Source of the DNA: Verrucomicrobium spinosum DSM 4136 = JCM 18804
GTDB lineage: Bacteria > Verrucomicrobiota > Verrucomicrobiia > Verrucomicrobiales > Verrucomicrobiaceae
Length of the DNA stretch: 64,000 nucleotides
Direction of reading: 5' to 3'
NCBI RefSeq assembly: GCF_000172155.1
Contig: NZ_ABIZ01000001.1
Coordinates: 4,249,105 to 4,313,104, forward strand
Positions 1 through 64,000 of the stretch are shown in pieces (position 1 is the first letter of the stretch; every line of letters starts with the position of its first letter). The notes under the pieces were generated by a model. It saw only the letters and a list, made by a program, of their open reading frames with translations, was not told where the DNA came from and made no database searches. Made by a program: the position numbers and the translations under genes.

Positions 1-1914
1 GGCGGCCGATCCCGCCAGAGCATCCGGCGAAGTGCAACCCAGAAGACCGACTACACAAGCGTGGCGAATCCATGGGTCCAGGTCACCGTTTGAAGCGGCC
101 AGTTGGATCAGCGGCAGAGTGGCCACGCTGGTCTTGCATTTACCGAGCGCAATCGCGGCGTGGAAGCGGACGCGGGGATGCGGATCGGAAAGAAGCGGCA
201 CCAGATGCCCGCTTTGGACGTCATGGCCTGCAGCATCTCCCATCATTCGGGCCGTCAGCGCACGGATCTCTGGGTCGGAATCCTGGGTGAGATCGTCGAG
301 AATCGTGGTGGCCGCATACTTGCCAGCCCGCATGAGCTGTCCCAATCCCCAGAGGGCGTGCAGGCGCCCCAACTGGGGCTGCTTCCTATCCAACACGACG
401 GATTCCAGGGCCTCGTAAGCGCCTCGCTTTGCCAGCTCAAACTGCGCCCCACGGCGCACCCGCTGGTCAGCGTGCCCCAGCAGCGCGGCGAGCGCCGGGA
501 CTTCGCGGGTCTCAAAGCCAGCTTTCAACAGGGTGGCAGTCTCCTGGCGATCCGCCTGCCCCTCTCCGGCAGGATCATCCACCGTCCATACCGCACCGAT
601 TTCATTCAGCGCATAGTCCCCACCCCAATCCACCATGAACAACTTGCCGGAGGGGCCCCAGCTCATGCCGATTCCCATGACGCCACTGGCCACCATCTTG
701 TCTTCCTTCAGCCCGAAGGACGCGCCTTCCGGCGTCACCCTCATGGCATTCATCTTCCCGGAGGGGAATTGGTTCAGGAAAAACGTATCCTTCCACCCCC
801 GAGCCAGGGCCGTGCCCGGATTGTACGCGAAGCCCGAGGGGCCATCATGGGAGCTCGCCAGAGGCGGGGTGATGTACTCCGGCTGGGAGGCGTGTAGAGG
901 CTGCCACAAGCCCTCATCCACCCAGGGGCAATACCCCTTCATGTATTGAAAGCTACAGCGCCATCCGGAATCACTCTGCTCGGTGATGTACACCAGGCGT
1001 TCCTTTTCGTCCGGCTTGTCCGCATCGTTGTCCACGCCAAAGAGATTGCCGTAGTCATCGAACGCCACTTCCTGCACGTTGCGCAGGCCATGGGCAAAGA
1101 TCTCAAACCCGCTCCCATCAGGTTCGCACCGCAACACCGCCCCTTGATGCGGGGCTGATGCTCTCCTGCCTTCCTTGGTAATGACGTTCGTGCCCTTGTC
1201 ACCGATCGTCCAGTAAATGCGCCCATCCGGTCCAACGCACAGACCGTGCATGTCATGCCCGGCGTAGGCGATGTGGTGACCAAACCCGTGAGCTACGATT
1301 TCGCGTTCATCCGCCACGCCATCGTCATTGGTATCCCGCAGGCGCCAGAGATCCGGCGCGATGGTGCAATACACCCAGCCGTCATGCCAGAGGATGCCAG
1401 CCGCAATCCCCGTCACCTCCGTATTAAAGCCCTCGGCAAACAACGTCCGCTTGTCGGCCACGCCGTCTCCATCGCTGTCTTCCAGCCGGTAAATCCTCTC
1501 GGAATGCACGGTCAGGTCCTTCCAGTCGATCGAGCCGTCTCCATTGTGGTCTTTGAGGCTCCCTTCAGGCTTGAGCATCTTCCCCGGAGCCAGCACGTCA
1601 TGGTAGAAGGCCTCTTTCTGCTCGATGCTCTCAAGGCGCACATCACGCGGGATCCACTGTGTGTGCTCCCGGATGTCGAGATCCGCCACCTTACGACGGG
1701 TCGTTTGAGTGACATAAACCCGCCCCTGAGGATCCACCGTGCAGGCCACGGGATCCGGCACATTGATGTCTCCAGACCACTTGTGGAGTTTCAGCCTGGA
1801 CGAACCAAGCGTTGACTGCGCCACCGCGTCGCCACCACCGCCCAAGGCAAGAAGTGAAAGGGTAAAGACCGCACCAGTCGTGCCGAAGGGGTGCAGAAAA
1901 CGAGTCAAAATCAT
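1..1914 (-). CDS. PVC-type membrane-bound dehydrogenase with HEAT repeats (3' end outside window)
   Basis: The minus frame stays open from an ATG at 1914 to the left edge, so the C-terminus is missing. The protein starts with a hydrophobic signal-like segment (about residues 5-30, ending near AVAQS). It continues as a beta-propeller of the sorbosone/glucose dehydrogenase type seen in Planctomycetes and Verrucomicrobia, with Asp-rich turns such as DSDGDGVADKR and DTNDDGVADER and the stretches GPDGRIYWTIGDKG and SGFAYNPGT. The last roughly 140 residues look like HEAT-type helical pairs (ALLGHADQRVRRGAQFELAK, PLLSDPHPRVRFHAAIALGK). Many family members end in a c-type cytochrome domain, which would lie beyond the window. 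It is probably periplasmic or envelope-bound; the substrate cannot be deduced. The first in-frame stop upstream of the ATG is 12 bases away, which fixes the start well. Confidence 0.85.
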   Translation of the reverse strand, partial: MILTRFLHPFGTTGAVFTLSLLALGGGGDAVAQSTLGSSRLKLHKWSGDINVPDPVACTVDPQGRVYVTQTTRRKVADLDIREHTQWIPRDVRLESIEQKEAFYHDVLAPGKMLKPEGSLKDHNGDGSIDWKDLTVHSERIYRLEDSDGDGVADKRTLFAEGFNTEVTGIAAGILWHDGWVYCTIAPDLWRLRDTNDDGVADEREIVAHGFGHHIAYAGHDMHGLCVGPDGRIYWTIGDKGTNVITKEGRRASAPHQGAVLRCEPDGSGFEIFAHGLRNVQEVAFDDYGNLFGVDNDADKPDEKERLVYITEQSDSGWRCSFQYMKGYCPWVDEGLWQPLHASQPEYITPPLASSHDGPSGFAYNPGTALARGWKDTFFLNQFPSGKMNAMRVTPEGASFGLKEDKMVASGVMGIGMSWGPSGKLFMVDWGGDYALNEIGAVWTVDDPAGEGQADRQETATLLKAGFETREVPALAALLGHADQRVRRGAQFELAKRGAYEALESVVLDRKQPQLGRLHALWGLGQLMRAGKYAATTILDDLTQDSDPEIRALTARMMGDAAGHDVQSGHLVPLLSDPHPRVRFHAAIALGKCKTSVATLPLIQLAASNGDLDPWIRHACVVGLLGCTSPDALAGSAA

Positions 1915-2262
1915 GCACCGTGTCTTTCACCTCTTTTTGCCCATCACGCAACCAGCGGAAACTCAACAATTGCCCACGCGGAGGGCAAAAACCGAACCTC
2001 CAGCGCCCTGTGCGGAAAGTGAAGAGCATGGCATTGTTCAAACACGCCCCGCGTGCGCTACACCTCAGCACTCCGCGCCCTACTCGCACTCGAGGGTTCA
2101 ACATGAACAGCCATCCGATGAAACGAGCATAGCGACTGAAACCCAGTGAAATCGTACTGCGGAAACTCTACTGCGGAGCGGTAGGCCATCAGCGCAGTCA
2201 ATCCTTCCCCAACCAGCCCCCCAGAAGCCAATCGCTCCGAGGACGTCCGGAGGTAGTGCAAC
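1915..2262. other. intergenic region without a convincing gene
   Basis: This lies between the dehydrogenase start and the terminator of the Gld-type operon. Short open frames occur on both strands but lack coding character and ribosome binding sites. A small hairpin (TTGCCC at 1970-1975 with GGGCAA at 1983-1988) is visible. The dehydrogenase promoter probably lies here, but no clear -35/-10 pair was identified. Confidence 0.5.
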
Positions 2263-2292
2263 AAAAAAGCACGGCGGGTTGCCGTGCTTTTA
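2263..2292 (-). terminator. rho-independent terminator of the DUF4340/Gld-type operon
   Basis: A perfect 11-bp stem AAAAGCACGGC (2265-2275) pairs with GCCGTGCTTTT (2281-2291) around a 5-base loop. On the minus strand the stem is followed by a run of T (complement of A at 2263-2268). It sits about 30 bases after the stop codon of the minus-strand gene ending at 2320. Confidence 0.85.
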
Positions 2293-2319
2293 AGTGACCC
2301 TTGAGACGCGAATGAAGCC

Positions 2320-3819
2320 CTAAGGAGCCTTGGGAGCTTCCGCGGGCTTGGCCTCCTCAGGTGCCTTTGGGGCCTCGACCTTGGGAGCCGCAGCGGAAGC
2401 GGGTTTGGCTTCGGGAGATGCCGCAGGCTTTTCGGCAGCCTTGGGAGCTTCAGCGGGCTTCTCGGCGGGCTTGGCTGCCTCTTTGGCTTGGGGTTTCACC
2501 TCTTCTGCGGCAGGAGTCGGCGCGGGAGCGGCCGGCACAGGGGCGGCTGTAGGAGCCGGCGCGGGTGCAGCCGGAATCATCGGCGCGGCGGGAGCCTTCA
2601 GGAGCGGAGGCGGCGCAGCCCCCAGGGATCCTTCTGCCGGAGATCCTGCACTTCCAGGTGTACCCTCTGCGGACTTGTCACGAAGGACCTCGGAGCGCTT
2701 CTTGAGCAGATCCGATACGCCGTAGCTGCTCACTTCAAACACCTTGCCCTCTGTAGCCTTCTCTTTGGCAAGCTTCGCTTCCAGCAGTTTGCCTGCCGCA
2801 GCGAACTCGTCGTCGAGACGCTTCTTGTCTTCGGGCTTCTCATCCGCCGCAGGCTTGCGCTCTTTCGGGAAGTTGCCAGATACCTGCACGGTGAGGAAAT
2901 ACTTGGGCTCCGCATCGCCTTCCTTCTTTTCAAGAAGCTGCACCTCGTAGCTGAAGCCCTTGAAGGTTTCCAGTTTCACCTTGGTCGCCCCCTTCATGAA
3001 CTCGGGAGTAGCCTGTTCTTTGGTCAGCACATCATTGAAGACCACCGCCGAAAGCGCACGGTTGAGCACGTCAGCCTTGGCCGTGTCCAGTTCTTCACCC
3101 GGCTTCGCGTCGGTGAGAAGGAAAGGATTCTGCAAGTCCTTGCGGGAAGCACTCCAGCCGTCGGCAGTGTTTGGAGGCGTGATCGTGACGGCCTTGATCT
3201 CCTGCACGTCGATGAAGGCCTTGTCGAGCCACGCCTTGGGATCAGCCTGGAGTTCGTAGAGGCTCTCCCCCGTCAGCCACACCGTGTCCCCATCTTTGGG
3301 GTTGCGGATCCATCGCTGCTGCCCTGCGCCGCCCATGAAGTTTCCGCTGGACGCCCCACCGGTGCTTTCGACAGACTTCCCGGCCACGAAGGAGCCGAGC
3401 ACCTCGCCCTTCTCATCCTTCAACTCCACCTGGAGGCCAGTGGACTCCGGACCTGCCTCTCCCGGAGGCAGCAAGCCCACTTCGCCCAGCACGGACTTCC
3501 CGACGGTTTGTTTACTGAGGAGTTTCAGACCCGCGATGTCCGCCACCGCCTTGGAGAGCTTCTCATAGGCTGCAGGATAGTTCTCGCGTTCATTTACCAC
3601 CCACTTGTCGCCTTCAACGACAAGCGTAACGGTGCTTTTGCCTTCACGGATCACCACCTGACGGATGTCCTTGGAGGGGAGATCCGTGAACAAAGTGGCG
3701 CGGTCCTTCACCCCCACCAGCCTGGCGGAGTTCAAGCTTTTGTCGCGCAGCTTGCCGTAAAAAAAGGCAAAACCGACGAGTCCGCCGAGGACAATCAACA
3801 ATACAACTGGCTTTTTCAT
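2320..3819 (-). CDS. DUF4340 domain membrane-anchored protein
   Basis: 499 residues. One N-terminal membrane anchor (about 4-22) is followed by a periplasmic DUF4340-type domain (roughly 35-260) with the family's pattern of beta strands and small repeats (SKDIRQVVIREGKSTVTLV, DGDTVWLTGESLYEL). The C-terminal part (about 375-499) is low-complexity, rich in Ala, Pro, Lys and Glu, and looks like a flexible linker. It is the last gene of a four-gene minus-strand operon after the GldG-like gene (45-base gap) and ends at a strong terminator. DUF4340 proteins are regularly found next to GldG-like auxiliary proteins, so it is probably an accessory subunit of the ABC system. Its biochemical role is unknown. 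Confidence 0.85.
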   Translation of the reverse strand: MKKPVVLLIVLGGLVGFAFFYGKLRDKSLNSARLVGVKDRATLFTDLPSKDIRQVVIREGKSTVTLVVEGDKWVVNERENYPAAYEKLSKAVADIAGLKLLSKQTVGKSVLGEVGLLPPGEAGPESTGLQVELKDEKGEVLGSFVAGKSVESTGGASSGNFMGGAGQQRWIRNPKDGDTVWLTGESLYELQADPKAWLDKAFIDVQEIKAVTITPPNTADGWSASRKDLQNPFLLTDAKPGEELDTAKADVLNRALSAVVFNDVLTKEQATPEFMKGATKVKLETFKGFSYEVQLLEKKEGDAEPKYFLTVQVSGNFPKERKPAADEKPEDKKRLDDEFAAAGKLLEAKLAKEKATEGKVFEVSSYGVSDLLKKRSEVLRDKSAEGTPGSAGSPAEGSLGAAPPPLLKAPAAPMIPAAPAPAPTAAPVPAAPAPTPAAEEVKPQAKEAAKPAEKPAEAPKAAEKPAASPEAKPASAAAPKVEAPKAPEEAKPAEAPKAP

Positions 3820-3864
3820 GGTCAGTGATTCAAGAGAAATGATACCAAGTCACGTGGACGGGGG

Positions 3865-5871
3865 TTAGTGAGCGGCCTGCAGGGAGCGACGGCGGGCGGC
3901 GATGGTGACTCCGACGGCGATGATCAGCAGCGGAACCGCTGCCATGTTGAGCAAGGTGATCAGAAACTCGCGACGATCTTTCATGCGAGTCTGCTCCTTG
4001 ATGAGCTCACGTCTTTTCGCCATGAGCTCCACCTGCTTGTCCTGAAGCTGTTTTGCCTGGGCTTCGTTGGGGTTCAGCATGATCAGGCCCTGCGTCGCTT
4101 TCACGCCGCCGCCCTTGGCGATCTCCTGCACCACGTCATTGAGGTCCTGCTCGATCTTCTGCATCCGAGGACGATACTGCTCCTCAATGTTGGCGTTCAG
4201 TTCCTGAAGCTTGGTGAAGGGGCGGTTCGCGGAGGAACGGCTGCGGACGGCGATAAGATCAGCACCACCGGAGAGCAGTTCAACGGTGTTGAGCAACAGG
4301 GGCAGGTTCGAGTTGCTCATTCGCATGGAAGCGCCGCCCATCGGGTCACGCTCGACGACGAACTCATCGAACTCCATGTCCACATCGCTGAAGAGGAACA
4401 CGACGCCATCATTGTTGGCAGACTCTTTGAGAGAAGGCTTGGCCTCCTCCTTCTTTTCACCGGCAGGTGCCCCTGCGGGCTTGTCATTTTCACCACCTGT
4501 ACCGCCAGGCAGCATGCCCGGGGGCAATCCGCCGGGGAAACCACCGGGCATGCCGGGAATCCCACCCGGACCTTCGGCGGCCGGTGCGGTCGCTTTCGGC
4601 TGCCCATCAGGGAACGCCGTCTTGAACCGGCCAGTCAGCCGCACGCCCATGACCTGGGATTTGCCGCTGGCCTGGAAGTTCTTCAAGTCTTCACGCATCG
4701 CCTTCTCAGCGTCGGTGGTGTCGATCAGCTGGGATTTCTCAGATGAATGCACCAGAGTCGTGGCAGTCACGTTGCCCTTGGCCGCCACATTGAAGGACCC
4801 TGCGGAGAACATCTGGATGAGCTGCAAGGGCTCCGTCATCGGCTCCTTGTCATTGATCCCCTCTTTGGGAATGCTCAGGAAGGTCGGGACCGCCCGGCGA
4901 TTGTTGGCCGTACGGAAGGTCATGTCAGCCACGACAAGGTTCTTGTCGTAACCCACGCCCCATTCCTTGAAGAGCGTCGGCAAATCGGAGTTCGGAGAAA
5001 CAAACGTCGTGGGTGCGCGGCCCATCTGTCCGGGGTTGTTGTAGGCCCGGCTCACCAGGCAGTGCGGATCCACAAAGGCGATCACCTTCCCACCCTTGAG
5101 CAGGAACTGGTCGATGGCGAATTCTGCACGTGGCGAGATGTCCGCAGGATGGATCACCAGAAGGATGTTGATGTCGGAGTCCACTGCTTCGCTGGACATC
5201 GGCACTTCACGCACATCGTAGTCCAGGCGCAGTTGCTGGATCGCAATCCAGGGGCGTTGCTGGTTCTGCTGCATCCCTGGCGGGAAGTTGAAGGCCGGTC
5301 CAGAAATGGGCATCGGGCTCATCACGCCGATCACACTGCGCTTGGTGCGTGTGACCTGGGAGAGCGCCCGTGCGATTTGATACTCCAGAGTGCCCTCTTC
5401 CGCAGGTGTCAGCGTTGGGATGATCTCCTTTTTATCGAGCGACTGGATGGCGAGGCCGAAGTAGGCCTTGTCGCCTTCTTCGTTCACAGTGTAGCCCTGA
5501 ATGTCATCTGCCACCGCCTTGTCTTCCTCCTCCGTGTTGGGACGCGGGTCGATGTTTTCCAGGGTGATCTTGCCGCCGCTGGCCTTGGTGATTTCCAGCA
5601 GCAGGTCACGCACGGTGTTCCCGTAGGTCTGTCCCCACTGGGGCATCAGCCGGCTGTCTGAAGTGGCGTAGAAGCGGATGGCAACCGGCTTGTCCGGGTT
5701 CAAGCCCTCAACAATACGGCGGGTGCCGTCTGAGAGCGTGAAGATCCCCTTCTCCGTGAGATCCATGCGGAAGTTGAGGAAGCCAAGGCCACTGACAAGG
5801 ATGTTCACCACCACAACGATGGCGATCACAAGCAGCAACACGAGGGCGCTGAGAGTAGTTTTCGATTTCAT
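3865..5871 (-). CDS. GldG-family ABC transporter auxiliary protein
   Basis: 668 residues. An N-terminal membrane helix (about 7-30) is followed by a large extracytoplasmic GldG/ABC_transp_aux domain, with FTLSDGTRRIVEGL near residue 45, a DPRPN stretch near 108 and IAFVDPHC near 264. A Gly/Pro-rich linker with Met-Pro-Gly repeats lies around 430-480, then a charged, coiled-coil-like stretch and a C-terminal membrane helix (about 645-662). This anchor-domain-anchor layout is normal for GldG-like proteins, which form exporter or gliding-type complexes with GldA and GldF in Bacteroidetes and occur widely in other phyla. The 39-base and 45-base gaps to its neighbours support an operon. Gliding itself is not implied; the substrate is unknown. 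Confidence 0.85.
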   Translation of the reverse strand: MKSKTTLSALVLLLVIAIVVVVNILVSGLGFLNFRMDLTEKGIFTLSDGTRRIVEGLNPDKPVAIRFYATSDSRLMPQWGQTYGNTVRDLLLEITKASGGKITLENIDPRPNTEEEDKAVADDIQGYTVNEEGDKAYFGLAIQSLDKKEIIPTLTPAEEGTLEYQIARALSQVTRTKRSVIGVMSPMPISGPAFNFPPGMQQNQQRPWIAIQQLRLDYDVREVPMSSEAVDSDINILLVIHPADISPRAEFAIDQFLLKGGKVIAFVDPHCLVSRAYNNPGQMGRAPTTFVSPNSDLPTLFKEWGVGYDKNLVVADMTFRTANNRRAVPTFLSIPKEGINDKEPMTEPLQLIQMFSAGSFNVAAKGNVTATTLVHSSEKSQLIDTTDAEKAMREDLKNFQASGKSQVMGVRLTGRFKTAFPDGQPKATAPAAEGPGGIPGMPGGFPGGLPPGMLPGGTGGENDKPAGAPAGEKKEEAKPSLKESANNDGVVFLFSDVDMEFDEFVVERDPMGGASMRMSNSNLPLLLNTVELLSGGADLIAVRSRSSANRPFTKLQELNANIEEQYRPRMQKIEQDLNDVVQEIAKGGGVKATQGLIMLNPNEAQAKQLQDKQVELMAKRRELIKEQTRMKDRREFLITLLNMAAVPLLIIAVGVTIAARRRSLQAAH

Positions 5872-5910
5872 GCGCGAAAAAAGTTTGGGCTATTGGGTGT
5901 CAGGGGCGCA

Positions 5911-6678
5911 TCAGGCACGCTTGGCCTGGATCGCATAGTGGGTGATGCCGAGGCAGACGCCGACGACGCTGAGGAAGTAAAGCACGTCGTCGAAGACGAG
6001 CAGGCCCTTGGACATTTCATAGAAATGGGTCATGAAACACAACTCGGCGATGAAGCGCACCAAGCCATCGAGACTGGCTGGCGTGACCTTGAGGAGGAAA
6101 TCCACCACCTGCTGGAATCCGAAGAGGAAGAGCAGCAGACAGATGGCCACCGAGATGATGAAGCAGATGACCTGGCTCCGTGTGAAAGCACTCACCGCGC
6201 TGGTGATGGCCAGGCAGGCCAGAGCATACAGGTAGCTGGCAATGTAGCCGCTGATGATCGGGCCCGGATCAGGTTCGCCCAAGTACGAGACGGTGAGGAT
6301 GATCGGAAAAGTCAGTGCCAGACCGATGGCCCAGACCGAGGCTGCAGCAAGGTACTTGCCCAGTACGGCATGCCACGGGGAGATGGGCATGGTGGCCAGG
6401 AGTTCCATGGTGCCGAGGCGTTGCTCCTCAGACCACAGTCTCATCCCCACCGCCGGGACGAGCACAAGGTAGATCCAGGGATGCCACATGAAGAAGCTGC
6501 CCTGTCCCGACAACGTGGCGTTGTTGGAGGAGAGGAAGCCTCCCACGATGAACGTGAAACCCATGGCGGCGATCACGAAGATGAACAGGATGATGTAGGC
6601 CAGGGGCGAGTTGAAATACGAGAAGAATTCCCGCTTAAAAACCGCAATGATGTTTTTCGTTGGACTCATGGTGAGCAA
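5911..6678 (-). CDS. ABC transporter permease, GldF/ABC-2 type
   Basis: 255 residues with about six hydrophobic segments, beginning with the ABC-2 permease N-terminus (VFKREFFSYFNSPLAYIILF). It carries the EEQRLGTMELLATMPIS element typical of GldF/NosY-like permeases, which lies after the second membrane segment and is thought to contact the ATPase. It forms the membrane channel of the transporter, with the ATPase upstream (86-base gap) and the GldG-like protein downstream (39-base gap). The length is normal for the family. Confidence 0.9.
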   Translation of the reverse strand: MLTMSPTKNIIAVFKREFFSYFNSPLAYIILFIFVIAAMGFTFIVGGFLSSNNATLSGQGSFFMWHPWIYLVLVPAVGMRLWSEEQRLGTMELLATMPISPWHAVLGKYLAAASVWAIGLALTFPIILTVSYLGEPDPGPIISGYIASYLYALACLAITSAVSAFTRSQVICFIISVAICLLLFLFGFQQVVDFLLKVTPASLDGLVRFIAELCFMTHFYEMSKGLLVFDDVLYFLSVVGVCLGITHYAIQAKRA

Positions 6679-6764
6679 TTCAGATCAGCTTTAAAAAATC
6701 GATTCGGGGGCATCCGCCACTCGAGAGGGCACCCGTCTTTGGTTCTGGTAGACTCTTGGGCCGG

Positions 6765-7718
6765 TCAGGAGGCCGTGTCGGAGCGTGTGATGGTACGGAA
6801 CACCTCGTCCAGACGACCTTCCTCACGGTGCAGCTCCTCTACCCTCCAGGACTTAGCAGCCAGCAGCGTGCCGATCTCGCGTACCAGGTCCTCTGGCTTG
6901 GCCTTGCGGGAGGGAAACACCCGGCCGGAAAAACCAAGTTCATCCATCACCGCCGCCTCCACCTTGTCCACCCCGGCGAGTTTCTCCAGCTCGGCACGCA
7001 CGCCCGATCCCGCGAAGCCCCGCACCGTGACCCGAACGGCATCCGCGCCAGGCGCACGGGTTTTCAGGGAATCCGGTGTGCCGTCTGCCACCACCTTGCC
7101 GTGGTCAATGATGATGGCGCGGGAGCAGACCGCTTCCACCTCTTCAAGAATGTGCGTGGAGAAGACGATCGCCTTGTTCTGGCCCATGCGCTTGATCAGA
7201 TTGCGCACTTCATGCTTCTGGTTGGGATCCAGGCCGTCCGTGGGCTCGTCGAGAATCAGCACTTCCGGATCATGGATGATGCTCTGGGCGAGGCAGGTGC
7301 GGTGACGGTAACCCTTCGACAGCGTATCCACGCTCTGATTGCGCACCGGCTCCAGGAAGCAGGTCTCCAGGGCTTTGTCGATCGCCTTGGAGCGGGCGGA
7401 ACCATACAGCCCGCGCATCTCCGCGCAGAAACCGAGGAAGCCGACCACGCTCATGTCCGAATACAGGGGTGCGTTCTCCGGAAGGTACCCGAGGGCCCTC
7501 TTGGCGATCTCGGGTTTCTCAAGCATGTCAACGCCACCCACGCTGATCGTTCCAGCCGTCGGCTGAAAGTAGCCCGTCACCATACGCATCGTCGTGGACT
7601 TGCCGGCACCGTTTGGCCCGAGAAAGCCGAGCACCTCGCCTTTTTCCACGTTGAAGGTGATTCCATCGACGGCCACCTTCGGACCGAACACTTTGCGGAG
7701 GTCTTTTACCTGGATCAT
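6765..7718 (-). CDS. ABC transporter ATP-binding protein, GldA-like
   Basis: 317 residues. Walker A is GPNGAGKST at 34-42, the signature is the atypical LSKGYR at 133-138 instead of LSGGQ, and Walker B is VLILDEPTDGLD at 153-164 with the switch His in FSTHILEE. The last roughly 100 residues form the C-terminal extension usual in ABC-2 exporter ATPases. The LSKGYRQR-type signature is common in GldA-like and gliding-type ATPases. It is the first gene of the minus-strand operon and powers the permease encoded next to it. The 256-base gap upstream, before a divergent gene, must hold its promoter; none was clearly identified. Confidence 0.92.
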   Translation of the reverse strand: MIQVKDLRKVFGPKVAVDGITFNVEKGEVLGFLGPNGAGKSTTMRMVTGYFQPTAGTISVGGVDMLEKPEIAKRALGYLPENAPLYSDMSVVGFLGFCAEMRGLYGSARSKAIDKALETCFLEPVRNQSVDTLSKGYRHRTCLAQSIIHDPEVLILDEPTDGLDPNQKHEVRNLIKRMGQNKAIVFSTHILEEVEAVCSRAIIIDHGKVVADGTPDSLKTRAPGADAVRVTVRGFAGSGVRAELEKLAGVDKVEAAVMDELGFSGRVFPSRKAKPEDLVREIGTLLAAKSWRVEELHREEGRLDEVFRTITRSDTAS

Positions 7719-7998
7719 ACTTTAGGGATTCTGGTCTCTTCCTGAAATGTGCAATTCGAGCGGGGGTTACTAACGCCGATCAGACAGGATTATTGTTCTC
7801 ATGTTCAAGCGTTGGGAACCACAACTTTCAAAGCAAAAAGACCTCTCCGCGCAAGAATTTTCTTTCATTCAACTTCCCTGAAAAATACCTGTCCAAATCG
7901 GCCTAAAATGCGGGTCTCTTCGCCCCTTTTGCCAAATTAATGTCCTCCCCTGGCAAAACGGAAATTCAACATCCTTGCCTCCGAATGCGTCAGTTCGT

Positions 7999-9849
7999 AT
8001 GCTGGGTGTCTTTTCTGCCCCGCTCCTGCCCCCAATGCTGACCTCCCAGAACCCAGATCCTACTGCGTCCCGGCCGTTTGTCCTTCTGCGCCCGCTGATT
8101 GCCGCCTGGCACTGGTTTTTTCCCCCGACCCAGGCTCATATGGACCGGCAGTCCCGGACCGCCCGGATCGCGGCGGGCTCCTTGATCCTGCTCTTTTCCA
8201 TCGGGCTGATGGTTTTCACCGTCATGAACGCCCGTAAATGGCACGATGCCTTCCAGACATGGCAGTCCAACCGTCTGATTGACGAGGCCATCAAGCTCAA
8301 GGAGCAGGACAAGTTTGTAGATGCATGGCTCAAAGCCCACGAGGCGTATGCCAAAGACGCGGACAACGTAAGGGTGCTCCGCGTCATGGCTCAATTCTAC
8401 ACTTACATGCAGAAAAAGGAGGCAGGTTGGTTCTTCGACCGCCTTCGTCAGAAAGGGGCCATGACAGACGAGGACACGACCTTTGAGATTGAGGCCCTTG
8501 CTTCCATTGCTGAGAACAAGCAGGCACAGGACCAGATCGAGCAGGTTCTGCGGACCTCGAAGCCCACCCAGAAGGTCGTGGAACTTGCTGATGTGGTGCT
8601 GAGGAAGAACCAACGCAGCCGCCAGCTCCTCCAGATCCTGGACAACTTTGTCGTCCAGGAGCCCGACAACATGGAGATCAAGCTGCTCTATGGCCGCCGG
8701 TTGGTGGAGTATGGCACTTCTGATGAGATCGAGAAAGGTCTGAGGCTGCTCTGGGAACTCGCGTCGGACAAGGGGACAAACGGTCTTGCCGCCCTGGAGT
8801 TTCTCGACCGCGTCAAAACCATCAGCAGTGAGGAAAAACAGAGACTCATCGAACTGCTGGACAGCCATCCCCAGGTCAAAGAGGAGCACCGGATCGCCGC
8901 CTTGCGCCGTCAGGTGGAACTGGAACCTGGCCGCAAACAGGAGATCATTGCCAAAGCCATGGAAGATCGACGCGGGGCCAAACGCGAGGACCTCGTGCCC
9001 CTAGCCCGCTGGCTGACCACGGAAGGCGAGAACGAAAAGCTCCTGTCCTACCTGGATGCAGACATGGTCCGGGACTATCCCCCGCTCCTGGAGAATTACC
9101 TCAATGCTCTCACACTCCTGGGGAAAAACGAAGAACTGGCCGCATTGATCAACGACCCCCGCACACGTCTCACCACCGCCATTCGCGCCTTTCACAAAGC
9201 CCACCTGGCCTACGTGACGAAAGCGCCCTGGGAAAAGGTGAACGAACTGCTCAAGGAAGCCTTGGCAGCGATCCAGAGCGAGGGTCGGCAACCCATGCTT
9301 CTGACTCTTGCAGACTATGCCGAGAAGAGGGGTCACCTGAAGATCGCAGAAGAAGCCTACAAGCTGGCTTCCCGGAGTAATCGGGCGGATCTAGCTGGTT
9401 ACGAGGGCCTGCTCCGGCTCACCTACCGGAACGGAAACACTGCAGGGTTCCTGGCCGCGGCACAGGAAACGGTGCAGCGCTGGCCCGAAAAAGAGGTCTT
9501 TGAGGAACGCTACCTCTACAGCGCGCTGATCTCCGGCGTGGACATGGAGCAAGCCATCGGACGCGCCACCCGGCTCCTCTCCTCCCGCCCCGCCGACTCT
9601 ATGCGGAAGTTGCTCGTCGCCTTGGGTGAGATCCGGATGGCCAACCCCAAATCCGCCGCCACGGCGTTGCAACGGATTGATCTGGGAGATCTCACTCCCG
9701 GTCAGGGCGCAGTCCTTTGCGGCATCATGCAGGCCGCAGGCTACGATGACCAGGCCCGCTCCCTCGCTGGCAGAATCCCAGATGACACCCAGATGCTGCC
9801 TGAGGAAAAACAGTTCCTGATGATGGCCAAGGCTCCCCCGCGCGGCTAG
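7999..9849 (+). CDS. TPR-repeat membrane-anchored protein of unknown function
   Basis: About 616 residues from the ATG at 7999. A TTG at 7975 and an ATG at 8035 are alternatives, and no ribosome binding site separates them. A single membrane helix (SLILLFSIGLMVFTVMN) follows a short basic N-terminus. The rest is alpha-helical and built from degenerate tetratricopeptide-like units (for example DKFVDAWLKAHEAYAKDADN, GHLKIAEEAYKLASRSNRA). It is probably an envelope scaffold or assembly protein. It stands alone, divergent from the ABC operon and 128 bases before the cyclic-nucleotide-binding protein. No closer family was recognised. Confidence 0.75.
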   Translation: MLGVFSAPLLPPMLTSQNPDPTASRPFVLLRPLIAAWHWFFPPTQAHMDRQSRTARIAAGSLILLFSIGLMVFTVMNARKWHDAFQTWQSNRLIDEAIKLKEQDKFVDAWLKAHEAYAKDADNVRVLRVMAQFYTYMQKKEAGWFFDRLRQKGAMTDEDTTFEIEALASIAENKQAQDQIEQVLRTSKPTQKVVELADVVLRKNQRSRQLLQILDNFVVQEPDNMEIKLLYGRRLVEYGTSDEIEKGLRLLWELASDKGTNGLAALEFLDRVKTISSEEKQRLIELLDSHPQVKEEHRIAALRRQVELEPGRKQEIIAKAMEDRRGAKREDLVPLARWLTTEGENEKLLSYLDADMVRDYPPLLENYLNALTLLGKNEELAALINDPRTRLTTAIRAFHKAHLAYVTKAPWEKVNELLKEALAAIQSEGRQPMLLTLADYAEKRGHLKIAEEAYKLASRSNRADLAGYEGLLRLTYRNGNTAGFLAAAQETVQRWPEKEVFEERYLYSALISGVDMEQAIGRATRLLSSRPADSMRKLLVALGEIRMANPKSAATALQRIDLGDLTPGQGAVLCGIMQAAGYDDQARSLAGRIPDDTQMLPEEKQFLMMAKAPPRG

Positions 9850-9977
9850 CCCTGCGCCGTCATTGCATCTTGAACTGCCACGTATGGCAGACGTCAGCAG
9901 GCATCAGATTGGAGATTCAATAGGGACTGGTGACAATTCAGGTGTCATTTCCGGCATCGGGAGTATCTTCCTGCACC

Positions 9978-10430
9978 GTGAAATCCATTCTCGCGCCGTT
10001 TCAGCACCTGGAGATTCACAGTCTGCCAGCCGGGGAGATCGTCATGACCCAAGGTGAGCCTCATTGTCGCTTGCTGGTGTTGATTGAGGGCGCGGTGGAA
10101 GTGATCAAGGATGACGTCCGCGTGGCTCGCTCGCGGGAGCCCGGCGCGGTCTTTGGTGAACTGTCACTGCTTCTAGGCGGCCCTCATACCGCCACGGTCC
10201 GCACCACCCAGTCTTCCTCATTTTACGTACTGGATGATCCAACGGAATTTCTCCGCACTCATCCAGAGGCGGCCATGGAGCTCTGCCGCCTGCTCGCCCG
10301 CAGGATCGACGCTCTCAATCGCTACCTGGTGGATGTGAAACGCCAATTCGAAGGGCAGGAAGGCCACATGGGCATGATCGGCGACGTGCTCGATACCTTG
10401 ATGCACCATCAGCCGAAGGCTTCATCTTAG
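9978..10430 (+). CDS. cyclic nucleotide-binding (Crp-like sensory) domain protein
   Basis: About 150 residues from a GTG at 9978; an upstream GTG at 9930 gives 166. The cyclic-nucleotide-binding beta-roll is clear: LPAGEIVMTQGEP, RLLVLIEGAVEVIKDD, and the cap PGAVFGELSLLLGGPHTATVR. The phosphate-binding cassette has GELSLLLGGPHTATV where cAMP-binding proteins have GExxL...RxA, so nucleotide binding is uncertain. A short helical tail follows and no DNA-binding helix-turn-helix is present, so it is not a complete Crp regulator. It may act as a stand-alone sensor or regulate a partner protein. Confidence 0.8.
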   Translation: MKSILAPFQHLEIHSLPAGEIVMTQGEPHCRLLVLIEGAVEVIKDDVRVARSREPGAVFGELSLLLGGPHTATVRTTQSSSFYVLDDPTEFLRTHPEAAMELCRLLARRIDALNRYLVDVKRQFEGQEGHMGMIGDVLDTLMHHQPKASS

Positions 10431-10470
10431 CTGGGTTGCAGCGCGTTGGGCGTCTGACCATGATCAGGTC

Positions 10471-10496
10471 TGCCACGCCAGGGGTGTCGCGTGGCA
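10471..10496. terminator. inverted repeat between convergent genes, possible terminator
   Basis: TGCCACGC (10471-10478) pairs with GCGTGGCA (10489-10496) around a 10-base loop, 40 bases after the cyclic-nucleotide protein stop. A second short GC hairpin (GGGGC/GCCCC, 10547-10560) lies closer to the convergent metallophosphoesterase. Neither has a good U tract, so termination is a guess from position. Confidence 0.35.
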
Positions 10497-10594
10497 AAGC
10501 GGGATGCCTGCTCTACAACGTCTGGGGCGAAGCCAAGTAACGCGGTGGGGCAAGCGCCCCGTTTGCAGGGACCGACGCGAGTCAAAATCGCGAT

Positions 10595-11311
10595 TTAAAA
10601 CGCCACCGTCTCCGCCCCGCCGCTGCTGCACCAGCGCACCGTCCGGTTCTCCAGATCCACCCAAAGATGCGGCGGCGTGGAGGACATCTCGTACCCCGCA
10701 TTGAAGGCCAGAGTCGACCCCACCTTCGCCTGCCATGCGCCCTCCGCCTGGAAAGGCGCTTGGTGGACATGGCCGCTGAAGACCAGATCCGGTTTAAGCT
10801 CCTCAATCCATTCCTGTAGCTCAGGAGACCCGAAATGCACCTTGCCCGTCCAACTCAGGGGCGTGTGATCTGGCGGAGCATGGTGAACCCATATCCAGGT
10901 GCCTAGTCGTTTCGCACCCGCAGCCCGCAGGCCAGATAGAGCCGCCGCACGCTGGTCAGGATGCATTGTCCATGGACAGATGCTGACCGTCACATCCCCC
11001 ATTTCCACGCAGTCGCCGTCCACCTCAATCCCCGAGTCGCGCAAGTCCTGCATCCAGGCGGCCGCATATGCGGCCCCTTCTTCGGGCTGGTCCACATCGT
11101 GGTTGCCTGAAGACACCATCACCCGGGTGTCTCGTACCAGTCGGGTGAGATATTTCTCCACCACCTGACTCTGCACATCCACAGTGACATACGATCCGAT
11201 GTCCAGGAAATCACCCGCCAGGACCATGGCGTCCACCTCTGCCACCTGCCGGAGCAGCCAGTCGAACTGCTTCAGATTGTAGTGCAGGTCCGCGGTGATA
11301 AGGAGCTTCAT
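10595..11311 (-). CDS. metallophosphoesterase
   Basis: About 238 residues from the ATG at 11311. The calcineurin-like phosphoesterase motifs appear in order: ADLHYN (residues 7-12), LAGDFLDIG, SSGNHDVD and SGHVHQAP near the C-terminus. These supply the Asp, His and Asn ligands of the dinuclear metal site. An in-frame ATG 15 bases upstream is possible but adds an untypical MPCHR. The protein is cytoplasmic with no signal peptide. The substrate (phosphodiester, nucleotide or protein phosphate) cannot be told from the sequence. Confidence 0.88.
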   Translation of the reverse strand: MKLLITADLHYNLKQFDWLLRQVAEVDAMVLAGDFLDIGSYVTVDVQSQVVEKYLTRLVRDTRVMVSSGNHDVDQPEEGAAYAAAWMQDLRDSGIEVDGDCVEMGDVTVSICPWTMHPDQRAAALSGLRAAGAKRLGTWIWVHHAPPDHTPLSWTGKVHFGSPELQEWIEELKPDLVFSGHVHQAPFQAEGAWQAKVGSTLAFNAGYEMSSTPPHLWVDLENRTVRWCSSGGAETVAF

Positions 11312-11425
11312 GCGGTGGCAGGGCACAGGTGTAGATCAACTTCGTACCAGATCAAGACCGCATGAGCCAATCTTCATTGACATTGGAGCAGACTGGCTTC
11401 TGCTGGAAAGCCCAATTTCTCAGGA

Positions 11426-12316
11426 ATGAAGTCTGCCAGCACGCCCCCACCCCCGCACCAGTTGCTCACCGCCCACTGGCCCGCCTACCGGTTGCTGGAC
11501 ACGGGTGCAGGCAGAAAGCTGGAGCAATGGGGTACCCACATCATTCAGAGGGATGAACCCAAAGCCTGGTGGAAGCCCACTCTGCCCAAATCAGAATGGC
11601 AGAGGGCGGTGAACCAACTGGATGCGAAGACGGGTGTCACCGTCGGCGGGAAGGAGATTTCCTGGACCCTGCCCCTTCAGGATCTACAGATACGCCTCCG
11701 CCTGACCCCCGGCTCCCGTCACGTGGGGGCGTTTCCTGAGATGGCACCCCAGTGGCTCTGGCTTCAGCAGAAGATCCGGGCCATGAAGGATCCCAAGCCC
11801 AAGGTCCTCAACCTCTTTGGCTACACCGGCATTGCCTCTGTGATGGCCGCAGCCGCCGGAGCAGAGGTGGTCCATGTGGACGCCTCCCGCCCCTCTCTGG
11901 ATTGGGCGCGAGAAAATCTCGAAATGAATCCCAAGACAACCCACAGCAGCACCGTCCGATGGATGCTGGACGATGCTTTCGCATTCGTGCAACGGGAAGT
12001 CCGGCGAGGGAACCAGTACGCTGGCATCCTGCTCGATCCTCCCAGCTATGGGAAGGGACCCAAGGGCCAGATTTGGAAAGCTGAGGAGCAACTCCACGAA
12101 CTCCTCACCACCTGCAAGTCCCTGCTGCGGGAGAAAGATGCCCTGTTCATCCTGACGCTCTACAACCTCTCCATCTCCGCCTATTCCGTGCACAACCTGC
12201 TTCGCCAGGTCTTCGCCCTTCCCTCTCCTGCGATCGAGATCGGCGAGCTTGGTTTGGTGGATGAGTCAGCTGGCAACGTGCTGTCACTGGCCAACTACGG
12301 CAGGTTCGCACGTTGA
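11426..12316 (+). CDS. class I SAM-dependent methyltransferase, RlmI/RlmL-like
   Basis: 296 residues. The N-terminal part (1-100) resembles the small beta domain preceding rRNA cytosine/guanine methyltransferase cores. The SAM-binding motif I is VLNLFGYTGIASVMAAAAGA, the acidic post-I is VVHVDASRPSLDWARENL, and motif IV is ILLDPPSYGKG (DPPxYG), as in RlmI-type and related RNA methyltransferases. The target is probably rRNA or another RNA, but no defined position can be assigned. The next gene on the opposite strand ends 12 bases away, so the two are convergent. Confidence 0.85.
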   Translation: MKSASTPPPPHQLLTAHWPAYRLLDTGAGRKLEQWGTHIIQRDEPKAWWKPTLPKSEWQRAVNQLDAKTGVTVGGKEISWTLPLQDLQIRLRLTPGSRHVGAFPEMAPQWLWLQQKIRAMKDPKPKVLNLFGYTGIASVMAAAAGAEVVHVDASRPSLDWARENLEMNPKTTHSSTVRWMLDDAFAFVQREVRRGNQYAGILLDPPSYGKGPKGQIWKAEEQLHELLTTCKSLLREKDALFILTLYNLSISAYSVHNLLRQVFALPSPAIEIGELGLVDESAGNVLSLANYGRFAR

Positions 12317-12327
12317 GGCATCACGTA

Positions 12328-13350
12328 TCAGGACGCATCCCGCAAAACTGCCTCGACCTCTGCCGAGGTTGTCTTCCACGAGCACATGAATCTCGCTCCG
12401 CCACCGATGAAGCTGTAGTACTTCCATCCAGCCTTCTTGAGCTTTTGATCCACCGCCTCCGGCAATTTAGCGAAGACGGCATTCGCCTCCACCGGATGGA
12501 GAAGCTCTATTCCTTCAATTTGACGGAGTCCTTCAGCCAGAGTCCGGGCGTGGTCATTCGCCTGGCGGCCATACTTCAACCAAGCACCGCCTTTGATCAG
12601 GCGCCGCCATTGGGCAGAAATGAATCTCATCTTGCTGGCCAACTGCCCCGCCTGCTTGCAGCGCCAGGCGAAGTCGCGGCTCAGATTTTTGTCGAAGAAG
12701 ACCACCGCCTCGGTCATTGCCATGCCATTTTTCGTACCGCCAAAGCACAACACGTCCACCCCCGCGCGCCAGGTGATGTCCGCGGGAGAGCAGCTCAGAG
12801 ACGCCACGGCATTCGAAAACCGCGCTCCATCCATGTGAATGGCCACTCCCTTGCTCCGGGTCACGCCCCATAATTCCTTCAACTCCTCAGGCCGGTAAAC
12901 CGTGCCAAACTCTGTGCTCTGGCTGACGCTCAGGGCCCTCGCCTTGGGATAGTGCAGATCCTGCCGGTGGGTGATAAGCCGGGACACATCAGCAGGATGA
13001 CACTTCCCCATCTCCCCCTGGGCCAGGAGGATTTTGGAGCCGTTGGAGAAGAACTCTGGAGCCCCGCACTCATCCGTCTCCACGTGTGCCACCTGGTGGG
13101 CGATCACACTGTGATAGCTCTGGCAAAGAGACGCCAGGGAGAGCGAGTTGGCGGCCGTGCCAGTGAAGACAAAGTACACGTCACAATCGGTCTCAAACAG
13201 TTCACGGAAAGCATCGCAGGCCTCCCGGGTCAGGTGATCGTCCCCATAGGAGGGTTGATGCCCCTCATTGGCCTCTTGGAGCGCCTCCCAAGCCTCGGGA
13301 CAAATTCCTGCGGTGTTGTCACTCGCAAACTGGCATCCTGGTACGATCAT
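12328..13350 (-). CDS. ltaE: low-specificity L-threonine aldolase
   Basis: 340 residues from the ATG at 13350. This is a PLP-dependent fold-type I enzyme that cleaves L-threonine or allo-threonine to glycine and acetaldehyde. Family motifs seen: FASDNTAGICPEAW at the N-terminus, SYGDDHLT, FTGTAANSL, the PLP-ring Asp in IHMDGARFSNA (D174) and the Schiff-base lysine in FGGTKNGM (K207). The open frame extends further upstream, but that part is only the antisense of the divergent gene. The start lies just 6 bases from the start of the ADP-ribosylglycohydrolase gene. Confidence 0.9.
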   Translation of the reverse strand: MIVPGCQFASDNTAGICPEAWEALQEANEGHQPSYGDDHLTREACDAFRELFETDCDVYFVFTGTAANSLSLASLCQSYHSVIAHQVAHVETDECGAPEFFSNGSKILLAQGEMGKCHPADVSRLITHRQDLHYPKARALSVSQSTEFGTVYRPEELKELWGVTRSKGVAIHMDGARFSNAVASLSCSPADITWRAGVDVLCFGGTKNGMAMTEAVVFFDKNLSRDFAWRCKQAGQLASKMRFISAQWRRLIKGGAWLKYGRQANDHARTLAEGLRQIEGIELLHPVEANAVFAKLPEAVDQKLKKAGWKYYSFIGGGARFMCSWKTTSAEVEAVLRDAS

Positions 13351-13356
13351 ACGAAC

Positions 13357-14325
13357 ATGATGGAGAAGACGCCAGGGTTGGAAAGTCAAATTGCGGGCTC
13401 CCTGTGGGGAGCCGTGGTGGGAGACGCCTTGGGAGTGCCGGCAGAGTTCCGCAGTCGCCAGGACCTGGCACAGAATCCGATCGTCACGATGACCGGCAAC
13501 GGCACCCACCACCAACCACCCGGCACCTGGTCGGACGATTCCTCTCTGATCTTCTGCACGGTGGAGTCTCTGCTGGAGTGCAACCATCTGGTCGCCCAAG
13601 ACATGGCCGAGCGCTTCCTGCGCTGGTTGCGCCGCGGCTACTGGACGCCCTACGGAGAGGTTTTCGACCTGGGCATCGCCACCCGTCAGGCGCTGGCCCG
13701 GTTTGCGGAGGGGCGCCCCGTGGCACGCTGTGGCGGTCGGGAAGAGTTCGACAATGGCAACGGCTCAATCATGCGCCTCATTCCCGTCTCACTCTGGGTC
13801 TGCAACACGACCCCAGAGGAGGCCGTCGCATCCTCCCACCTGGCGTCCATCATCACCCACGCCCACCCACGCTCACAGATGGTGTGCGGCTTTTTCACCA
13901 TTATCGTCCGGGGCCTGTACCAGCAGCTATCACCCTTGGAAGCCTTGAAGCAAGCCTGGTCACAAGCCGAGGCTCTGTACTCCACCGATGAGGAGTTCCA
14001 CAACGAATGGCCCGCACTGCACAAGATGCACCCAGACATCCTCCCCCACATGAGTGAGTCGGAGGTACCCAGCAGCGGCTACTGCGTCCATACCCTGGAG
14101 GCCGCTGTCTGGACCCTGCTGCACACCACCAACTTCGAAGAGTGCGTCCTGCGAGCCGTCAATCTCGGTGAAGACACGGACACCACTGGCTGCGTGGCCG
14201 GTGCCCTTGCGGGCCTGACTTACGGCATCGAAGCGGTCCCTGCACAATGGACCCGGGCTCTGGCCAGACATGATGATGTCACGGAAATCATCTCCAGGTT
14301 CACCGAAAGGTTGACCCGGCGTTGA
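13357..14325 (+). CDS. ADP-ribosylglycohydrolase family protein
   Basis: 322 residues. The ADP-ribosylglycohydrolase (DraG/ARH) fold is shown by GSLWGAVVGDALGVPAEF at 14-31, the metal-binding TWSDDSS at 57-63, GNGSIMR, and the second metal site NLGEDTDTTGCVAGALAGL near the C-terminus. Such enzymes remove ADP-ribose from proteins, DNA or small molecules using two Mg ions bound by the Asp pairs. The frame is open upstream to 12952, but that part is the shadow of ltaE. With the macro-domain protein at 49020 this is one of two ADP-ribose-processing enzymes in the window. Confidence 0.9.
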   Translation: MMEKTPGLESQIAGSLWGAVVGDALGVPAEFRSRQDLAQNPIVTMTGNGTHHQPPGTWSDDSSLIFCTVESLLECNHLVAQDMAERFLRWLRRGYWTPYGEVFDLGIATRQALARFAEGRPVARCGGREEFDNGNGSIMRLIPVSLWVCNTTPEEAVASSHLASIITHAHPRSQMVCGFFTIIVRGLYQQLSPLEALKQAWSQAEALYSTDEEFHNEWPALHKMHPDILPHMSESEVPSSGYCVHTLEAAVWTLLHTTNFEECVLRAVNLGEDTDTTGCVAGALAGLTYGIEAVPAQWTRALARHDDVTEIISRFTERLTRR

Positions 14326-14380
14326 CGAATCCATTTGCGCCCGCCATTCCACATGACACACTCCGGGGAAACGAACCCTT

Positions 14381-14875
14381 ATGCGCTGCCCCAAGTGCGG
14401 AACTCTCGAAGACAAAGTCATCGATTCGCGTGAAGCGAAGGATGGCAGCTCGGTGCGCCGTCGCAGGGAGTGTCTTTCCTGCAACCATCGGTTTACCACG
14501 TATGAGCAGGTGGAACACGAAGAGCTGCGGGTGATCAAGCGCAACGAATCGCGGCAGCCTTTCAGCAGGGCAAAACTGATCGACAGCATGAAGAAAGCCT
14601 GCGGCAAGCGACCTGTCGGCATTGAGCTGCTGGAGCATGCCGCAGACGCCATCATCACCGAGATCAGCGCCGCTGGTTACCGTGAGGTACCCTCCCGCGT
14701 GCTCGGCGTGAAGGTGATGCAGCACTTGGAGGCCATCGACCACATCTCCTATGTGCGGTATGCCTCCATCTACCGCGAATTCCAGGAATTGGGTGAGTTC
14801 ATAAGCGAAATCAACTCCTTGGAAACCCGGGTGCCACGTGACGTGAAGCAACCGGAGCTCTTCCGCAAAATGTAG
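14381..14875 (+). CDS. nrdR: transcriptional repressor NrdR
   Basis: 164 residues. The N-terminal zinc ribbon has C3/C6 (CPKC) and C31/C34 (CLSC) with the basic RRRREC segment, and is followed by the ATP-cone (RVIKRNESRQPFSRAKLIDS). NrdR senses ATP/dATP and represses ribonucleotide reductase operons through NrdR boxes. The length and motifs are those of the family. No ribonucleotide reductase gene or pair of NrdR boxes is nearby, so it acts on distant targets. The HIT gene follows directly. Confidence 0.96.
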   Translation: MRCPKCGTLEDKVIDSREAKDGSSVRRRRECLSCNHRFTTYEQVEHEELRVIKRNESRQPFSRAKLIDSMKKACGKRPVGIELLEHAADAIITEISAAGYREVPSRVLGVKVMQHLEAIDHISYVRYASIYREFQELGEFISEINSLETRVPRDVKQPELFRKM

Positions 14876-14911
14876 GTGCGGGACCGCCCCTTCCCTGCTC
14901 CAATGGCGGGC

Positions 14912-15256
14912 ATGACGCTGTTCCAAAAGATTCTGGCCCGCGAGATCCCTGCCACCTTTATTTACGAAGACGACGACTGCTTCGCGATCAAGGACATCAA
15001 TCCCCAGGCACCCGTCCATGTGCTGGTGATCCCCAAGACGGTCATTCCCCGCGTCGGTGACGCCGTGCCTGCGGATCAGGGCACTCTGGGCACCCTCCTC
15101 CTCGCCGCTGGCAAGATCGCCACCCAGTTGGGAGTCAACGCCACAGACAAGGGCTTCCGCTTGGTGATCAATCACGGGCGCGATGCCGGTGAGACGGTGC
15201 CTCACATGCACGTGCACCTGCTGGCGGGTCGTGATCTGACCTGGCCTCCTGGTTGA
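14912..15256 (+). CDS. HIT family (Hint/PKCI-like) nucleotide-binding hydrolase
   Basis: About 114 residues from the ATG at 14912; a GTG at 14876, immediately after the nrdR stop, is possible. The opening MTLFQKILAREIPATFIYEDD and the catalytic HIT triad HMHVHLL near the C-terminus are diagnostic of Hint-type phosphoramidases (AMP-lysine/AMP-NH2 hydrolysis), which are general house-cleaning enzymes. It probably shares a transcript with nrdR and ends at a strong terminator. Confidence 0.93.
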   Translation: MTLFQKILAREIPATFIYEDDDCFAIKDINPQAPVHVLVIPKTVIPRVGDAVPADQGTLGTLLLAAGKIATQLGVNATDKGFRLVINHGRDAGETVPHMHVHLLAGRDLTWPPG

Positions 15257-15294
15257 TGCAGGACGAGCGGTTCAGGAGACTATCTCCAGCACAA

Positions 15295-15323
15295 AAAAGG
15301 GCGGTCGTGAAGACCGCCCTTTT
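15295..15323. terminator. bidirectional rho-independent terminator
   Basis: AAAAGGGCGGTC (15295-15306) pairs perfectly with GACCGCCCTTTT (15312-15323) around a 5-base loop, flanked by A on the left and T on the right. It lies between the convergent HIT and cstA genes and can serve both. Confidence 0.88.
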
Positions 15324-15347
15324 CATTGGAATCTCAACTCAATCCAC

Positions 15348-17420
15348 TCAGACCGCATCCGGCAACCGGACATACGGACCTTCCTTGAGAACGGAAGGCT
15401 TCAGACCGCGGAGGATCTTCACCCACTCCAGAACGCAGCCAATCACGATAACCGCCACAAATAGGAGGAAGAGCGAAGTGATGCCCACGTCCACCTTTGC
15501 GTTAAAGATCGCTGTATGAGCCTCCTTGATTTGAATAGCTGTCAAAGGGACGTTGTCTATGGAACCCGCAGCAAGCACTGCCTGATGTTTTGCAATTTCA
15601 GGAAGGAATCCGGCCGCATTGGGCGAGAAGATCTTCATGTACCCGGCACTGAACGTCACACAGAGCAGGAAGACCAGTGGCACCATGGTACACCAAGCAT
15701 ATTTGGCCCGGCCCATCTTGATAATGATGGTCGTGCCCAGGCAAAACGCGATCACCGACAGCAACTGGTTGGCAATGCCGAAGATTGGCCAAAGGCTCTT
15801 TGCGATACCCGATGGATCTATGGCACCATTGTAGAGAAAGTACCCCCAAGCCGCCACGAGGGCTGCGCTTGCAACAATGTTGCCCAGCCAGGAACTCGTA
15901 TCTCCCAACGGTTTGTAAAATGTGCCTAGCAAGTCCTGCAAGATAAACCTCCCAACACGCGTGCCAGCATCGAGCGTCGTCAAAATAAAGAGCGCCTCGA
16001 ACATGATGGCGAAGTGATACCAAAGGTCGAGGAGGCCATGGCCCGTGTTGAATTTCTTGAACACGGAATCAAACATCGCAGCCATCCCAACAGCGAAAGT
16101 TGGAGCCCCCCCTACCTTGCCCACCAAATTCGGTTCCCCCATGTCCTTGGAGAGCTGTTGCATCTCCGCCACCGTCACAGGAAAACCAGCAGCGTTGACG
16201 TCCTGAATGGCTTTCTCAATGGCACCTGGCTTGTCATACTTCACTGGGCTGTTGATGGCGAAATACTGGCCAGGTTGAAGGGCGCAGGCGGCAATGATCG
16301 CCATCAGGGCGACAAGCATCTCCGTCACCATGGCACCGTATCCCACCATGCGAATCTCCTTCTCCCGACTCATCAGTTTCGGCGTGGTGCCGGATGAGAT
16401 GAGCGAATGGAAACCAGAGATGGCTCCGCAAGCGATCGTGATACACACGAAAGGAAACACCGGGCCAGCCACCACCCAACCGCCTCCGTTCACAAACTTT
16501 GTCACGGGCGGCATGTGCAGCGGCGGCGCCACCAGCACGATGAAGATGCCCAGCAGGGCCACCGTGCCCAGCTTCATGAAGGTGCTGAGGTAGTCACGTG
16601 GAGCGAGGAGCAACCACACCGGAAGCACCGAGGCACAGAAACCGTAGATCATGATCGCCCAGGCCAGCGACGTATCGCTCCAGGTGAGCATGGCGTTCAT
16701 CTCCGGCGTGAGAAGGCGTCCGCCCCACACGCACCCGAGCAGGCCAATCACACCAAATGCGGAGACCGTCCCGACCTTCATCCCGGCCCGGATCGCCAGC
16801 CCCATGATCATGGCCAGAGGAATGGTCATGGCGATGGTGAACAGGCCCCAAGGGCTGTGCGCCAGGGCCTTGACGACCACCAGACCAAGCACCGCCAGGA
16901 TGATGACCATGATCGCCAGCAGGCTGATCATCGCCACCAGACCGATGAACGGGTTGATTTCGTCCTTCAACATCTGGCCCAGCGACTTGCCCTCGCGTCG
17001 CATCGAACTGAACAAAACGACCGCATCGTGCACACCGCCTCCCAGCGTGGCCCCGATCAGAATCCAAAGCGTCCCGGGAAGGTAGCCAAACTGGGCGGCA
17101 AGTACCGGCCCCACCAGCGGCCCCGGACCGGCGATGGCGGCGAAGTGATGGCCGAACACCACCCACTTGTTGGTGGGCACAAAGTCTTTGCCGTCGGCCT
17201 TCGTGACCGCGGGAGGAGCCCGATGGTCATCCAAGACCAGCACCTTTGCCATCAGCCAGGCGCTGTAGAACCGGTAGCTTACCGCGAATGCACAGACCCC
17301 GGCCACGACCAGCCAGAGAGCGTTCACCGGCTCCCCGCGTTGGAAAGCTGACACCGCCACGGCCACTGCGCCCAGCACAGAAATGGCAAACCAAATGAGA
17401 ATACGCCAGAATTTTGACAT
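15348..17420 (-). CDS. cstA: carbon starvation protein CstA family (peptide/pyruvate-type permease)
   Basis: About 690 residues from the ATG at 17420; an in-frame start 81 bases upstream would add an unlikely hydrophilic tail. The protein is polytopic with many membrane helices. CstA family marks include the YRFYSAWLMAKVL stretch, KDFVPTNKWVVFGHHFAAIAGPGPLVGPVLAAQFG, GGGVHDAVVLFSSMRR, and a C-terminal five-helix CstA domain. CstA/BtsT transporters take up peptides or pyruvate during carbon limitation. The gene stands alone, divergent from the dipeptidase gene with 93 bases between starts. Confidence 0.94.
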   Translation of the reverse strand: MSKFWRILIWFAISVLGAVAVAVSAFQRGEPVNALWLVVAGVCAFAVSYRFYSAWLMAKVLVLDDHRAPPAVTKADGKDFVPTNKWVVFGHHFAAIAGPGPLVGPVLAAQFGYLPGTLWILIGATLGGGVHDAVVLFSSMRREGKSLGQMLKDEINPFIGLVAMISLLAIMVIILAVLGLVVVKALAHSPWGLFTIAMTIPLAMIMGLAIRAGMKVGTVSAFGVIGLLGCVWGGRLLTPEMNAMLTWSDTSLAWAIMIYGFCASVLPVWLLLAPRDYLSTFMKLGTVALLGIFIVLVAPPLHMPPVTKFVNGGGWVVAGPVFPFVCITIACGAISGFHSLISSGTTPKLMSREKEIRMVGYGAMVTEMLVALMAIIAACALQPGQYFAINSPVKYDKPGAIEKAIQDVNAAGFPVTVAEMQQLSKDMGEPNLVGKVGGAPTFAVGMAAMFDSVFKKFNTGHGLLDLWYHFAIMFEALFILTTLDAGTRVGRFILQDLLGTFYKPLGDTSSWLGNIVASAALVAAWGYFLYNGAIDPSGIAKSLWPIFGIANQLLSVIAFCLGTTIIIKMGRAKYAWCTMVPLVFLLCVTFSAGYMKIFSPNAAGFLPEIAKHQAVLAAGSIDNVPLTAIQIKEAHTAIFNAKVDVGITSLFLLFVAVIVIGCVLEWVKILRGLKPSVLKEGPYVRLPDAV

Positions 17421-17513
17421 GTGAAATATGTATAGGAAGAGGAAGTGCCAGTGGCAAGCGTCCCGTGAACGCTTTCTGCTCACGTTCTCGATTTCAGGCA
17501 ACGCCCACCGTAA

Positions 17514-18188
17514 ATGAACTTTTGCAGCATGAGGTCTCTCAACGTCCTGCCCGCCCTATTGCTTGTCTTCACGACGGCAATGCTGCACAAGCTGCCCGCA
17601 GAAACGAAGGTTCCCTCCGTTCCTACCAAGGAGGACCTCGAGTTTGTGGAAGTCATCAAGTTCATCCCCAACCTCGTCGTGGATCTGCCCTATGCCTCCG
17701 AGCAGAACTTTTTCAAGAAGCGCTTCTACTCCGCCAACCGCTGTTTTCTCCGGCGCGGCGTAGCAGAGCGTCTCGCAGAGGTCCAAAAGTCGCTCAATGC
17801 GAAAGGCCTCGGCCTGAAGCTCTGGGATGGCTACCGTCCCCGCCGGGTGCAGTGGGAGTTCTGGAAAGTGCTCCCAGATCCTCGCTATGTCGCCGACCCT
17901 AAGGAAGGTTCTCGTCATAATCGCGGTGCCGCCGTGGATGTCACTTTGGTGGATCTCACCACGGGCTTGGAACTTTCCATGCCCACCGGATTCGATGACT
18001 TCAGCCCCAAGGCTGCCTCAGATTTCCCGCTCCTTCCTCCCCTGGCGATCAAGCATCGCGAGTTGCTGCATCAGGCCATGAGACGGCAGGATTTCAGCCC
18101 GTTGCCGAGCGAGTGGTGGCACTTCGACGCCCCAGGCTGGCAGCAATACCCGCTCGAAGATCGGGACCTGCTCGCTGAACTTCCTTGA
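17514..18188 (+). CDS. exported D-alanyl-D-alanine dipeptidase (M15 family)
   Basis: 224 residues with an N-terminal hydrophobic signal (about 8-25). M15D motifs are present: GYRP (R108), SRHNRGAAVDVTL with zinc ligands H135 and D142, and SEWWHFD with the catalytic Glu (E200) and third zinc ligand H203. This is the VanX/DdpX arrangement, which hydrolyses D-Ala-D-Ala released from peptidoglycan. Nothing around it suggests vancomycin resistance (no VanA/VanH), so cell-wall recycling is more likely. An ATG 15 bases downstream is an alternative start. Confidence 0.9.
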   Translation: MNFCSMRSLNVLPALLLVFTTAMLHKLPAETKVPSVPTKEDLEFVEVIKFIPNLVVDLPYASEQNFFKKRFYSANRCFLRRGVAERLAEVQKSLNAKGLGLKLWDGYRPRRVQWEFWKVLPDPRYVADPKEGSRHNRGAAVDVTLVDLTTGLELSMPTGFDDFSPKAASDFPLLPPLAIKHRELLHQAMRRQDFSPLPSEWWHFDAPGWQQYPLEDRDLLAELP

Positions 18189-18255
18189 ACGTCTGCTCCG
18201 GCCCTGCCCTTTTTTCCTTGTTCCTTTCTCAAATCTCGGGATAGTCCACCTTCCC

Positions 18256-19293
18256 ATGTTTGTAGATCAGATCCGAGTATTTGCCCGTGCCGGTAGAGGC
18301 GGCGACGGCAGCGCACACTTCCACCGCGGCAAGTTCCGCCCCAAAGGCGGCCCTGACGGCGGCGACGGAGGTAATGGCGGCAATGTGATCTTGCAAGTGG
18401 ATCCCAGCACGGACAGCCTGCGCACCTTTTTTTACAATGCCAAGATGGTTGCCGAAGATGGCAAACCCGGTGCAGGAGCCCAATGTACCGGACGCTCAGG
18501 CAGTCACGGTGTGTACAAGGTGCCCCCAGGCCTCCTGGTCAGCCGGATCGAGGAGCGCTTCGACGAGGAAACCGGAGAGATGGTCACAGAGACCACCCCA
18601 GTGGCCGACCTCACCGAAACGGGGCAGGAGTATGTCCTGTGCAAGGGGGGCAAAGGCGGCAAGGGCAACGTGCACTTCAAGAGCCCGACGAACCAGGCCC
18701 CCAAGGAATTCACGCCGGGGACTGATGGCGAATCCGGCTTCTACCATTTCGAGCTGCGCAGCATCGCTGACGCTGGCTTGGTTGGCTTCCCCAATGCGGG
18801 TAAGTCCACCCTTCTGACCAAGCTGTCCCACGCCAAGCCCAAGATTGCCAACTATCCCTTCACCACTCTACAGCCGCACGTGGGTGTGGTGGAATTCACC
18901 GAGACCCGCCGTGGCACGGTGGCTGACATTCCGGGGCTTATTGAGGGTGCTCACGCCAACGTCGGCCTGGGCCACGATTTCTTGCGCCACATCATGCGTT
19001 GCCGCATCCTCCTCTTCGTGGTGGACACACCCGGCAGTGAAGGTCGCGATCCCATCGCAGACATCTCTACGCTCCGTGAGGAAATCTCCCTCTACAGCAG
19101 TGAGCTGGCAAAACGCCCCTGGTGCATCCTGGCAAACAAGATGGACCTTCCCCAGGCAGAAGAAAATCTCGCCCTCCTCAAGGATCGCTTCAAGCGGGTA
19201 AAAGTGATCCCCATCTCAGCCAATGAAGGCATCGGCATGGATAAACTCAGAGCCTTCCTCTCCGAAAAAATCGGACACGAGATCGACTTTTGA
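18256..19293 (+). CDS. obgE: GTPase ObgE/CgtA
   Basis: 345 residues. The glycine-rich Obg fold (about 1-158) has repeats such as GRGGDGSAHFHRGKF, PDGGDGGNGGN and GGKGGKGN. The GTPase domain has the P-loop GFPNAGKST at 177-185, DIPG at 224-227 and NKMD at 294-297. No C-terminal OCT extension is present. Obg acts in 50S ribosome maturation and stress or growth control. A short hairpin (GATCTC/GAGATC, 19292-19307) overlaps the stop codon. Confidence 0.97.
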   Translation: MFVDQIRVFARAGRGGDGSAHFHRGKFRPKGGPDGGDGGNGGNVILQVDPSTDSLRTFFYNAKMVAEDGKPGAGAQCTGRSGSHGVYKVPPGLLVSRIEERFDEETGEMVTETTPVADLTETGQEYVLCKGGKGGKGNVHFKSPTNQAPKEFTPGTDGESGFYHFELRSIADAGLVGFPNAGKSTLLTKLSHAKPKIANYPFTTLQPHVGVVEFTETRRGTVADIPGLIEGAHANVGLGHDFLRHIMRCRILLFVVDTPGSEGRDPIADISTLREEISLYSSELAKRPWCILANKMDLPQAEENLALLKDRFKRVKVIPISANEGIGMDKLRAFLSEKIGHEIDF

Positions 19294-19414
19294 TCTCATA
19301 AGAGATCCTACTTGGGGATCAGAATGCACCAAAAGGATTTCTGGTTATTTTTGCTAATGTGAATCCAGATTGGGGCCATTGGCGAAGAAGGAGGGTGACT
19401 CCTCCTCTTCGCCC

Positions 19415-19972
19415 ATGTGCCCTTTAGCTCCGCCCGGATCCAACTCCCCGGCAAATCTCTCCGAGACCCATCCGCTCAACACTTCCAGCCCACCGTCAGA
19501 CGTCCCCACGCTTAGCGTGGAGGCGGTGACGGATGAGTACTGGAACCAGGTGGAGCCTCTTCTGCCCTCTGTGGCCCTGGAGAATCTGCAAAAAATCACC
19601 CACTCCGGGCCCGGGCGCGGACGCAAGCCTGTCCATCCCCGGCATATTTTCCGCGCTATCATCCATGTCATCGTGAACCGGATCTCGTGGTATGAACTGC
19701 CTGAGTCGTCCTTCGGGCTCTCCTACGGCACGGCGGCGATTGCCTTTCGCCGTTGGAGTCGGGATGGATTCTTCGCCCGCCTCCACCAGGCGGGACTCGC
19801 CGGTCATGCCCAATGGGAAGGCATCGCCTGGCAGTGGAACAAGGTGCACTCCCCCTGGCAACAAGCAACCCTGCCAGGAAGCTCCCCCATCAAGCCCGTC
19901 AAGGCCCGCTCTAAAGGAACCTCGCGGGTGCCCTTCGCGATTGCAGCACAGAATGCTGACCGCGCCGCCTAG
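19415..19972 (+). CDS. orphan DUF4096 (IS5-type transposase N-terminal domain) protein
   Basis: About 185 residues from the ATG at 19415; a TTG at 19370 is an alternative. After a Pro/Ser-rich leader, residues about 45-145 match the helix-turn-helix DUF4096 domain at the N-terminus of IS5/IS427-type transposases: VTDEYWNQVEPLLPS, GRGRKPVHPRHIFRAIIHVI, WYELPESSFGLSYGTAAIAF, RRWSRDGFFARLHQAG. The DDE catalytic domain that would follow is absent; the frame ends after a basic Ser/Pro tail. No terminal inverted repeats or target duplication were seen. It is either a transposase relic or a domesticated DNA-binding protein. Confidence 0.7.
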   Translation: MCPLAPPGSNSPANLSETHPLNTSSPPSDVPTLSVEAVTDEYWNQVEPLLPSVALENLQKITHSGPGRGRKPVHPRHIFRAIIHVIVNRISWYELPESSFGLSYGTAAIAFRRWSRDGFFARLHQAGLAGHAQWEGIAWQWNKVHSPWQQATLPGSSPIKPVKARSKGTSRVPFAIAAQNADRAA

Positions 19973-20153
19973 CGCACTCACCGCTGTTGAATGTGAAAAA
20001 AGATGGGGCACCTCCACCCATTGTACTATTTTGCATTTGCATGATTTTACGTAATAGCTAGACTCTCGGAGGCTCGGTTGAAAAACCTTCTACTTTCTCC
20101 GACAAGTTTGGGCCGACTCATCGTGAGCAACGTGCGATTCCCTTCGCCCGATC

Positions 20154-20735
20154 ATGTCACCCCACCCCTCCATTGCAGCAGACGAAGATCGACAGATTCT
20201 CGCCGCAGTCGCAACGGGCAGCGAGGAGGCATTCGTTCAGCTTTATGACCGCTTCTCAGCCCTCCTGTGGGCGGTGGCAATGCGAATTTTGCAGGATCCT
20301 GCTGAGACCGAGGATGTGGTGCAGGAGACATTCCTTTACATTTGGAAGAAGGCATCGGCCTACAATCCGGATCTGGCTCAGCCGAGCACGTGGATGTGTC
20401 TGATCCTTAGAAATCGCTGCCTGGACCGCCTCCGATCCCGCCATCGTCGGGAGAAGCTCATGACGGCAGTGAATAATTCCAATCCCGCTGGCAAAGAACC
20501 GCAGTCCGATTTAGTCGAGGCCTCCGTACAGTTGCGCGAACTGGGTCAAAAGGCACGGGAAGCCATGGCGGGCATCCCTGAACTCCAGCGCAAAGCCCTC
20601 GAGTTGGCCTACTTTTCGGGTCACAGTCATTCAGAGATTGCCCTGGCCATGCGTCTGCCCTTGGGAACCGTGAAAACGATGATCCGCCAGGGCCTGATCT
20701 TCCTGCGTGGTCACCTGGAAGAAAAGTGGGGGTAA
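20154..20735 (+). CDS. ECF-type RNA polymerase sigma factor
   Basis: 193 residues. Sigma region 2 (about 15-90) contains AFVQLYDRFSALLWAVAMRIL, DPAETEDVVQETFLYIWKKA and the -10 contact STWMCLILRNRCLDRLR. Region 4 (about 135-185) contains ALELAYFSGHSHSEIALAMRLPLGTVKTMIRQGL. The order and length fit SigK/ECF19-like extracytoplasmic-function factors. Those normally have an anti-sigma gene directly downstream, but here the next gene is a polysaccharide deacetylase, so control must come from elsewhere. About 180 bases upstream carry no gene. Confidence 0.92.
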   Translation: MSPHPSIAADEDRQILAAVATGSEEAFVQLYDRFSALLWAVAMRILQDPAETEDVVQETFLYIWKKASAYNPDLAQPSTWMCLILRNRCLDRLRSRHRREKLMTAVNNSNPAGKEPQSDLVEASVQLRELGQKAREAMAGIPELQRKALELAYFSGHSHSEIALAMRLPLGTVKTMIRQGLIFLRGHLEEKWG

Positions 20736-20877
20736 AGCATCGTCCGCCCTTGTCTTGGGGACCGGATTTCTTTGCGTTCACAAAGCGCTTCCGCGCTGGC
20801 ATTGGGCAGGATTGTGGCTACCTTGCGGCCCGTCTCACCGGAGGTTCCGGCTGACGCCGCAGGCCCCCACATCGCTC

Positions 20878-21855
20878 ATGATACCCTCTCTCTGGCTCGG
20901 CATTGTACTCTCAGTTGGACTGAACGGAAACCCCGCCATACGCCGGTTCCCAGATTTGGTGGCCTCCTCGCCCGTCTCCGCTGCTACAGCCAGACCCTCC
21001 GCCATGCTGCCCGGGGTGGAGATTCTTCCCGGACTCAGAGACACCGACCATTTTGAGATTGCCAAAGTGCCACCGCCCTCGGTCAAGGCCAGCTATTCGA
21101 CGGTACACATGACGCAACCCTACGTTGCGATCACTTTTGACGATGGGCCGCACGCCACCAACACCCCGCGATTGCTGGACATCCTCGCTGAGCGCAACAT
21201 CAAAGCAACCTTCTTCGTGGTGGGCAAGAATGTACGGGAGTACCCCGCGATCCTGCGCCGGATCATCGCAGAAGGGCACGAGGTGGGGAATCACACCTGG
21301 AGCCACATGGCCCTCTCCACCCTGACCCCGGACAAGGTGCGGCAGGAGCTGAGCAAGACCCATGATGCGGTCCTCCAAGCTGCTGGCTACCAGATGCGCC
21401 TCATGCGGCCCCCTTACGGGGCGACCAATCTGCGGGTGAAACAGATCTGCTTCCAAGAGTTCCACTACCCCAGCATTATCTGGACGGTGGACCCGCTGGA
21501 CTGGAAGCAGCCCGGGTCCGCCATCGTTGCCCAGCACATTGTGGCTGGGACACACTCGGGTGCCATCATCCTCGTTCACGATATCCATGCCGCGACCATC
21601 GATGCGATGCCAGACACCCTCGACACCCTCCTGGCCCAAGGCTACCACTTTGTGACAGTCAGCCAGCTCCTGAATCTGGGCGACAAGTACCCCGTCACCT
21701 CCACGGTTCCCATGGCCATTCCGGTCCCAGAGCCGGAACCGACCATGCCTATTCCTGCCGCCGCCACCGGCAATGGTACAGGTGCCAATCTCGATTCCAC
21801 GATACCCAATAGCGCAGTCAGGCCCCTCATGGGCTTGCCAGGCGACTCCAACTAA
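20878..21855 (+). CDS. polysaccharide deacetylase (NodB homology domain), exported
   Basis: About 325 residues from the ATG at 20878, which begins a hydrophobic leader. The NodB domain covers roughly residues 80-270: TFDDGPHATNTPRLLDIL (catalytic Asp pair), HTWSH (the two zinc His), RPPYGATN and IILVHDIH. The enzyme removes acetyl groups from chitin, peptidoglycan or other N-acetyl glycans in the envelope. The last roughly 50 residues are a Pro/Thr-rich tail. A start further upstream overlapping the sigma factor gene is open but does not look coding. The sigma gene 142 bases upstream may regulate it. Confidence 0.9.
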   Translation: MIPSLWLGIVLSVGLNGNPAIRRFPDLVASSPVSAATARPSAMLPGVEILPGLRDTDHFEIAKVPPPSVKASYSTVHMTQPYVAITFDDGPHATNTPRLLDILAERNIKATFFVVGKNVREYPAILRRIIAEGHEVGNHTWSHMALSTLTPDKVRQELSKTHDAVLQAAGYQMRLMRPPYGATNLRVKQICFQEFHYPSIIWTVDPLDWKQPGSAIVAQHIVAGTHSGAIILVHDIHAATIDAMPDTLDTLLAQGYHFVTVSQLLNLGDKYPVTSTVPMAIPVPEPEPTMPIPAAATGNGTGANLDSTIPNSAVRPLMGLPGDSN

Positions 21856-21874
21856 CTGACTCACTCCAAATTAA

Positions 21875-21900
21875 AATCGGCGGACAAAGGTCCGCCGATT
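21875..21900. terminator. terminator hairpin between convergent genes
   Basis: AATCGGCGGAC (21875-21885) and GTCCGCCGATT (21890-21900) form a perfect 11-bp stem with an AAAG loop. A run of A precedes the stem on the plus strand, giving a T run for minus-strand transcripts. It lies between the deacetylase stop and the end of the small minus-strand gene. Confidence 0.75.
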
Positions 21901-21959
21901 CAGTTCATTAAAGAAGCGGCCCAGTGGCGGCTTCGATTGGGCATCAGGAGGTATCCGCA

Positions 21960-22136
21960 CTAGTGCTTCTTGTCGCGGCCCTTGTTGGCTGGAGCCTCGT
22001 GACGGGCTTTCCCCTTCTCGAGCACTTTGGCGATCTCGACCTGATGCTGACTCTGGTCCGGCTGGTGAAGCTGGTCCGTGTTCCGGAACTTCGCAGCCTG
22101 TTCTTCAAGTTCTGACGTTGCGTAGCGTGACGGCAT
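21960..22136 (-). CDS. 58-residue hydrophilic protein, unknown function
   Basis: A short minus-strand frame runs from ATG at 22136 to TAG at 21960-21962, encoding MPSRYATSELEEQAAKF... and ending KGRDKKH. It is rich in Glu, Gln, Lys and His, has no membrane segment, and is probably a small helical cytoplasmic or nucleic-acid-associated protein. The case for a real gene is its ribosome binding site: an 11-base match to the end of 16S rRNA (22142-22152), 5 bases before the ATG (9 bases from the GGAGG core), far better than most genes in this window. It also has a bidirectional terminator just downstream. No family was recognised. Confidence 0.65.
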   Translation of the reverse strand: MPSRYATSELEEQAAKFRNTDQLHQPDQSQHQVEIAKVLEKGKARHEAPANKGRDKKH

Positions 22137-22141
22137 GGTTA

Positions 22142-22152
22142 ATCACCTCCTT
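22142..22152 (-). promoter_or_regulatory. unusually strong Shine-Dalgarno site
   Basis: On the minus strand the sequence AAGGAGGTGAT, complementary to the 16S rRNA 3' end over 11 bases, ends 5 bases before the ATG of the 58-residue gene; the GGAGG core is 9 bases from the ATG. It decides the start and suggests high expression. Confidence 0.75.
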
Positions 22153-22274
22153 CCGTTTCATGTTTAAACGTTTCCAAGCCCTGTGCCGGACGCCTGAAAA
22201 GGGAATTGCCCGGGCTGAATTGCTTTCTCCAATCCACTTGTCACTTGGGCAGGAAAACGCTTTACTCCGTGCCC

Positions 22275-23603
22275 GTGACGAAAATCCCCAACGCCTTTCA
22301 GCGTGCCACCCTTTGGGCCGCCATCACGGCGCTTTCGATAGCGGTGATTGGCAGCCTCTCCATCGGGCTCATCTGGTTGTTCACCAGGGTGATCTCCTTC
22401 CTGCAACCCCTGCTCATTCCGTTCGCGGTCGCTGGCGTTCTGGCCTACTTGCTAGAGCCGCTGGTCTCCCGTCTCATCAAGTGGGGGCTGAACCGGCAGC
22501 GCGCGGTCATGCTCGTGTTTGTCCTCGCCACAGCCTCCATCGTGGGCGTCTCCCTGGTAATCGTTCCCGCCTTTGCCCGGCAGAGCGTTGATTTTGCCAA
22601 GGAAGTCCCGGGATACGCTGAAAAAGTACGCACCCAGGTGTTGGGCTGGGCCACTTCCCTGAACACCCGTCTTATGAACGACTACGGGGTGGACATCCTG
22701 CACTGGAGCGTGCCCCAGACTCATCCGACGTCCAACGATGCAGGCGCTGGCCTCCCCACCCCAGCCACCGCAGTGCAAGAAGGCACGGACGCCACTGCCG
22801 GGACAGCCGCTCGTGATGCAGCCGCCGCAGAGGCTTCTTACTTCACGCTCCAAGACCTCCTCAGCGGAGACTGGTTGAAGAGCACCCTTCCCAAAGTGGG
22901 TCAAAATGCCTGGAACTTCATACGGGCTGGCGTCGGCGGATTCCTGGGAGGATTCGGCTTCCTGCTGTCGCTTGTCATTGTGCCCCTGTACCTCTACTAC
23001 TTCCTTACCGAGAGTCCGAAAATCGCCGAGAGCTGGTCCCACTACGTCCCTCTCAGGGCTTCCCAGTTCAAGGACGAGGTCGTCAGCACCCTGGCAGAGA
23101 TCAATGGATACCTCATCGCCTTCTTCCGAGGGCAGCTGGTGGTGAGTCTGATCAACGGGGTCGCCACGGGCCTTGGGCTGGTTATTGTGGGCGTTAAGTT
23201 CGGCTGGCTGATTGGCCTGTCGCTCTGTGTGCTCGGCATCATCCCTTACCTGGGCATCGTGGTGTGCTGGATCCCAGCCGTCATCATCGCCTCGGTCCAG
23301 GGGGGCAGCTACCTGATTCCAGCCTCCAGTCCCTGGTGGGTGTTTCCGCTCGTCGTCACCGCCATCTTCGCCGTCGTTCAACAGATTGACGGCCTCTTTA
23401 TCACCCCGAAGATCGTCGGCGAATCAGTCGGCCTCCACCCCATGACCGTGATCGTATCCGTGTTCGCCTGGTCCCTGGTCATGGGCGGGCTGCTTGGCGC
23501 GATTCTGGCGGTGCCCATGACGGCCGCAGTCAAGGTGTTGTTTCAACGCTACGTCTGGCAACGGGCGATGATTGCCGGCCGCGTGGAGCCAGAAGGGCTC
23601 TGA
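22275..23603 (+). CDS. AI-2E family transporter (DUF20 permease)
   Basis: About 442 residues from a GTG at 22275; GTG at 22269 and TTG at 22206 are alternatives. It has two N-terminal membrane helices, a long soluble region (about 90-215) with an Ala/Thr-rich low-complexity part, then five or six C-terminal helices. Family marks include PLLIPFAVAGVLAYLLEPLV, the LVIVPLYLYYFL segment, EINGYLIAFFRGQLVVSLINGV, and LIGLSLCVLGIIPYLG near the C-terminus. Members export signalling molecules or small solutes; the AI-2 link is by family name only. Confidence 0.9.
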   Translation: MTKIPNAFQRATLWAAITALSIAVIGSLSIGLIWLFTRVISFLQPLLIPFAVAGVLAYLLEPLVSRLIKWGLNRQRAVMLVFVLATASIVGVSLVIVPAFARQSVDFAKEVPGYAEKVRTQVLGWATSLNTRLMNDYGVDILHWSVPQTHPTSNDAGAGLPTPATAVQEGTDATAGTAARDAAAAEASYFTLQDLLSGDWLKSTLPKVGQNAWNFIRAGVGGFLGGFGFLLSLVIVPLYLYYFLTESPKIAESWSHYVPLRASQFKDEVVSTLAEINGYLIAFFRGQLVVSLINGVATGLGLVIVGVKFGWLIGLSLCVLGIIPYLGIVVCWIPAVIIASVQGGSYLIPASSPWWVFPLVVTAIFAVVQQIDGLFITPKIVGESVGLHPMTVIVSVFAWSLVMGGLLGAILAVPMTAAVKVLFQRYVWQRAMIAGRVEPEGL

Positions 23604-23698
23604 CGTGTGCATACTCTTCAATTCCAGCAAATTCCTGCTCAATCTAAACTAACACTGGCGTTGGAGACGTTGTCTCACTAGCGTTCCTAAATTGTCAC

Positions 23699-24712
23699 AT
23701 GGATTCAGCCTCACTTTCTCCCGCTCCGTCCGAAAGCTCCGTAACCGCCGATGACATTCGCGCTGCATCCTCTTGGGTGGAGCCGTTGCGGGAGGAGATT
23801 GCCCGGGTTCTGGTGGGCCAGAACGACCTGGTGGACCGGCTTCTCATTGCTCTGCTGACCAACGGTCACGTGCTGCTGGAAGGCGTACCCGGCCTGGCCA
23901 AGACCCTGACCGTGCGTACGCTCGCCTCCTGCTTGCACGCACGCTTTCAGCGGATCCAGTTCACACCGGACCTTTTGCCAGCCGACGTCGTCGGCACCAT
24001 GATCTTCAACCCTCGGGAAGGCACCTTCTCCCCTCGCTTGGGCCCGGTGTTTGCCAACCTGGTGCTCGCGGATGAGATCAACCGCGCCCCTGCCAAGGTG
24101 CAGAGCGCCCTGCTGGAAGCCATGCAGGAGCGGCAGGTCACCATTGGAGACACCACCTACAGTCTGCCGAACCCCTTCGTGGTCTTGGCCACGCAGAACC
24201 CCATCGACCAGGAAGGTACCTACACCCTGCCGGAGGCCCAGCTCGACCGTTTCCTGCTCAAGATCCGGGTGGACTATCCCACCATGGCGGAGGAGCGGCT
24301 CGTTCTGGACCGCATGGCCACGTCCAAGCCCAATCTCGAAGTCTCTCCCGTCATTCAGATCCAGCAGATCGCCAACAGTCGTGCGTTGGTCAATGCCATT
24401 CACATGGATGACAAGATCAAGGACTACATTGTCGGCCTCATCTCTGCCACGCGCCACCCGGAAGGGGTGATAAGCCATCTGCGCAATTTGATTCGCTGCG
24501 GAGCATCTCCACGCGGCACCATCAATCTCGCCCTGGCCGCCAAGGCCAACGCCTTCCTCGCGGGTCGAGACTACGTAACGCCGCACGATATCAAAGCTCT
24601 GGCACCGGACATCCTCCGTCACCGTATTCTCCTCACTTACGAGGCGGAGGCTGAAGGCGTGACTACGGAGGACATCGTCGGCCAGTTGCTGAGCAAAATG
24701 CCTGTTCCTTGA
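23699..24712 (+). CDS. MoxR-family AAA+ ATPase
   Basis: 337 residues. MoxR-type Walker A EGVPGLAKT is at 61-69, Walker B LVLADEINR at 121-129 with the following APAKVQSALLEAMQERQVT, and sensor-1 is LATQNPIDQEGTYTLPEAQLDRF. The C-terminal lid domain carries GASPRGTINLALAAKANAFLAGRDYVTPHDI. MoxR ATPases act as chaperones or metal-insertion factors for von Willebrand factor A proteins. It is the first gene of the operon running to 31955 and is followed 20 bases later by the DUF58 gene. Confidence 0.95.
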   Translation: MDSASLSPAPSESSVTADDIRAASSWVEPLREEIARVLVGQNDLVDRLLIALLTNGHVLLEGVPGLAKTLTVRTLASCLHARFQRIQFTPDLLPADVVGTMIFNPREGTFSPRLGPVFANLVLADEINRAPAKVQSALLEAMQERQVTIGDTTYSLPNPFVVLATQNPIDQEGTYTLPEAQLDRFLLKIRVDYPTMAEERLVLDRMATSKPNLEVSPVIQIQQIANSRALVNAIHMDDKIKDYIVGLISATRHPEGVISHLRNLIRCGASPRGTINLALAAKANAFLAGRDYVTPHDIKALAPDILRHRILLTYEAEAEGVTTEDIVGQLLSKMPVP

Positions 24713-24732
24713 TTCTGGTCCCACCCTCCTTC

Positions 24733-25641
24733 ATGCTGCCGCCCCCCGACAACGAAGCTCGCATCAATCGCATCCTCAAACGAGTGCGGAAGATTGAGTT
24801 GATCACGCGTGGGCTGGTAAAAGAAACACTCGGCGGCGCCTACCACAGCCGCTTCAAAGGCCAGGGGATTGAGTTCGATGACTTTCGGGAATACCAGCCG
24901 GGAGATGATGTTCGTTTTCTGGACTGGAACGTCACTGCCCGCCTGAATGAGCCCTATGTACGCAAGTACGTGGAAGAACGGGAGATGACCGTTCTCCTCC
25001 TCGTGGATGTGAGCCGGAGCGGCGACTACGGCAGCGGAGAGGACAGCAAGCGGGAGCGGGCAGCGGAAGTAGCTGCCGTCTTTGCCTTCAGCGCCTTGCA
25101 GAATCAGGACAAGGTGGGGCTGGCCATGTTCTCCAGCGAGGTCGAGTTCTACCTCCCCGCCCGCAAGGGTACCGGCCAGGCGTTGCGCATTGTCCGGGAG
25201 ATCCTCAACTTCCAACCCACCCGCCGGGGCACTGACCTCGAACCCGCGCTGAACCTGGCCGTCCAGCGCATCCCGCACCGGGCATTGGTGTTCATGATTT
25301 CTGATTTCATCTCCCCGGGTGGCCCCGCGTCCTGGGAGAAGGCCCTGCGGGCCGCCTCCAGCAAGCACGACGTGGTGGCGGTGGAAGTGGTGGACCCACG
25401 GGAAATGGAGCTCCCCAGCGTGGGGCGGGTCTGTCTGGAGGATCCCGAGACCATGCAACAGGTCATTGTTAACACCTCCAACCCGCGGGTGCGTCGCGAA
25501 TTTGCCGCACGCGCCCAGGCCATGCGGGAAAACCTGACCGGAATGTTCCATCGGAACAACATAGAGAACATCGTCATTCACACCGATTCCGACTATCTCC
25601 CGGCCCTGCGGAGTTATTTCCGCTCCCGCCATCGTCGCTGA
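24733..25641 (+). CDS. DUF58 domain (vWA-like) protein
   Basis: About 302 residues from the ATG at 24733; an ATT-type start in the moxR stop region is less likely. The DUF58 hallmark is RFKGQGIEFDDFREYQPGDD followed by VRFLDWNVTARLNEPYV. A vWA-like fold follows, with the partial metal-site motif LLVDVSRSGDYGSG and MISDFISPGGPASW. DUF58 proteins nearly always pair with MoxR and are thought to be its client or adaptor. It belongs to the same transcript as moxR and the Bat genes. Confidence 0.93.
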   Translation: MLPPPDNEARINRILKRVRKIELITRGLVKETLGGAYHSRFKGQGIEFDDFREYQPGDDVRFLDWNVTARLNEPYVRKYVEEREMTVLLLVDVSRSGDYGSGEDSKRERAAEVAAVFAFSALQNQDKVGLAMFSSEVEFYLPARKGTGQALRIVREILNFQPTRRGTDLEPALNLAVQRIPHRALVFMISDFISPGGPASWEKALRAASSKHDVVAVEVVDPREMELPSVGRVCLEDPETMQQVIVNTSNPRVRREFAARAQAMRENLTGMFHRNNIENIVIHTDSDYLPALRSYFRSRHRR

Positions 25642-25650
25642 TTCCGCCCC

Positions 25651-26376
25651 ATGATCCACCGTCTTTCCAGCATGGCGATCCTGGGCGGGCTGCTTTCCGC
25701 AGCCTGGGGAGGCACGGCGTTTGCGCAGCAGCGCGAGCCGGTGAATCTCACCCCCCTGCCCTTTCCGGAGATTGACACGCCCCACCTCCCTGAGCCGGGC
25801 ATGCCCTGGTGGGTCATCACTGGCGGAGCAGTTCTTCTTGTCGCACTTGTGGCCCTGCTGGTGCTCCTGCTTCTGCGCACCAGGGGCACCCGTCCTCCCA
25901 CTCCACCACCTCACCCGCTGAAGCATGCCCTGCAGCGGCTGGAGACACTCCGGGCTTCACTTGACTCCTTGAACCCCGATGCGGTGGGGCATGAAGTTTC
26001 CGTGATCCTGAGGGACTACCAGCAGGCGAGATACCGGGTGCCTGCTCCTTATCTGACGTCAGAGGAGCTTTACGGGAGCAACGTGCTGGATTCCCGTGAA
26101 GACGTCCGGAGCCGCTTCAGCCCGCTCGCGAAAATCTACGACAGGCTGTCCTTTGGCCGGATTCCAGCCACTCAAGCCGAGGCGGAGAAGCTTGTGCAAG
26201 ATGCCACCGCCGCCTTGCAGGAGGAACGTATCTATCTTCCAGCAGCCAGCACATCGTCGCTTGCAGGTCCCGAGGTGGAATCCCCCGCTGCACCAGAACC
26301 CCTGCTCCAGCCCCCACCGGTGCCATTGGCGAAGCCCGCCCCCAATCGCGAAGAAAAGCCCGCCAGCTTGAGCTGA
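25651..26376 (+). CDS. DUF4381-type membrane protein of the Bat operon
   Basis: 241 residues. A signal-like N-terminus (about 1-25, ending AFAQQ) is followed by a short periplasmic stretch (LPFPEIDTPHLPEPGMPWW), a membrane helix (about 52-72), and a cytoplasmic helical domain with HALQRLETLRASLDSLNPD and EVSVILRDYQQARYRVPAPYLTSEEL. This fits DUF4381, a regular member of MoxR/Bat operons that lies between DUF58 and BatA. The C-terminal tail is Pro-rich. Its function within the complex is unknown. Confidence 0.82.
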   Translation: MIHRLSSMAILGGLLSAAWGGTAFAQQREPVNLTPLPFPEIDTPHLPEPGMPWWVITGGAVLLVALVALLVLLLLRTRGTRPPTPPPHPLKHALQRLETLRASLDSLNPDAVGHEVSVILRDYQQARYRVPAPYLTSEELYGSNVLDSREDVRSRFSPLAKIYDRLSFGRIPATQAEAEKLVQDATAALQEERIYLPAASTSSLAGPEVESPAAPEPLLQPPPVPLAKPAPNREEKPASLS

Positions 26377-26393
26377 TCCATCCATCCCGAACT

Positions 26394-27413
26394 ATGCGCA
26401 TCCCCTTCATGCCTGAACATCAGCTTGCCAGTCCCTGGTGGCTGCTGTTGCTGCTGGCCCTGCCAGTTCTGGCCTGGCTGCGTGGTCGGGCGGGGGACGC
26501 GCCCGCCATGTCTTTCCCCATGACGGGGTTGTTGGCCGAGTTGGGGCACCCCACGCGAAGCCGCCCGCGGGGATTCGCGTTCAACCTTCTCCACCTGGCC
26601 ATGGTCCCCGCCATCATAGCCCTCGCCCGGCCCCAGAAGGTGATCTCGTACGACGAATTGAAGTCGGAAGGCATCGGCATTGTCGTGGCGTTTGACGTGT
26701 CGCTGTCCATGCGGATCCGGGACTTCTACATCGGAAACCGCCAGGTGGACCGGATGACCGCCGCCAAGCGGGTGCTGGTGGACTTCATCAAGGGACGCCC
26801 GAACGATCGCATCGGCATTGTGGCGTTCGGTGGTGCCCCCTACAACCCCTGCCCGCCCACTCTGGATCATGACTGGCTGTTGAACAACATGGACCGGATT
26901 CAGACCGGCATCATGGAGGACGGCACAGCCATCGGGTCAGGCATCGCTGCCGCCGCCCGTCGTCTGGATCAGCTGGAGGTCAAGAGCAAGGTCATCCTCC
27001 TCATGACCGACGGGGCCAACAACAGCGGCAAGCTCAGCCCTCAAGACGCAGCGCGCCTGGCCGCCACCCTCGGCATTCGCATCCATGCCATCTCCATCGG
27101 CACGCCCGGCATGCATCCTATTTACATGCCAAACGGCCCCCCCATCAATTCGGGTCGCCAGGAGTTCGACCCCGAGACGTTGCAGGAGGTCGCCAACATC
27201 GGAAGCGGCAGCTTCTTCCGTGCGGAAGACCTCTCCACCCTGGAACGCATTTTCAAGACGGTTGATGAAATGGAACGTACGGAGATTGAGCGACGCAAAA
27301 TTGTCGAAACTGCGGACGTCTATTTTTGGTTTCTTCTGACAGCGGCTGTACTGGGTGGAGTCTATCTCATCTGGAAGCAGTCGGCTGGTCACACTGCCCC
27401 GTCCATTGCCTGA
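26394..27413 (+). CDS. batA: BatA-like vWA membrane protein
   Basis: 339 residues. An N-terminal hydrophobic segment and a second helix near residues 63-78 precede a vWA domain. The metal-ion-dependent adhesion site is complete: DVSLS (D101, S103, S105), GTAIGSG and MTDGANNSG. A C-terminal helix (FWFLLTAAVLGGVYLIW) anchors the protein. BatA proteins form membrane complexes with BatB-E, acted on by MoxR, and are linked to envelope stress and oxygen tolerance in Bacteroides and Francisella. The metal-binding residues appear intact. Confidence 0.9.
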   Translation: MRIPFMPEHQLASPWWLLLLLALPVLAWLRGRAGDAPAMSFPMTGLLAELGHPTRSRPRGFAFNLLHLAMVPAIIALARPQKVISYDELKSEGIGIVVAFDVSLSMRIRDFYIGNRQVDRMTAAKRVLVDFIKGRPNDRIGIVAFGGAPYNPCPPTLDHDWLLNNMDRIQTGIMEDGTAIGSGIAAAARRLDQLEVKSKVILLMTDGANNSGKLSPQDAARLAATLGIRIHAISIGTPGMHPIYMPNGPPINSGRQEFDPETLQEVANIGSGSFFRAEDLSTLERIFKTVDEMERTEIERRKIVETADVYFWFLLTAAVLGGVYLIWKQSAGHTAPSIA

Positions 27414-27431
27414 GACCCGCCAGTTTTACCC

Positions 27432-29390
27432 ATGAACTTTGGAGCGCCCAGTTTTGCCTACCTGCTCTTTCTGCTGCCCTTGCTGGCGCTGCTGAAGATC
27501 GTGGCGGACGCCAAGGGGCAGAAGGCCGTTCAGGCCTTTGCCCTCTCAGAAAGGCTGCGCAATCAACTGCTGGGTGGCGCTTCCCGCATGTGGTCCAGCC
27601 TCCATTTCGGCCTGCAACTGCTGGGCCTCGGTTTCTTTTTCATCGCCTTGACCCGCCCCCAGTACGGCCTGGAAACCCGCGTGGATGAGCGTTCGGGGCG
27701 CAACATCTTCATCGCCATCGACACCTCGAAGTCCATGCTCGCGGACGATGTGTCTCCCAACCGGCTGGGGCGCGCCAAACTGGCCGCTCAAGATCTACTG
27801 GAAAGGCTGCCCAATGACCGGGTGGGGGTCATCGCCTTTGCGGGTCGCTCGTACCTCCAGGCCCCGTTGACCAACGACCACGAAGCGGTCATCGAGTGCA
27901 TCCAGTCTCTGGATCACACGACCATTCCCCGGGGTGGCAGCAGCATCGCCTCCGCCATTCAGCTTGCCGTGGAGACCATTGACAAGGTGAAAGGACGGGA
28001 GCACGGCATGGTGCTGTTCACCGACGGCCAGGAGACCGATGAAGCCACTCTCACGGCTGCCCGGATGGCCGCGCAGAAAGGCCTGATTGTGATCCCCGTC
28101 GGTGTGGGGACGACGGAAGGGGCACTCATCCCTGATCCGGACGAGCAGAACACAGGGGGCTATCTGCGGGATGAAAACGGCAACGTCATCAACTCCCGTC
28201 TGGAGGCCCCCCTCTTGCTGGAGGTTGCCAAGATCACAGGCGGGGAGTTTGTGCCACTCGGCACCCAGGCGCTCACTCAAAACCTTGTGGAACGCCTGCT
28301 GGGCCAGTTGGAACGCCAGAAACTGGACTCTCAAAAGGATACGCGTCCGATCGAGCGATACCAATGGCCCCTGGCATTGGGCATCGCCTGCATCTGCCTC
28401 TCCCTAATGATGCGCCCCTCTTCCCGGCGTCGGATCAAGGCAGCACCGCTGCCGGTGGAAGCTCAGGCCACCATTCACCACCCTACCACCCCTCCACCCC
28501 TGCCCGCCATGGCCCAATCCGCCGCGCCCACCGCCTTGTTGGCTGGAAGCCTCCTGTTGTTGGGAGGGTCTTTGCAGGCCGCCTCTCCCATGGATCTGCA
28601 ACGCGCCCGCCGTGCTTACGAAAGCGGGCGCTATGAGGCCGCCCGCGATTCTTACCAGCTGCTGCTGGCAGATGAGAAGCCTCCGATCTCCAAGGAAGAT
28701 CTGTCCTATGGCCTGGGTGCCTCAGACTTCCAGCTCAAGGACTACGACCATGCCGTGAAGGCCTTCAGCGACGCCGCCAAATCGCGAAACAAGGGTCTGC
28801 AGAAGCAGGCCCTGCGCGGTCTGGCCTCAGCCTTGTACAATCAGGGGGATCTGTCCCTGAGCAAACAACCAGACTACACGGTACGGGCTTGGACAGATTC
28901 GCTGAACCATTTCGACACGGCGCTGGACCTCGAAAAGGACAATATCGAGCTCAAGACGAACCGCGATTTTGTGCAACAACGCCTCGATGAGCTGAAGAAG
29001 CAAATCGAGATGCAAAAGCAGCAGCCCAAGCCCGACAAAGACAAGCAGAACGGCAAAGGCAAAGGTGAGGGCGAACCCAAGGAAAGTGAAGAAGAAGGAA
29101 AACCTGACCAACCGCAAGACGGGCAGTCTGACCAAAAGAAGCAGACGGACGCCATGGAGAAGAAGTCCGGTGATCTGCCTGAAGGAGAACTCCGCGCTGG
29201 CGAAGCTGGCAAGCCCGATGACAAAAAACAAGGGCAGCAGCAGGAGCCCGGTGATGAAAGCAAGGTGAATGACAAGACCGGCTTCAGCCCCCAGGAAGCT
29301 CGCAACCAGCTGCGCAACTACGCCAACGACCAGCAGTCCGTCCAGTATCTGCAGCGCCGTGAGCAGCCTCATGGCGGCAAGGACTACTAG
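27432..29390 (+). CDS. fused BatB (vWA) and BatC (TPR) protein
   Basis: 652 residues. Residues 1-330 are BatB-like: two N-terminal helices, a vWA domain with DTSKS (D97, S99, S101), FTDGQET and a helix at 311-327. A Pro-rich linker is followed at 366-384 by a second hydrophobic, signal-peptide-like segment (TALLAGSLLLLGGSLQAAS), then TPR-like repeats (about 385-510: RRAYESGRYEAARDSYQLLL, FQLKDYDHAVKAFSDAAKS). The tail (about 520-640) is extremely charged and rich in Lys, Glu, Gln and Asp. BatC of other bacteria is a separate exported TPR protein, so this looks like an in-frame gene fusion. The BatA and BatD genes flank it within 20 bases. Confidence 0.85.
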   Translation: MNFGAPSFAYLLFLLPLLALLKIVADAKGQKAVQAFALSERLRNQLLGGASRMWSSLHFGLQLLGLGFFFIALTRPQYGLETRVDERSGRNIFIAIDTSKSMLADDVSPNRLGRAKLAAQDLLERLPNDRVGVIAFAGRSYLQAPLTNDHEAVIECIQSLDHTTIPRGGSSIASAIQLAVETIDKVKGREHGMVLFTDGQETDEATLTAARMAAQKGLIVIPVGVGTTEGALIPDPDEQNTGGYLRDENGNVINSRLEAPLLLEVAKITGGEFVPLGTQALTQNLVERLLGQLERQKLDSQKDTRPIERYQWPLALGIACICLSLMMRPSSRRRIKAAPLPVEAQATIHHPTTPPPLPAMAQSAAPTALLAGSLLLLGGSLQAASPMDLQRARRAYESGRYEAARDSYQLLLADEKPPISKEDLSYGLGASDFQLKDYDHAVKAFSDAAKSRNKGLQKQALRGLASALYNQGDLSLSKQPDYTVRAWTDSLNHFDTALDLEKDNIELKTNRDFVQQRLDELKKQIEMQKQQPKPDKDKQNGKGKGEGEPKESEEEGKPDQPQDGQSDQKKQTDAMEKKSGDLPEGELRAGEAGKPDDKKQGQQQEPGDESKVNDKTGFSPQEARNQLRNYANDQQSVQYLQRREQPHGGKDY

Positions 29391-29406
29391 CTGCCCCAAC
29401 GTCACC

Positions 29407-31149
29407 ATGAATTTGAAGCCTACTCCCCATCGCTTGCCGGCCTTCTGTCTTTTGTTGGCGGGACTCATGGTCTTCCTGGCCGCGGGTGCCCATGCCAAGG
29501 GACCCAAGGTGAGCGCCACCATTGAACCTGATGCGATCCAGCCGGGTGGCTTTGCCCTTTTTGTCATCACCATTGAAGAGGGCAATGCCGATGAAGCGAC
29601 CCCCTTGGTGCTCCCCTCCAATGTGGAGCTGGCCCATCCCCTGCCCTCGACAGGCAGACCCCAGAGCGGAGGCCGGTTCCAATACGCTTCCACCATCACC
29701 TGGCAAATCACGTCGGACGTGCCCGGAACCCATACCATCCCTGCCCAGGAGCTGCATATCAACGGCGTCCCTTTCAAGACCAACGCCACCAAGCTGGTCG
29801 TGCGTGATGATCCGGATGCGGGCAATCAACTGGAGCCCTTGATGACCCTGGAGACCGCCAAACGTCAGATCTATGTGGGAGAAGTCATTCCTGTCACCGT
29901 CAACCTCTACGCCCACCGGCAGACCTTTGTCCGTCGCATCGGGCTCATCGAGCTGCCCAAGGACAACTTCGCCATCCAGCGCTTTCCCACACAGCCCAAC
30001 GAATCCGTCATCACCATCGGCAATGTCCCTTACCGGGCCTATGCATACCAGAGCACCCTCTCGGCACTAAAGCCGGGCAAATTCAAGCTTGGTCCCGCGA
30101 CTGCGGAGGTGATCCTCGACATTCCCTCCAGCGCTCGCGAGCCATTTCTTCATCCATTGCTCAATCAGATGGAACCCCGGAAGCTGCGCCCTTCCTGCAA
30201 CGAGATTGAGATCCAAGTCATCCCCCTGCCCGAAGAGGGCCGCCCCAAAGACTTCAAAGGCGTGGTGGGCGATTTTGAAATCACCATGACGGCCGATCCC
30301 AAGAACCTCAACGTGGGAGACCCCATTTCGGTGGACATCACCATCACCGGCACTGGCAACTTTGACGCCCTCATGATGCCAAACATGGTGGAGCAGAACG
30401 ACTGGAAACTCTATCCTCCGAAGCGCTACAACACGGAGTCCCCCAACGAACCTTCCGACACCTCCGGCCAGCACATTGGCTTCAGCCAGGTCATCGTTCC
30501 CAAGGCTCCGTTGACGAACATCCCTCCGTTTGAGTTCAGCTTCTTCAGTCCCATCAAGAAGCAGTACGTGACCCTTCGCACCAAGCCGGTCGCCATTCAG
30601 GTCAAAGGCGTGGCTCCTTCCAACCCTGCTGCAGCGACCGCTTCTGCGGGCTCCCCTGGAGGAGTCCCTTCGGTTGGCAAGCTGCCGGACGAGCTCGAAA
30701 AGATCCCCACCGTGAAACCCCTCGTCACGGACATCCTCACCGTCATGCCCTCCCAAGCGAGCCTGCTGGCCGCGCGCCCCGCCCTGTGGCGCAGCCAGCG
30801 ATTCCTAGTGGCGAATGCCGCCGCGTTCGGCCTGCTTGCCTTGCTCATCATCGGCAAAATCCTCACCCAATATCTTCGTGAACGCTGCAATCTGACGGAC
30901 GCCGCCACCCGCAAGCTCTGGCGTGACCTCCATGCCCAGGGCCTCTCTCGCGAGCAATTCTACACGCTCGCTGCCCGGTATGCAGAAGCCCGCCAGCTAA
31001 CAGGCGAGCAGATTCACCCCATTCTGGAGCACCATGAGAAGTACTCGTTCTCTCCAGGTGCCGCAGAAGCGGGCCGCGAGCCAGTGACACCGGTGGAGAA
31101 GTCCACCGTATTGGCCACCCTCCGCTCCGCCCCTGTCCTCCAGGCCTGA
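29407..31149 (+). CDS. batD: BatD-like exported protein
   Basis: 580 residues from the ATG at 29407, 14 bases after the upstream stop. A signal peptide ends near AGAHAKG (about residue 30). Several immunoglobulin-like beta domains follow, with the BatD-type pattern VSATIEPDAIQPGGFALFVITIEE, TYTITWQ-like strands and ETAKRQIYVGEVIPVTVNLYAH. A membrane helix lies near residues 465-485 (FLVANAAAFGLLALLIIGKIL), and a cytoplasmic tail (about 95 residues) is helical. The topology matches BatD, an outer-face partner of the BatA/BatB complex. Confidence 0.86.
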   Translation: MNLKPTPHRLPAFCLLLAGLMVFLAAGAHAKGPKVSATIEPDAIQPGGFALFVITIEEGNADEATPLVLPSNVELAHPLPSTGRPQSGGRFQYASTITWQITSDVPGTHTIPAQELHINGVPFKTNATKLVVRDDPDAGNQLEPLMTLETAKRQIYVGEVIPVTVNLYAHRQTFVRRIGLIELPKDNFAIQRFPTQPNESVITIGNVPYRAYAYQSTLSALKPGKFKLGPATAEVILDIPSSAREPFLHPLLNQMEPRKLRPSCNEIEIQVIPLPEEGRPKDFKGVVGDFEITMTADPKNLNVGDPISVDITITGTGNFDALMMPNMVEQNDWKLYPPKRYNTESPNEPSDTSGQHIGFSQVIVPKAPLTNIPPFEFSFFSPIKKQYVTLRTKPVAIQVKGVAPSNPAAATASAGSPGGVPSVGKLPDELEKIPTVKPLVTDILTVMPSQASLLAARPALWRSQRFLVANAAAFGLLALLIIGKILTQYLRERCNLTDAATRKLWRDLHAQGLSREQFYTLAARYAEARQLTGEQIHPILEHHEKYSFSPGAAEAGREPVTPVEKSTVLATLRSAPVLQA

Positions 31150-31166
31150 CGTTTTTCCCGTGATCC

Positions 31167-31955
31167 ATGTTTCGACATTTCCTCTTCCTTCTCGCCGCCT
31201 TCGTCATCGCCTCCACGGCCCCCGCACAGGAGGAGTCGGCCCAAGCGCGATACGCCGATGCCAAGGATGCCTTCGACAAGGGCGACTTCCAGGGAGCCCG
31301 GAAGATGGCGGAGAAGATGCTTTCGCAGGGGCAGCTCAGCCGTGAGGCCTTTCAGTTGCTGGGAAATGCCCACTACCGTCTCGGTCACCTGGGAGAGGCC
31401 TCCCTTTTCTTCAGGCGCGCGAACCTATTCCCCCCCGTTGAGCCAGAGGTGAGGCAAAACCTTGCCCACATTCGCGACCGGACCGGTCACGTGTCGTTCC
31501 CTCGGAGTGCCTTTCGTGAACAGTACGCCGGGTTTTTGGGGCGAACGCAGTGGTTCATCACCGCAGTGTCCGCCGCGTGGGTGGCCATTGGTTCCTTCGT
31601 CCTGGCCATCTTCCTCCGCCGTCATAGCCCTCTCAGAGTGGGCCTTGCTTTCGTGCGGGTGCTGGCGGTGATCGTGGCTGTGCTTGCAGGATTCGGCTGG
31701 TACTGGCGGCCGAGCTTTGAACGCATCGAGAAAGTGGCCATCATCACCGTCCCAGACACCAAGGCCTATACGGCCGCCACCGTTACAGCAGGAACCGTTT
31801 CCGCCCTGCCTCCGGGCAGCGAAATCCGGAGGCTGGAAGATCGGGGCATTTGGAGCTACGTGGAAATCCCCGGCGAAGACCAGAACCGCCGGGGCTGGGT
31901 GCAAAATGCCGCCTTTGAGCCCCTCTGGCCCTACCAGCGTGGGTATCTGGAGTAG
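31167..31955 (+). CDS. batE: BatE-like TPR and SH3-domain membrane protein
   Basis: 262 residues. A signal peptide (about 1-21, ending APAQ) is followed by TPR-like repeats (ARYADAKDAFDKGDFQGARKMAEKML, AFQLLGNAHYRLGHLGEASLFFRRA). Two membrane helices (about 128-152 and 158-176) come next. The C-terminal domain (about 185-260) is SH3-like, with TAATVTAGTVSALPPGSEIRRLEDRGIWSYVEI and the closing GWVQNAAFEPLWP. This layout matches BatE. It is the last gene of the MoxR/Bat operon. Confidence 0.87.
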   Translation: MFRHFLFLLAAFVIASTAPAQEESAQARYADAKDAFDKGDFQGARKMAEKMLSQGQLSREAFQLLGNAHYRLGHLGEASLFFRRANLFPPVEPEVRQNLAHIRDRTGHVSFPRSAFREQYAGFLGRTQWFITAVSAAWVAIGSFVLAIFLRRHSPLRVGLAFVRVLAVIVAVLAGFGWYWRPSFERIEKVAIITVPDTKAYTAATVTAGTVSALPPGSEIRRLEDRGIWSYVEIPGEDQNRRGWVQNAAFEPLWPYQRGYLE

Positions 31956-32095
31956 CGCCACCCGGCAGCAGCCTTGGCAGCGCTGCCTAGTTGACGTGGC
32001 ACCCTCGCAGAAATGTCTGAACAGGAGGCGCTGTTCTGACCTGTTGGGACTCTTTGCAGTTGCATCCGCCGTTGCTCCCGCCTTTGTTCCGGTCA

Positions 32096-32569
32096 ATGGC
32101 CTCCCGCTTTGTACACCGCGATATTGTTCAGTTCTCAGATACGGACATGGCGGGAATCATGCACTTCGCCAATTTCTTCCGCTTCATGGAGCGAGCGGAG
32201 CACGCCTTCTTCCGATCCCTCGGCTACAGCATCATGGAGCGCCGGGAGAGATTTCCGGCTGATCAGCGCGTAGGATGGCCCCGGGTGCACGCCTCGTGCG
32301 ACTATGTCTCGCCCCTCCGGTTCGAGGACGAGGTGGAGGTGGAAGTGCTGGTCGATGAGATCCGCACCCGTTCGCTCAAGTACATCTTCCGTGTCCGCAA
32401 GACGGATGGTACCCTCGCTGCCGAAGGCAAGATCGCGGTCGTATGCGTGCGGAAAGATCCCGAGACCCGACAGATGAAAGCGGTGGCCATTCCTGCCCAC
32501 ATTTTGGAGAAGATCGAGGTCGCCTCAGAAGAGGTGCGCAGAAGCATCCGGCCGCAAATTGCATCGTAA
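32096..32569 (+). CDS. acyl-CoA thioesterase, YbgC/FcbC family hotdog protein
   Basis: About 157 residues from the ATG at 32096; an ATG-less extension to 32054 is possible. The hotdog-fold active site is seen in FSDTDMAGIMHFANFFRFMERAEHAFF, where the DxD/xGxMHF pattern supplies the catalytic Asp. The second half has RFEDEVEVEVLVDEIRTRSLKYIF. YbgC-type enzymes hydrolyse short or medium acyl-CoA thioesters, and some work with the Tol-Pal system, which is not present here. The protein is cytoplasmic. Confidence 0.87.
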   Translation: MASRFVHRDIVQFSDTDMAGIMHFANFFRFMERAEHAFFRSLGYSIMERRERFPADQRVGWPRVHASCDYVSPLRFEDEVEVEVLVDEIRTRSLKYIFRVRKTDGTLAAEGKIAVVCVRKDPETRQMKAVAIPAHILEKIEVASEEVRRSIRPQIAS

Positions 32570-32682
32570 TACGAAGTTCTTGTCCAGAACCCGCCTCGGC
32601 TGACGTCTTCTCTCCCCGCCCAAATTCCTCAGTCAACGCTCCACCAAACCATCAAGTGAACGAGAAAGGCAGCAATAAACGC

Positions 32683-33234
32683 ATGAGCTGGCAGATATTC
32701 GCAGTGACCACAATGCTCTTCTGGGGCGTGTACGGAGTTCTACTTCACACTGGACGTCTGGGCATGATCGCAAGCGAGGCAGGCAAGGCCGATGTAGCCA
32801 ACGCCTCCATGAAGGCCTTCCTGCTGGTCGGTGCCGCGTACTTCGTCGTCGCGATCGTAGGCCCCCTCATTGTCCTCGCCAGGAACAACACGAACTGGAG
32901 CTTCACCGGCAAAGGCGTCACCTGGAGCTTTATTGCCGGCACGGCTGGCGCGATTGGAGCATTCACGCTGATTTTGGCGCTGGCGGCCGCGAACCGCATG
33001 GGCTCGTCCCCAGCGGCGGTGATGTCGATCGTCTTTGGCGGTGCACCCATCATCAATTCCATCGTGGCTCTGTCCATTCATCCGCCAGAAGGCGGATTTA
33101 AAGCCATCCCGGTGCCCTTCTTCATTGGCATCCTGATGGCTGCGTGCGGGGGCTTCCTGGTGGCCAAGTTCAGCCCGTCCAATGCCGCAGCGAAAAAACC
33201 CGCTGCCGCTGTCGCCCCCGGAGCCCAACACTAG
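32683..33234 (+). CDS. small polytopic membrane protein (EamA/DMT-like)
   Basis: About 183 residues from the ATG at 32683; the frame is open further upstream but that overlaps the thioesterase gene. Five hydrophobic segments are visible: WQIFAVTTMLFWGVYGVLL, a helix around ASMKAFLLVGAAYFVVAIVG, WSFIAGTAGAIGAFTLILALAAANRMG, AAVMSIVFGGAPIINSIVALS, and PFFIGILMAACGGFLVAKF. The pattern resembles half of an EamA/DMT-type transporter. The Ala-rich tail is soluble. Substrate and direction are unknown. Confidence 0.72.
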   Translation: MSWQIFAVTTMLFWGVYGVLLHTGRLGMIASEAGKADVANASMKAFLLVGAAYFVVAIVGPLIVLARNNTNWSFTGKGVTWSFIAGTAGAIGAFTLILALAAANRMGSSPAAVMSIVFGGAPIINSIVALSIHPPEGGFKAIPVPFFIGILMAACGGFLVAKFSPSNAAAKKPAAAVAPGAQH

Positions 33235-33308
33235 CGAGCTCCATCCAGCCCCTGACTCAGCGGATGTGGGGGTTTGACATTTGAAGTCTGGATACTGGCA
33301 TTTTTCCC

Positions 33309-34604
33309 ATGTCGTCCCCACTGGACCAAACCATGCGCGTTCACCTTCCGGGGAACGCCTTGAATTTGCGCCAGCGACAGTGGGAAAAGCTGCGGACTCT
33401 GATGTACCGCACAGCCAAGACGGACAACTTCAACACCCGTCGCTTCAAGGAGCATGGGATTGATCCCTTCTCCATCCACACGCTGGAGGACTACATCCGC
33501 AGGATCCCTTTCACTGCCAAAGGAGACCTGCTCAACGACCGGCTGGCCCACCCGCCGTTTGGCACCAATTTCACAGAACCGCTGGACCGGTACACCCGCT
33601 TCTGTCAGACCACAGGTACCGCCACGGGCCAGCCCATGGCTGTGCTGGACACTCCGGCGAGCTGGGAAACCATGCTGGCCTGCTGGCGTCAGGTGTATCG
33701 AGCCGCAGGCATCAAGGCGGGAGACCGCATCTTCTTTGCCTTCTCCTTCGGACCCTTCCTGGGCTTCTGGACTGCGTTTGAAGCAGCCGCCCGCGACTGC
33801 CTGGTGCTGCCTGGCGGTGGGCTGTCCAGTCAGGCCCGCCTGGAGATGATGGCCCGCTACAACGCCACCGCCCTCTGCTGCACCCCCACCTACGCATTGC
33901 GTTTGGGTGAAAGCATCGGTGCCCCCAGTGGCGTCAATCTCGACCAGCTTTCGGTGAAGCGCATCATCGTGGCGGGCGAACCTGGTGGTTCACTGCCCAC
34001 CACCCGTGAGCGAATCCGCCAGCTCTGGGGTGGTGCCAAATTGTTCGACCACCATGGCATGTCCGAGGTGGGCCCCGTCAGCTATGAAGATCCTGAGATG
34101 CCCGCAAGTCTGTGCGTCATCGAGGACTCCTACTTTGCCGAAGTGGTGGACTCAGCGGGGAATGAAGTGCCCGACGGTTCCGAAGGCGAACTCATCCTCA
34201 CAACCCTCGACCGCAGTGCCTGTCCGTTGTTCCGCTACCGCACGGGCGACTGGGTCTGCAAGAAGATCTTCAATGACCGGCTCTACCTTGAAGGCGGCGT
34301 CTTGAGCCGGTGCGATGACATGGTCGTCATACGCGGCGTGAACCTCTACCCGAGTGCCATCGAGAATATTGTGCTCAGGTACCCGGAAATTGCCGAGTTC
34401 CAGATCGAACAGCACAAGGTGGAGAACATGGACGAAGTGACCCTGACGGTGGAACTGGCCGCGGGAGTGGATGATACCCTGCTTCACCGCCTGCAGGACC
34501 GCCTGCGCGACACTTTTTCCCTTCGCATCCCTGTGAAGCTTGCTCCCCAAGGCTCCCTGCCACGTTTTGAGTTCAAGGCCAAGCGCTGGCGCAAGGTTCT
34601 TTAA
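33309..34604 (+). CDS. AMP-forming CoA-ligase/adenylation protein, PaaK-like
   Basis: 431 residues. The phosphate-binding loop is TTGTATGQPMAV, followed later by the ATP-binding HHGMSEVGPVSYEDP (MSE/G motif) and YRTGDWV, with a C-terminal domain that fits AMP-binding_C_2 of phenylacetate-CoA ligases. The N-terminal LEDYIRRIPFTAKGDLLNDR matches the PaaK pattern. These enzymes adenylate a carboxylate and load CoA or a carrier. No phenylacetate gene cluster is present, so the substrate is unknown. It starts 75 bases after the small membrane protein. Confidence 0.85.
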   Translation: MSSPLDQTMRVHLPGNALNLRQRQWEKLRTLMYRTAKTDNFNTRRFKEHGIDPFSIHTLEDYIRRIPFTAKGDLLNDRLAHPPFGTNFTEPLDRYTRFCQTTGTATGQPMAVLDTPASWETMLACWRQVYRAAGIKAGDRIFFAFSFGPFLGFWTAFEAAARDCLVLPGGGLSSQARLEMMARYNATALCCTPTYALRLGESIGAPSGVNLDQLSVKRIIVAGEPGGSLPTTRERIRQLWGGAKLFDHHGMSEVGPVSYEDPEMPASLCVIEDSYFAEVVDSAGNEVPDGSEGELILTTLDRSACPLFRYRTGDWVCKKIFNDRLYLEGGVLSRCDDMVVIRGVNLYPSAIENIVLRYPEIAEFQIEQHKVENMDEVTLTVELAAGVDDTLLHRLQDRLRDTFSLRIPVKLAPQGSLPRFEFKAKRWRKVL

Positions 34605-34699
34605 CCAAGAACCGGTGCATCAAACGGCTGTTGAATTTCGTATCGTAGGGACCGGTCCACTGACCTGTGGCTCCTGATCACATCCCCCCTGCGCCCCAC

Positions 34700-35383
34700 A
34701 TGCCCCTGATCCAGCTCACCAACGTCTCCAAGGCTTACCGCGAACCGGTGAGCGGGCACTCCGTTCCCGTGCTCAAAGGCATTAACCTGCAGATCGAAGC
34801 CGGAGAGTCGGTGTCTATTGTAGGACCTTCAGGCTGCGGCAAGAGCACCTTGCTCAACATCCTCGGAACGCTCGATGAACCGGATACGGGTGAGTACCGG
34901 TTTGAAGGTGACAGCCTTCAGGGTGCAGGGCCTACCAAACTGGGTCAGCTCCGCAGCGCCAAGATCGGGTTCATCTTCCAGCTCCATCACCTCCTGCCGC
35001 AGTGTACGGTCCTGGAGAACGTCCTGCTTCCCACCTTGGCCCTCACCCCCAAGCCAGATCAAAAGGCCGCACAAGACAGAGCGATGGACCTTCTGAGGGA
35101 GGTCGGTTTGGATCACCGGGCCAGCTATAAACCCGCCGAACTCTCGGGCGGCGAACGCCAGCGAGCTGCGGTGGTGCGAGCGCTGATCAACGCTCCCAAA
35201 TTGATTCTCGCTGATGAGCCGACCGGGGCACTGGACGAAGCAAATGCCGACACTTTGACCAACTTGATGATCAACTTGGTGGAAAATTCCGGAATCTCTT
35301 TAGTGCTAGTTTCCCACAATCCCACTCAGGCTCAACGCATGAAGCGGGTCCTCCACCTTCACGAAGGCACCTTGTCCGTTTAA
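34700..35383 (+). CDS. ABC transporter ATP-binding protein, LolD/MacB-like
   Basis: 227 residues from the ATG at 34700. Walker A is GPSGCGKST, the Q-loop region is GFIFQLHHLLPQCTVLENVLLP, the signature LSGGERQR and Walker B LILADEPTGALDE, followed by the switch His in LVSHNPTQ. The TGALDE and HHLLPQ features are typical of the LolD/MacB family, which move lipoproteins or macrolides or signal through FtsX-type permeases. The permease gene follows 19 bases later. It is preceded by a 95-base gap after the PaaK-like gene. Confidence 0.93.
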   Translation: MPLIQLTNVSKAYREPVSGHSVPVLKGINLQIEAGESVSIVGPSGCGKSTLLNILGTLDEPDTGEYRFEGDSLQGAGPTKLGQLRSAKIGFIFQLHHLLPQCTVLENVLLPTLALTPKPDQKAAQDRAMDLLREVGLDHRASYKPAELSGGERQRAAVVRALINAPKLILADEPTGALDEANADTLTNLMINLVENSGISLVLVSHNPTQAQRMKRVLHLHEGTLSV

Positions 35384-35402
35384 CCCGCTTTTCTCCACCA
35401 TC

Positions 35403-38400
35403 ATGACAGCGGGAAAGCTCATTATTGGGAGCCTGAAGCACTATTGGAAGGGCCATGTAGGTCTGTTGTTCGGGGCGTTTCTTGCTTCGGCGATTCTGAG
35501 CGGATCGCTCGTGGTGGGCGATTCTGTCCGGGCCAGTCTGCGCAAGGCTGCCGACCAACGCCTCGGCAAAGTGCAGACCGGGCTGCTGGGTGGCGACCGC
35601 TGGTTCACCGAAGCTCTGGCGACCAGCCAGGGGGCAGCACCGGTCATCCTCATGCAGGGATCGGTAAGCGCGGCGAATGGAGGAGTGCGAGCCAATGCGG
35701 TCCAGGTACTGGGGGTCAACGATGCCTTCTGGAAGCTCAGCCCAAGTGGAAAGACCGTCGCCATCGAGCCCAATGGCCTGGTGGTGAATGAGGCCCTGGG
35801 CAGGAAACTGGGTGTAAAAGCTGGCGATACTGTCCTGGTACGCATGGAACTGCCCAGCGTAATCTCCCGCGATGCTCCCTTGTCTGGCAGCACCAATCAG
35901 GAAGTGACCATGCGGCGTAAGATCTCTGCCGTGGTGGGTGGCGAAGACTTTGGCAGCTTCCAACTCGCTGCCTCCCAAACGGGCAGTGACACGGTCTATG
36001 TGCCCCTGGCGGATATGCAGGCAGAGTTGGAGAAGACTGGCCGCATCAATGCCATCCTCGCCGGGAGCAGCGGCCTGACTCCAGAAGCCACTGAGAAGGC
36101 CAAGTCCCTGGAGGACTTCTCCCTCAAGCTAACAAAGGTTCAAGGAAGCAGCAGCGAATGGGAACTGGGCACCGACCGCGTCTTCATGGACGAGGTGCTG
36201 AGCAAGAAGCTGTTGGAAAAGCAACCTCTGAGCTATGGGGTCATCACCTATCTGATCAACGGTTTCTCCTCGGCCAACGGCCGCACCCCCTACTCCATGG
36301 TCACGGGCCTGCCCAAGACCGTCTTGGAGAGCAAGTTCAAGGCTCCGGCGGACCTGGCTGGCACCCCTCCGCCCATTCTGATTTCCCAGTGGCTCGCTGA
36401 GGATCACCAACTGCAGGTTGGGGGTGAGATCTCGTTCCGGTTCTTCACTGTGGGGCTTGGGCGTGACCTCAAAGAGCAGACAGCCACCTTCAAAGTCGCT
36501 GGCGTTGTCCCCATGGACAATCCCGACTTGAAACGCGAGTGGACGCCGAACTTCCCCGGAGTTTCTGACGTGGACAACTGCCGCGACTGGGAACCGGGCA
36601 TTCCCGTGAAGCTGGATGCCATCCGGGACAAAGACGAGAAGTACTGGGATGACTACCGGGGCACCCCCAAAGCCTTCATCCCGCTGGCGGAAGGACAGCA
36701 ACTCTGGAGCAACCGCTTCGGCAGTCTCACGGCGATCCGGTTTCCCGATGCTGGCCAGGAAGAAGCTACCCTGCGGGGGCAACTGCTTCAGGATTTGCAC
36801 CTCGTAGACGTGGGTCTGGTCCCCCGCAATTTCAAGGCGGAGGCTGGTGCCGCCGCCAAAGGCAGTGTGGACTTTGGCGGACTGTTTGTCGGGCTGAGCA
36901 TGTTCCTCATTGGCGCGGCGCTGATCTTTGCCGCTCTGCTCTTTCTCTTCACTATTGAGAAGCGCGCTCCCCAAGTCGGCCTGCTCTTGTCTCTGGGCTG
37001 GACTCAGCGCCAAGCCCGGTGGGTCGTGCTCGCAGAGGCAGGGTTGGTAGCGTTGATCGGCTCTGCCTTGGGACTACTGGGCGGGATGGCCTATACCAAA
37101 CTCGCGCTGGCAGGCCTCAACGGTGCATGGAGTGGCGCAACGGTCGGGTTCAACCTCACCTATGACGCTCACCCCGCCACGTTGGCCATTGCGTGGGTAT
37201 CGAGCGCCTTGGCAGGCATTGGCACGCTCTGGTGGGCCAGCCGCCGCCTCTTTAAGACCGCGCCCAAGGATCTTCTCGTAGGAGAAGCCTGGGCGGATGT
37301 GAAGACTAAAGGACCACAAAAGGCAGGCAGTGTTTGGAAACGGTGGATCCCGCTTGTCTGTCTGCTGCTGGCAGCGGGGATTTCGGCAATGGGCAGTCGC
37401 TTGAGCGATCCTCAAGCGGTGTCTGGAGCCTTTTTTGGAGCAGGATTTCTTCTACTGATGGCAGGGGCAACATGGATCAGCCGTTGGTTGCGTCGTCCTA
37501 CTGAGTCTGGCCCTCCTGCAAGTTCGTTGTTCCGCATCGGCATGCGCAATCTGACCCGCCGCCCGGGTCGCAGTGTGGCGGTGGTCGCCATGATGGCTGG
37601 CGGAATCTTCCTGGTGATCGCCGTGAATGCTTTCCGTCTCAGCGGCGCGGCCACCCCAGCAGAGCGCAAGTCAGGCACGGGCGGATTTGTGCTGCTCGGA
37701 GAATCCAGCCTGCCTGTCTATGAAGATCTCAATACGGAAGCAGCGTGGGACGCGTTCGCGCTCGACGAGAAACTCATGACGAAGGCCAAGGTTGTCCCCT
37801 TCCGCATCCGTGAAGGCGATGATGCCAGCTGTTTGAATCTCAATCGCGCGCAGCGTCCCGTCCTCACGGCCGTGAATCCTCAACTGCTGGAAGACCGCGG
37901 GTCATTCACCTTTGCTGGCGGAGGCTGGAGTGCCCTTGTCCCTTCGATGGGCGGCGGAGCCATTCCGGGCATTGCCGACCAGGCCACCGCGCTCTGGGGC
38001 CTCGGCAAAGGCATTGGCGACACCATCGCCTACACGGATGCCCAGGGCCGGGAGTTTAACGTCAAGTTGGTAGGCCTGGTGACGGGATCGATTCTTCAGG
38101 GCAAGATCATCGTCAGCGAGGCCAACTTCCTCGCCAAGTTCCCAGACGCTGCTGGCTACAAATATTTCCTCGTGGATGCGCCGGCTGATGAGGCCAGCAA
38201 GATCAGCAGCCACCTGACCAAGCAGCTCGAATCCCGCGGGCTAGCGATGGAGACCACCTCGGCCCGACTGGCCGCCTTCCAGGCGGTGCAGAACACCTAC
38301 ATCGGCATCTTCACGGTGCTGGGTGGGCTTGGAGTCCTGCTGGGCACCGCAGGATTGGGGGTGCTCGCAGCCCGGAACATCCTCGAACGACGGGGTGAAC

Positions 38401-38675
38401 TGGGGCTGATGCAAGCTTTGGGCTTCCAGCCCGGAGCCCTCCGCTTGCTGGTCGTGAGTGAGCATGCCACCCTCCTCATCACCGGCTTGATCCTCGGACT
38501 CGTCAGTGCCGCCATTGCCGTCTGGCCCAACGTCCGGCAGAGCGGCGGCGCTCTTCCCGTTGGCTTCCTTGCCTGGCTGAACTTGGGTATCGTCGCGTTC
38601 GGTCTGGCGGTCTGTTTCATGGCAACGCTACTGGCTCTGCGCGGCAAGTTGCTGGATGCCGTGCGGCGCGAGTAG
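35403..38675 (+). CDS. large FtsX/MacB-type ABC permease
   Basis: 1090 residues, about twice the length of a standard FtsX permease. An N-terminal membrane helix (LLFGAFLASAILSGSLVVGDSVRA) is followed by a large periplasmic MacB_PCD-like domain (to about 490), then a first FtsX core with three helices (near 495-600), a second helix set near 655-730, another periplasmic domain (about 760-930) and a final FtsX core (about 950-1085, with LGVLAARNILERRGELGLMQALGFQ). Such double-length permeases form exporters with a LolD-like ATPase, here the gene directly upstream. The function is probably export or lipoprotein handling in the envelope. Confidence 0.86.
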   Translation: MTAGKLIIGSLKHYWKGHVGLLFGAFLASAILSGSLVVGDSVRASLRKAADQRLGKVQTGLLGGDRWFTEALATSQGAAPVILMQGSVSAANGGVRANAVQVLGVNDAFWKLSPSGKTVAIEPNGLVVNEALGRKLGVKAGDTVLVRMELPSVISRDAPLSGSTNQEVTMRRKISAVVGGEDFGSFQLAASQTGSDTVYVPLADMQAELEKTGRINAILAGSSGLTPEATEKAKSLEDFSLKLTKVQGSSSEWELGTDRVFMDEVLSKKLLEKQPLSYGVITYLINGFSSANGRTPYSMVTGLPKTVLESKFKAPADLAGTPPPILISQWLAEDHQLQVGGEISFRFFTVGLGRDLKEQTATFKVAGVVPMDNPDLKREWTPNFPGVSDVDNCRDWEPGIPVKLDAIRDKDEKYWDDYRGTPKAFIPLAEGQQLWSNRFGSLTAIRFPDAGQEEATLRGQLLQDLHLVDVGLVPRNFKAEAGAAAKGSVDFGGLFVGLSMFLIGAALIFAALLFLFTIEKRAPQVGLLLSLGWTQRQARWVVLAEAGLVALIGSALGLLGGMAYTKLALAGLNGAWSGATVGFNLTYDAHPATLAIAWVSSALAGIGTLWWASRRLFKTAPKDLLVGEAWADVKTKGPQKAGSVWKRWIPLVCLLLAAGISAMGSRLSDPQAVSGAFFGAGFLLLMAGATWISRWLRRPTESGPPASSLFRIGMRNLTRRPGRSVAVVAMMAGGIFLVIAVNAFRLSGAATPAERKSGTGGFVLLGESSLPVYEDLNTEAAWDAFALDEKLMTKAKVVPFRIREGDDASCLNLNRAQRPVLTAVNPQLLEDRGSFTFAGGGWSALVPSMGGGAIPGIADQATALWGLGKGIGDTIAYTDAQGREFNVKLVGLVTGSILQGKIIVSEANFLAKFPDAAGYKYFLVDAPADEASKISSHLTKQLESRGLAMETTSARLAAFQAVQNTYIGIFTVLGGLGVLLGTAGLGVLAARNILERRGELGLMQALGFQPGALRLLVVSEHATLLITGLILGLVSAAIAVWPNVRQSGGALPVGFLAWLNLGIVAFGLAVCFMATLLALRGKLLDAVRRE

Positions 38676-38900
38676 CAGAACCGAATCGCTTGATCGGACA
38701 AGGCACAAACTTCCCACACCGGAACAGCTTCCCGCCTACCGGAGATCCAAGGGAGGGGATGCGGCATCCGGATGGATCAGCGTGACCGTGGGTTTTGGGA
38801 CCTCACTCATGAGGTGGCCATCCAAAAGGCACAACCACGGGTTCCAGCGAGGACGATATCCAGGTGCCGTGGGGGTCAATCCACACCTTTTGGCTGTCCC

Positions 38901-40760
38901 ATGCCGGTTGATCCCCCTCCTGCCGCCGAACGAATCCACACACCACGGCCCCGGCGCCTCTCTCGCCTTTGGCCTTGGCTTATGATCATTGCCCCAGCAG
39001 TGATTTTGCTGGTCGAGATTGTCCCTCTCCTGGTTCCTGTGCCCTGCCTGGACGCCTGGTCCTTTGTGCAACAATACCAGCATTTGGTGGAAGACCGCTA
39101 CTCATGGGAGGCCTTCTTTGCCCCCCACTACGTGCATCCCTCCACCGTCGGGAAGGTAATCTACTTTGCCGTTCTTCACTGTCTCGGGGGAAATGTGGCC
39201 GTCCTGCCAATCTTGAGCTGGCTGTTCTCTGCATTGATAGCCTTCTCCGTGTACAAGTTGGCGAGACCTCTCTGGCCTTGCGGAGGAGAGCACCAGGGAC
39301 GCTCACGTCTGAATGCCACCGTTCTGCTGACCTGCGTCACGTCGGTGATATTTACCGCGGCTCAAGGAGAGGTTTGGATTTGGGATTTTGTCTTTCAAAA
39401 CTTCATTCCTGGAACCTGCCTGGCCTTGGGGATCTTGCTTTTGCATCGGGAAGGTCACCTGCGATTCCGATGTTTGATGCTCGCCAGCGTGCTTTCGCTC
39501 CTCGCCATCTGCTCATTTGGCACGGGGTTCTTCGTTCCCGCATTCCTCGGTCTGATCCTGGTCTGGCGACTGCGGGGTGTCGGCGAATCTTGGAGCAAAA
39601 CTGGCACCTTGGTCGGTGGCTGGTGGCTGGTCCATGGAGTAGTCGCCTGGCTCGCCCTGACGGCGAGCGGTGGTGAAGATTCCGGTCTTGATGCAGGGAC
39701 CCTTTTCGAACGCCCTCTGATGAGGCTCCAGTTCGTGTTGATTGTGCTGGGTAACATCTTGGGAAAAGGAACCACGTTCGAACCCGAGGTTCTTTGCGCC
39801 ATCACGGGTGCGGCATTGCTCACCGCCTTTCTGACCAGCTTGATCTATCTGTGGCGACACCGCGATGAGCGCCCCTTGGTACAGGCAGCGTTCCCTTGGA
39901 TCATTTTCAGCCTCTACGGTCTTTCGTCTGCAGTGCTCATCAGCTTGGGCCGCATGCATAACTCTCTGGACAATGCCCTGGATGAGCGTTTCGCGACGTT
40001 TGATGTGTTCTTCGTTTTTGGGGCACTGCTGCTGCTCGCCATTGTCATCAGGCACTCGGGTCTCAATCACCCGGCATATTCCCGAGCCATGGCCGTACTG
40101 CCACCTGCTGCCATGACCCTCTTTGTGGCCCTGCTCGCGGTGAACTGGGCAAACGGCCACAACCTCATGAAGGTGAAGTACAGCCGCATGAATCAAGAGC
40201 GGGCCTTGTTGATGTTTGCGAAGGTGATGCCGCTCAACGAGGAATGGATGGACGCGAGGGTCACCCGTAAGTCCGCCTTTCGCCTTGCTTCATTTCTCTC
40301 AGACCGCGGGAGGTTGCACGATGTCGTCTTTGCGGCTGACCGGAACATCAAATCGTTCCAACAGGGCAGAGAGATGGGAGGAAAGTGGGCGCGTCTTGAT
40401 CCGCCCGTGCCCTTGGAAGAAGGAGGGTGGCGGCTTTCAGGTCTGGGTGGGCTGGCGGTGGACAATGCTGCCGATCTGATCCTCGTGACCGCCCAACCCG
40501 CCAACGGTTCAGGGAACGAGCAAATCGTCGCCCTCACAGCGCCCCAACTTCAGCAACATTTCTACGACCGGGCGAAGCTGGTCCGCATGCATCCAGAGAA
40601 CTATCTGGGCTGGCAACAAACCTTGCATGACGAGATGCTCCCGTCTGGCCCGGTTACGTTGAGGGCTTATGTGCTGGATCAGGACAAGCGCATCGTCCAC
40701 CCGCTCAAGGGTGTTTATCGCCTGGAGCGGGATCATCCTCATGCAGTGTCGGAGGGGTGA
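38901..40760 (+). CDS. polytopic membrane protein with PMT/GtrC-like N-terminal half
   Basis: About 619 residues from the ATG at 38901. Roughly ten membrane helices occupy the first 420 residues, starting with LWPWLMIIAPAVILLVEIVPLL. The first periplasmic loop has VPCLDAWSFVQQYQHLVEDRYSWEAFF followed by HYVHPSTVGK, similar to an Asp-containing, EHR-like loop in uncharacterised glycosyltransferase-like integral proteins. The last roughly 190 residues are a soluble domain. A glycan-transfer role is only a suggestion. Its last 56 bases overlap the end of the convergent L,D-transpeptidase gene. Confidence 0.72.
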   Translation: MPVDPPPAAERIHTPRPRRLSRLWPWLMIIAPAVILLVEIVPLLVPVPCLDAWSFVQQYQHLVEDRYSWEAFFAPHYVHPSTVGKVIYFAVLHCLGGNVAVLPILSWLFSALIAFSVYKLARPLWPCGGEHQGRSRLNATVLLTCVTSVIFTAAQGEVWIWDFVFQNFIPGTCLALGILLLHREGHLRFRCLMLASVLSLLAICSFGTGFFVPAFLGLILVWRLRGVGESWSKTGTLVGGWWLVHGVVAWLALTASGGEDSGLDAGTLFERPLMRLQFVLIVLGNILGKGTTFEPEVLCAITGAALLTAFLTSLIYLWRHRDERPLVQAAFPWIIFSLYGLSSAVLISLGRMHNSLDNALDERFATFDVFFVFGALLLLAIVIRHSGLNHPAYSRAMAVLPPAAMTLFVALLAVNWANGHNLMKVKYSRMNQERALLMFAKVMPLNEEWMDARVTRKSAFRLASFLSDRGRLHDVVFAADRNIKSFQQGREMGGKWARLDPPVPLEEGGWRLSGLGGLAVDNAADLILVTAQPANGSGNEQIVALTAPQLQQHFYDRAKLVRMHPENYLGWQQTLHDEMLPSGPVTLRAYVLDQDKRIVHPLKGVYRLERDHPHAVSEG

Positions 40761-41616
40761 CGTTGAAAACGTTGGAAGGTCCACACCAAGCCCTGATTCC
40801 CTGTACCAGCCGGGGTTCCTTGACGGGATCCAACCAAGCCAGCACCCGCACCACATCGGCATCCGCCATCCCGGTGCAGCCCGCCGTAGCCTCCCCCGGA
40901 CCCGGCCAGATGTGGATGAAGATGCACGAGCCCAGATGGGGCACCCCTTCTGGATTGTGAGCGATGAAGGCTCCCCATCGGTACAAAACCTTGAATCGAT
41001 TCATCGGTTCATGGCTGTTCCAGTCCCGGGGGATGAGGTTCGAGTCCACGACCTGGTTGTAGTAGTGGGAGTCGGGGTCATCGACGCCGATGATGCTGTC
41101 CGCCAAATGAGTGTAGGGCAGGGTTAGCCCTGGTGCTTCCATCCGGGCATCGGCCTCGGGTGCCATGCCAAAGACAAAGGGCACCCGGAAGATTCCTGCG
41201 GGACTGCATCCATCCCCCTCCCGCTTTTCGCGAAACCCTTCCGGACGCGAGGCGCAGTGTTCCCCCACGCCCCAGGCCAAACCGTTCCGCCCCAGGGTTA
41301 CGGGTATCGGCTTCCGATCGCTGATCCATGGCGAATGTCCATCTTTCCTCACCAGCAGAAAAAGTTCCGCTGTCACTGAGGTGTCTCCGGGTGAGACGAC
41401 CAGAGCGACCTGTCGGCAGGATACCGGCAGGTCCTTCTCAAAGAAGGCCGGGATCGGTGACACAGGATCGTCAGTCATTTCGCGAGCCGGGACGGAAGGA
41501 CTCTTCGGTTGACGAAGCTTTAGCGCCAGCCACGTAGCTCCTCCCAGCAAGGCCAGGACAAGAATGAGCAGCACCAGCGCAAGGCCTCCAGACAAAACGC
41601 GGGGGGATCGCTTCAT
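40705..41616 (-). CDS. L,D-transpeptidase (YkuD domain), membrane-anchored
   Basis: About 303 residues from the ATG at 41616. A membrane anchor (about 9-31, GGLALVLLILVLALLGGATWLAL) is followed by a YkuD-type catalytic domain. Its active-site pattern is IFIHIWPGPGEATAGCTGM, with the His eleven residues before the catalytic Cys, a variant of the usual HGxxxxxxxGxxxSHGCIRM. Also seen are GRNGLAWGVGEH and SPAGIFRVPFVFG. Such enzymes make 3-3 peptidoglycan crosslinks or attach proteins. Together with the M15 dipeptidase and deacetylase it indicates active wall remodelling. It overlaps the end of the convergent membrane-protein gene by 56 bases. Confidence 0.85.
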   Translation of the reverse strand: MKRSPRVLSGGLALVLLILVLALLGGATWLALKLRQPKSPSVPAREMTDDPVSPIPAFFEKDLPVSCRQVALVVSPGDTSVTAELFLLVRKDGHSPWISDRKPIPVTLGRNGLAWGVGEHCASRPEGFREKREGDGCSPAGIFRVPFVFGMAPEADARMEAPGLTLPYTHLADSIIGVDDPDSHYYNQVVDSNLIPRDWNSHEPMNRFKVLYRWGAFIAHNPEGVPHLGSCIFIHIWPGPGEATAGCTGMADADVVRVLAWLDPVKEPRLVQGIRAWCGPSNVFNVTPPTLHEDDPAPGDKHP

Positions 41617-41770
41617 GATGGGGCAGGCCATCTCGAAATGGCCGGACGCATCGAAGACGAGAATCTCCGGTGGGACAACCCCAAAATAGACGAATTGAGA
41701 ATGGAACCGCTGCCACGTGCACACGGGACAAGCTTGGCAGAGACTTCCAGGGAAATCGCACCCAAGATGC

Positions 41771-41848
41771 CCGCCCCCTAGTTTTCCCTTTTTACCTTTT
41801 TACTTTTCGCCTCCCCCGCCCACTCTAACCCCTCATTTTTTCGCCGCC
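41771..41848 (+). promoter_or_regulatory. polypyrimidine leader upstream of the aldolase/dehydrogenase gene
   Basis: The stretch before the ATG at 41854 is almost pure C and T with few purines, a strong strand bias not seen at the other starts in the window. Part of the sequence is the promoter/leader region of the sugar gene; a regulatory or structural role is possible but unproven. Confidence 0.4.
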
Positions 41849-41853
41849 ACGCC

Positions 41854-43827
41854 ATGCAAAGCCTTTGGAACGATCAAGAAGCCGCTAGTTTCGGAGCTGA
41901 CCTCCTCGGTCAGCGTGTGTACACCTCCCGTCTGCTGGGCCGCAATCCACAGCTGGTCCTGCATGGTGGCGGCAACACCTCGGTGAAAATTGAGGAAAAC
42001 GACTTCTTCGGTGAACCTGTCAGCCTTTGCTACGTGAAGGGCTCAGGCTGGGATCTGGCCACGATTGAGCGCGGCGGTTTCGCCCCTGTGCGAATGAACG
42101 CCCTGATGAAGATGGCAGAGCTGCGCTCGATGACCGATGAGGACATGGTGCTGCAGCAGCGGGCCGCCATGACCAATCCCAACGCACCGGCCGCCTCTAT
42201 CGAGGCCATCCTGCATGCGATCCTGCCATTCCGTTTCGTCGATCACACGCATGCGAATGCGATCTCCGCCCTCACCTGCCATGCCGAGGGTGAAGCACGC
42301 GTCAGAGAGGTTTTTGGCAGCCGCGTTCTGACGGTCCCGTATGTGATGCCGGGATTCATCCTGGCCAAGACTGTCTATGACCTCATCAAAGGTCGCGACC
42401 TCAAGGCTGAAGGCATTGAGGGCATTGTGCTCCTGAAGCACGGTCTCTTCACCTTCCACGACGACGCACGTCGCAGCTACGAGCTCATGATCGAGATGGT
42501 CACTCAGGCGGAGGAGTACCTGACCAAGAAAGCCGGTGCCACCGTAGAGGCCACTGTCGAGGCCCAAGAAGATCTGGTCGGTCTGGCCAAACTCCGCAAG
42601 GCCGTTTCAAAAAAGCGTGGTCACGCCCAGTTGGCCAAGCTGGATGCCAGTGCCGTCGCCGTCGGATATTCGCATCAGCCCAATGTCGCCACCTTCGGCA
42701 CCCGGGGGCCCCTCACCCCCGACCATAGCATTCGCACCAAGCGGACTCCGGCTTTCGTGGGCGAGGACATCGACGCCGCCATTCAGAAGTTCTCGGAAGA
42801 CTACACGTCCTATTTCACCCGACACGCCAACGGCCAGACCATGCTGGACACCGCACCGCGCTTTGTCATCTGGCAGGGCAAAGGTCTCGTGAGCTTCGGT
42901 GACACCCTCAAGGATGCGGGCATTGTCGCCGACATCGCCCAGCACACCGCCGCCACCGTGCAGCTCGGACAGGCCGTTGGCGGTTGGGAGCCCCTTCCGG
43001 AGAGAGACATCTTTGAGATTGAATACTGGGATCTGGAGCAGGCCAAACTTCGCAAGGGACCGGCCCGCAAAGTGCACCAGGGCAAGGTGGCCATCGTCAC
43101 CGGCTCTGCGGCTGGCATCGGCTTTGCTTGTGCGGAAAGCCTGGCCGAACAGGGTGCCACCGTCGTGGGCCTGGATCTCAACCCCGACATCGTAGAAGGC
43201 ATGGCTCGCATCGGTGCCGTGGGCAAAGTGGTGAACCTGACCGATGACGCCGCCGTGCAGGCCGCCATTGCGGAAACCGTGCGCAACTACGGTGGGATCG
43301 ACATCGTCGTTTCCAACGCAGGCATCTTCACTGCCGGCCAGTATCTTGAAGATCTGGAGTCATCCAACTGGGACAAAGCCCTGGCCGTGAACCTCACCAG
43401 CCACCAGCGCCTGCTGAAGTTCACCATCCCCTATCTGAAGCAGGGCATTGATTCCAGCATCATCCTGGTGGGTTCGAGGAACGTCAAAGCACCGGGTCCT
43501 GGTGCCGCCAGCTATTCCTGTTCCAAGGCCGCCCTTACGCAGCTCTGCCGCGTGGCCGCCCTGGAACTGGCACCTGTCGGCGTGCGTTGCAACATCATCC
43601 ATCCTGATGCGGTCTTCGACACCAAACTGTGGACTCCTGAAGCGCTGCAGCGCAGTGCGGAGCGCTACAACATGACCGTGGAAGAGTACAAGACCCGCAA
43701 CCTTCTCAAGGCAGAAATCAAGAGCAAAGACATTGGCAACATGGTCTCGGCCATGGCCTCCCCGCTCTTCGCCAAAACCACCGGCGCCCAGATCCCGGTG
43801 GACGGCGGCAACGATCGCGTGATTTGA
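41854..43827 (+). CDS. bifunctional class II aldolase / short-chain dehydrogenase (RhaD-Adh type)
   Basis: 657 residues. The N-terminal half (about 1-400) is a class II aldolase/adducin-type domain with GGNTSVKIEENDFFGEP, the zinc-ligand region FVDHTHANAISALTC and LKHGLFTFHDD. The C-terminal half is a short-chain dehydrogenase: VAIVTGSAAGIGFACAESLA, NAGIF, and the catalytic Tyr-Lys pair in SYSCSKAAL. The fusion is known from rhamnulose-1-phosphate aldolase/lactaldehyde dehydrogenase enzymes that split deoxyhexose phosphates and reduce or oxidise the lactaldehyde product. It ends at a GNRA-loop terminator and lies near araB and araD. Confidence 0.9.
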   Translation: MQSLWNDQEAASFGADLLGQRVYTSRLLGRNPQLVLHGGGNTSVKIEENDFFGEPVSLCYVKGSGWDLATIERGGFAPVRMNALMKMAELRSMTDEDMVLQQRAAMTNPNAPAASIEAILHAILPFRFVDHTHANAISALTCHAEGEARVREVFGSRVLTVPYVMPGFILAKTVYDLIKGRDLKAEGIEGIVLLKHGLFTFHDDARRSYELMIEMVTQAEEYLTKKAGATVEATVEAQEDLVGLAKLRKAVSKKRGHAQLAKLDASAVAVGYSHQPNVATFGTRGPLTPDHSIRTKRTPAFVGEDIDAAIQKFSEDYTSYFTRHANGQTMLDTAPRFVIWQGKGLVSFGDTLKDAGIVADIAQHTAATVQLGQAVGGWEPLPERDIFEIEYWDLEQAKLRKGPARKVHQGKVAIVTGSAAGIGFACAESLAEQGATVVGLDLNPDIVEGMARIGAVGKVVNLTDDAAVQAAIAETVRNYGGIDIVVSNAGIFTAGQYLEDLESSNWDKALAVNLTSHQRLLKFTIPYLKQGIDSSIILVGSRNVKAPGPGAASYSCSKAALTQLCRVAALELAPVGVRCNIIHPDAVFDTKLWTPEALQRSAERYNMTVEEYKTRNLLKAEIKSKDIGNMVSAMASPLFAKTTGAQIPVDGGNDRVI

Positions 43828-43863
43828 TTTGGCAGCCCAACGCCAAACGACATGGTATTTTGG

Positions 43864-43892
43864 ACCCCGCAGAAATGCGGGGTTCTTGTTTT
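43864..43892 (+). terminator. rho-independent terminator with a GAAA tetraloop
   Basis: ACCCCGCA (43864-43871) pairs with TGCGGGGT (43876-43883) around GAAA, followed by TCTTGTTTTG. It lies 36 bases after the stop of the aldolase/dehydrogenase gene. Confidence 0.85.
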
Positions 43893-43970
43893 GCACACGC
43901 CCTCATCACATAACCCACGAAGGAGCCATACTCAGTTTTCCCCGAAGGGGATCCGGAGCCAGACCCACAG

Positions 43971-44160
43971 CAGCGCCTCAACCAGCGGCAGCGCCTCAAC
44001 CAGCGGCAGCGCCTCAACCAGCGGCAGCGCCTCAACCAGCGGCAGCGCCTCAACCAGCGGCAGCGTCCCAACCAGCGGCAGCGTCCCAACCAGCGGCAGC
44101 GTCCCAACCAGCGCAGCGTCTCAACCAGCGCAGCGTCTCAACCAGCGCAGCGCCTCAACT
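43971..44160. repeat. 18-bp GC-rich tandem repeat (minisatellite)
   Basis: About ten tandem copies start at 43971. Five are CAGCGCCTCAACCAGCGG, then three are a variant with CGTCCC, and the last copies shrink to 17 bp (CAGCGTCTCAACCAGCG) before the array decays. The unit length of 18 keeps several frames open on both strands, giving spurious repeat peptides. The array sits between the terminator of the aldolase gene and the end of the small membrane protein. Copy-number variation by slippage is likely. Confidence 0.9.
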
Positions 44161-44168
44161 CCTCTCCC

Positions 44169-44519
44169 TCACCCCTTCCCCATCAAATACATGCCCCCCA
44201 CCAACAACGCCATCCCAGCGACGTTGGCCAGTCGAATGGGCTGACCGTCCACCCACAGTGCGATGAGGGCTGCCCAGATGAAGGTACTGGCATAAACTGG
44301 GTACAAGACCGTCAAAGAGCCGCCCTTCTTGAAGGCAGCTACGAAAAGACTCATCACACCCATGTAGCAGGCAATGCCTACAAGGATGCGCCCGTTCGTG
44401 AGGTATCCAGCCAGCCCTCCGGTGGCCCGGCGGGCCCCTTCTCTGTAAAAAAACTGTCCGGCGGCACCCAAGAGCGAGGCGAGGAGGAAGAAGATGATCG
44501 ATATCGCAGGCGTTTTCAT
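44169..44519 (-). CDS. small four-helix SMR/EamA-like membrane protein
   Basis: About 116 residues from the ATG at 44519; a start 24 bases upstream is possible. Four hydrophobic segments are visible: ISIIFFLLASLLGAAGQFFYREG, ILVGIACYMGVMSLFVAAFKKG, LTVLYPVYASTFIWAALIALWV, and LANVAGMALLVGGMYLMGKG. The shape and the VLYPVYASTFIWAAL segment resemble small multidrug resistance/EamA half-transporters. The substrate is unknown. The gene lies opposite to the flanking sugar genes and ends a few bases from the minisatellite. Confidence 0.78.
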   Translation of the reverse strand: MKTPAISIIFFLLASLLGAAGQFFYREGARRATGGLAGYLTNGRILVGIACYMGVMSLFVAAFKKGGSLTVLYPVYASTFIWAALIALWVDGQPIRLANVAGMALLVGGMYLMGKG

Positions 44520-44718
44520 AGGAGACTCTGGGGCGCTGCCCAATGGCCTGATTGTGCGATTTCGTCCGATTTATGCCAGAGATTTCCCTTTGCTCCTGCG
44601 GACACGTCCGACAAAATGCGCCTCCCCACGCCAGCGAAGTATTTGCCTTGTGATGTCTCAACCGCCTCGTATTTCGCTATCAACTTTCTCCCTACGCCTC
44701 GCCCCTCACCCTTGACCC

Positions 44719-46404
44719 ATGAGCACCCGTTACGCCCTCGGTATTGATTACGGTACGAATTCCTGCCGCTCCCTTTTGGTAAACCTGAATGACGGGTCCG
44801 AAGTCGGTTCGACCGTCTTCAACTACCCCAGTGGCGATATGGGCGTGCTGACCGATCCCCGTGATCCCAATGTCGCCCGTCAGAATCCACAGGACTACTT
44901 GGACGGACTCGAAGCCGTGATTCGTGGAGCGTTGTCCCAAGCCAACGCCAAAATTTCCGACTTTGACCCCGGCGCAGTCGTCGGCATTGGTATCGACACG
45001 ACGGGCAGCACCCCTATCCCGGTCAACCAACAAGGCACCCCATTGGGACTTCTCCCTGAGTTCAAGGGCGTGCTTAACGCCATGGTGTGGTTGTGGAAGG
45101 ATCACACCAGCCATGAGGAAGCCGCCGAGATCACCCGTCTTGGTCACGAGATCCGGCCCAACATCATCGCCAAGTGCGGCGGCATTTATTCCAGCGAATG
45201 GTGGTGGAGCAAGATTCTCCACCTTCGCCGGACGGATCCAGCAGTGTTTGAAGCGGCCTACTCCTGGGTGGAGCATTGCGACTGGATTCCCGCCGTGCTC
45301 GCGGGCGACACGAATCCGCTCACCCTCAAGCGCAGCGTCTGCGCAGCGGGCCACAAGGCCCTGTTCAGCACAGAATGGGGCGGCCTGCCCGACAAGGAAT
45401 TCCTCACCCGTCTTGACCCCGCACTGGCAGATCTCAGGGACCGGCTGTACTCCGAGGCCCATGTGGCTGACACTTCCGCTGGCACGCTCTGCGCCGAGTG
45501 GGCCCAACGCTTGGGTCTCAGAGAAGGGATTGCCATCTCCGTCGGAGCCTTCGATGCCCACATGGGAGCCGTGGGAGCAGGCATCAAGGAAGGCACGCTG
45601 GTCAAGATCCTCGGCACCAGCACCTGCGACCTGATGATAGCCCCCAATGACCAGCCGCTCGCCGACATCCCCGGGGTATGCGGCATAGTGAATGGCTCGG
45701 TCATGGGCGGCCACTTCGGCATTGAAGCCGGCCAGAGCGCCGTGGGCGACATCTTCCTGTGGTTTGTGAATCAGTTGGTTCCTGAATCCTACGGCACCAC
45801 GGTGGGTGAAAAGTTCCAAAACATGGAGAAGGCGCTGGCCGGCCACAAGCCGGGTGCATCTGGCTTGCTCGCCCTGGACTGGAACAACGGCAACCGCACC
45901 GTCCTGGTCGATGCCCGCCTCACCGGCCTGCTCATCGGACAAACCCTGCACACCAAGGCTCACGAGATCTATCGTGCCTACATTGAGGCCACCGCCTTCG
46001 GCGCCCTCACGATCATCAAGCGCATCGAGGAATACGGCGTGCCAGTGAAGGAAGTGATCAACACCGGTGGACTCAGCATCAAGAACGAGACGCTGATGCA
46101 AATCTATGCTGACGCGATCGGCCGCCCCATGAAGGTCAGTCGCAGCGAGCAAACCTGTGCCTTGGGGGCAGCCATCTTCGGTGCCGCAGTCGCTGGCGTC
46201 GGCACCGTGGCGGAGATCCAGGCGAAGGTCACCGCCACCCGCGAGAAAGTTTACTACCCCATCCCAGAGAACCAAGCCATCTACGAGGAGCTCTACACCC
46301 TCTACCGCACCCTTCACGATGCCTTCGGCACCGCCGAATGGACCGGCCGACTGCACCATGTCATGAAGCGTCTCCTCGAAATTCGCGCTCTGCAAAGGAA
46401 GTAA
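44719..46404 (+). CDS. araB: ribulokinase
   Basis: 561 residues, the usual length for AraB. The FGGY-kinase fold is shown by GIDYGTNSCRS at 8-18, GIGIDTTGSTPIPV, LWKDHTSHEEAAEI, KILGTSTCDLM, and the C-terminal VINTGGLSIKNETLMQIYADAIGRP motif with EQTCALGAAIF. It phosphorylates L-ribulose to L-ribulose-5-phosphate in arabinose catabolism. The product is the substrate of AraD encoded 180 bases downstream. No L-arabinose isomerase or AraC regulator is in the window. Confidence 0.95.
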   Translation: MSTRYALGIDYGTNSCRSLLVNLNDGSEVGSTVFNYPSGDMGVLTDPRDPNVARQNPQDYLDGLEAVIRGALSQANAKISDFDPGAVVGIGIDTTGSTPIPVNQQGTPLGLLPEFKGVLNAMVWLWKDHTSHEEAAEITRLGHEIRPNIIAKCGGIYSSEWWWSKILHLRRTDPAVFEAAYSWVEHCDWIPAVLAGDTNPLTLKRSVCAAGHKALFSTEWGGLPDKEFLTRLDPALADLRDRLYSEAHVADTSAGTLCAEWAQRLGLREGIAISVGAFDAHMGAVGAGIKEGTLVKILGTSTCDLMIAPNDQPLADIPGVCGIVNGSVMGGHFGIEAGQSAVGDIFLWFVNQLVPESYGTTVGEKFQNMEKALAGHKPGASGLLALDWNNGNRTVLVDARLTGLLIGQTLHTKAHEIYRAYIEATAFGALTIIKRIEEYGVPVKEVINTGGLSIKNETLMQIYADAIGRPMKVSRSEQTCALGAAIFGAAVAGVGTVAEIQAKVTATREKVYYPIPENQAIYEELYTLYRTLHDAFGTAEWTGRLHHVMKRLLEIRALQRK

Positions 46405-46430
46405 GCCCACTCCCCCAACTTTCTCATCGG

Positions 46431-46562
46431 ATTAATCACAGAGAACACAGAGAGAAGCTCCAGAATCTCAATTCTGTAAATTCCGTTAGTTGTGTCCAAA
46501 AAATCAGCCTCATTCCCCGCCATCACGCCCCTTCTCCCATCTTGTTAATCCTGTCACAAAAA
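46431..46562. repeat. possible dispersed repeat remnant (ACAGAGAACACAGAG type)
   Basis: Between araB and araD the sequence has ATTAATCACAGAGAACACAGAGAGAA (46431-46456, given in two parts: an ATTAATC start and repeated ACAGAGA) and, at its right end, TTGTTAATCCTGTCACAAA (46542-46560). Such motifs recur as dispersed repeats in many environmental genomes. The match is from memory of motif style, so the assignment is tentative. Confidence 0.35.
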
Positions 46563-46584
46563 GCATCACGTCCCCTCGTTCCCA

Positions 46585-47283
46585 ATGTCCCTCGCCTCCC
46601 TCAAAGAAGAAGTCTGCGCCGCCAACCGTGCCCTCGAACCTAGCGGCCTGGTAAAACTCACTTGGGGAAATGTGAGCGGGATTGACCGGAGCCTGGGGCT
46701 CTGGTGCATCAAGCCCAGTGGCGTGGCCTACAGTGACCTCAAGCCCGAAGATCTGGTAGTGCTCGATCTGGACGGCAAGGTGGTGGAGGGCAAACTTCGC
46801 CCATCCTCCGATACCAAGACCCATCTTCACCTGTATCGCGAGTTCGCCGAGATCGGCGGTGTAACCCACACCCACTCTCCCTACGCCACGACGTTCTCCC
46901 AGGCCGGACGGGCGCTGCCCTGCTATGGCACGACCCATGCCGATCATTTCTTCGGGACCGTCCCCCTCGCCCGTGCTCTCACTCCAGAGGAAATCGCAGC
47001 CGACTATGAGCATCATACTGGCGTGGCGATCGTCGAGCGTTTTCGCGAACTTGGCTTGAACCCGATGGAGATGCCCGCTGTCCTCCAGATCCATCATGCG
47101 CCATTCAGTTGGGGAAAAAGCGCGATGGATTCCCTGAACAATAGCATTGCACTGGAGATGTGTGCCCAAATGGCCCTGGGGAGCCTCACGCTCAACCCAG
47201 AGTTGACGGCCATCCCTGACCATATTCTCAATAAACACCATTCCCGCAAGCATGGCCCTGGAGCCTACTACGGGCAGAAGTAA
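46585..47283 (+). CDS. araD: L-ribulose-5-phosphate 4-epimerase
   Basis: 232 residues, normal for the family. The class II aldolase-like fold is shown by LVKLTWGNVSGIDR, the zinc site GGVTHTHSPYATTFSQAGR and the second His stretch TTHADHFFGTVPLAR. The catalytic Tyr region near the C-terminus (GPGAYYGQ) matches AraD. It converts L-ribulose-5-phosphate to D-xylulose-5-phosphate for the pentose phosphate pathway and works with the ribulokinase just upstream. Confidence 0.94.
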   Translation: MSLASLKEEVCAANRALEPSGLVKLTWGNVSGIDRSLGLWCIKPSGVAYSDLKPEDLVVLDLDGKVVEGKLRPSSDTKTHLHLYREFAEIGGVTHTHSPYATTFSQAGRALPCYGTTHADHFFGTVPLARALTPEEIAADYEHHTGVAIVERFRELGLNPMEMPAVLQIHHAPFSWGKSAMDSLNNSIALEMCAQMALGSLTLNPELTAIPDHILNKHHSRKHGPGAYYGQK

Positions 47284-47357
47284 TTGAGCGTGAGCCTCAT
47301 CTATCTGGGAATCTAAAAACTTCCCAACATTCGGCACGGTCGGGAGTCGGACATAAC

Positions 47358-47375
47358 CCCCCCTCCCAAGGGGGG
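47358..47375. terminator. possible GC hairpin after araD
   Basis: CCCCCC (47358-47363) can pair with GGGGGG (47370-47375) around a 6-base loop, 74 bases after the araD stop. There is no clear U tract, so termination is only possible. Confidence 0.35.
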
Positions 47376-47465
47376 CCTGACCCCAATTCCGATTTTCCCC
47401 TTGCCCCACCTTTCAAACCGTGGCTAATCGGGGTGCACCAACCCTTCTATTCTACACATTTCCTC

Positions 47466-48710
47466 ATGACAGACCGTCGTATCGTCATCACCGGCATTGG
47501 CGTTGTTTCCCCTCTCGGAAACAACAAGGATGACTTCTGGAAGAACCTCGTCGCCGGCAAGAGCGGGATCCGTTTTATCAAAGCTTTCGATACGGAGCAG
47601 TACGACACGAAGTTCGGTGGCGAAGTCGTGGACTTCGATCCCAAGGCGTACTTCAAAGATTTCAAGGACGCCCGTCGCGCTGACCGATTTACGCAACTCT
47701 CCGTGGGCGCGGCCAAGATGGCTGTGGCCGAGAGCGGCATCGACTCCTCCAGCACCCCGCCGGAACGCATCGGCGTCATGCTGGGCAGCGGCATCGGCGG
47801 CCTGACCACTTTGGAGAACAACCACACGCTTCTCATCACAAAGAGCCCCTCCCGCGTCTCCCCTTTCACCATCCCGATGATGATCGGCAACATCGCGAGT
47901 GGCATGCTCTCGATGGAATACGGCTTCCTTGGGCCGAACATGTGCATCACCACGGCCTGTGCCACCTCCAACCACTGCATCGGTGAAGCTTGGCGCATTC
48001 TGAAATTCGGCGATGCCGATGTGATCATTGCCGGCGGCTCCGAAGCCTCCATCGCCCCCATGGGTCTGGCTGGTTTCGGCAACATGAAGGCTCTGAGCAC
48101 CCGCAACGATGCTCCGGAAAAAGCCAGCCGTCCGTTTGACCGTGATCGTGACGGCTTTGTCATGGGCGAAGGTGCCGGCGTCGTGGTGCTTGAAGAATAT
48201 GAGCACGCCAAGAAGCGCGGGGCTCACATCTATTGTGAACTCGTCGGCTACGGCCTCAGCGCCGATGCCTACCACCTCTCCGCCCCGCTTCCCGACGGGT
48301 CCGGCGCGGCCCGATGCATGAACATGGCCCTCGGCCATGCGAAGATGAATGCGAACGAGGTCAGCTACGTGAATGCCCACGCCACCAGCACCCCGGTGGG
48401 TGACATCTGCGAAGTCCAGGCCATCAAGCGCACCTTCGGTGACTACGCCAAGAACGGCCTCCTCGTCAGCGCCACCAAGTCCATGACCGGTCACCTGCTC
48501 GGGGCCGCTGGCGGTATTGAGCTTGCTGCCAGCATCCTTTCCATCCGCGACCAGGTCATCCCGCCCACGATCAATGTGGAAAACCAGGATCCGGAATGCG
48601 ATCTCGACGTGGTGCCAAACGTAGCCCGTGAAGCCAAGGTCAATGCAGCTCTCAGCAACTCGTTCGGATTTGGTGGCCACAATGCGGCCCTCCTGGTGCG
48701 GAAACTCTGA
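47466..48710 (+). CDS. fabF: beta-ketoacyl-ACP synthase II
   Basis: 414 residues from the ATG at 47466. The condensing-enzyme active site is intact: catalytic C165 in TTACATSNHCIGEAW, the two His in VNAHATSTPVGD and KSMTGHLLGAAGG, and the C-terminal NSFGFGGHNAALLV. It extends acyl chains in fatty-acid synthesis. Acyl carrier protein and other fab genes are not adjacent, so this copy is isolated. A strong terminator follows. Confidence 0.95.
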   Translation: MTDRRIVITGIGVVSPLGNNKDDFWKNLVAGKSGIRFIKAFDTEQYDTKFGGEVVDFDPKAYFKDFKDARRADRFTQLSVGAAKMAVAESGIDSSSTPPERIGVMLGSGIGGLTTLENNHTLLITKSPSRVSPFTIPMMIGNIASGMLSMEYGFLGPNMCITTACATSNHCIGEAWRILKFGDADVIIAGGSEASIAPMGLAGFGNMKALSTRNDAPEKASRPFDRDRDGFVMGEGAGVVVLEEYEHAKKRGAHIYCELVGYGLSADAYHLSAPLPDGSGAARCMNMALGHAKMNANEVSYVNAHATSTPVGDICEVQAIKRTFGDYAKNGLLVSATKSMTGHLLGAAGGIELAASILSIRDQVIPPTINVENQDPECDLDVVPNVAREAKVNAALSNSFGFGGHNAALLVRKL

Positions 48711-48738
48711 TCCTCTGATCCCCACCCGTTGACTCTTT

Positions 48739-48775
48739 AAAAGCATCACTTGCCCCGGCAGGTGGTGCTTTTTTG
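48739..48775 (+). terminator. rho-independent terminator of fabF
   Basis: AAAAGCATCACTTGC (48739-48753) pairs with GCAGGTGGTGCTTTT (48758-48772), with two G-U wobbles on the plus-strand RNA, and a T run follows. It lies 28 bases after the fabF stop. Confidence 0.88.
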
Positions 48776-49019
48776 TGCCCTCCGGCGAAACCCAGCAGGG
48801 CACCCCATTCCGCCCCGAACGTTTGGCAATAGAAGGAGTCCAAAAATGGCACTCCGCTCGATATTAAAAAGTACCGCTCTGCGTGAAAGACTGGGAATTT
48901 CAAGGCGGTGCCCGCAACTTTTCATTCGATTAAACAAGAGTTTTCCATCATACTGTATCGAACAGCAGGTTCCCTGGCTTGATCGCCCTCGTGACCTGCC
49001 GATTGCGCCGCCGCACCGC

Positions 49020-49562
49020 ATGAGCCCTTCCCTCCGCGCCCTCCAGGCTAACATCACCACCCTGCCCGTGGATGCCATTGTCAATGCGGCCAACTCCTCG
49101 CTGCTGGGCGGAGGAGGAGTGGATGGTGCCATTCACCGCGCTGCTGGCCCCGAGCTGTTGAACCAATGTCGATTGCTGGGTGGCTGCAAAACCGGCGATG
49201 CCAAGCTGACCATGGGTTACCAGCTCCCGGCAAAGTTCGTCATCCACACCGTAGGCCCAGTCTGGCGCGGCGGGCAGGAAGGGGAACCTGAGTTGCTGGC
49301 TTCCTGCTACCGCCTATCCCTGAGACTCGCCTCTTCCAACGGTGTCCGTACGATTGCCTTCCCCTGCATCAGCACCGGCATCTACGGCTATCCCGTGGAA
49401 CTTGCAGCGGAGATTGCCCTCCACATCGCCAGGGAGGAATCGACCCGTGACACCGGGATCGAGGAGATTCTCTTCTGCTGTTTCTCCGCGCGTGACTTAA
49501 AAGTTTACACCCGCCTCCTTGAAACTTCGAAGTCAGCCCCCACTTTGAGTCTTGCCCATTGA
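49020..49562 (+). CDS. macro domain protein, O-acetyl-ADP-ribose deacetylase type
   Basis: 180 residues from the ATG at 49020. The macro-domain ADP-ribose site is [27 protein letters not shown], with the second loop STGIYGYP. This class (MacroD/YmdB-like) removes acetyl or mono-ADP-ribose groups. An in-frame ATG at 48846 has a good AGGAG site 8 bases upstream and would add about 58 untypical residues; the shorter start fits the family better. The 309 bases between fabF and this start hold the fabF terminator and no other gene. Confidence 0.9.
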
Positions 49563-49569
49563 CCCTGCC

Positions 49570-50055
49570 ATGAGGTCACGCTTCTACTGCATTTTTCTCA
49601 TCGCCTCATCGCTCTTCCTGCTGATGACGGTCATCCTGCCTGTCTTGAGCGTGGCCGCCAAGCACGGCATCAACGACGAAGAGTGGACGAACATCCAGCG
49701 TCGCGGTCTGCCCAGCAGCGCCGCCTTCATGACCTGGACTTCGTGGTCTCCAGCGGACGGCGCCATCTTCTCGATCCCGGTGGATGATTCCGGCGGCCCT
49801 CCCCCACCCCTTATCGAGTATCGCATTGGCACAGGGCAAACCTGGCTTTTTGATTTCAATTTCTACCAAGGGCGCTACAAGAACACCAACGGGCAGTGGC
49901 AGGTGATTCCGGCCCGCGGTCCGCTCTGGGGCGTGCAGATCCACTGGCACTGGACCTGGATCGCGATGGGTCTGGCTGTTCTGACCACGGTCATCTTTGT
50001 CCTGCTAAAGCCCACTTACGAGCCGACGGGGGCCGAAATGCCGCTTCACACCTGA
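49570..50055 (+). CDS. membrane protein of unknown function with two helices
   Basis: About 161 residues from the ATG at 49570, 7 bases after the macro-domain stop; a TTG at 49552 overlaps that gene. An N-terminal membrane segment (FYCIFLIASSLFLLMTVILPVL) and a C-terminal one (WTWIAMGLAVLTTVIFVLL) flank a roughly 95-residue extracytoplasmic domain rich in Trp, Pro and Gly (FMTWTSWSPADGAIFSIPVDD). No family was recognised. It probably shares a transcript with the macro-domain gene; the last 10 bases overlap the convergent isomerase gene. Confidence 0.7.
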   Translation: MRSRFYCIFLIASSLFLLMTVILPVLSVAAKHGINDEEWTNIQRRGLPSSAAFMTWTSWSPADGAIFSIPVDDSGGPPPPLIEYRIGTGQTWLFDFNFYQGRYKNTNGQWQVIPARGPLWGVQIHWHWTWIAMGLAVLTTVIFVLLKPTYEPTGAEMPLHT

Positions 50056-50978
50056 CCAAACGCCTTGCGCAGCAAGGCCAGACTTTTAGGAATCGCACTC
50101 AGCGGATCTTCCTTCCCTTCAAATTCCAGCGAGACATAGCCGGTAAATCCGGCCTTCTGCATGATGCTGGCGATCCGGTCATAGTCGAGGTCGAGCGTGT
50201 ACCAGGTGCCGCCACCATAGTACGTCTTTGCCTGGAGCAGCACGGTGTCCGGTGCCAGGAGCGCCAGCCGGTCATAAGGGTCCTCCAGGAAACAACCCGT
50301 ATCCAGTGTAACTTTGAGCCAGGGGGAATTCACCGCATCCACGACCCGCTTCACGCCCTGGGGAGTGCGGCCCAGACCCCAGTGGTTTTCCAGTCCCATG
50401 ATCACCCCTCGCTTCCCCGCCTCGGCCGCGAGCCCGCCGTAAGCTTCGATCACCCACTCAAACGCATTTTCTTTTGTATAGCCAGGGAGCGGATCATCCT
50501 CGCCCCGCCGCGCCATCAGCTCATCGAAATTCTTGGTCGTACCCCACGTGCCAGAATTCACCCGCATCGTGGGAATCCCCAACTGATACGCCTGCTCCAG
50601 GCAGTCCACCGTGTGGTCGTAGTTCTTCTTTCGCTTCTCCTTGTCTGGCGAGAGAAAACCCTGGTGGGTGGAATAACCCATGAGGTCGAGGCCAAGAACA
50701 AACGCCTGCCGCTTGATCTTGAACAGCTCTGCGGGCTCATAGGAAGTCAACTGCCGCTGTAGCACTTCGAAACCATCGAACCCCATCCGCGCCGCATGCT
50801 CCAGACAAACATCCATCGGGCGCAGGGCCTCCCGATTGAAGCCCCAGAAGGAATAGGAAGAAACGCCGATCCGGTTAGGGCGTAGCTTGGGTGAGACTTC
50901 CGCCGCCGAGGAAAGGCTTCCCACTGTGGCGAGTGAACCAAGCGCAGCACTCGAAGCAACAAATTGACGGCGATTCAT
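50046..50978 (-). CDS. exported sugar phosphate isomerase/epimerase-like TIM-barrel protein
   Basis: About 310 residues from the ATG at 50978, preceded by a GAGGGA site. The N-terminus is a twin-arginine signal (NRRQFVASSAALGSLATVGS). The rest is a xylose-isomerase-like (AP endonuclease 2-type) TIM barrel: GFDGFEVLQRQL, MRVNSGTWGT, GVIMGLENHWGLGRTPQGVKR with the metal-ligand Glu, and TGYVSLEFEGKEDP. Tat-exported members are frequent in Verrucomicrobiota and Planctomycetes, where they probably act on sugars. A true substrate is unknown. Confidence 0.85.
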   Translation of the reverse strand: MNRRQFVASSAALGSLATVGSLSSAAEVSPKLRPNRIGVSSYSFWGFNREALRPMDVCLEHAARMGFDGFEVLQRQLTSYEPAELFKIKRQAFVLGLDLMGYSTHQGFLSPDKEKRKKNYDHTVDCLEQAYQLGIPTMRVNSGTWGTTKNFDELMARRGEDDPLPGYTKENAFEWVIEAYGGLAAEAGKRGVIMGLENHWGLGRTPQGVKRVVDAVNSPWLKVTLDTGCFLEDPYDRLALLAPDTVLLQAKTYYGGGTWYTLDLDYDRIASIMQKAGFTGYVSLEFEGKEDPLSAIPKSLALLRKAFGQV

Positions 50979-51142
50979 TCCCTCGAGAGTAAACACATCT
51001 TGTCGGGTGGAATCAATCCTCGAACGAGATTGACCGGTTTTGTCAGCATGGAAGCATTGACGTGCCATCGCGGCCGTCCTACCTCTTGTCGTCTTCAGAG
51101 GGTTTCGCTTCGGACGCCCTCCCCCCCTCTCTCCATCTCCCC

Positions 51143-51586
51143 ATGCCCAGCTCCTTTAGCGGAATTGGATCGATCTACTACGGCCAGCGTCATTTTCGAC
51201 CTGACGGCTCATACGTCACGACGGAATGGCTGATCTTTTTCTACTTTCCTGTCTTCCCCATACGGAGCCTCAGGGTTCTCAGAAATCCACAGGCCGACCG
51301 CCATTCACTGATCGACAACGGCATAGGTTACCGTGTCCTGGCCCAAGAGCGCCTCTGCTGGTCTCAGGTCATTTCAACCTATGGATTTGTCATTGGAAGC
51401 CAGATCTGGATGGTATTCGTCATCGGAGTGTTAGCAGCGTCTTCCGAAGTCTGGAAAGAGTATGAACTTGCAGCGGTGTTTGCTGCAGCCCTTGTGGTAG
51501 CTATTCCCTTCCTCCTGGTCCTTTGGTTTCGCATTAAAAACAAGAACGCTGCCATGGCCAACCCACAATTCGACTCACAGAGTTAG
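51143..51586 (+). CDS. small membrane protein with GxxYYGxRxFxxDGSYxTTEW motif
   Basis: About 147 residues from the ATG at 51143; upstream in-frame starts overlap the divergent promoter region. The N-terminal motif FSGIGSIYYGQRHFRPDGSY followed by VTTEWLIFFYFPVFPIRSLRV is a recurrent feature of uncharacterised small proteins. Two membrane helices follow (about 78-100 and 112-132), then a short basic tail. No function is known. It stands alone between the isomerase and the next minus-strand gene. Confidence 0.75.
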   Translation: MPSSFSGIGSIYYGQRHFRPDGSYVTTEWLIFFYFPVFPIRSLRVLRNPQADRHSLIDNGIGYRVLAQERLCWSQVISTYGFVIGSQIWMVFVIGVLAASSEVWKEYELAAVFAAALVVAIPFLLVLWFRIKNKNAAMANPQFDSQS

Positions 51587-51693
51587 GGGTTTCGGATATC
51601 CTTCAGATGCCCCTCCACACACAGAGCTTGGAGTCGATACAAGACAGCCCAAGTCATTCCATTTCGGGATCCCATTGACAGGCCAGCTCAACT

Positions 51694-53082
51694 TTACTTG
51701 AGCACATCCCGCACGTACAACTCAGACACGGGCTGGCTCATGTAGTCTTCACCCAGCAACTTCTTCAGCTTGGCCACCGCCGTTTTCCGGTCATCGCCCG
51801 TGTTCTTCTCATGGCGGGCCCAGAATTCTTCCCACCAACCTTCGGGCTGCACCTTCACTCCGGCGTATTCCGTGACGCGGCCCGTCTCCCCACCCGTGAC
51901 CAGGCTGCCCACATAACTGCTCTGGGCATACACACGATCAATTTGGGCCTTGATGGCGGCCACATCGGCTTCCGACACCACCCCGTTGGAAGTGGCCTTG
52001 TAGAACTGGACCGTGACGCGTACGGGATAGTCAGGATCCCGGCGAATCGGAAGGTTGTCGATCTCTGTGAAAGGACCCTCCATTTCACCGTGGCCGATGA
52101 CGGCGTTCTCCACATCACTGGTGCGTGTCCGAGCCGCGCCCCCCGGAGCCGCGGGCATCGCTCCTTCGGACGCTCCGAGTGAGAAGCGACGAGGCCGCTC
52201 CTTTTGTTTCAGGGGCACTTGAATGAGGAGCACCATGTTCAGCCCGGTTTCCTCTCCCAGCTTGGGGGCCTGACCTTCGGGACCAGCCTCCTTGGCGACC
52301 TTGGAGTCGGACTCCCGTTCACCGGTGAGACTTGCCCGTTGACCATTCGCATTGAAGAAGAGGCGTTGGCCCCAGGCACTGCCACTGGCAAAGGCGTCGC
52401 GTTTGTTGTCGATCACCGTCACACTCGTGCCTTCCCTGGTGCACAAGATGGTCAACACCGCGGGATCTCCGCTGATGGACTGGTAGTTGAACAACACCGG
52501 GTTGAAGATCGCCTTGCCCTCCTTGGGAATCGGGAGGAAGCACGCCTGGGCACTCACCAGCACTTTGGAATCTCGTGCCGCCAGCAGGGACCGGGCTTGG
52601 CCGTCGTTTTTCCACGAACTCGGCTGGCTGAGGAAGTCCAGTGGGCTGGAAAGAAAATCCCTTAGAGAGACCCGCTGGAGACCCCGCCCCCGCTCATTGC
52701 CAACCAGCAGGGTGAAGGCGGCGGGATCGATGTCGCAAGACTTGTCATCGAAGTTGGGAAAGCGAATGACAGGCATGCAGGTGGTCTTGAATCCCCCTTT
52801 GGTCTCCCGTCCCACCTGGATGGTCATGTCACTGATGTTGGGACCGACGGATGAGCCCTTGAAACGCCCCGTGTCCTCCCAAGTCAGGTCCAGGACTTGC
52901 AGGCCACGCGCACGCGCCAGCTCTTGAGCCTTTCCCTCGCGCGACATGGTCGCGGTGCGTTCGATAGCCTTCTCATAGGGATCGCCAAACAAGGACAGGG
53001 CAGGTGCCGGGGGTGTTGCGGCCAGAAGTGCGGCAAGCCCCAGCGTCAAGCGGGTGCCTCTATGGGTGAAAATCATTTTCAT
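51694..53082 (-). CDS. exported protein of unknown function
   Basis: About 462 residues from the ATG at 53082; another ATG lies 6 bases in. A signal peptide (LTLGLAALLAATPPAPA) precedes a mature domain with no motif recognised. The N-terminal part has MTIQVGRETKGGFKTTCMPVIR-like strands, then FFNANGQRASL and a region with repeated Pro and Ala; the C-terminal part contains YPVRVTVQFYKATSNGVVSEAD and GWWEEFWARHEK. It is not obviously enzymatic. It is divergent from the CrtI-like gene. Confidence 0.65.
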   Translation of the reverse strand: MKMIFTHRGTRLTLGLAALLAATPPAPALSLFGDPYEKAIERTATMSREGKAQELARARGLQVLDLTWEDTGRFKGSSVGPNISDMTIQVGRETKGGFKTTCMPVIRFPNFDDKSCDIDPAAFTLLVGNERGRGLQRVSLRDFLSSPLDFLSQPSSWKNDGQARSLLAARDSKVLVSAQACFLPIPKEGKAIFNPVLFNYQSISGDPAVLTILCTREGTSVTVIDNKRDAFASGSAWGQRLFFNANGQRASLTGERESDSKVAKEAGPEGQAPKLGEETGLNMVLLIQVPLKQKERPRRFSLGASEGAMPAAPGGAARTRTSDVENAVIGHGEMEGPFTEIDNLPIRRDPDYPVRVTVQFYKATSNGVVSEADVAAIKAQIDRVYAQSSYVGSLVTGGETGRVTEYAGVKVQPEGWWEEFWARHEKNTGDDRKTAVAKLKKLLGEDYMSQPVSELYVRDVLK

Positions 53083-53226
53083 AGGTGGCGGGGAGGTCTC
53101 TGGAGAGGCATGACGGCCTCCCTGAGCGTTTCTTGTCAGATTCCCCTCGCCTGTGACCGGGGCCATCTCGCGGCACATTGCCACTGGCGCATCCACCGCA
53201 TCCCCCTATGCTGAGCTACTACACGT

Positions 53227-54645
53227 ATGCCCCAGTACGACGCCATCATCATTGGTTCCGGCCCGAATGGCCTGGCTGCCGCCATACGCCTGGCCCAGCA
53301 GGGATGGAAGACCCTGGTCCTGGAAGGTGCCGATACCGTGGGCGGAGGGATGCGCACCAAGGAACTGACCAAGCCATTCCACCTGCACGACGTCTGCTCC
53401 GCCATTCACCCAATGGGTGTGGCGTCCCCTTTCTTCCGGTCGCTCGACCTGGAATCTCACGGCCTACGTTGGATTCACCCCGACCTGCCCCTGGCTCACC
53501 CCATGGACGGTGGTCGGGCCGTGTTGCTGCACCGTTCGCTTCAGGAAACGGCCGCGGGACTGGGCAAGGACGGTGGTCGGTACCGGTTCTTTTTTGATTC
53601 TCTAGCAGCTCATTCCCATGAACTCTACGGGGACCTCCTGGCACCAGCCCGCCTGCCCCGGCATCCCTTGTTGATGGCCCGTTTCGGCATGGGCGCTGGC
53701 TTGCCCGCCAGCATCTTTGCCCGATATTTCTCCACACCTGAGGCGCGCGCGCTCTTCGCAGGAAATGCCGGTCACTCGGTCATGCCCTTCCATCTACCGC
53801 TAACCTCGGCTATCGGGCTGGTTTTGCAAACTGCCGCGCATGCGGGGGGCTGGCCCATTCCCGAGGGCGGCTCGCAGAGCATCGCCAACGCGATGTTGAG
53901 CCTGCTGACCTCCCTTGGCGGCGAGGTGCGGTGCAATACCCCGGTGAAGTCTTTTGCCGATCTGCCGGACGCCCGTGCTTATCTCTTTGACATCAGCCCA
54001 AGGAATCTCGCCAGGATCTGCGGTCGCGAGCTTCCTCAAGCGTACCGGTACAAGCTGGAACGTTTCCGTCACGGCCCGGGGGTATTCAAGGTGGACTATG
54101 CCCTCCATCACCCCATCCCGTGGTCCAATGAAAACTGCCATCGCGCTGGCACTGTCCACTTGGGCGGCACCCTTGAGGAAATAGCCAAAAGTGAGCGGGA
54201 TGCCTGGGAAGGACGGCATTCGGACCATCCCTTTGTGCTGGTCTCCCAGCCTTCCATGCTCGACTCCAGCCGCGCTCCCGCTGGCAGGCACGTGGCCTGG
54301 GCCTACTGTCACGTCCCGCATGGTTCTACGGATGACCGTCTGGAAGTCATCACGCGCCAGATCGAGCGATTCGCTCCCGGCTTCCGCGATTGTATCGTTG
54401 CCACGGCTACGCTCAATACCAGCCAGATGGAGAGCTACAATCCCAACTACATCGGAGGCGACGTGGTGGGCGGCATCACAGACTGGCGACAGCTCTTCAC
54501 CCGACCTGCCAGCTTGTTTCAGCCCTACGCCACCCCCCACCCAAAGATCTACCTCTGCTCGGCATCCACACCGCCTGGAGGAGGCGTTCACGGCATGTGC
54601 GGTTATTGGGCGGCGGAGTGCGTTTTGAAGCGCGTTCGCGAGTAG
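53227..54645 (+). CDS. phytoene-dehydrogenase-like FAD oxidoreductase
   Basis: 472 residues. The FAD-binding Rossmann motif IIIGSGPNGLAAAIRLAQQG (G10-x-G-x-x-G15) is followed by VLEGADTVGGGMRT and the C-terminal GGGVHGMCGYWAAE typical of CrtI/amine-oxidase-like enzymes of the NAD(P)/FAD-dependent superfamily. It may act on carotenoid or other isoprenoid-like substrates, but no carotenoid gene cluster surrounds it. It is divergent from the exported protein, with 144 bases between starts. Confidence 0.85.
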   Translation: MPQYDAIIIGSGPNGLAAAIRLAQQGWKTLVLEGADTVGGGMRTKELTKPFHLHDVCSAIHPMGVASPFFRSLDLESHGLRWIHPDLPLAHPMDGGRAVLLHRSLQETAAGLGKDGGRYRFFFDSLAAHSHELYGDLLAPARLPRHPLLMARFGMGAGLPASIFARYFSTPEARALFAGNAGHSVMPFHLPLTSAIGLVLQTAAHAGGWPIPEGGSQSIANAMLSLLTSLGGEVRCNTPVKSFADLPDARAYLFDISPRNLARICGRELPQAYRYKLERFRHGPGVFKVDYALHHPIPWSNENCHRAGTVHLGGTLEEIAKSERDAWEGRHSDHPFVLVSQPSMLDSSRAPAGRHVAWAYCHVPHGSTDDRLEVITRQIERFAPGFRDCIVATATLNTSQMESYNPNYIGGDVVGGITDWRQLFTRPASLFQPYATPHPKIYLCSASTPPGGGVHGMCGYWAAECVLKRVRE

Positions 54646-54771
54646 TGGCCAGAGTGAATGACACCACCACGGAGCCCGCCCTGTCTCCATGAACTGAGTC
54701 GATCAGGATCCCATTCCCGCCTCACGGCTGCTGGCCCCACATCACGCATCACCCACCCGGTCTTCGCTCGC

Positions 54772-56001
54772 ATGACCCTGGAGCCCATTTTCTCCCGAAC
54801 CAGGCATCTCTGGCAGGCCTGTGCCACAGGCGGAGCGATCATCCTGTCGGTTGGAACGGCTCATGCCTTCCCTCTGCTCTCACCAGATTCTCCCGTGGAT
54901 GCCACTCTCACGGGATCGATTGACCTGGAGAGCTATTCCATCGACCAGCCGGCACCCGGCCTGCTGTTCACAGATGACGACACCTACTTCGCCCCCCGCC
55001 TCTCGTTGATTCTGGATCTCCAGTGGGGTCCGCACTGGAGCGCCTTTGCACAGGGCCGCGTCGATCGGGGTTTTGATCCGGGCGTGAGATCTGATGGCGA
55101 CATTCGTCTCGACGAGTATGCCATCCGCTGGAGTCCTTGGGGAGACTCCATGGTGAACCTCCAGGTGGGCAAATTTGCCTCCGTATTTGGCAACTGGATT
55201 CCCCGTCAGCTCAGCACCCAGAACCCGTTCATCACCGCCCCTGCTCCGTATGAAAATGTGTTCGGCATCACCGATGCCGCCGCCCCTCTCAGCCGGGGCG
55301 CTTTCCTGGAACGCAAGATGCAGGCCGACAAAAAAAGAGACTGGCTCCCCCAGATCTGGGGCCCTGCCTATGCCCATGGCACCTCACTATCCGGACGGTT
55401 GGACCAGTTTGAGTACGCCATCGAAATCAAGAGCAGCGCCCTCTCCTCCCGCCCCAGTGCCTGGGAGGCAAGAGAGCTGGAATGGGACCACCCCACCATC
55501 ACGGGGCGGCTGGGATGGAGACCCGACTCCTCCTTAGCACTGGGCCTCTCTGGCAGCACGGGTGCCTATTTGCTGGAGGCTGCGGACGCCACCCTTCCCG
55601 CTGAAAGCGAGCGGGATAACTTCAAGCAGGATACCGTTGGGATGGACTTCCGCTACTCGATCCGCCATTTCGAACTCTGGAGCGAGTTCATTTTCACCCG
55701 TTTCGAAGTGCCCGGCGTTGGCGACGCCGACCTGGCCTCTTTCTATGTGGAGGGGCGCTACAAGATCACCCCCAGCCTCTATGCCGCCCTGCGCTGGAAT
55801 CAGCAGTGGTTTGACGACATTTCAGACGGACACGGCGGCTCCCCCGGCTGGGACCGGGATCTCTACCGGGTGGATGTGGCTCTGGGATACCGATTTGCCC
55901 GCAATTTACAGGGCAAGGTGCAGTACAGTTATGGACACGAACCCGGTCTGAACGCCAATGGCAGCCACCTGCTGGCCACGCAGCTCACCTGGACATTCTG
56001 A
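54772..56001 (+). CDS. outer-membrane beta-barrel (porin-like) protein
   Basis: About 409 residues from the ATG at 54772. A signal peptide ends near GTAHAF (residue about 30). The mature chain alternates polar and aromatic residues, as in barrel strands (SLILDLQWGPHWSAFAQGRV, MVNLQVGKFASVFGNWIP), and ends with QLTWTF, the terminal aromatic that outer-membrane barrels need for insertion. No sequence family such as OprB or alginate export could be fixed. It starts 126 bases after the CrtI-like gene. Confidence 0.78.
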   Translation: MTLEPIFSRTRHLWQACATGGAIILSVGTAHAFPLLSPDSPVDATLTGSIDLESYSIDQPAPGLLFTDDDTYFAPRLSLILDLQWGPHWSAFAQGRVDRGFDPGVRSDGDIRLDEYAIRWSPWGDSMVNLQVGKFASVFGNWIPRQLSTQNPFITAPAPYENVFGITDAAAPLSRGAFLERKMQADKKRDWLPQIWGPAYAHGTSLSGRLDQFEYAIEIKSSALSSRPSAWEARELEWDHPTITGRLGWRPDSSLALGLSGSTGAYLLEAADATLPAESERDNFKQDTVGMDFRYSIRHFELWSEFIFTRFEVPGVGDADLASFYVEGRYKITPSLYAALRWNQQWFDDISDGHGGSPGWDRDLYRVDVALGYRFARNLQGKVQYSYGHEPGLNANGSHLLATQLTWTF

Positions 56002-56032
56002 CCGGCCACCCGGGAACAGGAGGATCTGCGAA

Positions 56033-57475
56033 TCAGGCTCGTAAGCCGAGCTGGCGGAGTTTTTCCTCGCTCTCCTTCCAGTTCACCTCGTGCGGCAGGC
56101 GCTGGGACTTCGCAGCGATGGCTCCGGTCACTCCGGCGGCCTCACCCATGGCCACGGCATTACCGGTCACCCGGTAGCTGGCGTGGGAGATGAAATCGCC
56201 GCTGATGCACCTGCCAGCCATCATGAGGCCATCCACATCCCGGGCGATCAAGGCGCGCAGAGGAATGTCGTACGGCTTCACCTTGATGCCCGTGGCATGA
56301 ATGGCTGCTGTCTTGTTGTGATCCGCACTGGTGGCATGAATGTCCACACCGAACGTGACCCGGGCAACACCGTCCTCGTGACGGATACCTTGAATGAGGT
56401 CGTCCTTTTGCACCGTGAATCTTCCAGAGATGCGTCGCCCGTCCCTAACGCCGATCTGTTCTGCGGTAGCCACAAGTTGCAGACCTTCCCAAGGACCACC
56501 CAGACCCCGCAGGCCATTCACCATCTTTGTCATCTCAGCGCGAGCCCGCACCGTGGCAGTGGTGATGCCCGCTGCATCAAATGGCTTCACCCCATACTCG
56601 TGGTTCATCATGGCGAAAAGCAAGTTGCCCCGCACATGCCAGAGGGTCGGTTTGCTGTAGGATGGGAAGTGACCAAATTTCTCGATTTCAGCCCGAATGC
56701 GATTCTTCTTCTCGTCATTGGTATTCTCATCAGGCAAGGCCTTGCCGAAGCGAACGAACTCGCGAAGTGCCTCCACATCCTTTACCACGAGCAAGGCATT
56801 GAGCGACATGGGTTGACAGGGGCAATCCTTCGCCTCCCCCAGTTCAAAGGCACAGCCCGCCAGCGCCCCTAGGTCGCCATCGCCCGTGGTGTCGATAAAG
56901 ACTGGCGCCCGCCAGGCTTCCCGACCCGACTTCGAGTCGGTGACAATCGTGGTCAGGCGGCGGCCCTCCTTGAAGGCCGCCGCGACCCGGGTGTGATATT
57001 GGAACTGCACCCCCGCCTCCACGCACAAATCTTCCAGCAGCAGCTTCAAGGCTTCCGGATCATAACAGAAAGCCTTCTCACCGCCTCCTGTCTTGCCTCC
57101 TCGCTCATCCAGCTTCACCTTCAACTCTTTGGCCAAACCGGGTTTGTCAAAATCGAGCAGATAGCCCAGCAGACCCGCAGTCCACACCCCGCCCAGGCAG
57201 CCACGCCACTCAAACAAGCGCACCTTTGCCCCAGATCTGGCCGCCGCAATGGCGGCCGCCACGCCGGCGGGACCCGCGCCACACACAATCACATCCGCGT
57301 CATCCGCCAGCGGCACCGCTTCAGCCGGAATGGAAAACTTGCCAGCCGGTGGGGCCTCACCATTTTCCAGCGGCACTCTTGCATCTGCGGCAGACAAAGC
57401 CGGCACAGCGGCACTGCCGAGAGCCGCGTGGAGAAAGTGACGGCGGGAGAAAGGAGCAGCAGATTCAGATTTCAT
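56033..57475 (-). CDS. Tat-exported FAD-dependent oxidoreductase
   Basis: About 480 residues from the ATG at 57475. A twin-arginine signal (FSRRHFLHAALGSAAVPAL) precedes an FAD_oxidored-type fold, with VIVCGAGPAGVAAAIAAARSG (G66-x-G-x-x-G71) and GCLGGVWTAGLLGYLLD. Also seen are FIDTTGDGDLGALAGCAF and the C-terminal AGRCISGDFISHASYRVTGN with the FAD-binding AMGEAAGVTGA. This PF12831-like family is expanded in Verrucomicrobiota and Planctomycetes; substrates are unknown. It is convergent with the barrel gene. Confidence 0.87.
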   Translation of the reverse strand: MKSESAAPFSRRHFLHAALGSAAVPALSAADARVPLENGEAPPAGKFSIPAEAVPLADDADVIVCGAGPAGVAAAIAAARSGAKVRLFEWRGCLGGVWTAGLLGYLLDFDKPGLAKELKVKLDERGGKTGGGEKAFCYDPEALKLLLEDLCVEAGVQFQYHTRVAAAFKEGRRLTTIVTDSKSGREAWRAPVFIDTTGDGDLGALAGCAFELGEAKDCPCQPMSLNALLVVKDVEALREFVRFGKALPDENTNDEKKNRIRAEIEKFGHFPSYSKPTLWHVRGNLLFAMMNHEYGVKPFDAAGITTATVRARAEMTKMVNGLRGLGGPWEGLQLVATAEQIGVRDGRRISGRFTVQKDDLIQGIRHEDGVARVTFGVDIHATSADHNKTAAIHATGIKVKPYDIPLRALIARDVDGLMMAGRCISGDFISHASYRVTGNAVAMGEAAGVTGAIAAKSQRLPHEVNWKESEEKLRQLGLRA

Positions 57476-57685
57476 GCAGCCCTCAAGACGTTCTGAAACG
57501 GCTGAACATTTCAACGATAGCCCCCCTTCAGGTCGAACCATGATCATGGTCCAGACAAATTGCCGCCATCCCGGCTGCCTTATTTTCCCCCAGAACACAT
57601 TGACCAGAAACACCAATCCATGGAAAATCCCTGTGGCGGCACGCGACTCACGTCCGCACCACTGGCAGAAACCCACCTCTGACTT

Positions 57686-58327
57686 ATGAACTGGAAATTG
57701 AGCTGCACCGTATTGGGAGGCTTTGCCCTCACCGTAGCCCATGCAAGCGACCTTAGCGAAGCTTTGCGCAGGCTCTCAGAGAACGGCCCCACCTATTATC
57801 AGCCGCCACCAACTTACAACGACAGCCCGGGCTATTACCCCTACGCCCCACCACCTCCGAACATCCCGCCCCCACAGCGCGCCCAGCATGCCTATGATGT
57901 TGGCTACCGGGTCGGGCAGGATGACTTCCTGCAAGGCCATTCCAAGCACTTCGTCCGTCATGTGGAGCTTTTTGACGACGCCACGCGCGATGCATTTTCT
58001 CACGGTTACGACACGGGTTACGATGTCGCAAGGGAGGCCGCCGCCCGGCGGGATCGTGACTACTACAAGGCCAGAGTCTCACCTCGGCCTCCCGTGCCCA
58101 GCGAACACTACAAGTCCGGCTACTACCCGTACACTCCACCCCCCAAGGAGTCACCCAATGTGGACCGCCAGCGTCACGCCTACGACATAGGATACCGGGT
58201 CGGGCAGGACGATGCCCACAAAGGCTTGTCCAAGCATTTTACCCGTCACGACAAACTCTTCGACAAAGACACCCACGAGAGCTTTTCAGCCGGGTACGAC
58301 AAAGGCTATGACCGGGCCCGCAAGTAG
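57686..58327 (+). CDS. exported protein with two internal repeats
   Basis: 213 residues with a short signal (LGGFALTVAHA). After a Pro/Tyr-rich segment come two similar roughly 52-residue repeats, about 73-124 and 159-210: HAYDVGYRVGQDDFLQGHSKHF... and HAYDIGYRVGQDDAHKGLSKHF..., each ending in a GYDxGYDxARx motif and preceded by a Tyr/Pro linker. The duplication is internal to the gene. No family was recognised; it may be an envelope or secreted scaffold protein. Confidence 0.75.
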   Translation: MNWKLSCTVLGGFALTVAHASDLSEALRRLSENGPTYYQPPPTYNDSPGYYPYAPPPPNIPPPQRAQHAYDVGYRVGQDDFLQGHSKHFVRHVELFDDATRDAFSHGYDTGYDVAREAAARRDRDYYKARVSPRPPVPSEHYKSGYYPYTPPPKESPNVDRQRHAYDIGYRVGQDDAHKGLSKHFTRHDKLFDKDTHESFSAGYDKGYDRARK

Positions 58328-58337
58328 GCTTGCGGGC
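58316..58337. terminator. hairpin containing the stop codon of the repeat protein gene
   Basis: GCCCGCAAG (58316-58324) pairs with CTTGCGGGC (58329-58337) around TAGG, so the TAG stop codon (58325-58327) lies in the loop. It sits between convergent genes, but there is no U tract on either side. Confidence 0.5.
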
Positions 58338-58358
58338 GGGGGACGTCACTCCCACAAA

Positions 58359-61300
58359 TCACGATACGGGGCGCTGTGCTCTCGCAAGCGCCAGTATTTC
58401 CTCGTCTGACAGTTGGGAAGGGCTGACAAGGGAGCGTGCCGCTTGCAGGCTGGTCACTGCGCCATCGCGGATGACGTAGAACTGCCCCGGCCCTTGTCCG
58501 GGCAATTTCGAGGCCACATCGATGCGCGCTTCGCTCAGCATGGGTTTCATTTTGGCCAGAGCGGTGGGCTCTTTCACACGCCCTACAAACCAGTTGCGGA
58601 TGTTGTCCTTGGCTTTGTAATCGAAATCACCGGGGCTCTGGGTGGCGAGGAACATCCCCAACCCTGCGGAACGAAAGCGCTTCAGGGCGTTTTCCATAGG
58701 CTCCTTGGTGGAGGGCTTGCTCGTGGCAGGCAGGTAGAGATCAGCCTCATCAAAGAGCAGGACGGCCTGGAGTTTGTCTGAAGGCTGCTTGCTCGCGTAG
58801 CGGTTCATCTCCTGCAAAAACTGCGAAATCCAAAACAGGAGCTTAACAGAGGAGTCGAAGAACTTGGTGCTGATGATCGTCAGCCGCGTTTTTCCGTGCG
58901 GCGAGTGAAAGAGCGATTCCGCGCTCAGTTTCTCCCCGCGCGCTTCCACGAGGTCGGCATTGCCCAGGCGAAGCGTCTCCAGATCCTGCACCAGCTTTTT
59001 GAAGTGTTTGGTGTCAAGGTATCCGATGGCGTTGATCAGCGTGGCATCCTCGTCATGGACGATGCCCAGGAGCTTGTCCAGACTCATGTCTGGGTGCACC
59101 TGTGCCAGCACACTGAGCGCCTTTTGGAGCACGACTGTCTTGGCGGCGTCATTGCCATTCGCTTTGTAGCCCATCATCCCGGCGAGGGCACCAGCGGTAT
59201 GTTTGGCCGCGATGTCTCGGTCTGCAGGCTTCATGTCGGCCAGCCCGTCTGGAATCATGGGCAGGCATAGAGGGCGTCCGTCATCGCGGCCCGGAGTATA
59301 GAGGGATACCTCGATCGACTCGCGCAATTTCGCGCGGCGCGCCTCTGCTTCTGGCGAGGGCAAGGGTTGTTGCCAGGCAGTCTCGCTGGCGTAGCTGCAC
59401 AGGTCTCCCTTGCGGTCGATGAGCACAGCGGGCACACCAGAGAGCAGCAGGCTCTCGATGAGGTTGAGCGCCAGCGTCGTCTTGCCACTCCCCGATCCAC
59501 CGAGAAAGGCGGTATGACGGGTGAGCTCCGCGTTGTCAATCGTGACCGGCGACGGGGACAGCTCCTTGGTCATGCCGAGCCACGAACGGCCTGCGGGCTG
59601 GATCACCAGACTAGCGGGAGCTGGCTCAGTAGGTGTAGTTTTATCCGGCTCAGCATCCACCCGGCCAGTGCTTCCAGACAGGACAGCCGGGACCGCAGGT
59701 GCCGCCGGGAGGTTGTGGAGGTTCAGAATCATGCTGACCGGCCGGAGTTTCGTCAGTGGCGTTTCACTAAGGAGCCATTCTGCAAATCCCTGGCGGGAGC
59801 CATGTCTGGCCACAAAGGTCTGCATGGCCGCCATGGCACGCCAGTCAGAATCTTCAACGATCGTGCGAGCTCCACCTTCAGCAATGAGTTCACCCAGTTT
59901 CTTGGCAATGACTGTACGAGGACTCTCTGGAAATGACGTGGTGCGAACGATGACACAACGCCGATCTTGATTTATGGCTCGCTCTCTTGCAGCAACTACA
60001 GCATTCCCCAATGCGCCACCTTGCGCTTTTTGATTGCAGAGGGTCACCAGCGTCCGGGAAATCACACGACCGCTGTTTTCCAGTTGCGTCGCGACCTGGT
60101 CCCCACCCGCGGACGCTTTGACCAACCAGCCCTTCCCAGGCAGTTCATTGGCGGCGTGGGTGAGTGCCGACGCCAGCAACCCTGTCATCTCCGCCTCGTG
60201 CTGAGGGAGCGGCTCGGAATAGGACGTGTAGTGATCATTCCACAATTGCTCAAGAACGAGTCCTTCAGATATGACGGGGGACACCTTTCCAGTCGCCCCT
60301 CCGATGTCTCCGGCATCCGTGTTCGCCACCACCGGCCGTTGACCATCCTGCTGGCTTCTCGCGCGCGCCTCCCGACAAAGGTCCAGCACCTTGCGAGCGC
60401 GAAATCCCTGAAGCTTTTCTGGCAAGTTGCCCGCGAAGGGATAGAGCGGCTCGCTCGCCACGATGTCCGCATCTGAGTCGTCAAAGAGATGCTCCAGACG
60501 TCGGGTAATGATCTTCTCGACTTCTGCGGCGGAGCGCCTGCCTGCCAGCCTTACGGGCTCAGGGCTTGTTTCAATGCGATCAAGCAGTGAATTCGTTAGG
60601 GACGGCTTGAGGTGGGAGTAGAAATCTTCAAGACAGGAGACTACGACAACCATGGACGGCACAGCATCAGTGAGCTCGCATACGATGCGCATGGCGGAGA
60701 GGAACCTCGTCTGGACGGGCAGGTTGAGCTCATACATGCCCTCCAACTGGTCCAGACAGACCACAAACGTGCTTTGCTCCAGGGCCCAAGCCAGTGCGGC
60801 CAAAGACCTGATGACCTCCCGGGGGCCTCCATCGCCGTGCAGAGGCGCAATGCCTCCCAGCTTTCGCAGATCATAGTCTGAGAGGGGCCGGCAGCGGAGA
60901 TACTGTAGAATAAGATTCTTCAATTCGGGCTCATCTCGCTGAAGCAGGAGCAGAACCCTGAGCAGATCGGGATGAATGTTCTGCACCTTGAGCCTGGCTA
61001 TCAGATAGTCGGAATACTCAAACACCCACGGCAGGTTCAGCTCCCCTTCCCGGAGAAACTGAAGCGCACCAGGCTCAAAGAGATCCCTGTCTTCCACGAG
61101 CGAGTTTGACAAACGTCGCAGGGCTGTCTGTTCTGAGATGTCGTCGTCATAGGGCTGGTTTAAGGAGTCAATGATGTTGGTCAGCACATACTGCTCGTAG
61201 TTGGCCTCACTGGAGGTCATCTGCATGTAGGTGAAGTACCCGCTGGCCTTCCGGGTGACTTCACTGCGGAAGGCGCGCATCAGATGGGTTTTGCCCGATC

Positions 61301-61514
61301 CCGCTTCCCCCAACAGCAGAAGAATTTTCCCGTAATGGAGCCCTGCCCCAACGCTGTTCATCACGCGGGCGAAGGCCGCCCTCGCCTCCTCATGCACTTC
61401 CGGTACGTCCATGATGTCGTGCCGGAAAATCTCATGCCGATGCACGATAGCGTGAAACAGTTCCGGGTGGCTGTTGGAGCAGAATGCCGTGAGTCGCGGG
61501 TCGGTGACGTTCAT
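58359..61514 (-). CDS. two-domain P-loop ATPase with HerA/DUF87-like C-terminal motor
   Basis: 1051 residues. The N-terminal ATPase (about 50-400) has Walker A GEAGSGKT at 69-76, an Asp-containing Walker B-like VVCLDQLEG near 251-259 and a predicted helical region. Residues about 420-620 show no recognised domain. The C-terminal part (about 650-1040) is a HerA/DUF87-like motor with GGSGSGKT at 672-679, VLLFDEADLYLP at 918-929 and the sensor-type LATQSPGDFDYKAKDNIRNWF. This arrangement, a regulatory ATPase joined to a DNA-pumping motor, is seen in several defence systems. It is the last gene of the three-gene cassette (18-base gap to the middle gene). Confidence 0.8.
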   Translation of the reverse strand: MNVTDPRLTAFCSNSHPELFHAIVHRHEIFRHDIMDVPEVHEEARAAFARVMNSVGAGLHYGKILLLLGEAGSGKTHLMRAFRSEVTRKASGYFTYMQMTSSEANYEQYVLTNIIDSLNQPYDDDISEQTALRRLSNSLVEDRDLFEPGALQFLREGELNLPWVFEYSDYLIARLKVQNIHPDLLRVLLLLQRDEPELKNLILQYLRCRPLSDYDLRKLGGIAPLHGDGGPREVIRSLAALAWALEQSTFVVCLDQLEGMYELNLPVQTRFLSAMRIVCELTDAVPSMVVVVSCLEDFYSHLKPSLTNSLLDRIETSPEPVRLAGRRSAAEVEKIITRRLEHLFDDSDADIVASEPLYPFAGNLPEKLQGFRARKVLDLCREARARSQQDGQRPVVANTDAGDIGGATGKVSPVISEGLVLEQLWNDHYTSYSEPLPQHEAEMTGLLASALTHAANELPGKGWLVKASAGGDQVATQLENSGRVISRTLVTLCNQKAQGGALGNAVVAARERAINQDRRCVIVRTTSFPESPRTVIAKKLGELIAEGGARTIVEDSDWRAMAAMQTFVARHGSRQGFAEWLLSETPLTKLRPVSMILNLHNLPAAPAVPAVLSGSTGRVDAEPDKTTPTEPAPASLVIQPAGRSWLGMTKELSPSPVTIDNAELTRHTAFLGGSGSGKTTLALNLIESLLLSGVPAVLIDRKGDLCSYASETAWQQPLPSPEAEARRAKLRESIEVSLYTPGRDDGRPLCLPMIPDGLADMKPADRDIAAKHTAGALAGMMGYKANGNDAAKTVVLQKALSVLAQVHPDMSLDKLLGIVHDEDATLINAIGYLDTKHFKKLVQDLETLRLGNADLVEARGEKLSAESLFHSPHGKTRLTIISTKFFDSSVKLLFWISQFLQEMNRYASKQPSDKLQAVLLFDEADLYLPATSKPSTKEPMENALKRFRSAGLGMFLATQSPGDFDYKAKDNIRNWFVGRVKEPTALAKMKPMLSEARIDVASKLPGQGPGQFYVIRDGAVTSLQAARSLVSPSQLSDEEILALARAQRPVS

Positions 61515-61532
61515 GAGAGGAAGCGCCCAAAA

Positions 61533-62429
61533 TTAATCAGTGCGGATAAAGTGAAAAGTTTCGCCGAGGTGATGGGTGGCCGAGCCAGCCACATCCGCTG
61601 GATTCATGGCTTCCACCAGGTCGGCCCGGCTCAGGCGCAGGCGAAGGGCCTGATTGGCTTCCACCAGCCGCCGCTTGAACTCCTGCTCGTCCACTGCGTA
61701 GGGTGATCCCAGTTGTTTCAGCCGCCGCCATAGGTGGGAGATGAAGACTTTGTTGTCTCCGAACCAGCCGGTCTCACTAGATCGCGCGGCTGCCAGCACT
61801 GTTTCAGCGAAGTCTGGCGCTGACCTCATCTCCTCGGAAGCAGGCTTTCCTTCTGGCCCTACCGGGTCAGGTGCTTGGACCATGCGATCCCCCACCCATC
61901 GCCGAAGGAGAGCAAGGCGCATCTCGGTAGAACCGCTTTTACGAGCCCCCACGGCTTTCCCGGCCAGTAAATCCAGAGCTTGTGTGGGCGTGGGCAGATC
62001 ACCAGTAGGGAGGTTGTACTCTCGCTTGACAATGCAGGCACGCAGCCCGTCAGATTTAGAGACATGTGCCTGCACCTTGGTAGAGGACGGCAACCCCAAG
62101 GCTTGGGCGGTGAGAATCCTATTTTTCAACTGCTCCCACCTCATCCCCTTTGGCAGTTCGAGTACTCCAAGAGAACCCAGCGCCGCAGACACCCCTGTCT
62201 CCGTGAGGGCGATACGCGACTTCCCCAGGCGAATAGCGACCTCCCTTTCAACCAAATCATGGGATTTCACCTCGAAAGCAAGCGCCAGTTCGGCCTTGGT
62301 CAACCGGCCCTCGAAAAGAGGCCATAGATCCTTTCTAACGGTGCTTGAGGTTTCACCCTTGCTTCTGTCGGCCACTACTAGCCGAATCAGAATGAGTTCA
62401 GAGAGAATGTCAGGATTCATGGGGTTCAC
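61533..62429 (-). CDS. cassette middle protein of unknown function
   Basis: 298 residues from a GTG at 62429, 5 bases after a TAGGAG site; an ATG 9 bases further in is an alternative. Predicted mainly helical, with DILSELILIRLVVADRSKG at the N-terminus and RKDLWPLFEGRLTKAELALA, which could be a winged-helix-like DNA-binding element. The central part has LALLRRWVGDRMVQAPDPVG, and the C-terminus ends KVFISHLWRRLKQLGSP and HHLGETFHFIRTD. No family was recognised. Its start overlaps the end of the nuclease gene by 20 bases, and the ATPase gene follows 18 bases downstream, indicating co-translation. Confidence 0.7.
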   Translation of the reverse strand: MNPMNPDILSELILIRLVVADRSKGETSSTVRKDLWPLFEGRLTKAELALAFEVKSHDLVEREVAIRLGKSRIALTETGVSAALGSLGVLELPKGMRWEQLKNRILTAQALGLPSSTKVQAHVSKSDGLRACIVKREYNLPTGDLPTPTQALDLLAGKAVGARKSGSTEMRLALLRRWVGDRMVQAPDPVGPEGKPASEEMRSAPDFAETVLAAARSSETGWFGDNKVFISHLWRRLKQLGSPYAVDEQEFKRRLVEANQALRLRLSRADLVEAMNPADVAGSATHHLGETFHFIRTD

Positions 62430-63651
62430 GCGGGCTCCTATAGCGAATTACACTAACAATTGCATCTAAAATATCTTCCAGACGTGTCACCACATCCGCA
62501 GCCAGAAAGCGAAGCACAAAAAAGTCGTGTTTTTGCAGCAGCACATCCTTTCGCCTGTCGCGCCGATAGGCATCCGCATCGGCAAAATGATGGTACCCGT
62601 CGATCTCTATGGCCAGCCCAGCATCCACTGCCAGCAAATCCACTTCGGCCCGTTGGTTCCCGAAAGTCACCGCCAGCCGCTGATTCAGGCGGAACTTGCC
62701 CCGGGTTTTGGGTAATCGTTCCAGCACCTCAAAGAGAAAGGACTCGGCGGCGCTGCGAGCCTCGTCCCCCTCCCTCGCTGATTCCCCCTTCTCAGGTTCC
62801 GCCACAGCTTGCTTCGCCAGTATTTGCAGTTGGGCAAGCTCTGACGACGACAGTTCACCGCCCTCGCGAGCGACGAATTCCAACGCCCGTCTAAGTCCAT
62901 TCTCTCTCCATGTGGCGCCCTCTGCAGCGGTGCAACTCGACCCTCGTTGGCCGGCTGCACTCGCCACCGCCACCAGTCCCTCACGCAAAAGAACTTCCCA
63001 GCGGGTAGCAATCTCACAAGCAGCCAGCGCAGCCACCTGCATTTCGCCCAGCGTCACAGCGACCGGAAGATGCGGCACGACTTCCGCAAACCGGCACAAT
63101 GCCTGCACATCCGCCGCCGCCACCTCCGTTCTTCCACTCTGCGGCAGCAGGAGCACGGCGGGCAACTTTTCAGAAGGCATGAGGCGGCCGAAGATCTTGA
63201 CGCAGGTCTCCAGGTCCCCGGTCAAGCGCAACACTTCACTCAGGAGATGCTCTGACTTCTGGGGACCCACACCATGGCGAAGGATGGTTTTGCAAACCTG
63301 CCGTTCGATTTCGTCCAGTTTCCCTGCGGTCACCCGGTCCAGAAACAGCCCCAACTCCATTTCCGTCTTATCCGCTAGAGCGGACGCCATCTGCTCCAGG
63401 TCGTCTCCCTTCAGTTGGGCCACGAAGGCTATGCACAACGGCAGAAGATAAGGCAGGTCCAGCAGGCAACCCACCCACTGGGCGGCCACCCGGCCTTCCT
63501 CAAAAGAATCGATGCAGACCACCGGCCGCCCGACACGCCGCCATGAAACAATCCACTGCTGATGTGCCTCCCGCACCCCTCCATGAAGCGCTGAAACCAT
63601 GGGTACGCCCTGGACTCTCCGCTTTTGGTGCAACTGAATTATTTGATCCAT
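62410..63651 (-). CDS. protein with C-terminal Vsr/DUF559-type nuclease domain
   Basis: 413 residues. The N-terminal 300 residues have no recognised domain. The C-terminal 110 residues are a PD-(D/E)XK-like nuclease of the Vsr/DUF559 type: an AESFLFEVL helix with E303, FRLNQRLAVTF, AEVDLLAVDAGLAIEIDGYHH with D338, E349 and D351, and AYRRDRRKDVLLQKHDFFVLRF. This motif order is typical of this endonuclease family. It is the first gene of the cassette, with an in-frame alternative start at 63600, and is followed by a 20-base overlap with the middle gene. The 349 bases upstream to the right edge hold no clear gene. Confidence 0.78.
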   Translation of the reverse strand: MDQIIQLHQKRRVQGVPMVSALHGGVREAHQQWIVSWRRVGRPVVCIDSFEEGRVAAQWVGCLLDLPYLLPLCIAFVAQLKGDDLEQMASALADKTEMELGLFLDRVTAGKLDEIERQVCKTILRHGVGPQKSEHLLSEVLRLTGDLETCVKIFGRLMPSEKLPAVLLLPQSGRTEVAAADVQALCRFAEVVPHLPVAVTLGEMQVAALAACEIATRWEVLLREGLVAVASAAGQRGSSCTAAEGATWRENGLRRALEFVAREGGELSSSELAQLQILAKQAVAEPEKGESAREGDEARSAAESFLFEVLERLPKTRGKFRLNQRLAVTFGNQRAEVDLLAVDAGLAIEIDGYHHFADADAYRRDRRKDVLLQKHDFFVLRFLAADVVTRLEDILDAIVSVIRYRSPREPHES

Positions 63652-64000
63652 GTACAGTGAAAACTGCGAAAAAAACTGGCTCCAGGCACGAGGTCACCAG
63701 GTTCCCGATAGTTGGTTGAGTTCCTCTACCAAATAGCCGCCGAGTATTCAAGCAGGAGCAAGACCAAAATAGCTGAGAAAACGCCCTATCAAGCTATGCC
63801 CTCGCATGCACCCCGCGTAAGAGCGAAAGACCTCTGCAGCGTTGGCTGTAAATGGGGGGGGCACCGGACAATGCACCGCCCCACCAGACCATTCACTTGC
63901 CCACGTCACACTCGGTGCGCCCCAACGAGTGGGTGCGCCACCTCCACACCCTAGACAGGGTGTGACCTTTGATCGTCATTACCTCCCCGGATCAGCAAGG
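63652..64000. other. region upstream of the nuclease cassette, no gene seen
   Basis: Neither strand has a convincing coding frame; the longest minus-strand frame near the edge is only about 28 codons. A perfect 8-bp inverted repeat CACACCCT/AGGGTGTG (63945-63964, AGAC loop) lies near the edge and an eight-G run occurs around 63854-63861. The cassette promoter probably lies in this stretch. Confidence 0.45.

What the first reader, a model, noticed from the sequence alone, without database searches (positions are those of the whole stretch)
58359..63651. Three-gene nuclease / unknown / HerA-type ATPase cassette
Seen: minus-strand genes with a 20-base overlap and an 18-base gap encode a protein with a C-terminal Vsr/DUF559-like nuclease (E303, D338, E349), an unrecognised 298-residue protein, and a 1051-residue protein carrying two Walker A motifs, one in an N-terminal ATPase and one in a HerA/DUF87-like motor. 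Known: nuclease plus HerA-like motor pairs occur in defence systems and in HerA-NurA DNA processing. Inference: this is a compact defence or DNA-processing system. I do not recognise its exact architecture among named systems such as BREX, Dnd, Zorya or HerA-DUF4297.
Basis: partly seen in the sequence, partly recalled or inferred. Interest (0 to 1): 0.8.

Follow-up and report, generated by a model that had tools for sequence, protein, structure and literature searches.

The report
Swappable-effector HerA anti-invader defence operon
Three linked genes in this Verrucomicrobium-like genome most likely form an anti-virus (or anti-plasmid) defence unit in which a DNA-pump/switch protein and a small DNA-binding partner control a DNA-cutting enzyme, and relatives in other bacteria keep the first two parts but swap the cutter for other killer enzymes.

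Summary
In detail: three minus-strand genes at the stated coordinates, with the stated 20-base overlap and 18-base gap. They encode a DUF559 nuclease, a protein with no family match, and a 1051-aa double ATPase. The interpretation also largely holds. Loci collected by ATPase similarity carry the middle gene directly upstream in nearly every complete case, across Verrucomicrobiota, Planctomycetota, Myxococcota, Alpha- and Betaproteobacteria and Actinomycetota. The middle protein has a winged-helix (DNA-binding-like) fold. The ATPase combines a STAND/Orc-like NTPase (invariant DQ motif), a REase-fold-like domain lacking a catalytic signature, and a HerA motor. The third gene is exchangeable: DUF559 nuclease, TIR plus ParA, PDC-M02 (DUF4365 pair), AbiU/AIPR, or caspase/CHAT. 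This marks a conflict (defence) system whose core senses and licenses while the effector varies. The closest known class is the 'HerA/FtsK capture systems' with Orc/CDC6 ATPase, iREase, wHTH and REase, predicted in 2024 (PMC10853773). I rate this a new variant of that kind: I did not find the single-polypeptide AAA-iREase-HerA protein with this range of swapped effectors in the papers I could read. No activity has been shown experimentally.

The parts
62410..63651 (-). Effector gene: 413-aa protein with C-terminal DUF559 (Vsr/REase-like) nuclease; N-terminal ~290 aa unassigned
   Evidence: DUF559 E 4.5e-7; PDB 3hrl endonuclease-like protein E 1.9e-10
62446..62754 (-). DUF559 nuclease domain, residues 300-402 (E303, N323, D338, E349, D351, H355, D365 conserved in 17-18 of 18)
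61533..62429 (-). Core gene 1: 298-aa winged-helix adaptor / DNA-binding protein, fast evolving
   Evidence: (AF2 pLDDT 85)
62166..62414 (-). N-terminal winged helix of the adaptor, residues 6-88 (PadR/MarR/RosR-like, VIA Z 10-12)
61536..61817 (-). C-terminal winged-helix-like domain of the adaptor, residues 205-298, with the family's most conserved motif (DNKVFISHLWR...FKRRL.EA...L.LSRADLV.AM...V..S......TFHFIR)
58359..61514 (-). Core gene 2: 1051-aa AAA/STAND-like NTPase + REase-like domain without catalytic signature + HerA translocase
60345..61403 (-). N-terminal P-loop NTPase (AAA_16/AAA_22/nSTAND-like), residues 38-390; Walker A 69-76; Walker-B-like DQLE 255-258 with D255 and Q256 invariant; R313 and R374 invariant
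59715..60266 (-). Middle domain, residues 417-600: predicted alpha-beta-beta-beta-alpha-beta order of a restriction-endonuclease fold with no conserved D/E-x-K, read as an inactive REase (iREase)
58395..59597 (-). HerA translocase domain, residues 640-1040: Walker A 673-679, Walker B D922-E923, arginine finger R948, sensor Q959, inserted helical bundle about 763-869
   Evidence: DndH C-domain 7es4 Z 30.6; S. solfataricus HerA 4d2i Z 30.9

Best explanation
The three genes form one operon encoding an anti-invader (phage/plasmid) system with a conserved two-protein core and an exchangeable effector. Inferred mechanism: the 1051-aa protein assembles into a ring through its HerA motor, engages and translocates along invading DNA, and uses its N-terminal STAND/Orc-like NTPase (natural glutamine at the Walker-B +1 position, hence probably slow hydrolysis) as a nucleotide-gated switch. 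The 298-aa winged-helix protein recognises DNA or a DNA state and couples core to effector. On triggering, the core releases or recruits the effector, here the DUF559 nuclease, which cuts the invading DNA or kills/arrests the infected cell. Shown here: the operon, its conservation across phyla, the domain make-up, intact motifs and the swapping of the third gene. Inferred: ring formation, DNA sensing, the order of events and the defence phenotype.
For: Two-gene core conserved (42 of 43 uncut loci). The accompanying gene swaps among DUF559 (17 of 44 loci), PDC-M02 DUF4365 pair (5), TIR+ParA/CATASP (4), AIPR = AbiU E 5e-113 (3) and caspase/EAD-CHAT (2), packed at about 0-40 bases or overlapping. 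The five effector types need at least 5 changes on the ATPase tree. All these effector classes belong to known or candidate defence systems. HerA signature residues (Walker A, DE, R948, Q959) are invariant in 31 of 31; structure matches SIR2-HerA and HerA-DUF4297 defence complexes and DndH. The adaptor N-terminus is a winged helix. The adaptor evolves fastest between two Verrucomicrobium strains (66.9% identity in its N-half against 90.4% for the ATPase) and one strain has a duplicated winged-helix unit, as expected of a recognition part in an arms race. Patchy distribution: 2 of 388 Verrucomicrobiota genomes.
Against: No experiment. The window lies among metabolic genes, and flanks of the relatives are not rich in known defence genes. 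Five Hyphomicrobiaceae pairs and several actinobacterial loci show no recognised effector. The iREase reading rests on predicted secondary structure only; sequence searches found no REase relative for that domain.
Confidence: 0.62

Rival explanations
1. HerA-fed nuclease: a DNA-degrading machine like HerA-NurA or HerA-DUF4297, in which the motor pumps DNA directly into the DUF559 nuclease; the wHTH protein only aids loading.
For: HerA motor plus nuclease in one operon; best structural matches are HerA-NurA, SIR2-HerA and HerA-DUF4297 complexes.
Against: The motor-adaptor core is kept when the nuclease is replaced by proteins not expected to be fed with DNA (TIR, caspase/CHAT), and the STAND-like switch and REase-like domain are not part of NurA-type machines.
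Confidence: 0.2
2. The accompanying modules (PDC-M02, AbiU, TIR-ParA, caspase-CHAT) are independent defence systems that happen to sit beside the core, and only the DUF559 gene belongs to it.
For: PDC-M02, AbiU-like and CHAT/caspase proteins occur as systems on their own in PADLOC. AIPR and caspase genes lie downstream of the core in some loci, not upstream.
Against: They recur at the same place in several genera (5, 4 and 3 loci), with 4-base overlaps or gaps of 1-11 bases for TIR/ParA, PDC-M02 and AIPR, exactly where DUF559 is missing. Other flanking genes show few PADLOC matches, so dense defence islands do not explain it.
Confidence: 0.2
3. Housekeeping or mobile-element function: DNA end processing, segregation or transfer rather than defence.
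For: HerA/FtsK motors serve such roles; in both Verrucomicrobium strains the locus lies at the same chromosomal site between metabolic genes; the Hyphomicrobiaceae pairs lack a recognised effector.
Against: Absent from 386 of 388 Verrucomicrobiota genomes searched; no integrase, relaxase or transposase linked consistently; effectors are of conflict type.
Confidence: 0.12

Closest known systems
'HerA/FtsK capture systems' with Orc/CDC6 AAA+ ATPases (Rakesh, Aravind and Krishnan 2024, PMC10853773; computational prediction)
   Same: Orc/STAND-clade-like P-loop NTPase, an REase-like domain read as inactive beside it, an active REase, a HerA/FtsK motor with a helical-bundle insert and no FtsK-alpha domain, and a fast-evolving winged-helix protein in one neighbourhood
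   Different: Here NTPase, REase-like domain and HerA are one polypeptide; the active nuclease is DUF559; no clear wHTH follows the REase-like domain; the effector slot is also filled by TIR+ParA, AbiU, PDC-M02 and caspase/CHAT. That paper's main text mentions neither DUF559, caspase nor CHAT
DndFGH / DptFGH
   Same: The HerA motor closely resembles the DndH C-terminal domain (7es4, Z 30.6); multi-wHTH partner (DndG)
   Different: No DndF or DndG family match; no SWI2/SNF2, TRD or inactive methylase domains in the 1051-aa protein
HerA-SIR2 (Nezha) and HerA-DUF4297 defence complexes
   Same: HerA-type motor paired with a separate effector
   Different: The motor here is fused to a STAND-like NTPase and an REase-like domain, a third winged-helix protein is obligatory, and the effector is not SIR2 or DUF4297
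HerA-NurA
   Same: HerA motor plus nuclease
   Different: DUF559 instead of NurA; additional core gene; effector exchangeable; patchy distribution
MADS (mad8 ATPase)
   Same: Best PADLOC match of the motor domain (E 1e-22)
   Different: No methylase or other MADS component in the operon; the match covers the motor only
BREX-Related Capture (BRC) systems (PMC12839542)
   Same: Orc/Cdc6 ATPase, wHTH protein, HerA/FtsK motor and nuclease effector in one neighbourhood
   Different: BRC has PglZ, DUF6079, DUF4007 and a separate STAND NTPase; none is found here

Membership tests
HerA/FtsK superfamily (motor domain) | Walker A, DE Walker B, arginine finger just before strand 4 and Gln sensor at its end | tested here: met
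   GSGSGKT 673-679, D922-E923, R948, Q959 invariant in 31 homologues; strand 952-958; HerA, DndH and VirB4 structures Z 25-31
HerA/FtsK capture systems (Orc/CDC6 class, PMC10853773) | Orc/CDC6-family AAA+ ATPase | tested here: inconclusive
   AAA_16 6e-12, AAA_22 3e-11, nSTAND1 6e-5, ORC-CDC6-like PF24389 only 0.007; the structure search of the whole protein tested only the HerA part
HerA/FtsK capture systems (Orc/CDC6 class, PMC10853773) | Inactive REase domain next to the AAA+ ATPase | tested here: inconclusive
   Predicted order H440-457, E463-470, E473-480, E483-492, H498-515, E519-524 with no conserved D/E-x-K; no REase hit by sequence; not searched as a separate fold
HerA/FtsK capture systems (Orc/CDC6 class, PMC10853773) | C-terminal wHTH after the iREase | tested here: inconclusive
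   Only three helices (555-571, 577-584, 591-597) follow it in the model; no wHTH seen but not searched as a separate fold
HerA/FtsK capture systems (Orc/CDC6 class, PMC10853773) | Active REase in the operon | tested here: met
   DUF559 nuclease with conserved acidic residues; cleavage itself not tested
[quoted passage not shown]
   N-terminal wHTH by structure match; C-terminal wHTH by predicted secondary structure only; fastest-evolving gene, wHTH unit duplicated in BvORR034. Kinship to DndG, SspB or FokI not shown
DndFGH | DndF, DndG and DndH family proteins | tested here: not met
   No DndF, DndG or DndH family match in Pfam or NCBIfam lists of the three proteins (for the ATPase the best 25 were shown)
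HerA-NurA | NurA nuclease | tested here: not met
   The nuclease is DUF559; no NurA match
MADS | mad1-mad8 components including a methylase | tested here: not met
   Only the motor matches mad8; the other two genes have no mad match
Anti-phage defence system (function) | Protects against phage or plasmid | not testable with these tools
   Needs an experiment

The most novel reading that the evidence does not exclude
A distinct, widespread class of modular immunity in which a single STAND-iREase-HerA protein and a winged-helix adaptor form a universal DNA-sensing licence that can be plugged into mechanistically unrelated effectors (DNA nuclease, TIR, AbiU, caspase/CHAT), so the HerA motor acts as a sensor rather than as a pump that feeds a nuclease.
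Probability: 0.45. Interest if true: 0.75.

Novelty: new variant of a known kind. Interest (0 to 1): 0.6.

Why it matters
Known HerA defence systems pair the motor with one effector type at a time, and the motor is usually taken to move DNA for that effector. Here one conserved core (STAND-like switch, REase-like domain and HerA in one chain, plus a wHTH adaptor) is found with at least five unrelated effector classes. This gives a direct test of whether a DNA translocase can be a generic infection sensor. It also puts functional context on two orphan families, the P0002 family and the N-terminal part of the 1051-aa protein, and ties PADLOC candidate PDC-M02 and AbiU-like proteins to a possible control module.

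Tried and rejected
Viral contigs and phage records: no relative of the ATPase. P0002 in Verrucomicrobiota: weak hits in three genomes of one genus (G228, G050, G087) proved to be nitrogen-regulatory P-II (NifI) proteins sharing a GDGKIFIS motif, a chance match; hit H5 on a Pseudomonas plasmid (E 0.3) was not counted. Widespread 818-aa HerA of Verrucomicrobiota (L041:5653-8109): related only in the motor and without the N-terminal NTPase, so a different family. The 1023- and 1035-aa ORFs L043 and L044 share only the region around Walker A and were not pursued. Calmodulin hits of the actinobacterial adaptor profile and TIM-barrel hits of the middle domain are composition noise. PDB fold search of the adaptor returned only its N-terminal wHTH; the C-terminal domain stays without a named relative. 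A denser set of relatives in other phyla could not be drawn because the genome search takes only G handles as a centre. pPIWI-RE beside L081, TerD/AIM24 beside L087 and a CBS-domain protein beside L080 are single cases and not counted as effectors. No sigma-70-like promoter in the region upstream of the operon; no Rfam hit.

Full report
Check of the observation. The three ORFs are at the stated coordinates and strand, with the stated overlap and gap. The window lies in a single 8.22-Mb contig, in a genome of the same genus as G218, whose record is Verrucomicrobium sp. BvORR034. In BvORR034 the same three genes lie at the same site with both flanks conserved. dN/dS between the two is 0.164 for the ATPase, 0.212 for the nuclease and 0.156-0.179 for the two halves of the middle protein, so all three are selected genes. 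The middle gene evolves fastest: its N-half is 66.9% identical, against 90.4% for the ATPase. In BvORR034 it carries a tandem copy of the N-terminal unit in one frame, cut by a contig end.

What the proteins are. The 413-aa protein ends in a DUF559 nuclease (Pfam 4.5e-7; PDB 3hrl 1.9e-10 by profile). E303, D338, E349, D351 and H355 are conserved in 17/17 or 18/18 relatives. The 298-aa protein has no family hit. An AlphaFold2 model (pLDDT 85) shows an N-terminal winged helix (PadR/MarR/RosR, VIA Z 10-12, rmsd 1.6-4 over most of residues 1-90), a helical middle and a second winged-helix-like C-terminal domain that holds the family's most conserved motif. The 1051-aa protein (pLDDT 85) has an N-terminal P-loop NTPase. 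Its Walker-B-like motif reads DQ(L/I)(E/D), with D255 and Q256 invariant in 31 sequences; AAA_16, AAA_22 and nSTAND1 match it. From general knowledge, such DQ motifs occur in STAND NTPases, which act as switches. Residues 417-600 are predicted to have the alpha-beta-beta-beta-alpha-beta order of the REase fold, with no conserved D/E-x-K; I read this as an inactive REase, unproved. Residues 640-1040 are a HerA motor (S. solfataricus HerA Z 30.9, DndH C-domain Z 30.6).

Relatives. A search of the plasmid collection found full operons in Tsukamurella, Nonomuraea and Methylobacterium, and a Xanthobacter copy in which the ATPase ends after its first domain, next to an IS3-type transposase. With the window and four plasmid-collection loci, 44 loci were analysed. 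The middle gene was not used to collect them, yet it lies directly upstream in 42 of 43 that are not cut there; L056 has a frameshifted copy. Within Verrucomicrobiota only the genus Verrucomicrobium has the adaptor, 2 of 388 genomes.

The third slot is exchangeable. DUF559 fills it in 17 of 44 loci. In others it holds a TIR protein plus a ParA/CATASP protein (L070, L074, L076, L079); a DUF4365 protein plus a ~475-aa protein that are PADLOC candidate PDC-M02A and PDC-M02B (L064, L068, L069, L071, L086); an AIPR protein matching AbiU at 5e-113, downstream of the ATPase (L075, L081, L085); or caspase with EAD5-CHAT (L053) and caspase-bDLD3 (L056). Spacing is operon-like: for example L070 TIR-ParA 1 base, ParA-adaptor 7 bases, adaptor-ATPase 4-base overlap; L075 ATPase-AIPR 10 bases. 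Twelve loci show no recognised effector, among them five Hyphomicrobiaceae. On a maximum-likelihood ATPase tree (quick search; root unknown) there are two deep clades, one with the window, myxobacteria, Nitrosomonas, Gemmataceae and Hyphomicrobiaceae, the other with Actinomycetota and Methylobacterium. The five effector types need at least five changes; DUF559 occurs in both clades, caspase is nested in the first, and TIR, PDC-M02 and AbiU in the second. Ninety-two other flanking ORFs gave few PADLOC matches, never more than two per family, so crowded defence islands do not explain the pattern.

Mechanism. Shown: operon, conservation, domains, intact motifs, exchange of effectors. Inferred: the HerA ring engages invader DNA, the STAND-like NTPase is the switch, the winged-helix protein recognises DNA and couples the effector, and the effector executes. 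Because the core persists when the nuclease is replaced by TIR or caspase-type proteins, I favour sensing and licensing over pumping DNA into the nuclease. The nuclease-feeding model remains the main rival for the window's own version.

Known kinds. The nearest is the Orc/CDC6 class of 'HerA/FtsK capture systems' predicted by Rakesh et al. 2024: Orc/CDC6 NTPase, inactive REase, active REase, HerA/FtsK with or without a helical-bundle insert, wHTH, and often a rapidly evolving multi-wHTH protein. The window matches on HerA, active REase and a wHTH protein; Orc/CDC6 descent, the inactive REase and a following wHTH are inconclusive here. I therefore say it works like that class and is probably a variant of it. 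That paper's main text contains no mention of DUF559, caspase or CHAT, and I could not read its supplements. Full-text searches for combinations of HerA with DUF559, DUF87, AIPR or DUF4365 found no description of this architecture; subscription papers and preprints are not covered. EAD, CHAT and caspase parts belong to conflict systems described by Kaur et al. 2020.

Verdict. Real, co-conserved, probably an anti-invader system; new variant of a known, so far only predicted, kind; interest 0.6.

Noticed in passing
L104:5490-8327 (+), genome C1 about 802489-805326: A 945-aa protein elsewhere in the same genome joins a PrimPol primase (PADLOC 1e-83), an SF2 helicase and a C-terminal DUF559-type nuclease 53% identical to that of the window protein (residues 296-406). 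It looks like a TOTE-type conflict protein sharing its nuclease with this cassette.
   Followed up: partly
L009:3-914 (-) and L042:9509-10000 (-): In Verrucomicrobium sp. BvORR034 the middle protein has a tandem duplication of its N-terminal winged-helix unit in one reading frame; the assembly breaks inside it.
   Followed up: partly
L048:2924-12987: In Tsukamurella tyrosinosolvens the cassette, a VapBC pair and a DEAD helicase sit between the ribosomal protein genes rplN and rpsQ.
   Followed up: no
L050:6605-9365: On Xanthobacter plasmid pXAUT01 the ATPase ends after its NTPase domain beside an IS3-type transposase, leaving a truncated system.
   Followed up: no
L041:5653-8109 (-): An 818-aa HerA-type ATPase, related to the window motor at 26-32% identity, is widespread in Verrucomicrobiota and of unknown role.
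   Followed up: partly
L055, L057, L058, L061, L063: Five Hyphomicrobiaceae MAGs carry the adaptor-ATPase pair with a longer adaptor and no recognisable effector nearby; whether this is a two-gene system of different use is open.
   Followed up: partly
L081:4389-7106 (+): A pPIWI-RE gene lies directly upstream of the adaptor in Saccharothrix obliqua, whose ATPase is read in two overlapping frames, a frameshift or sequencing error.
   Followed up: no
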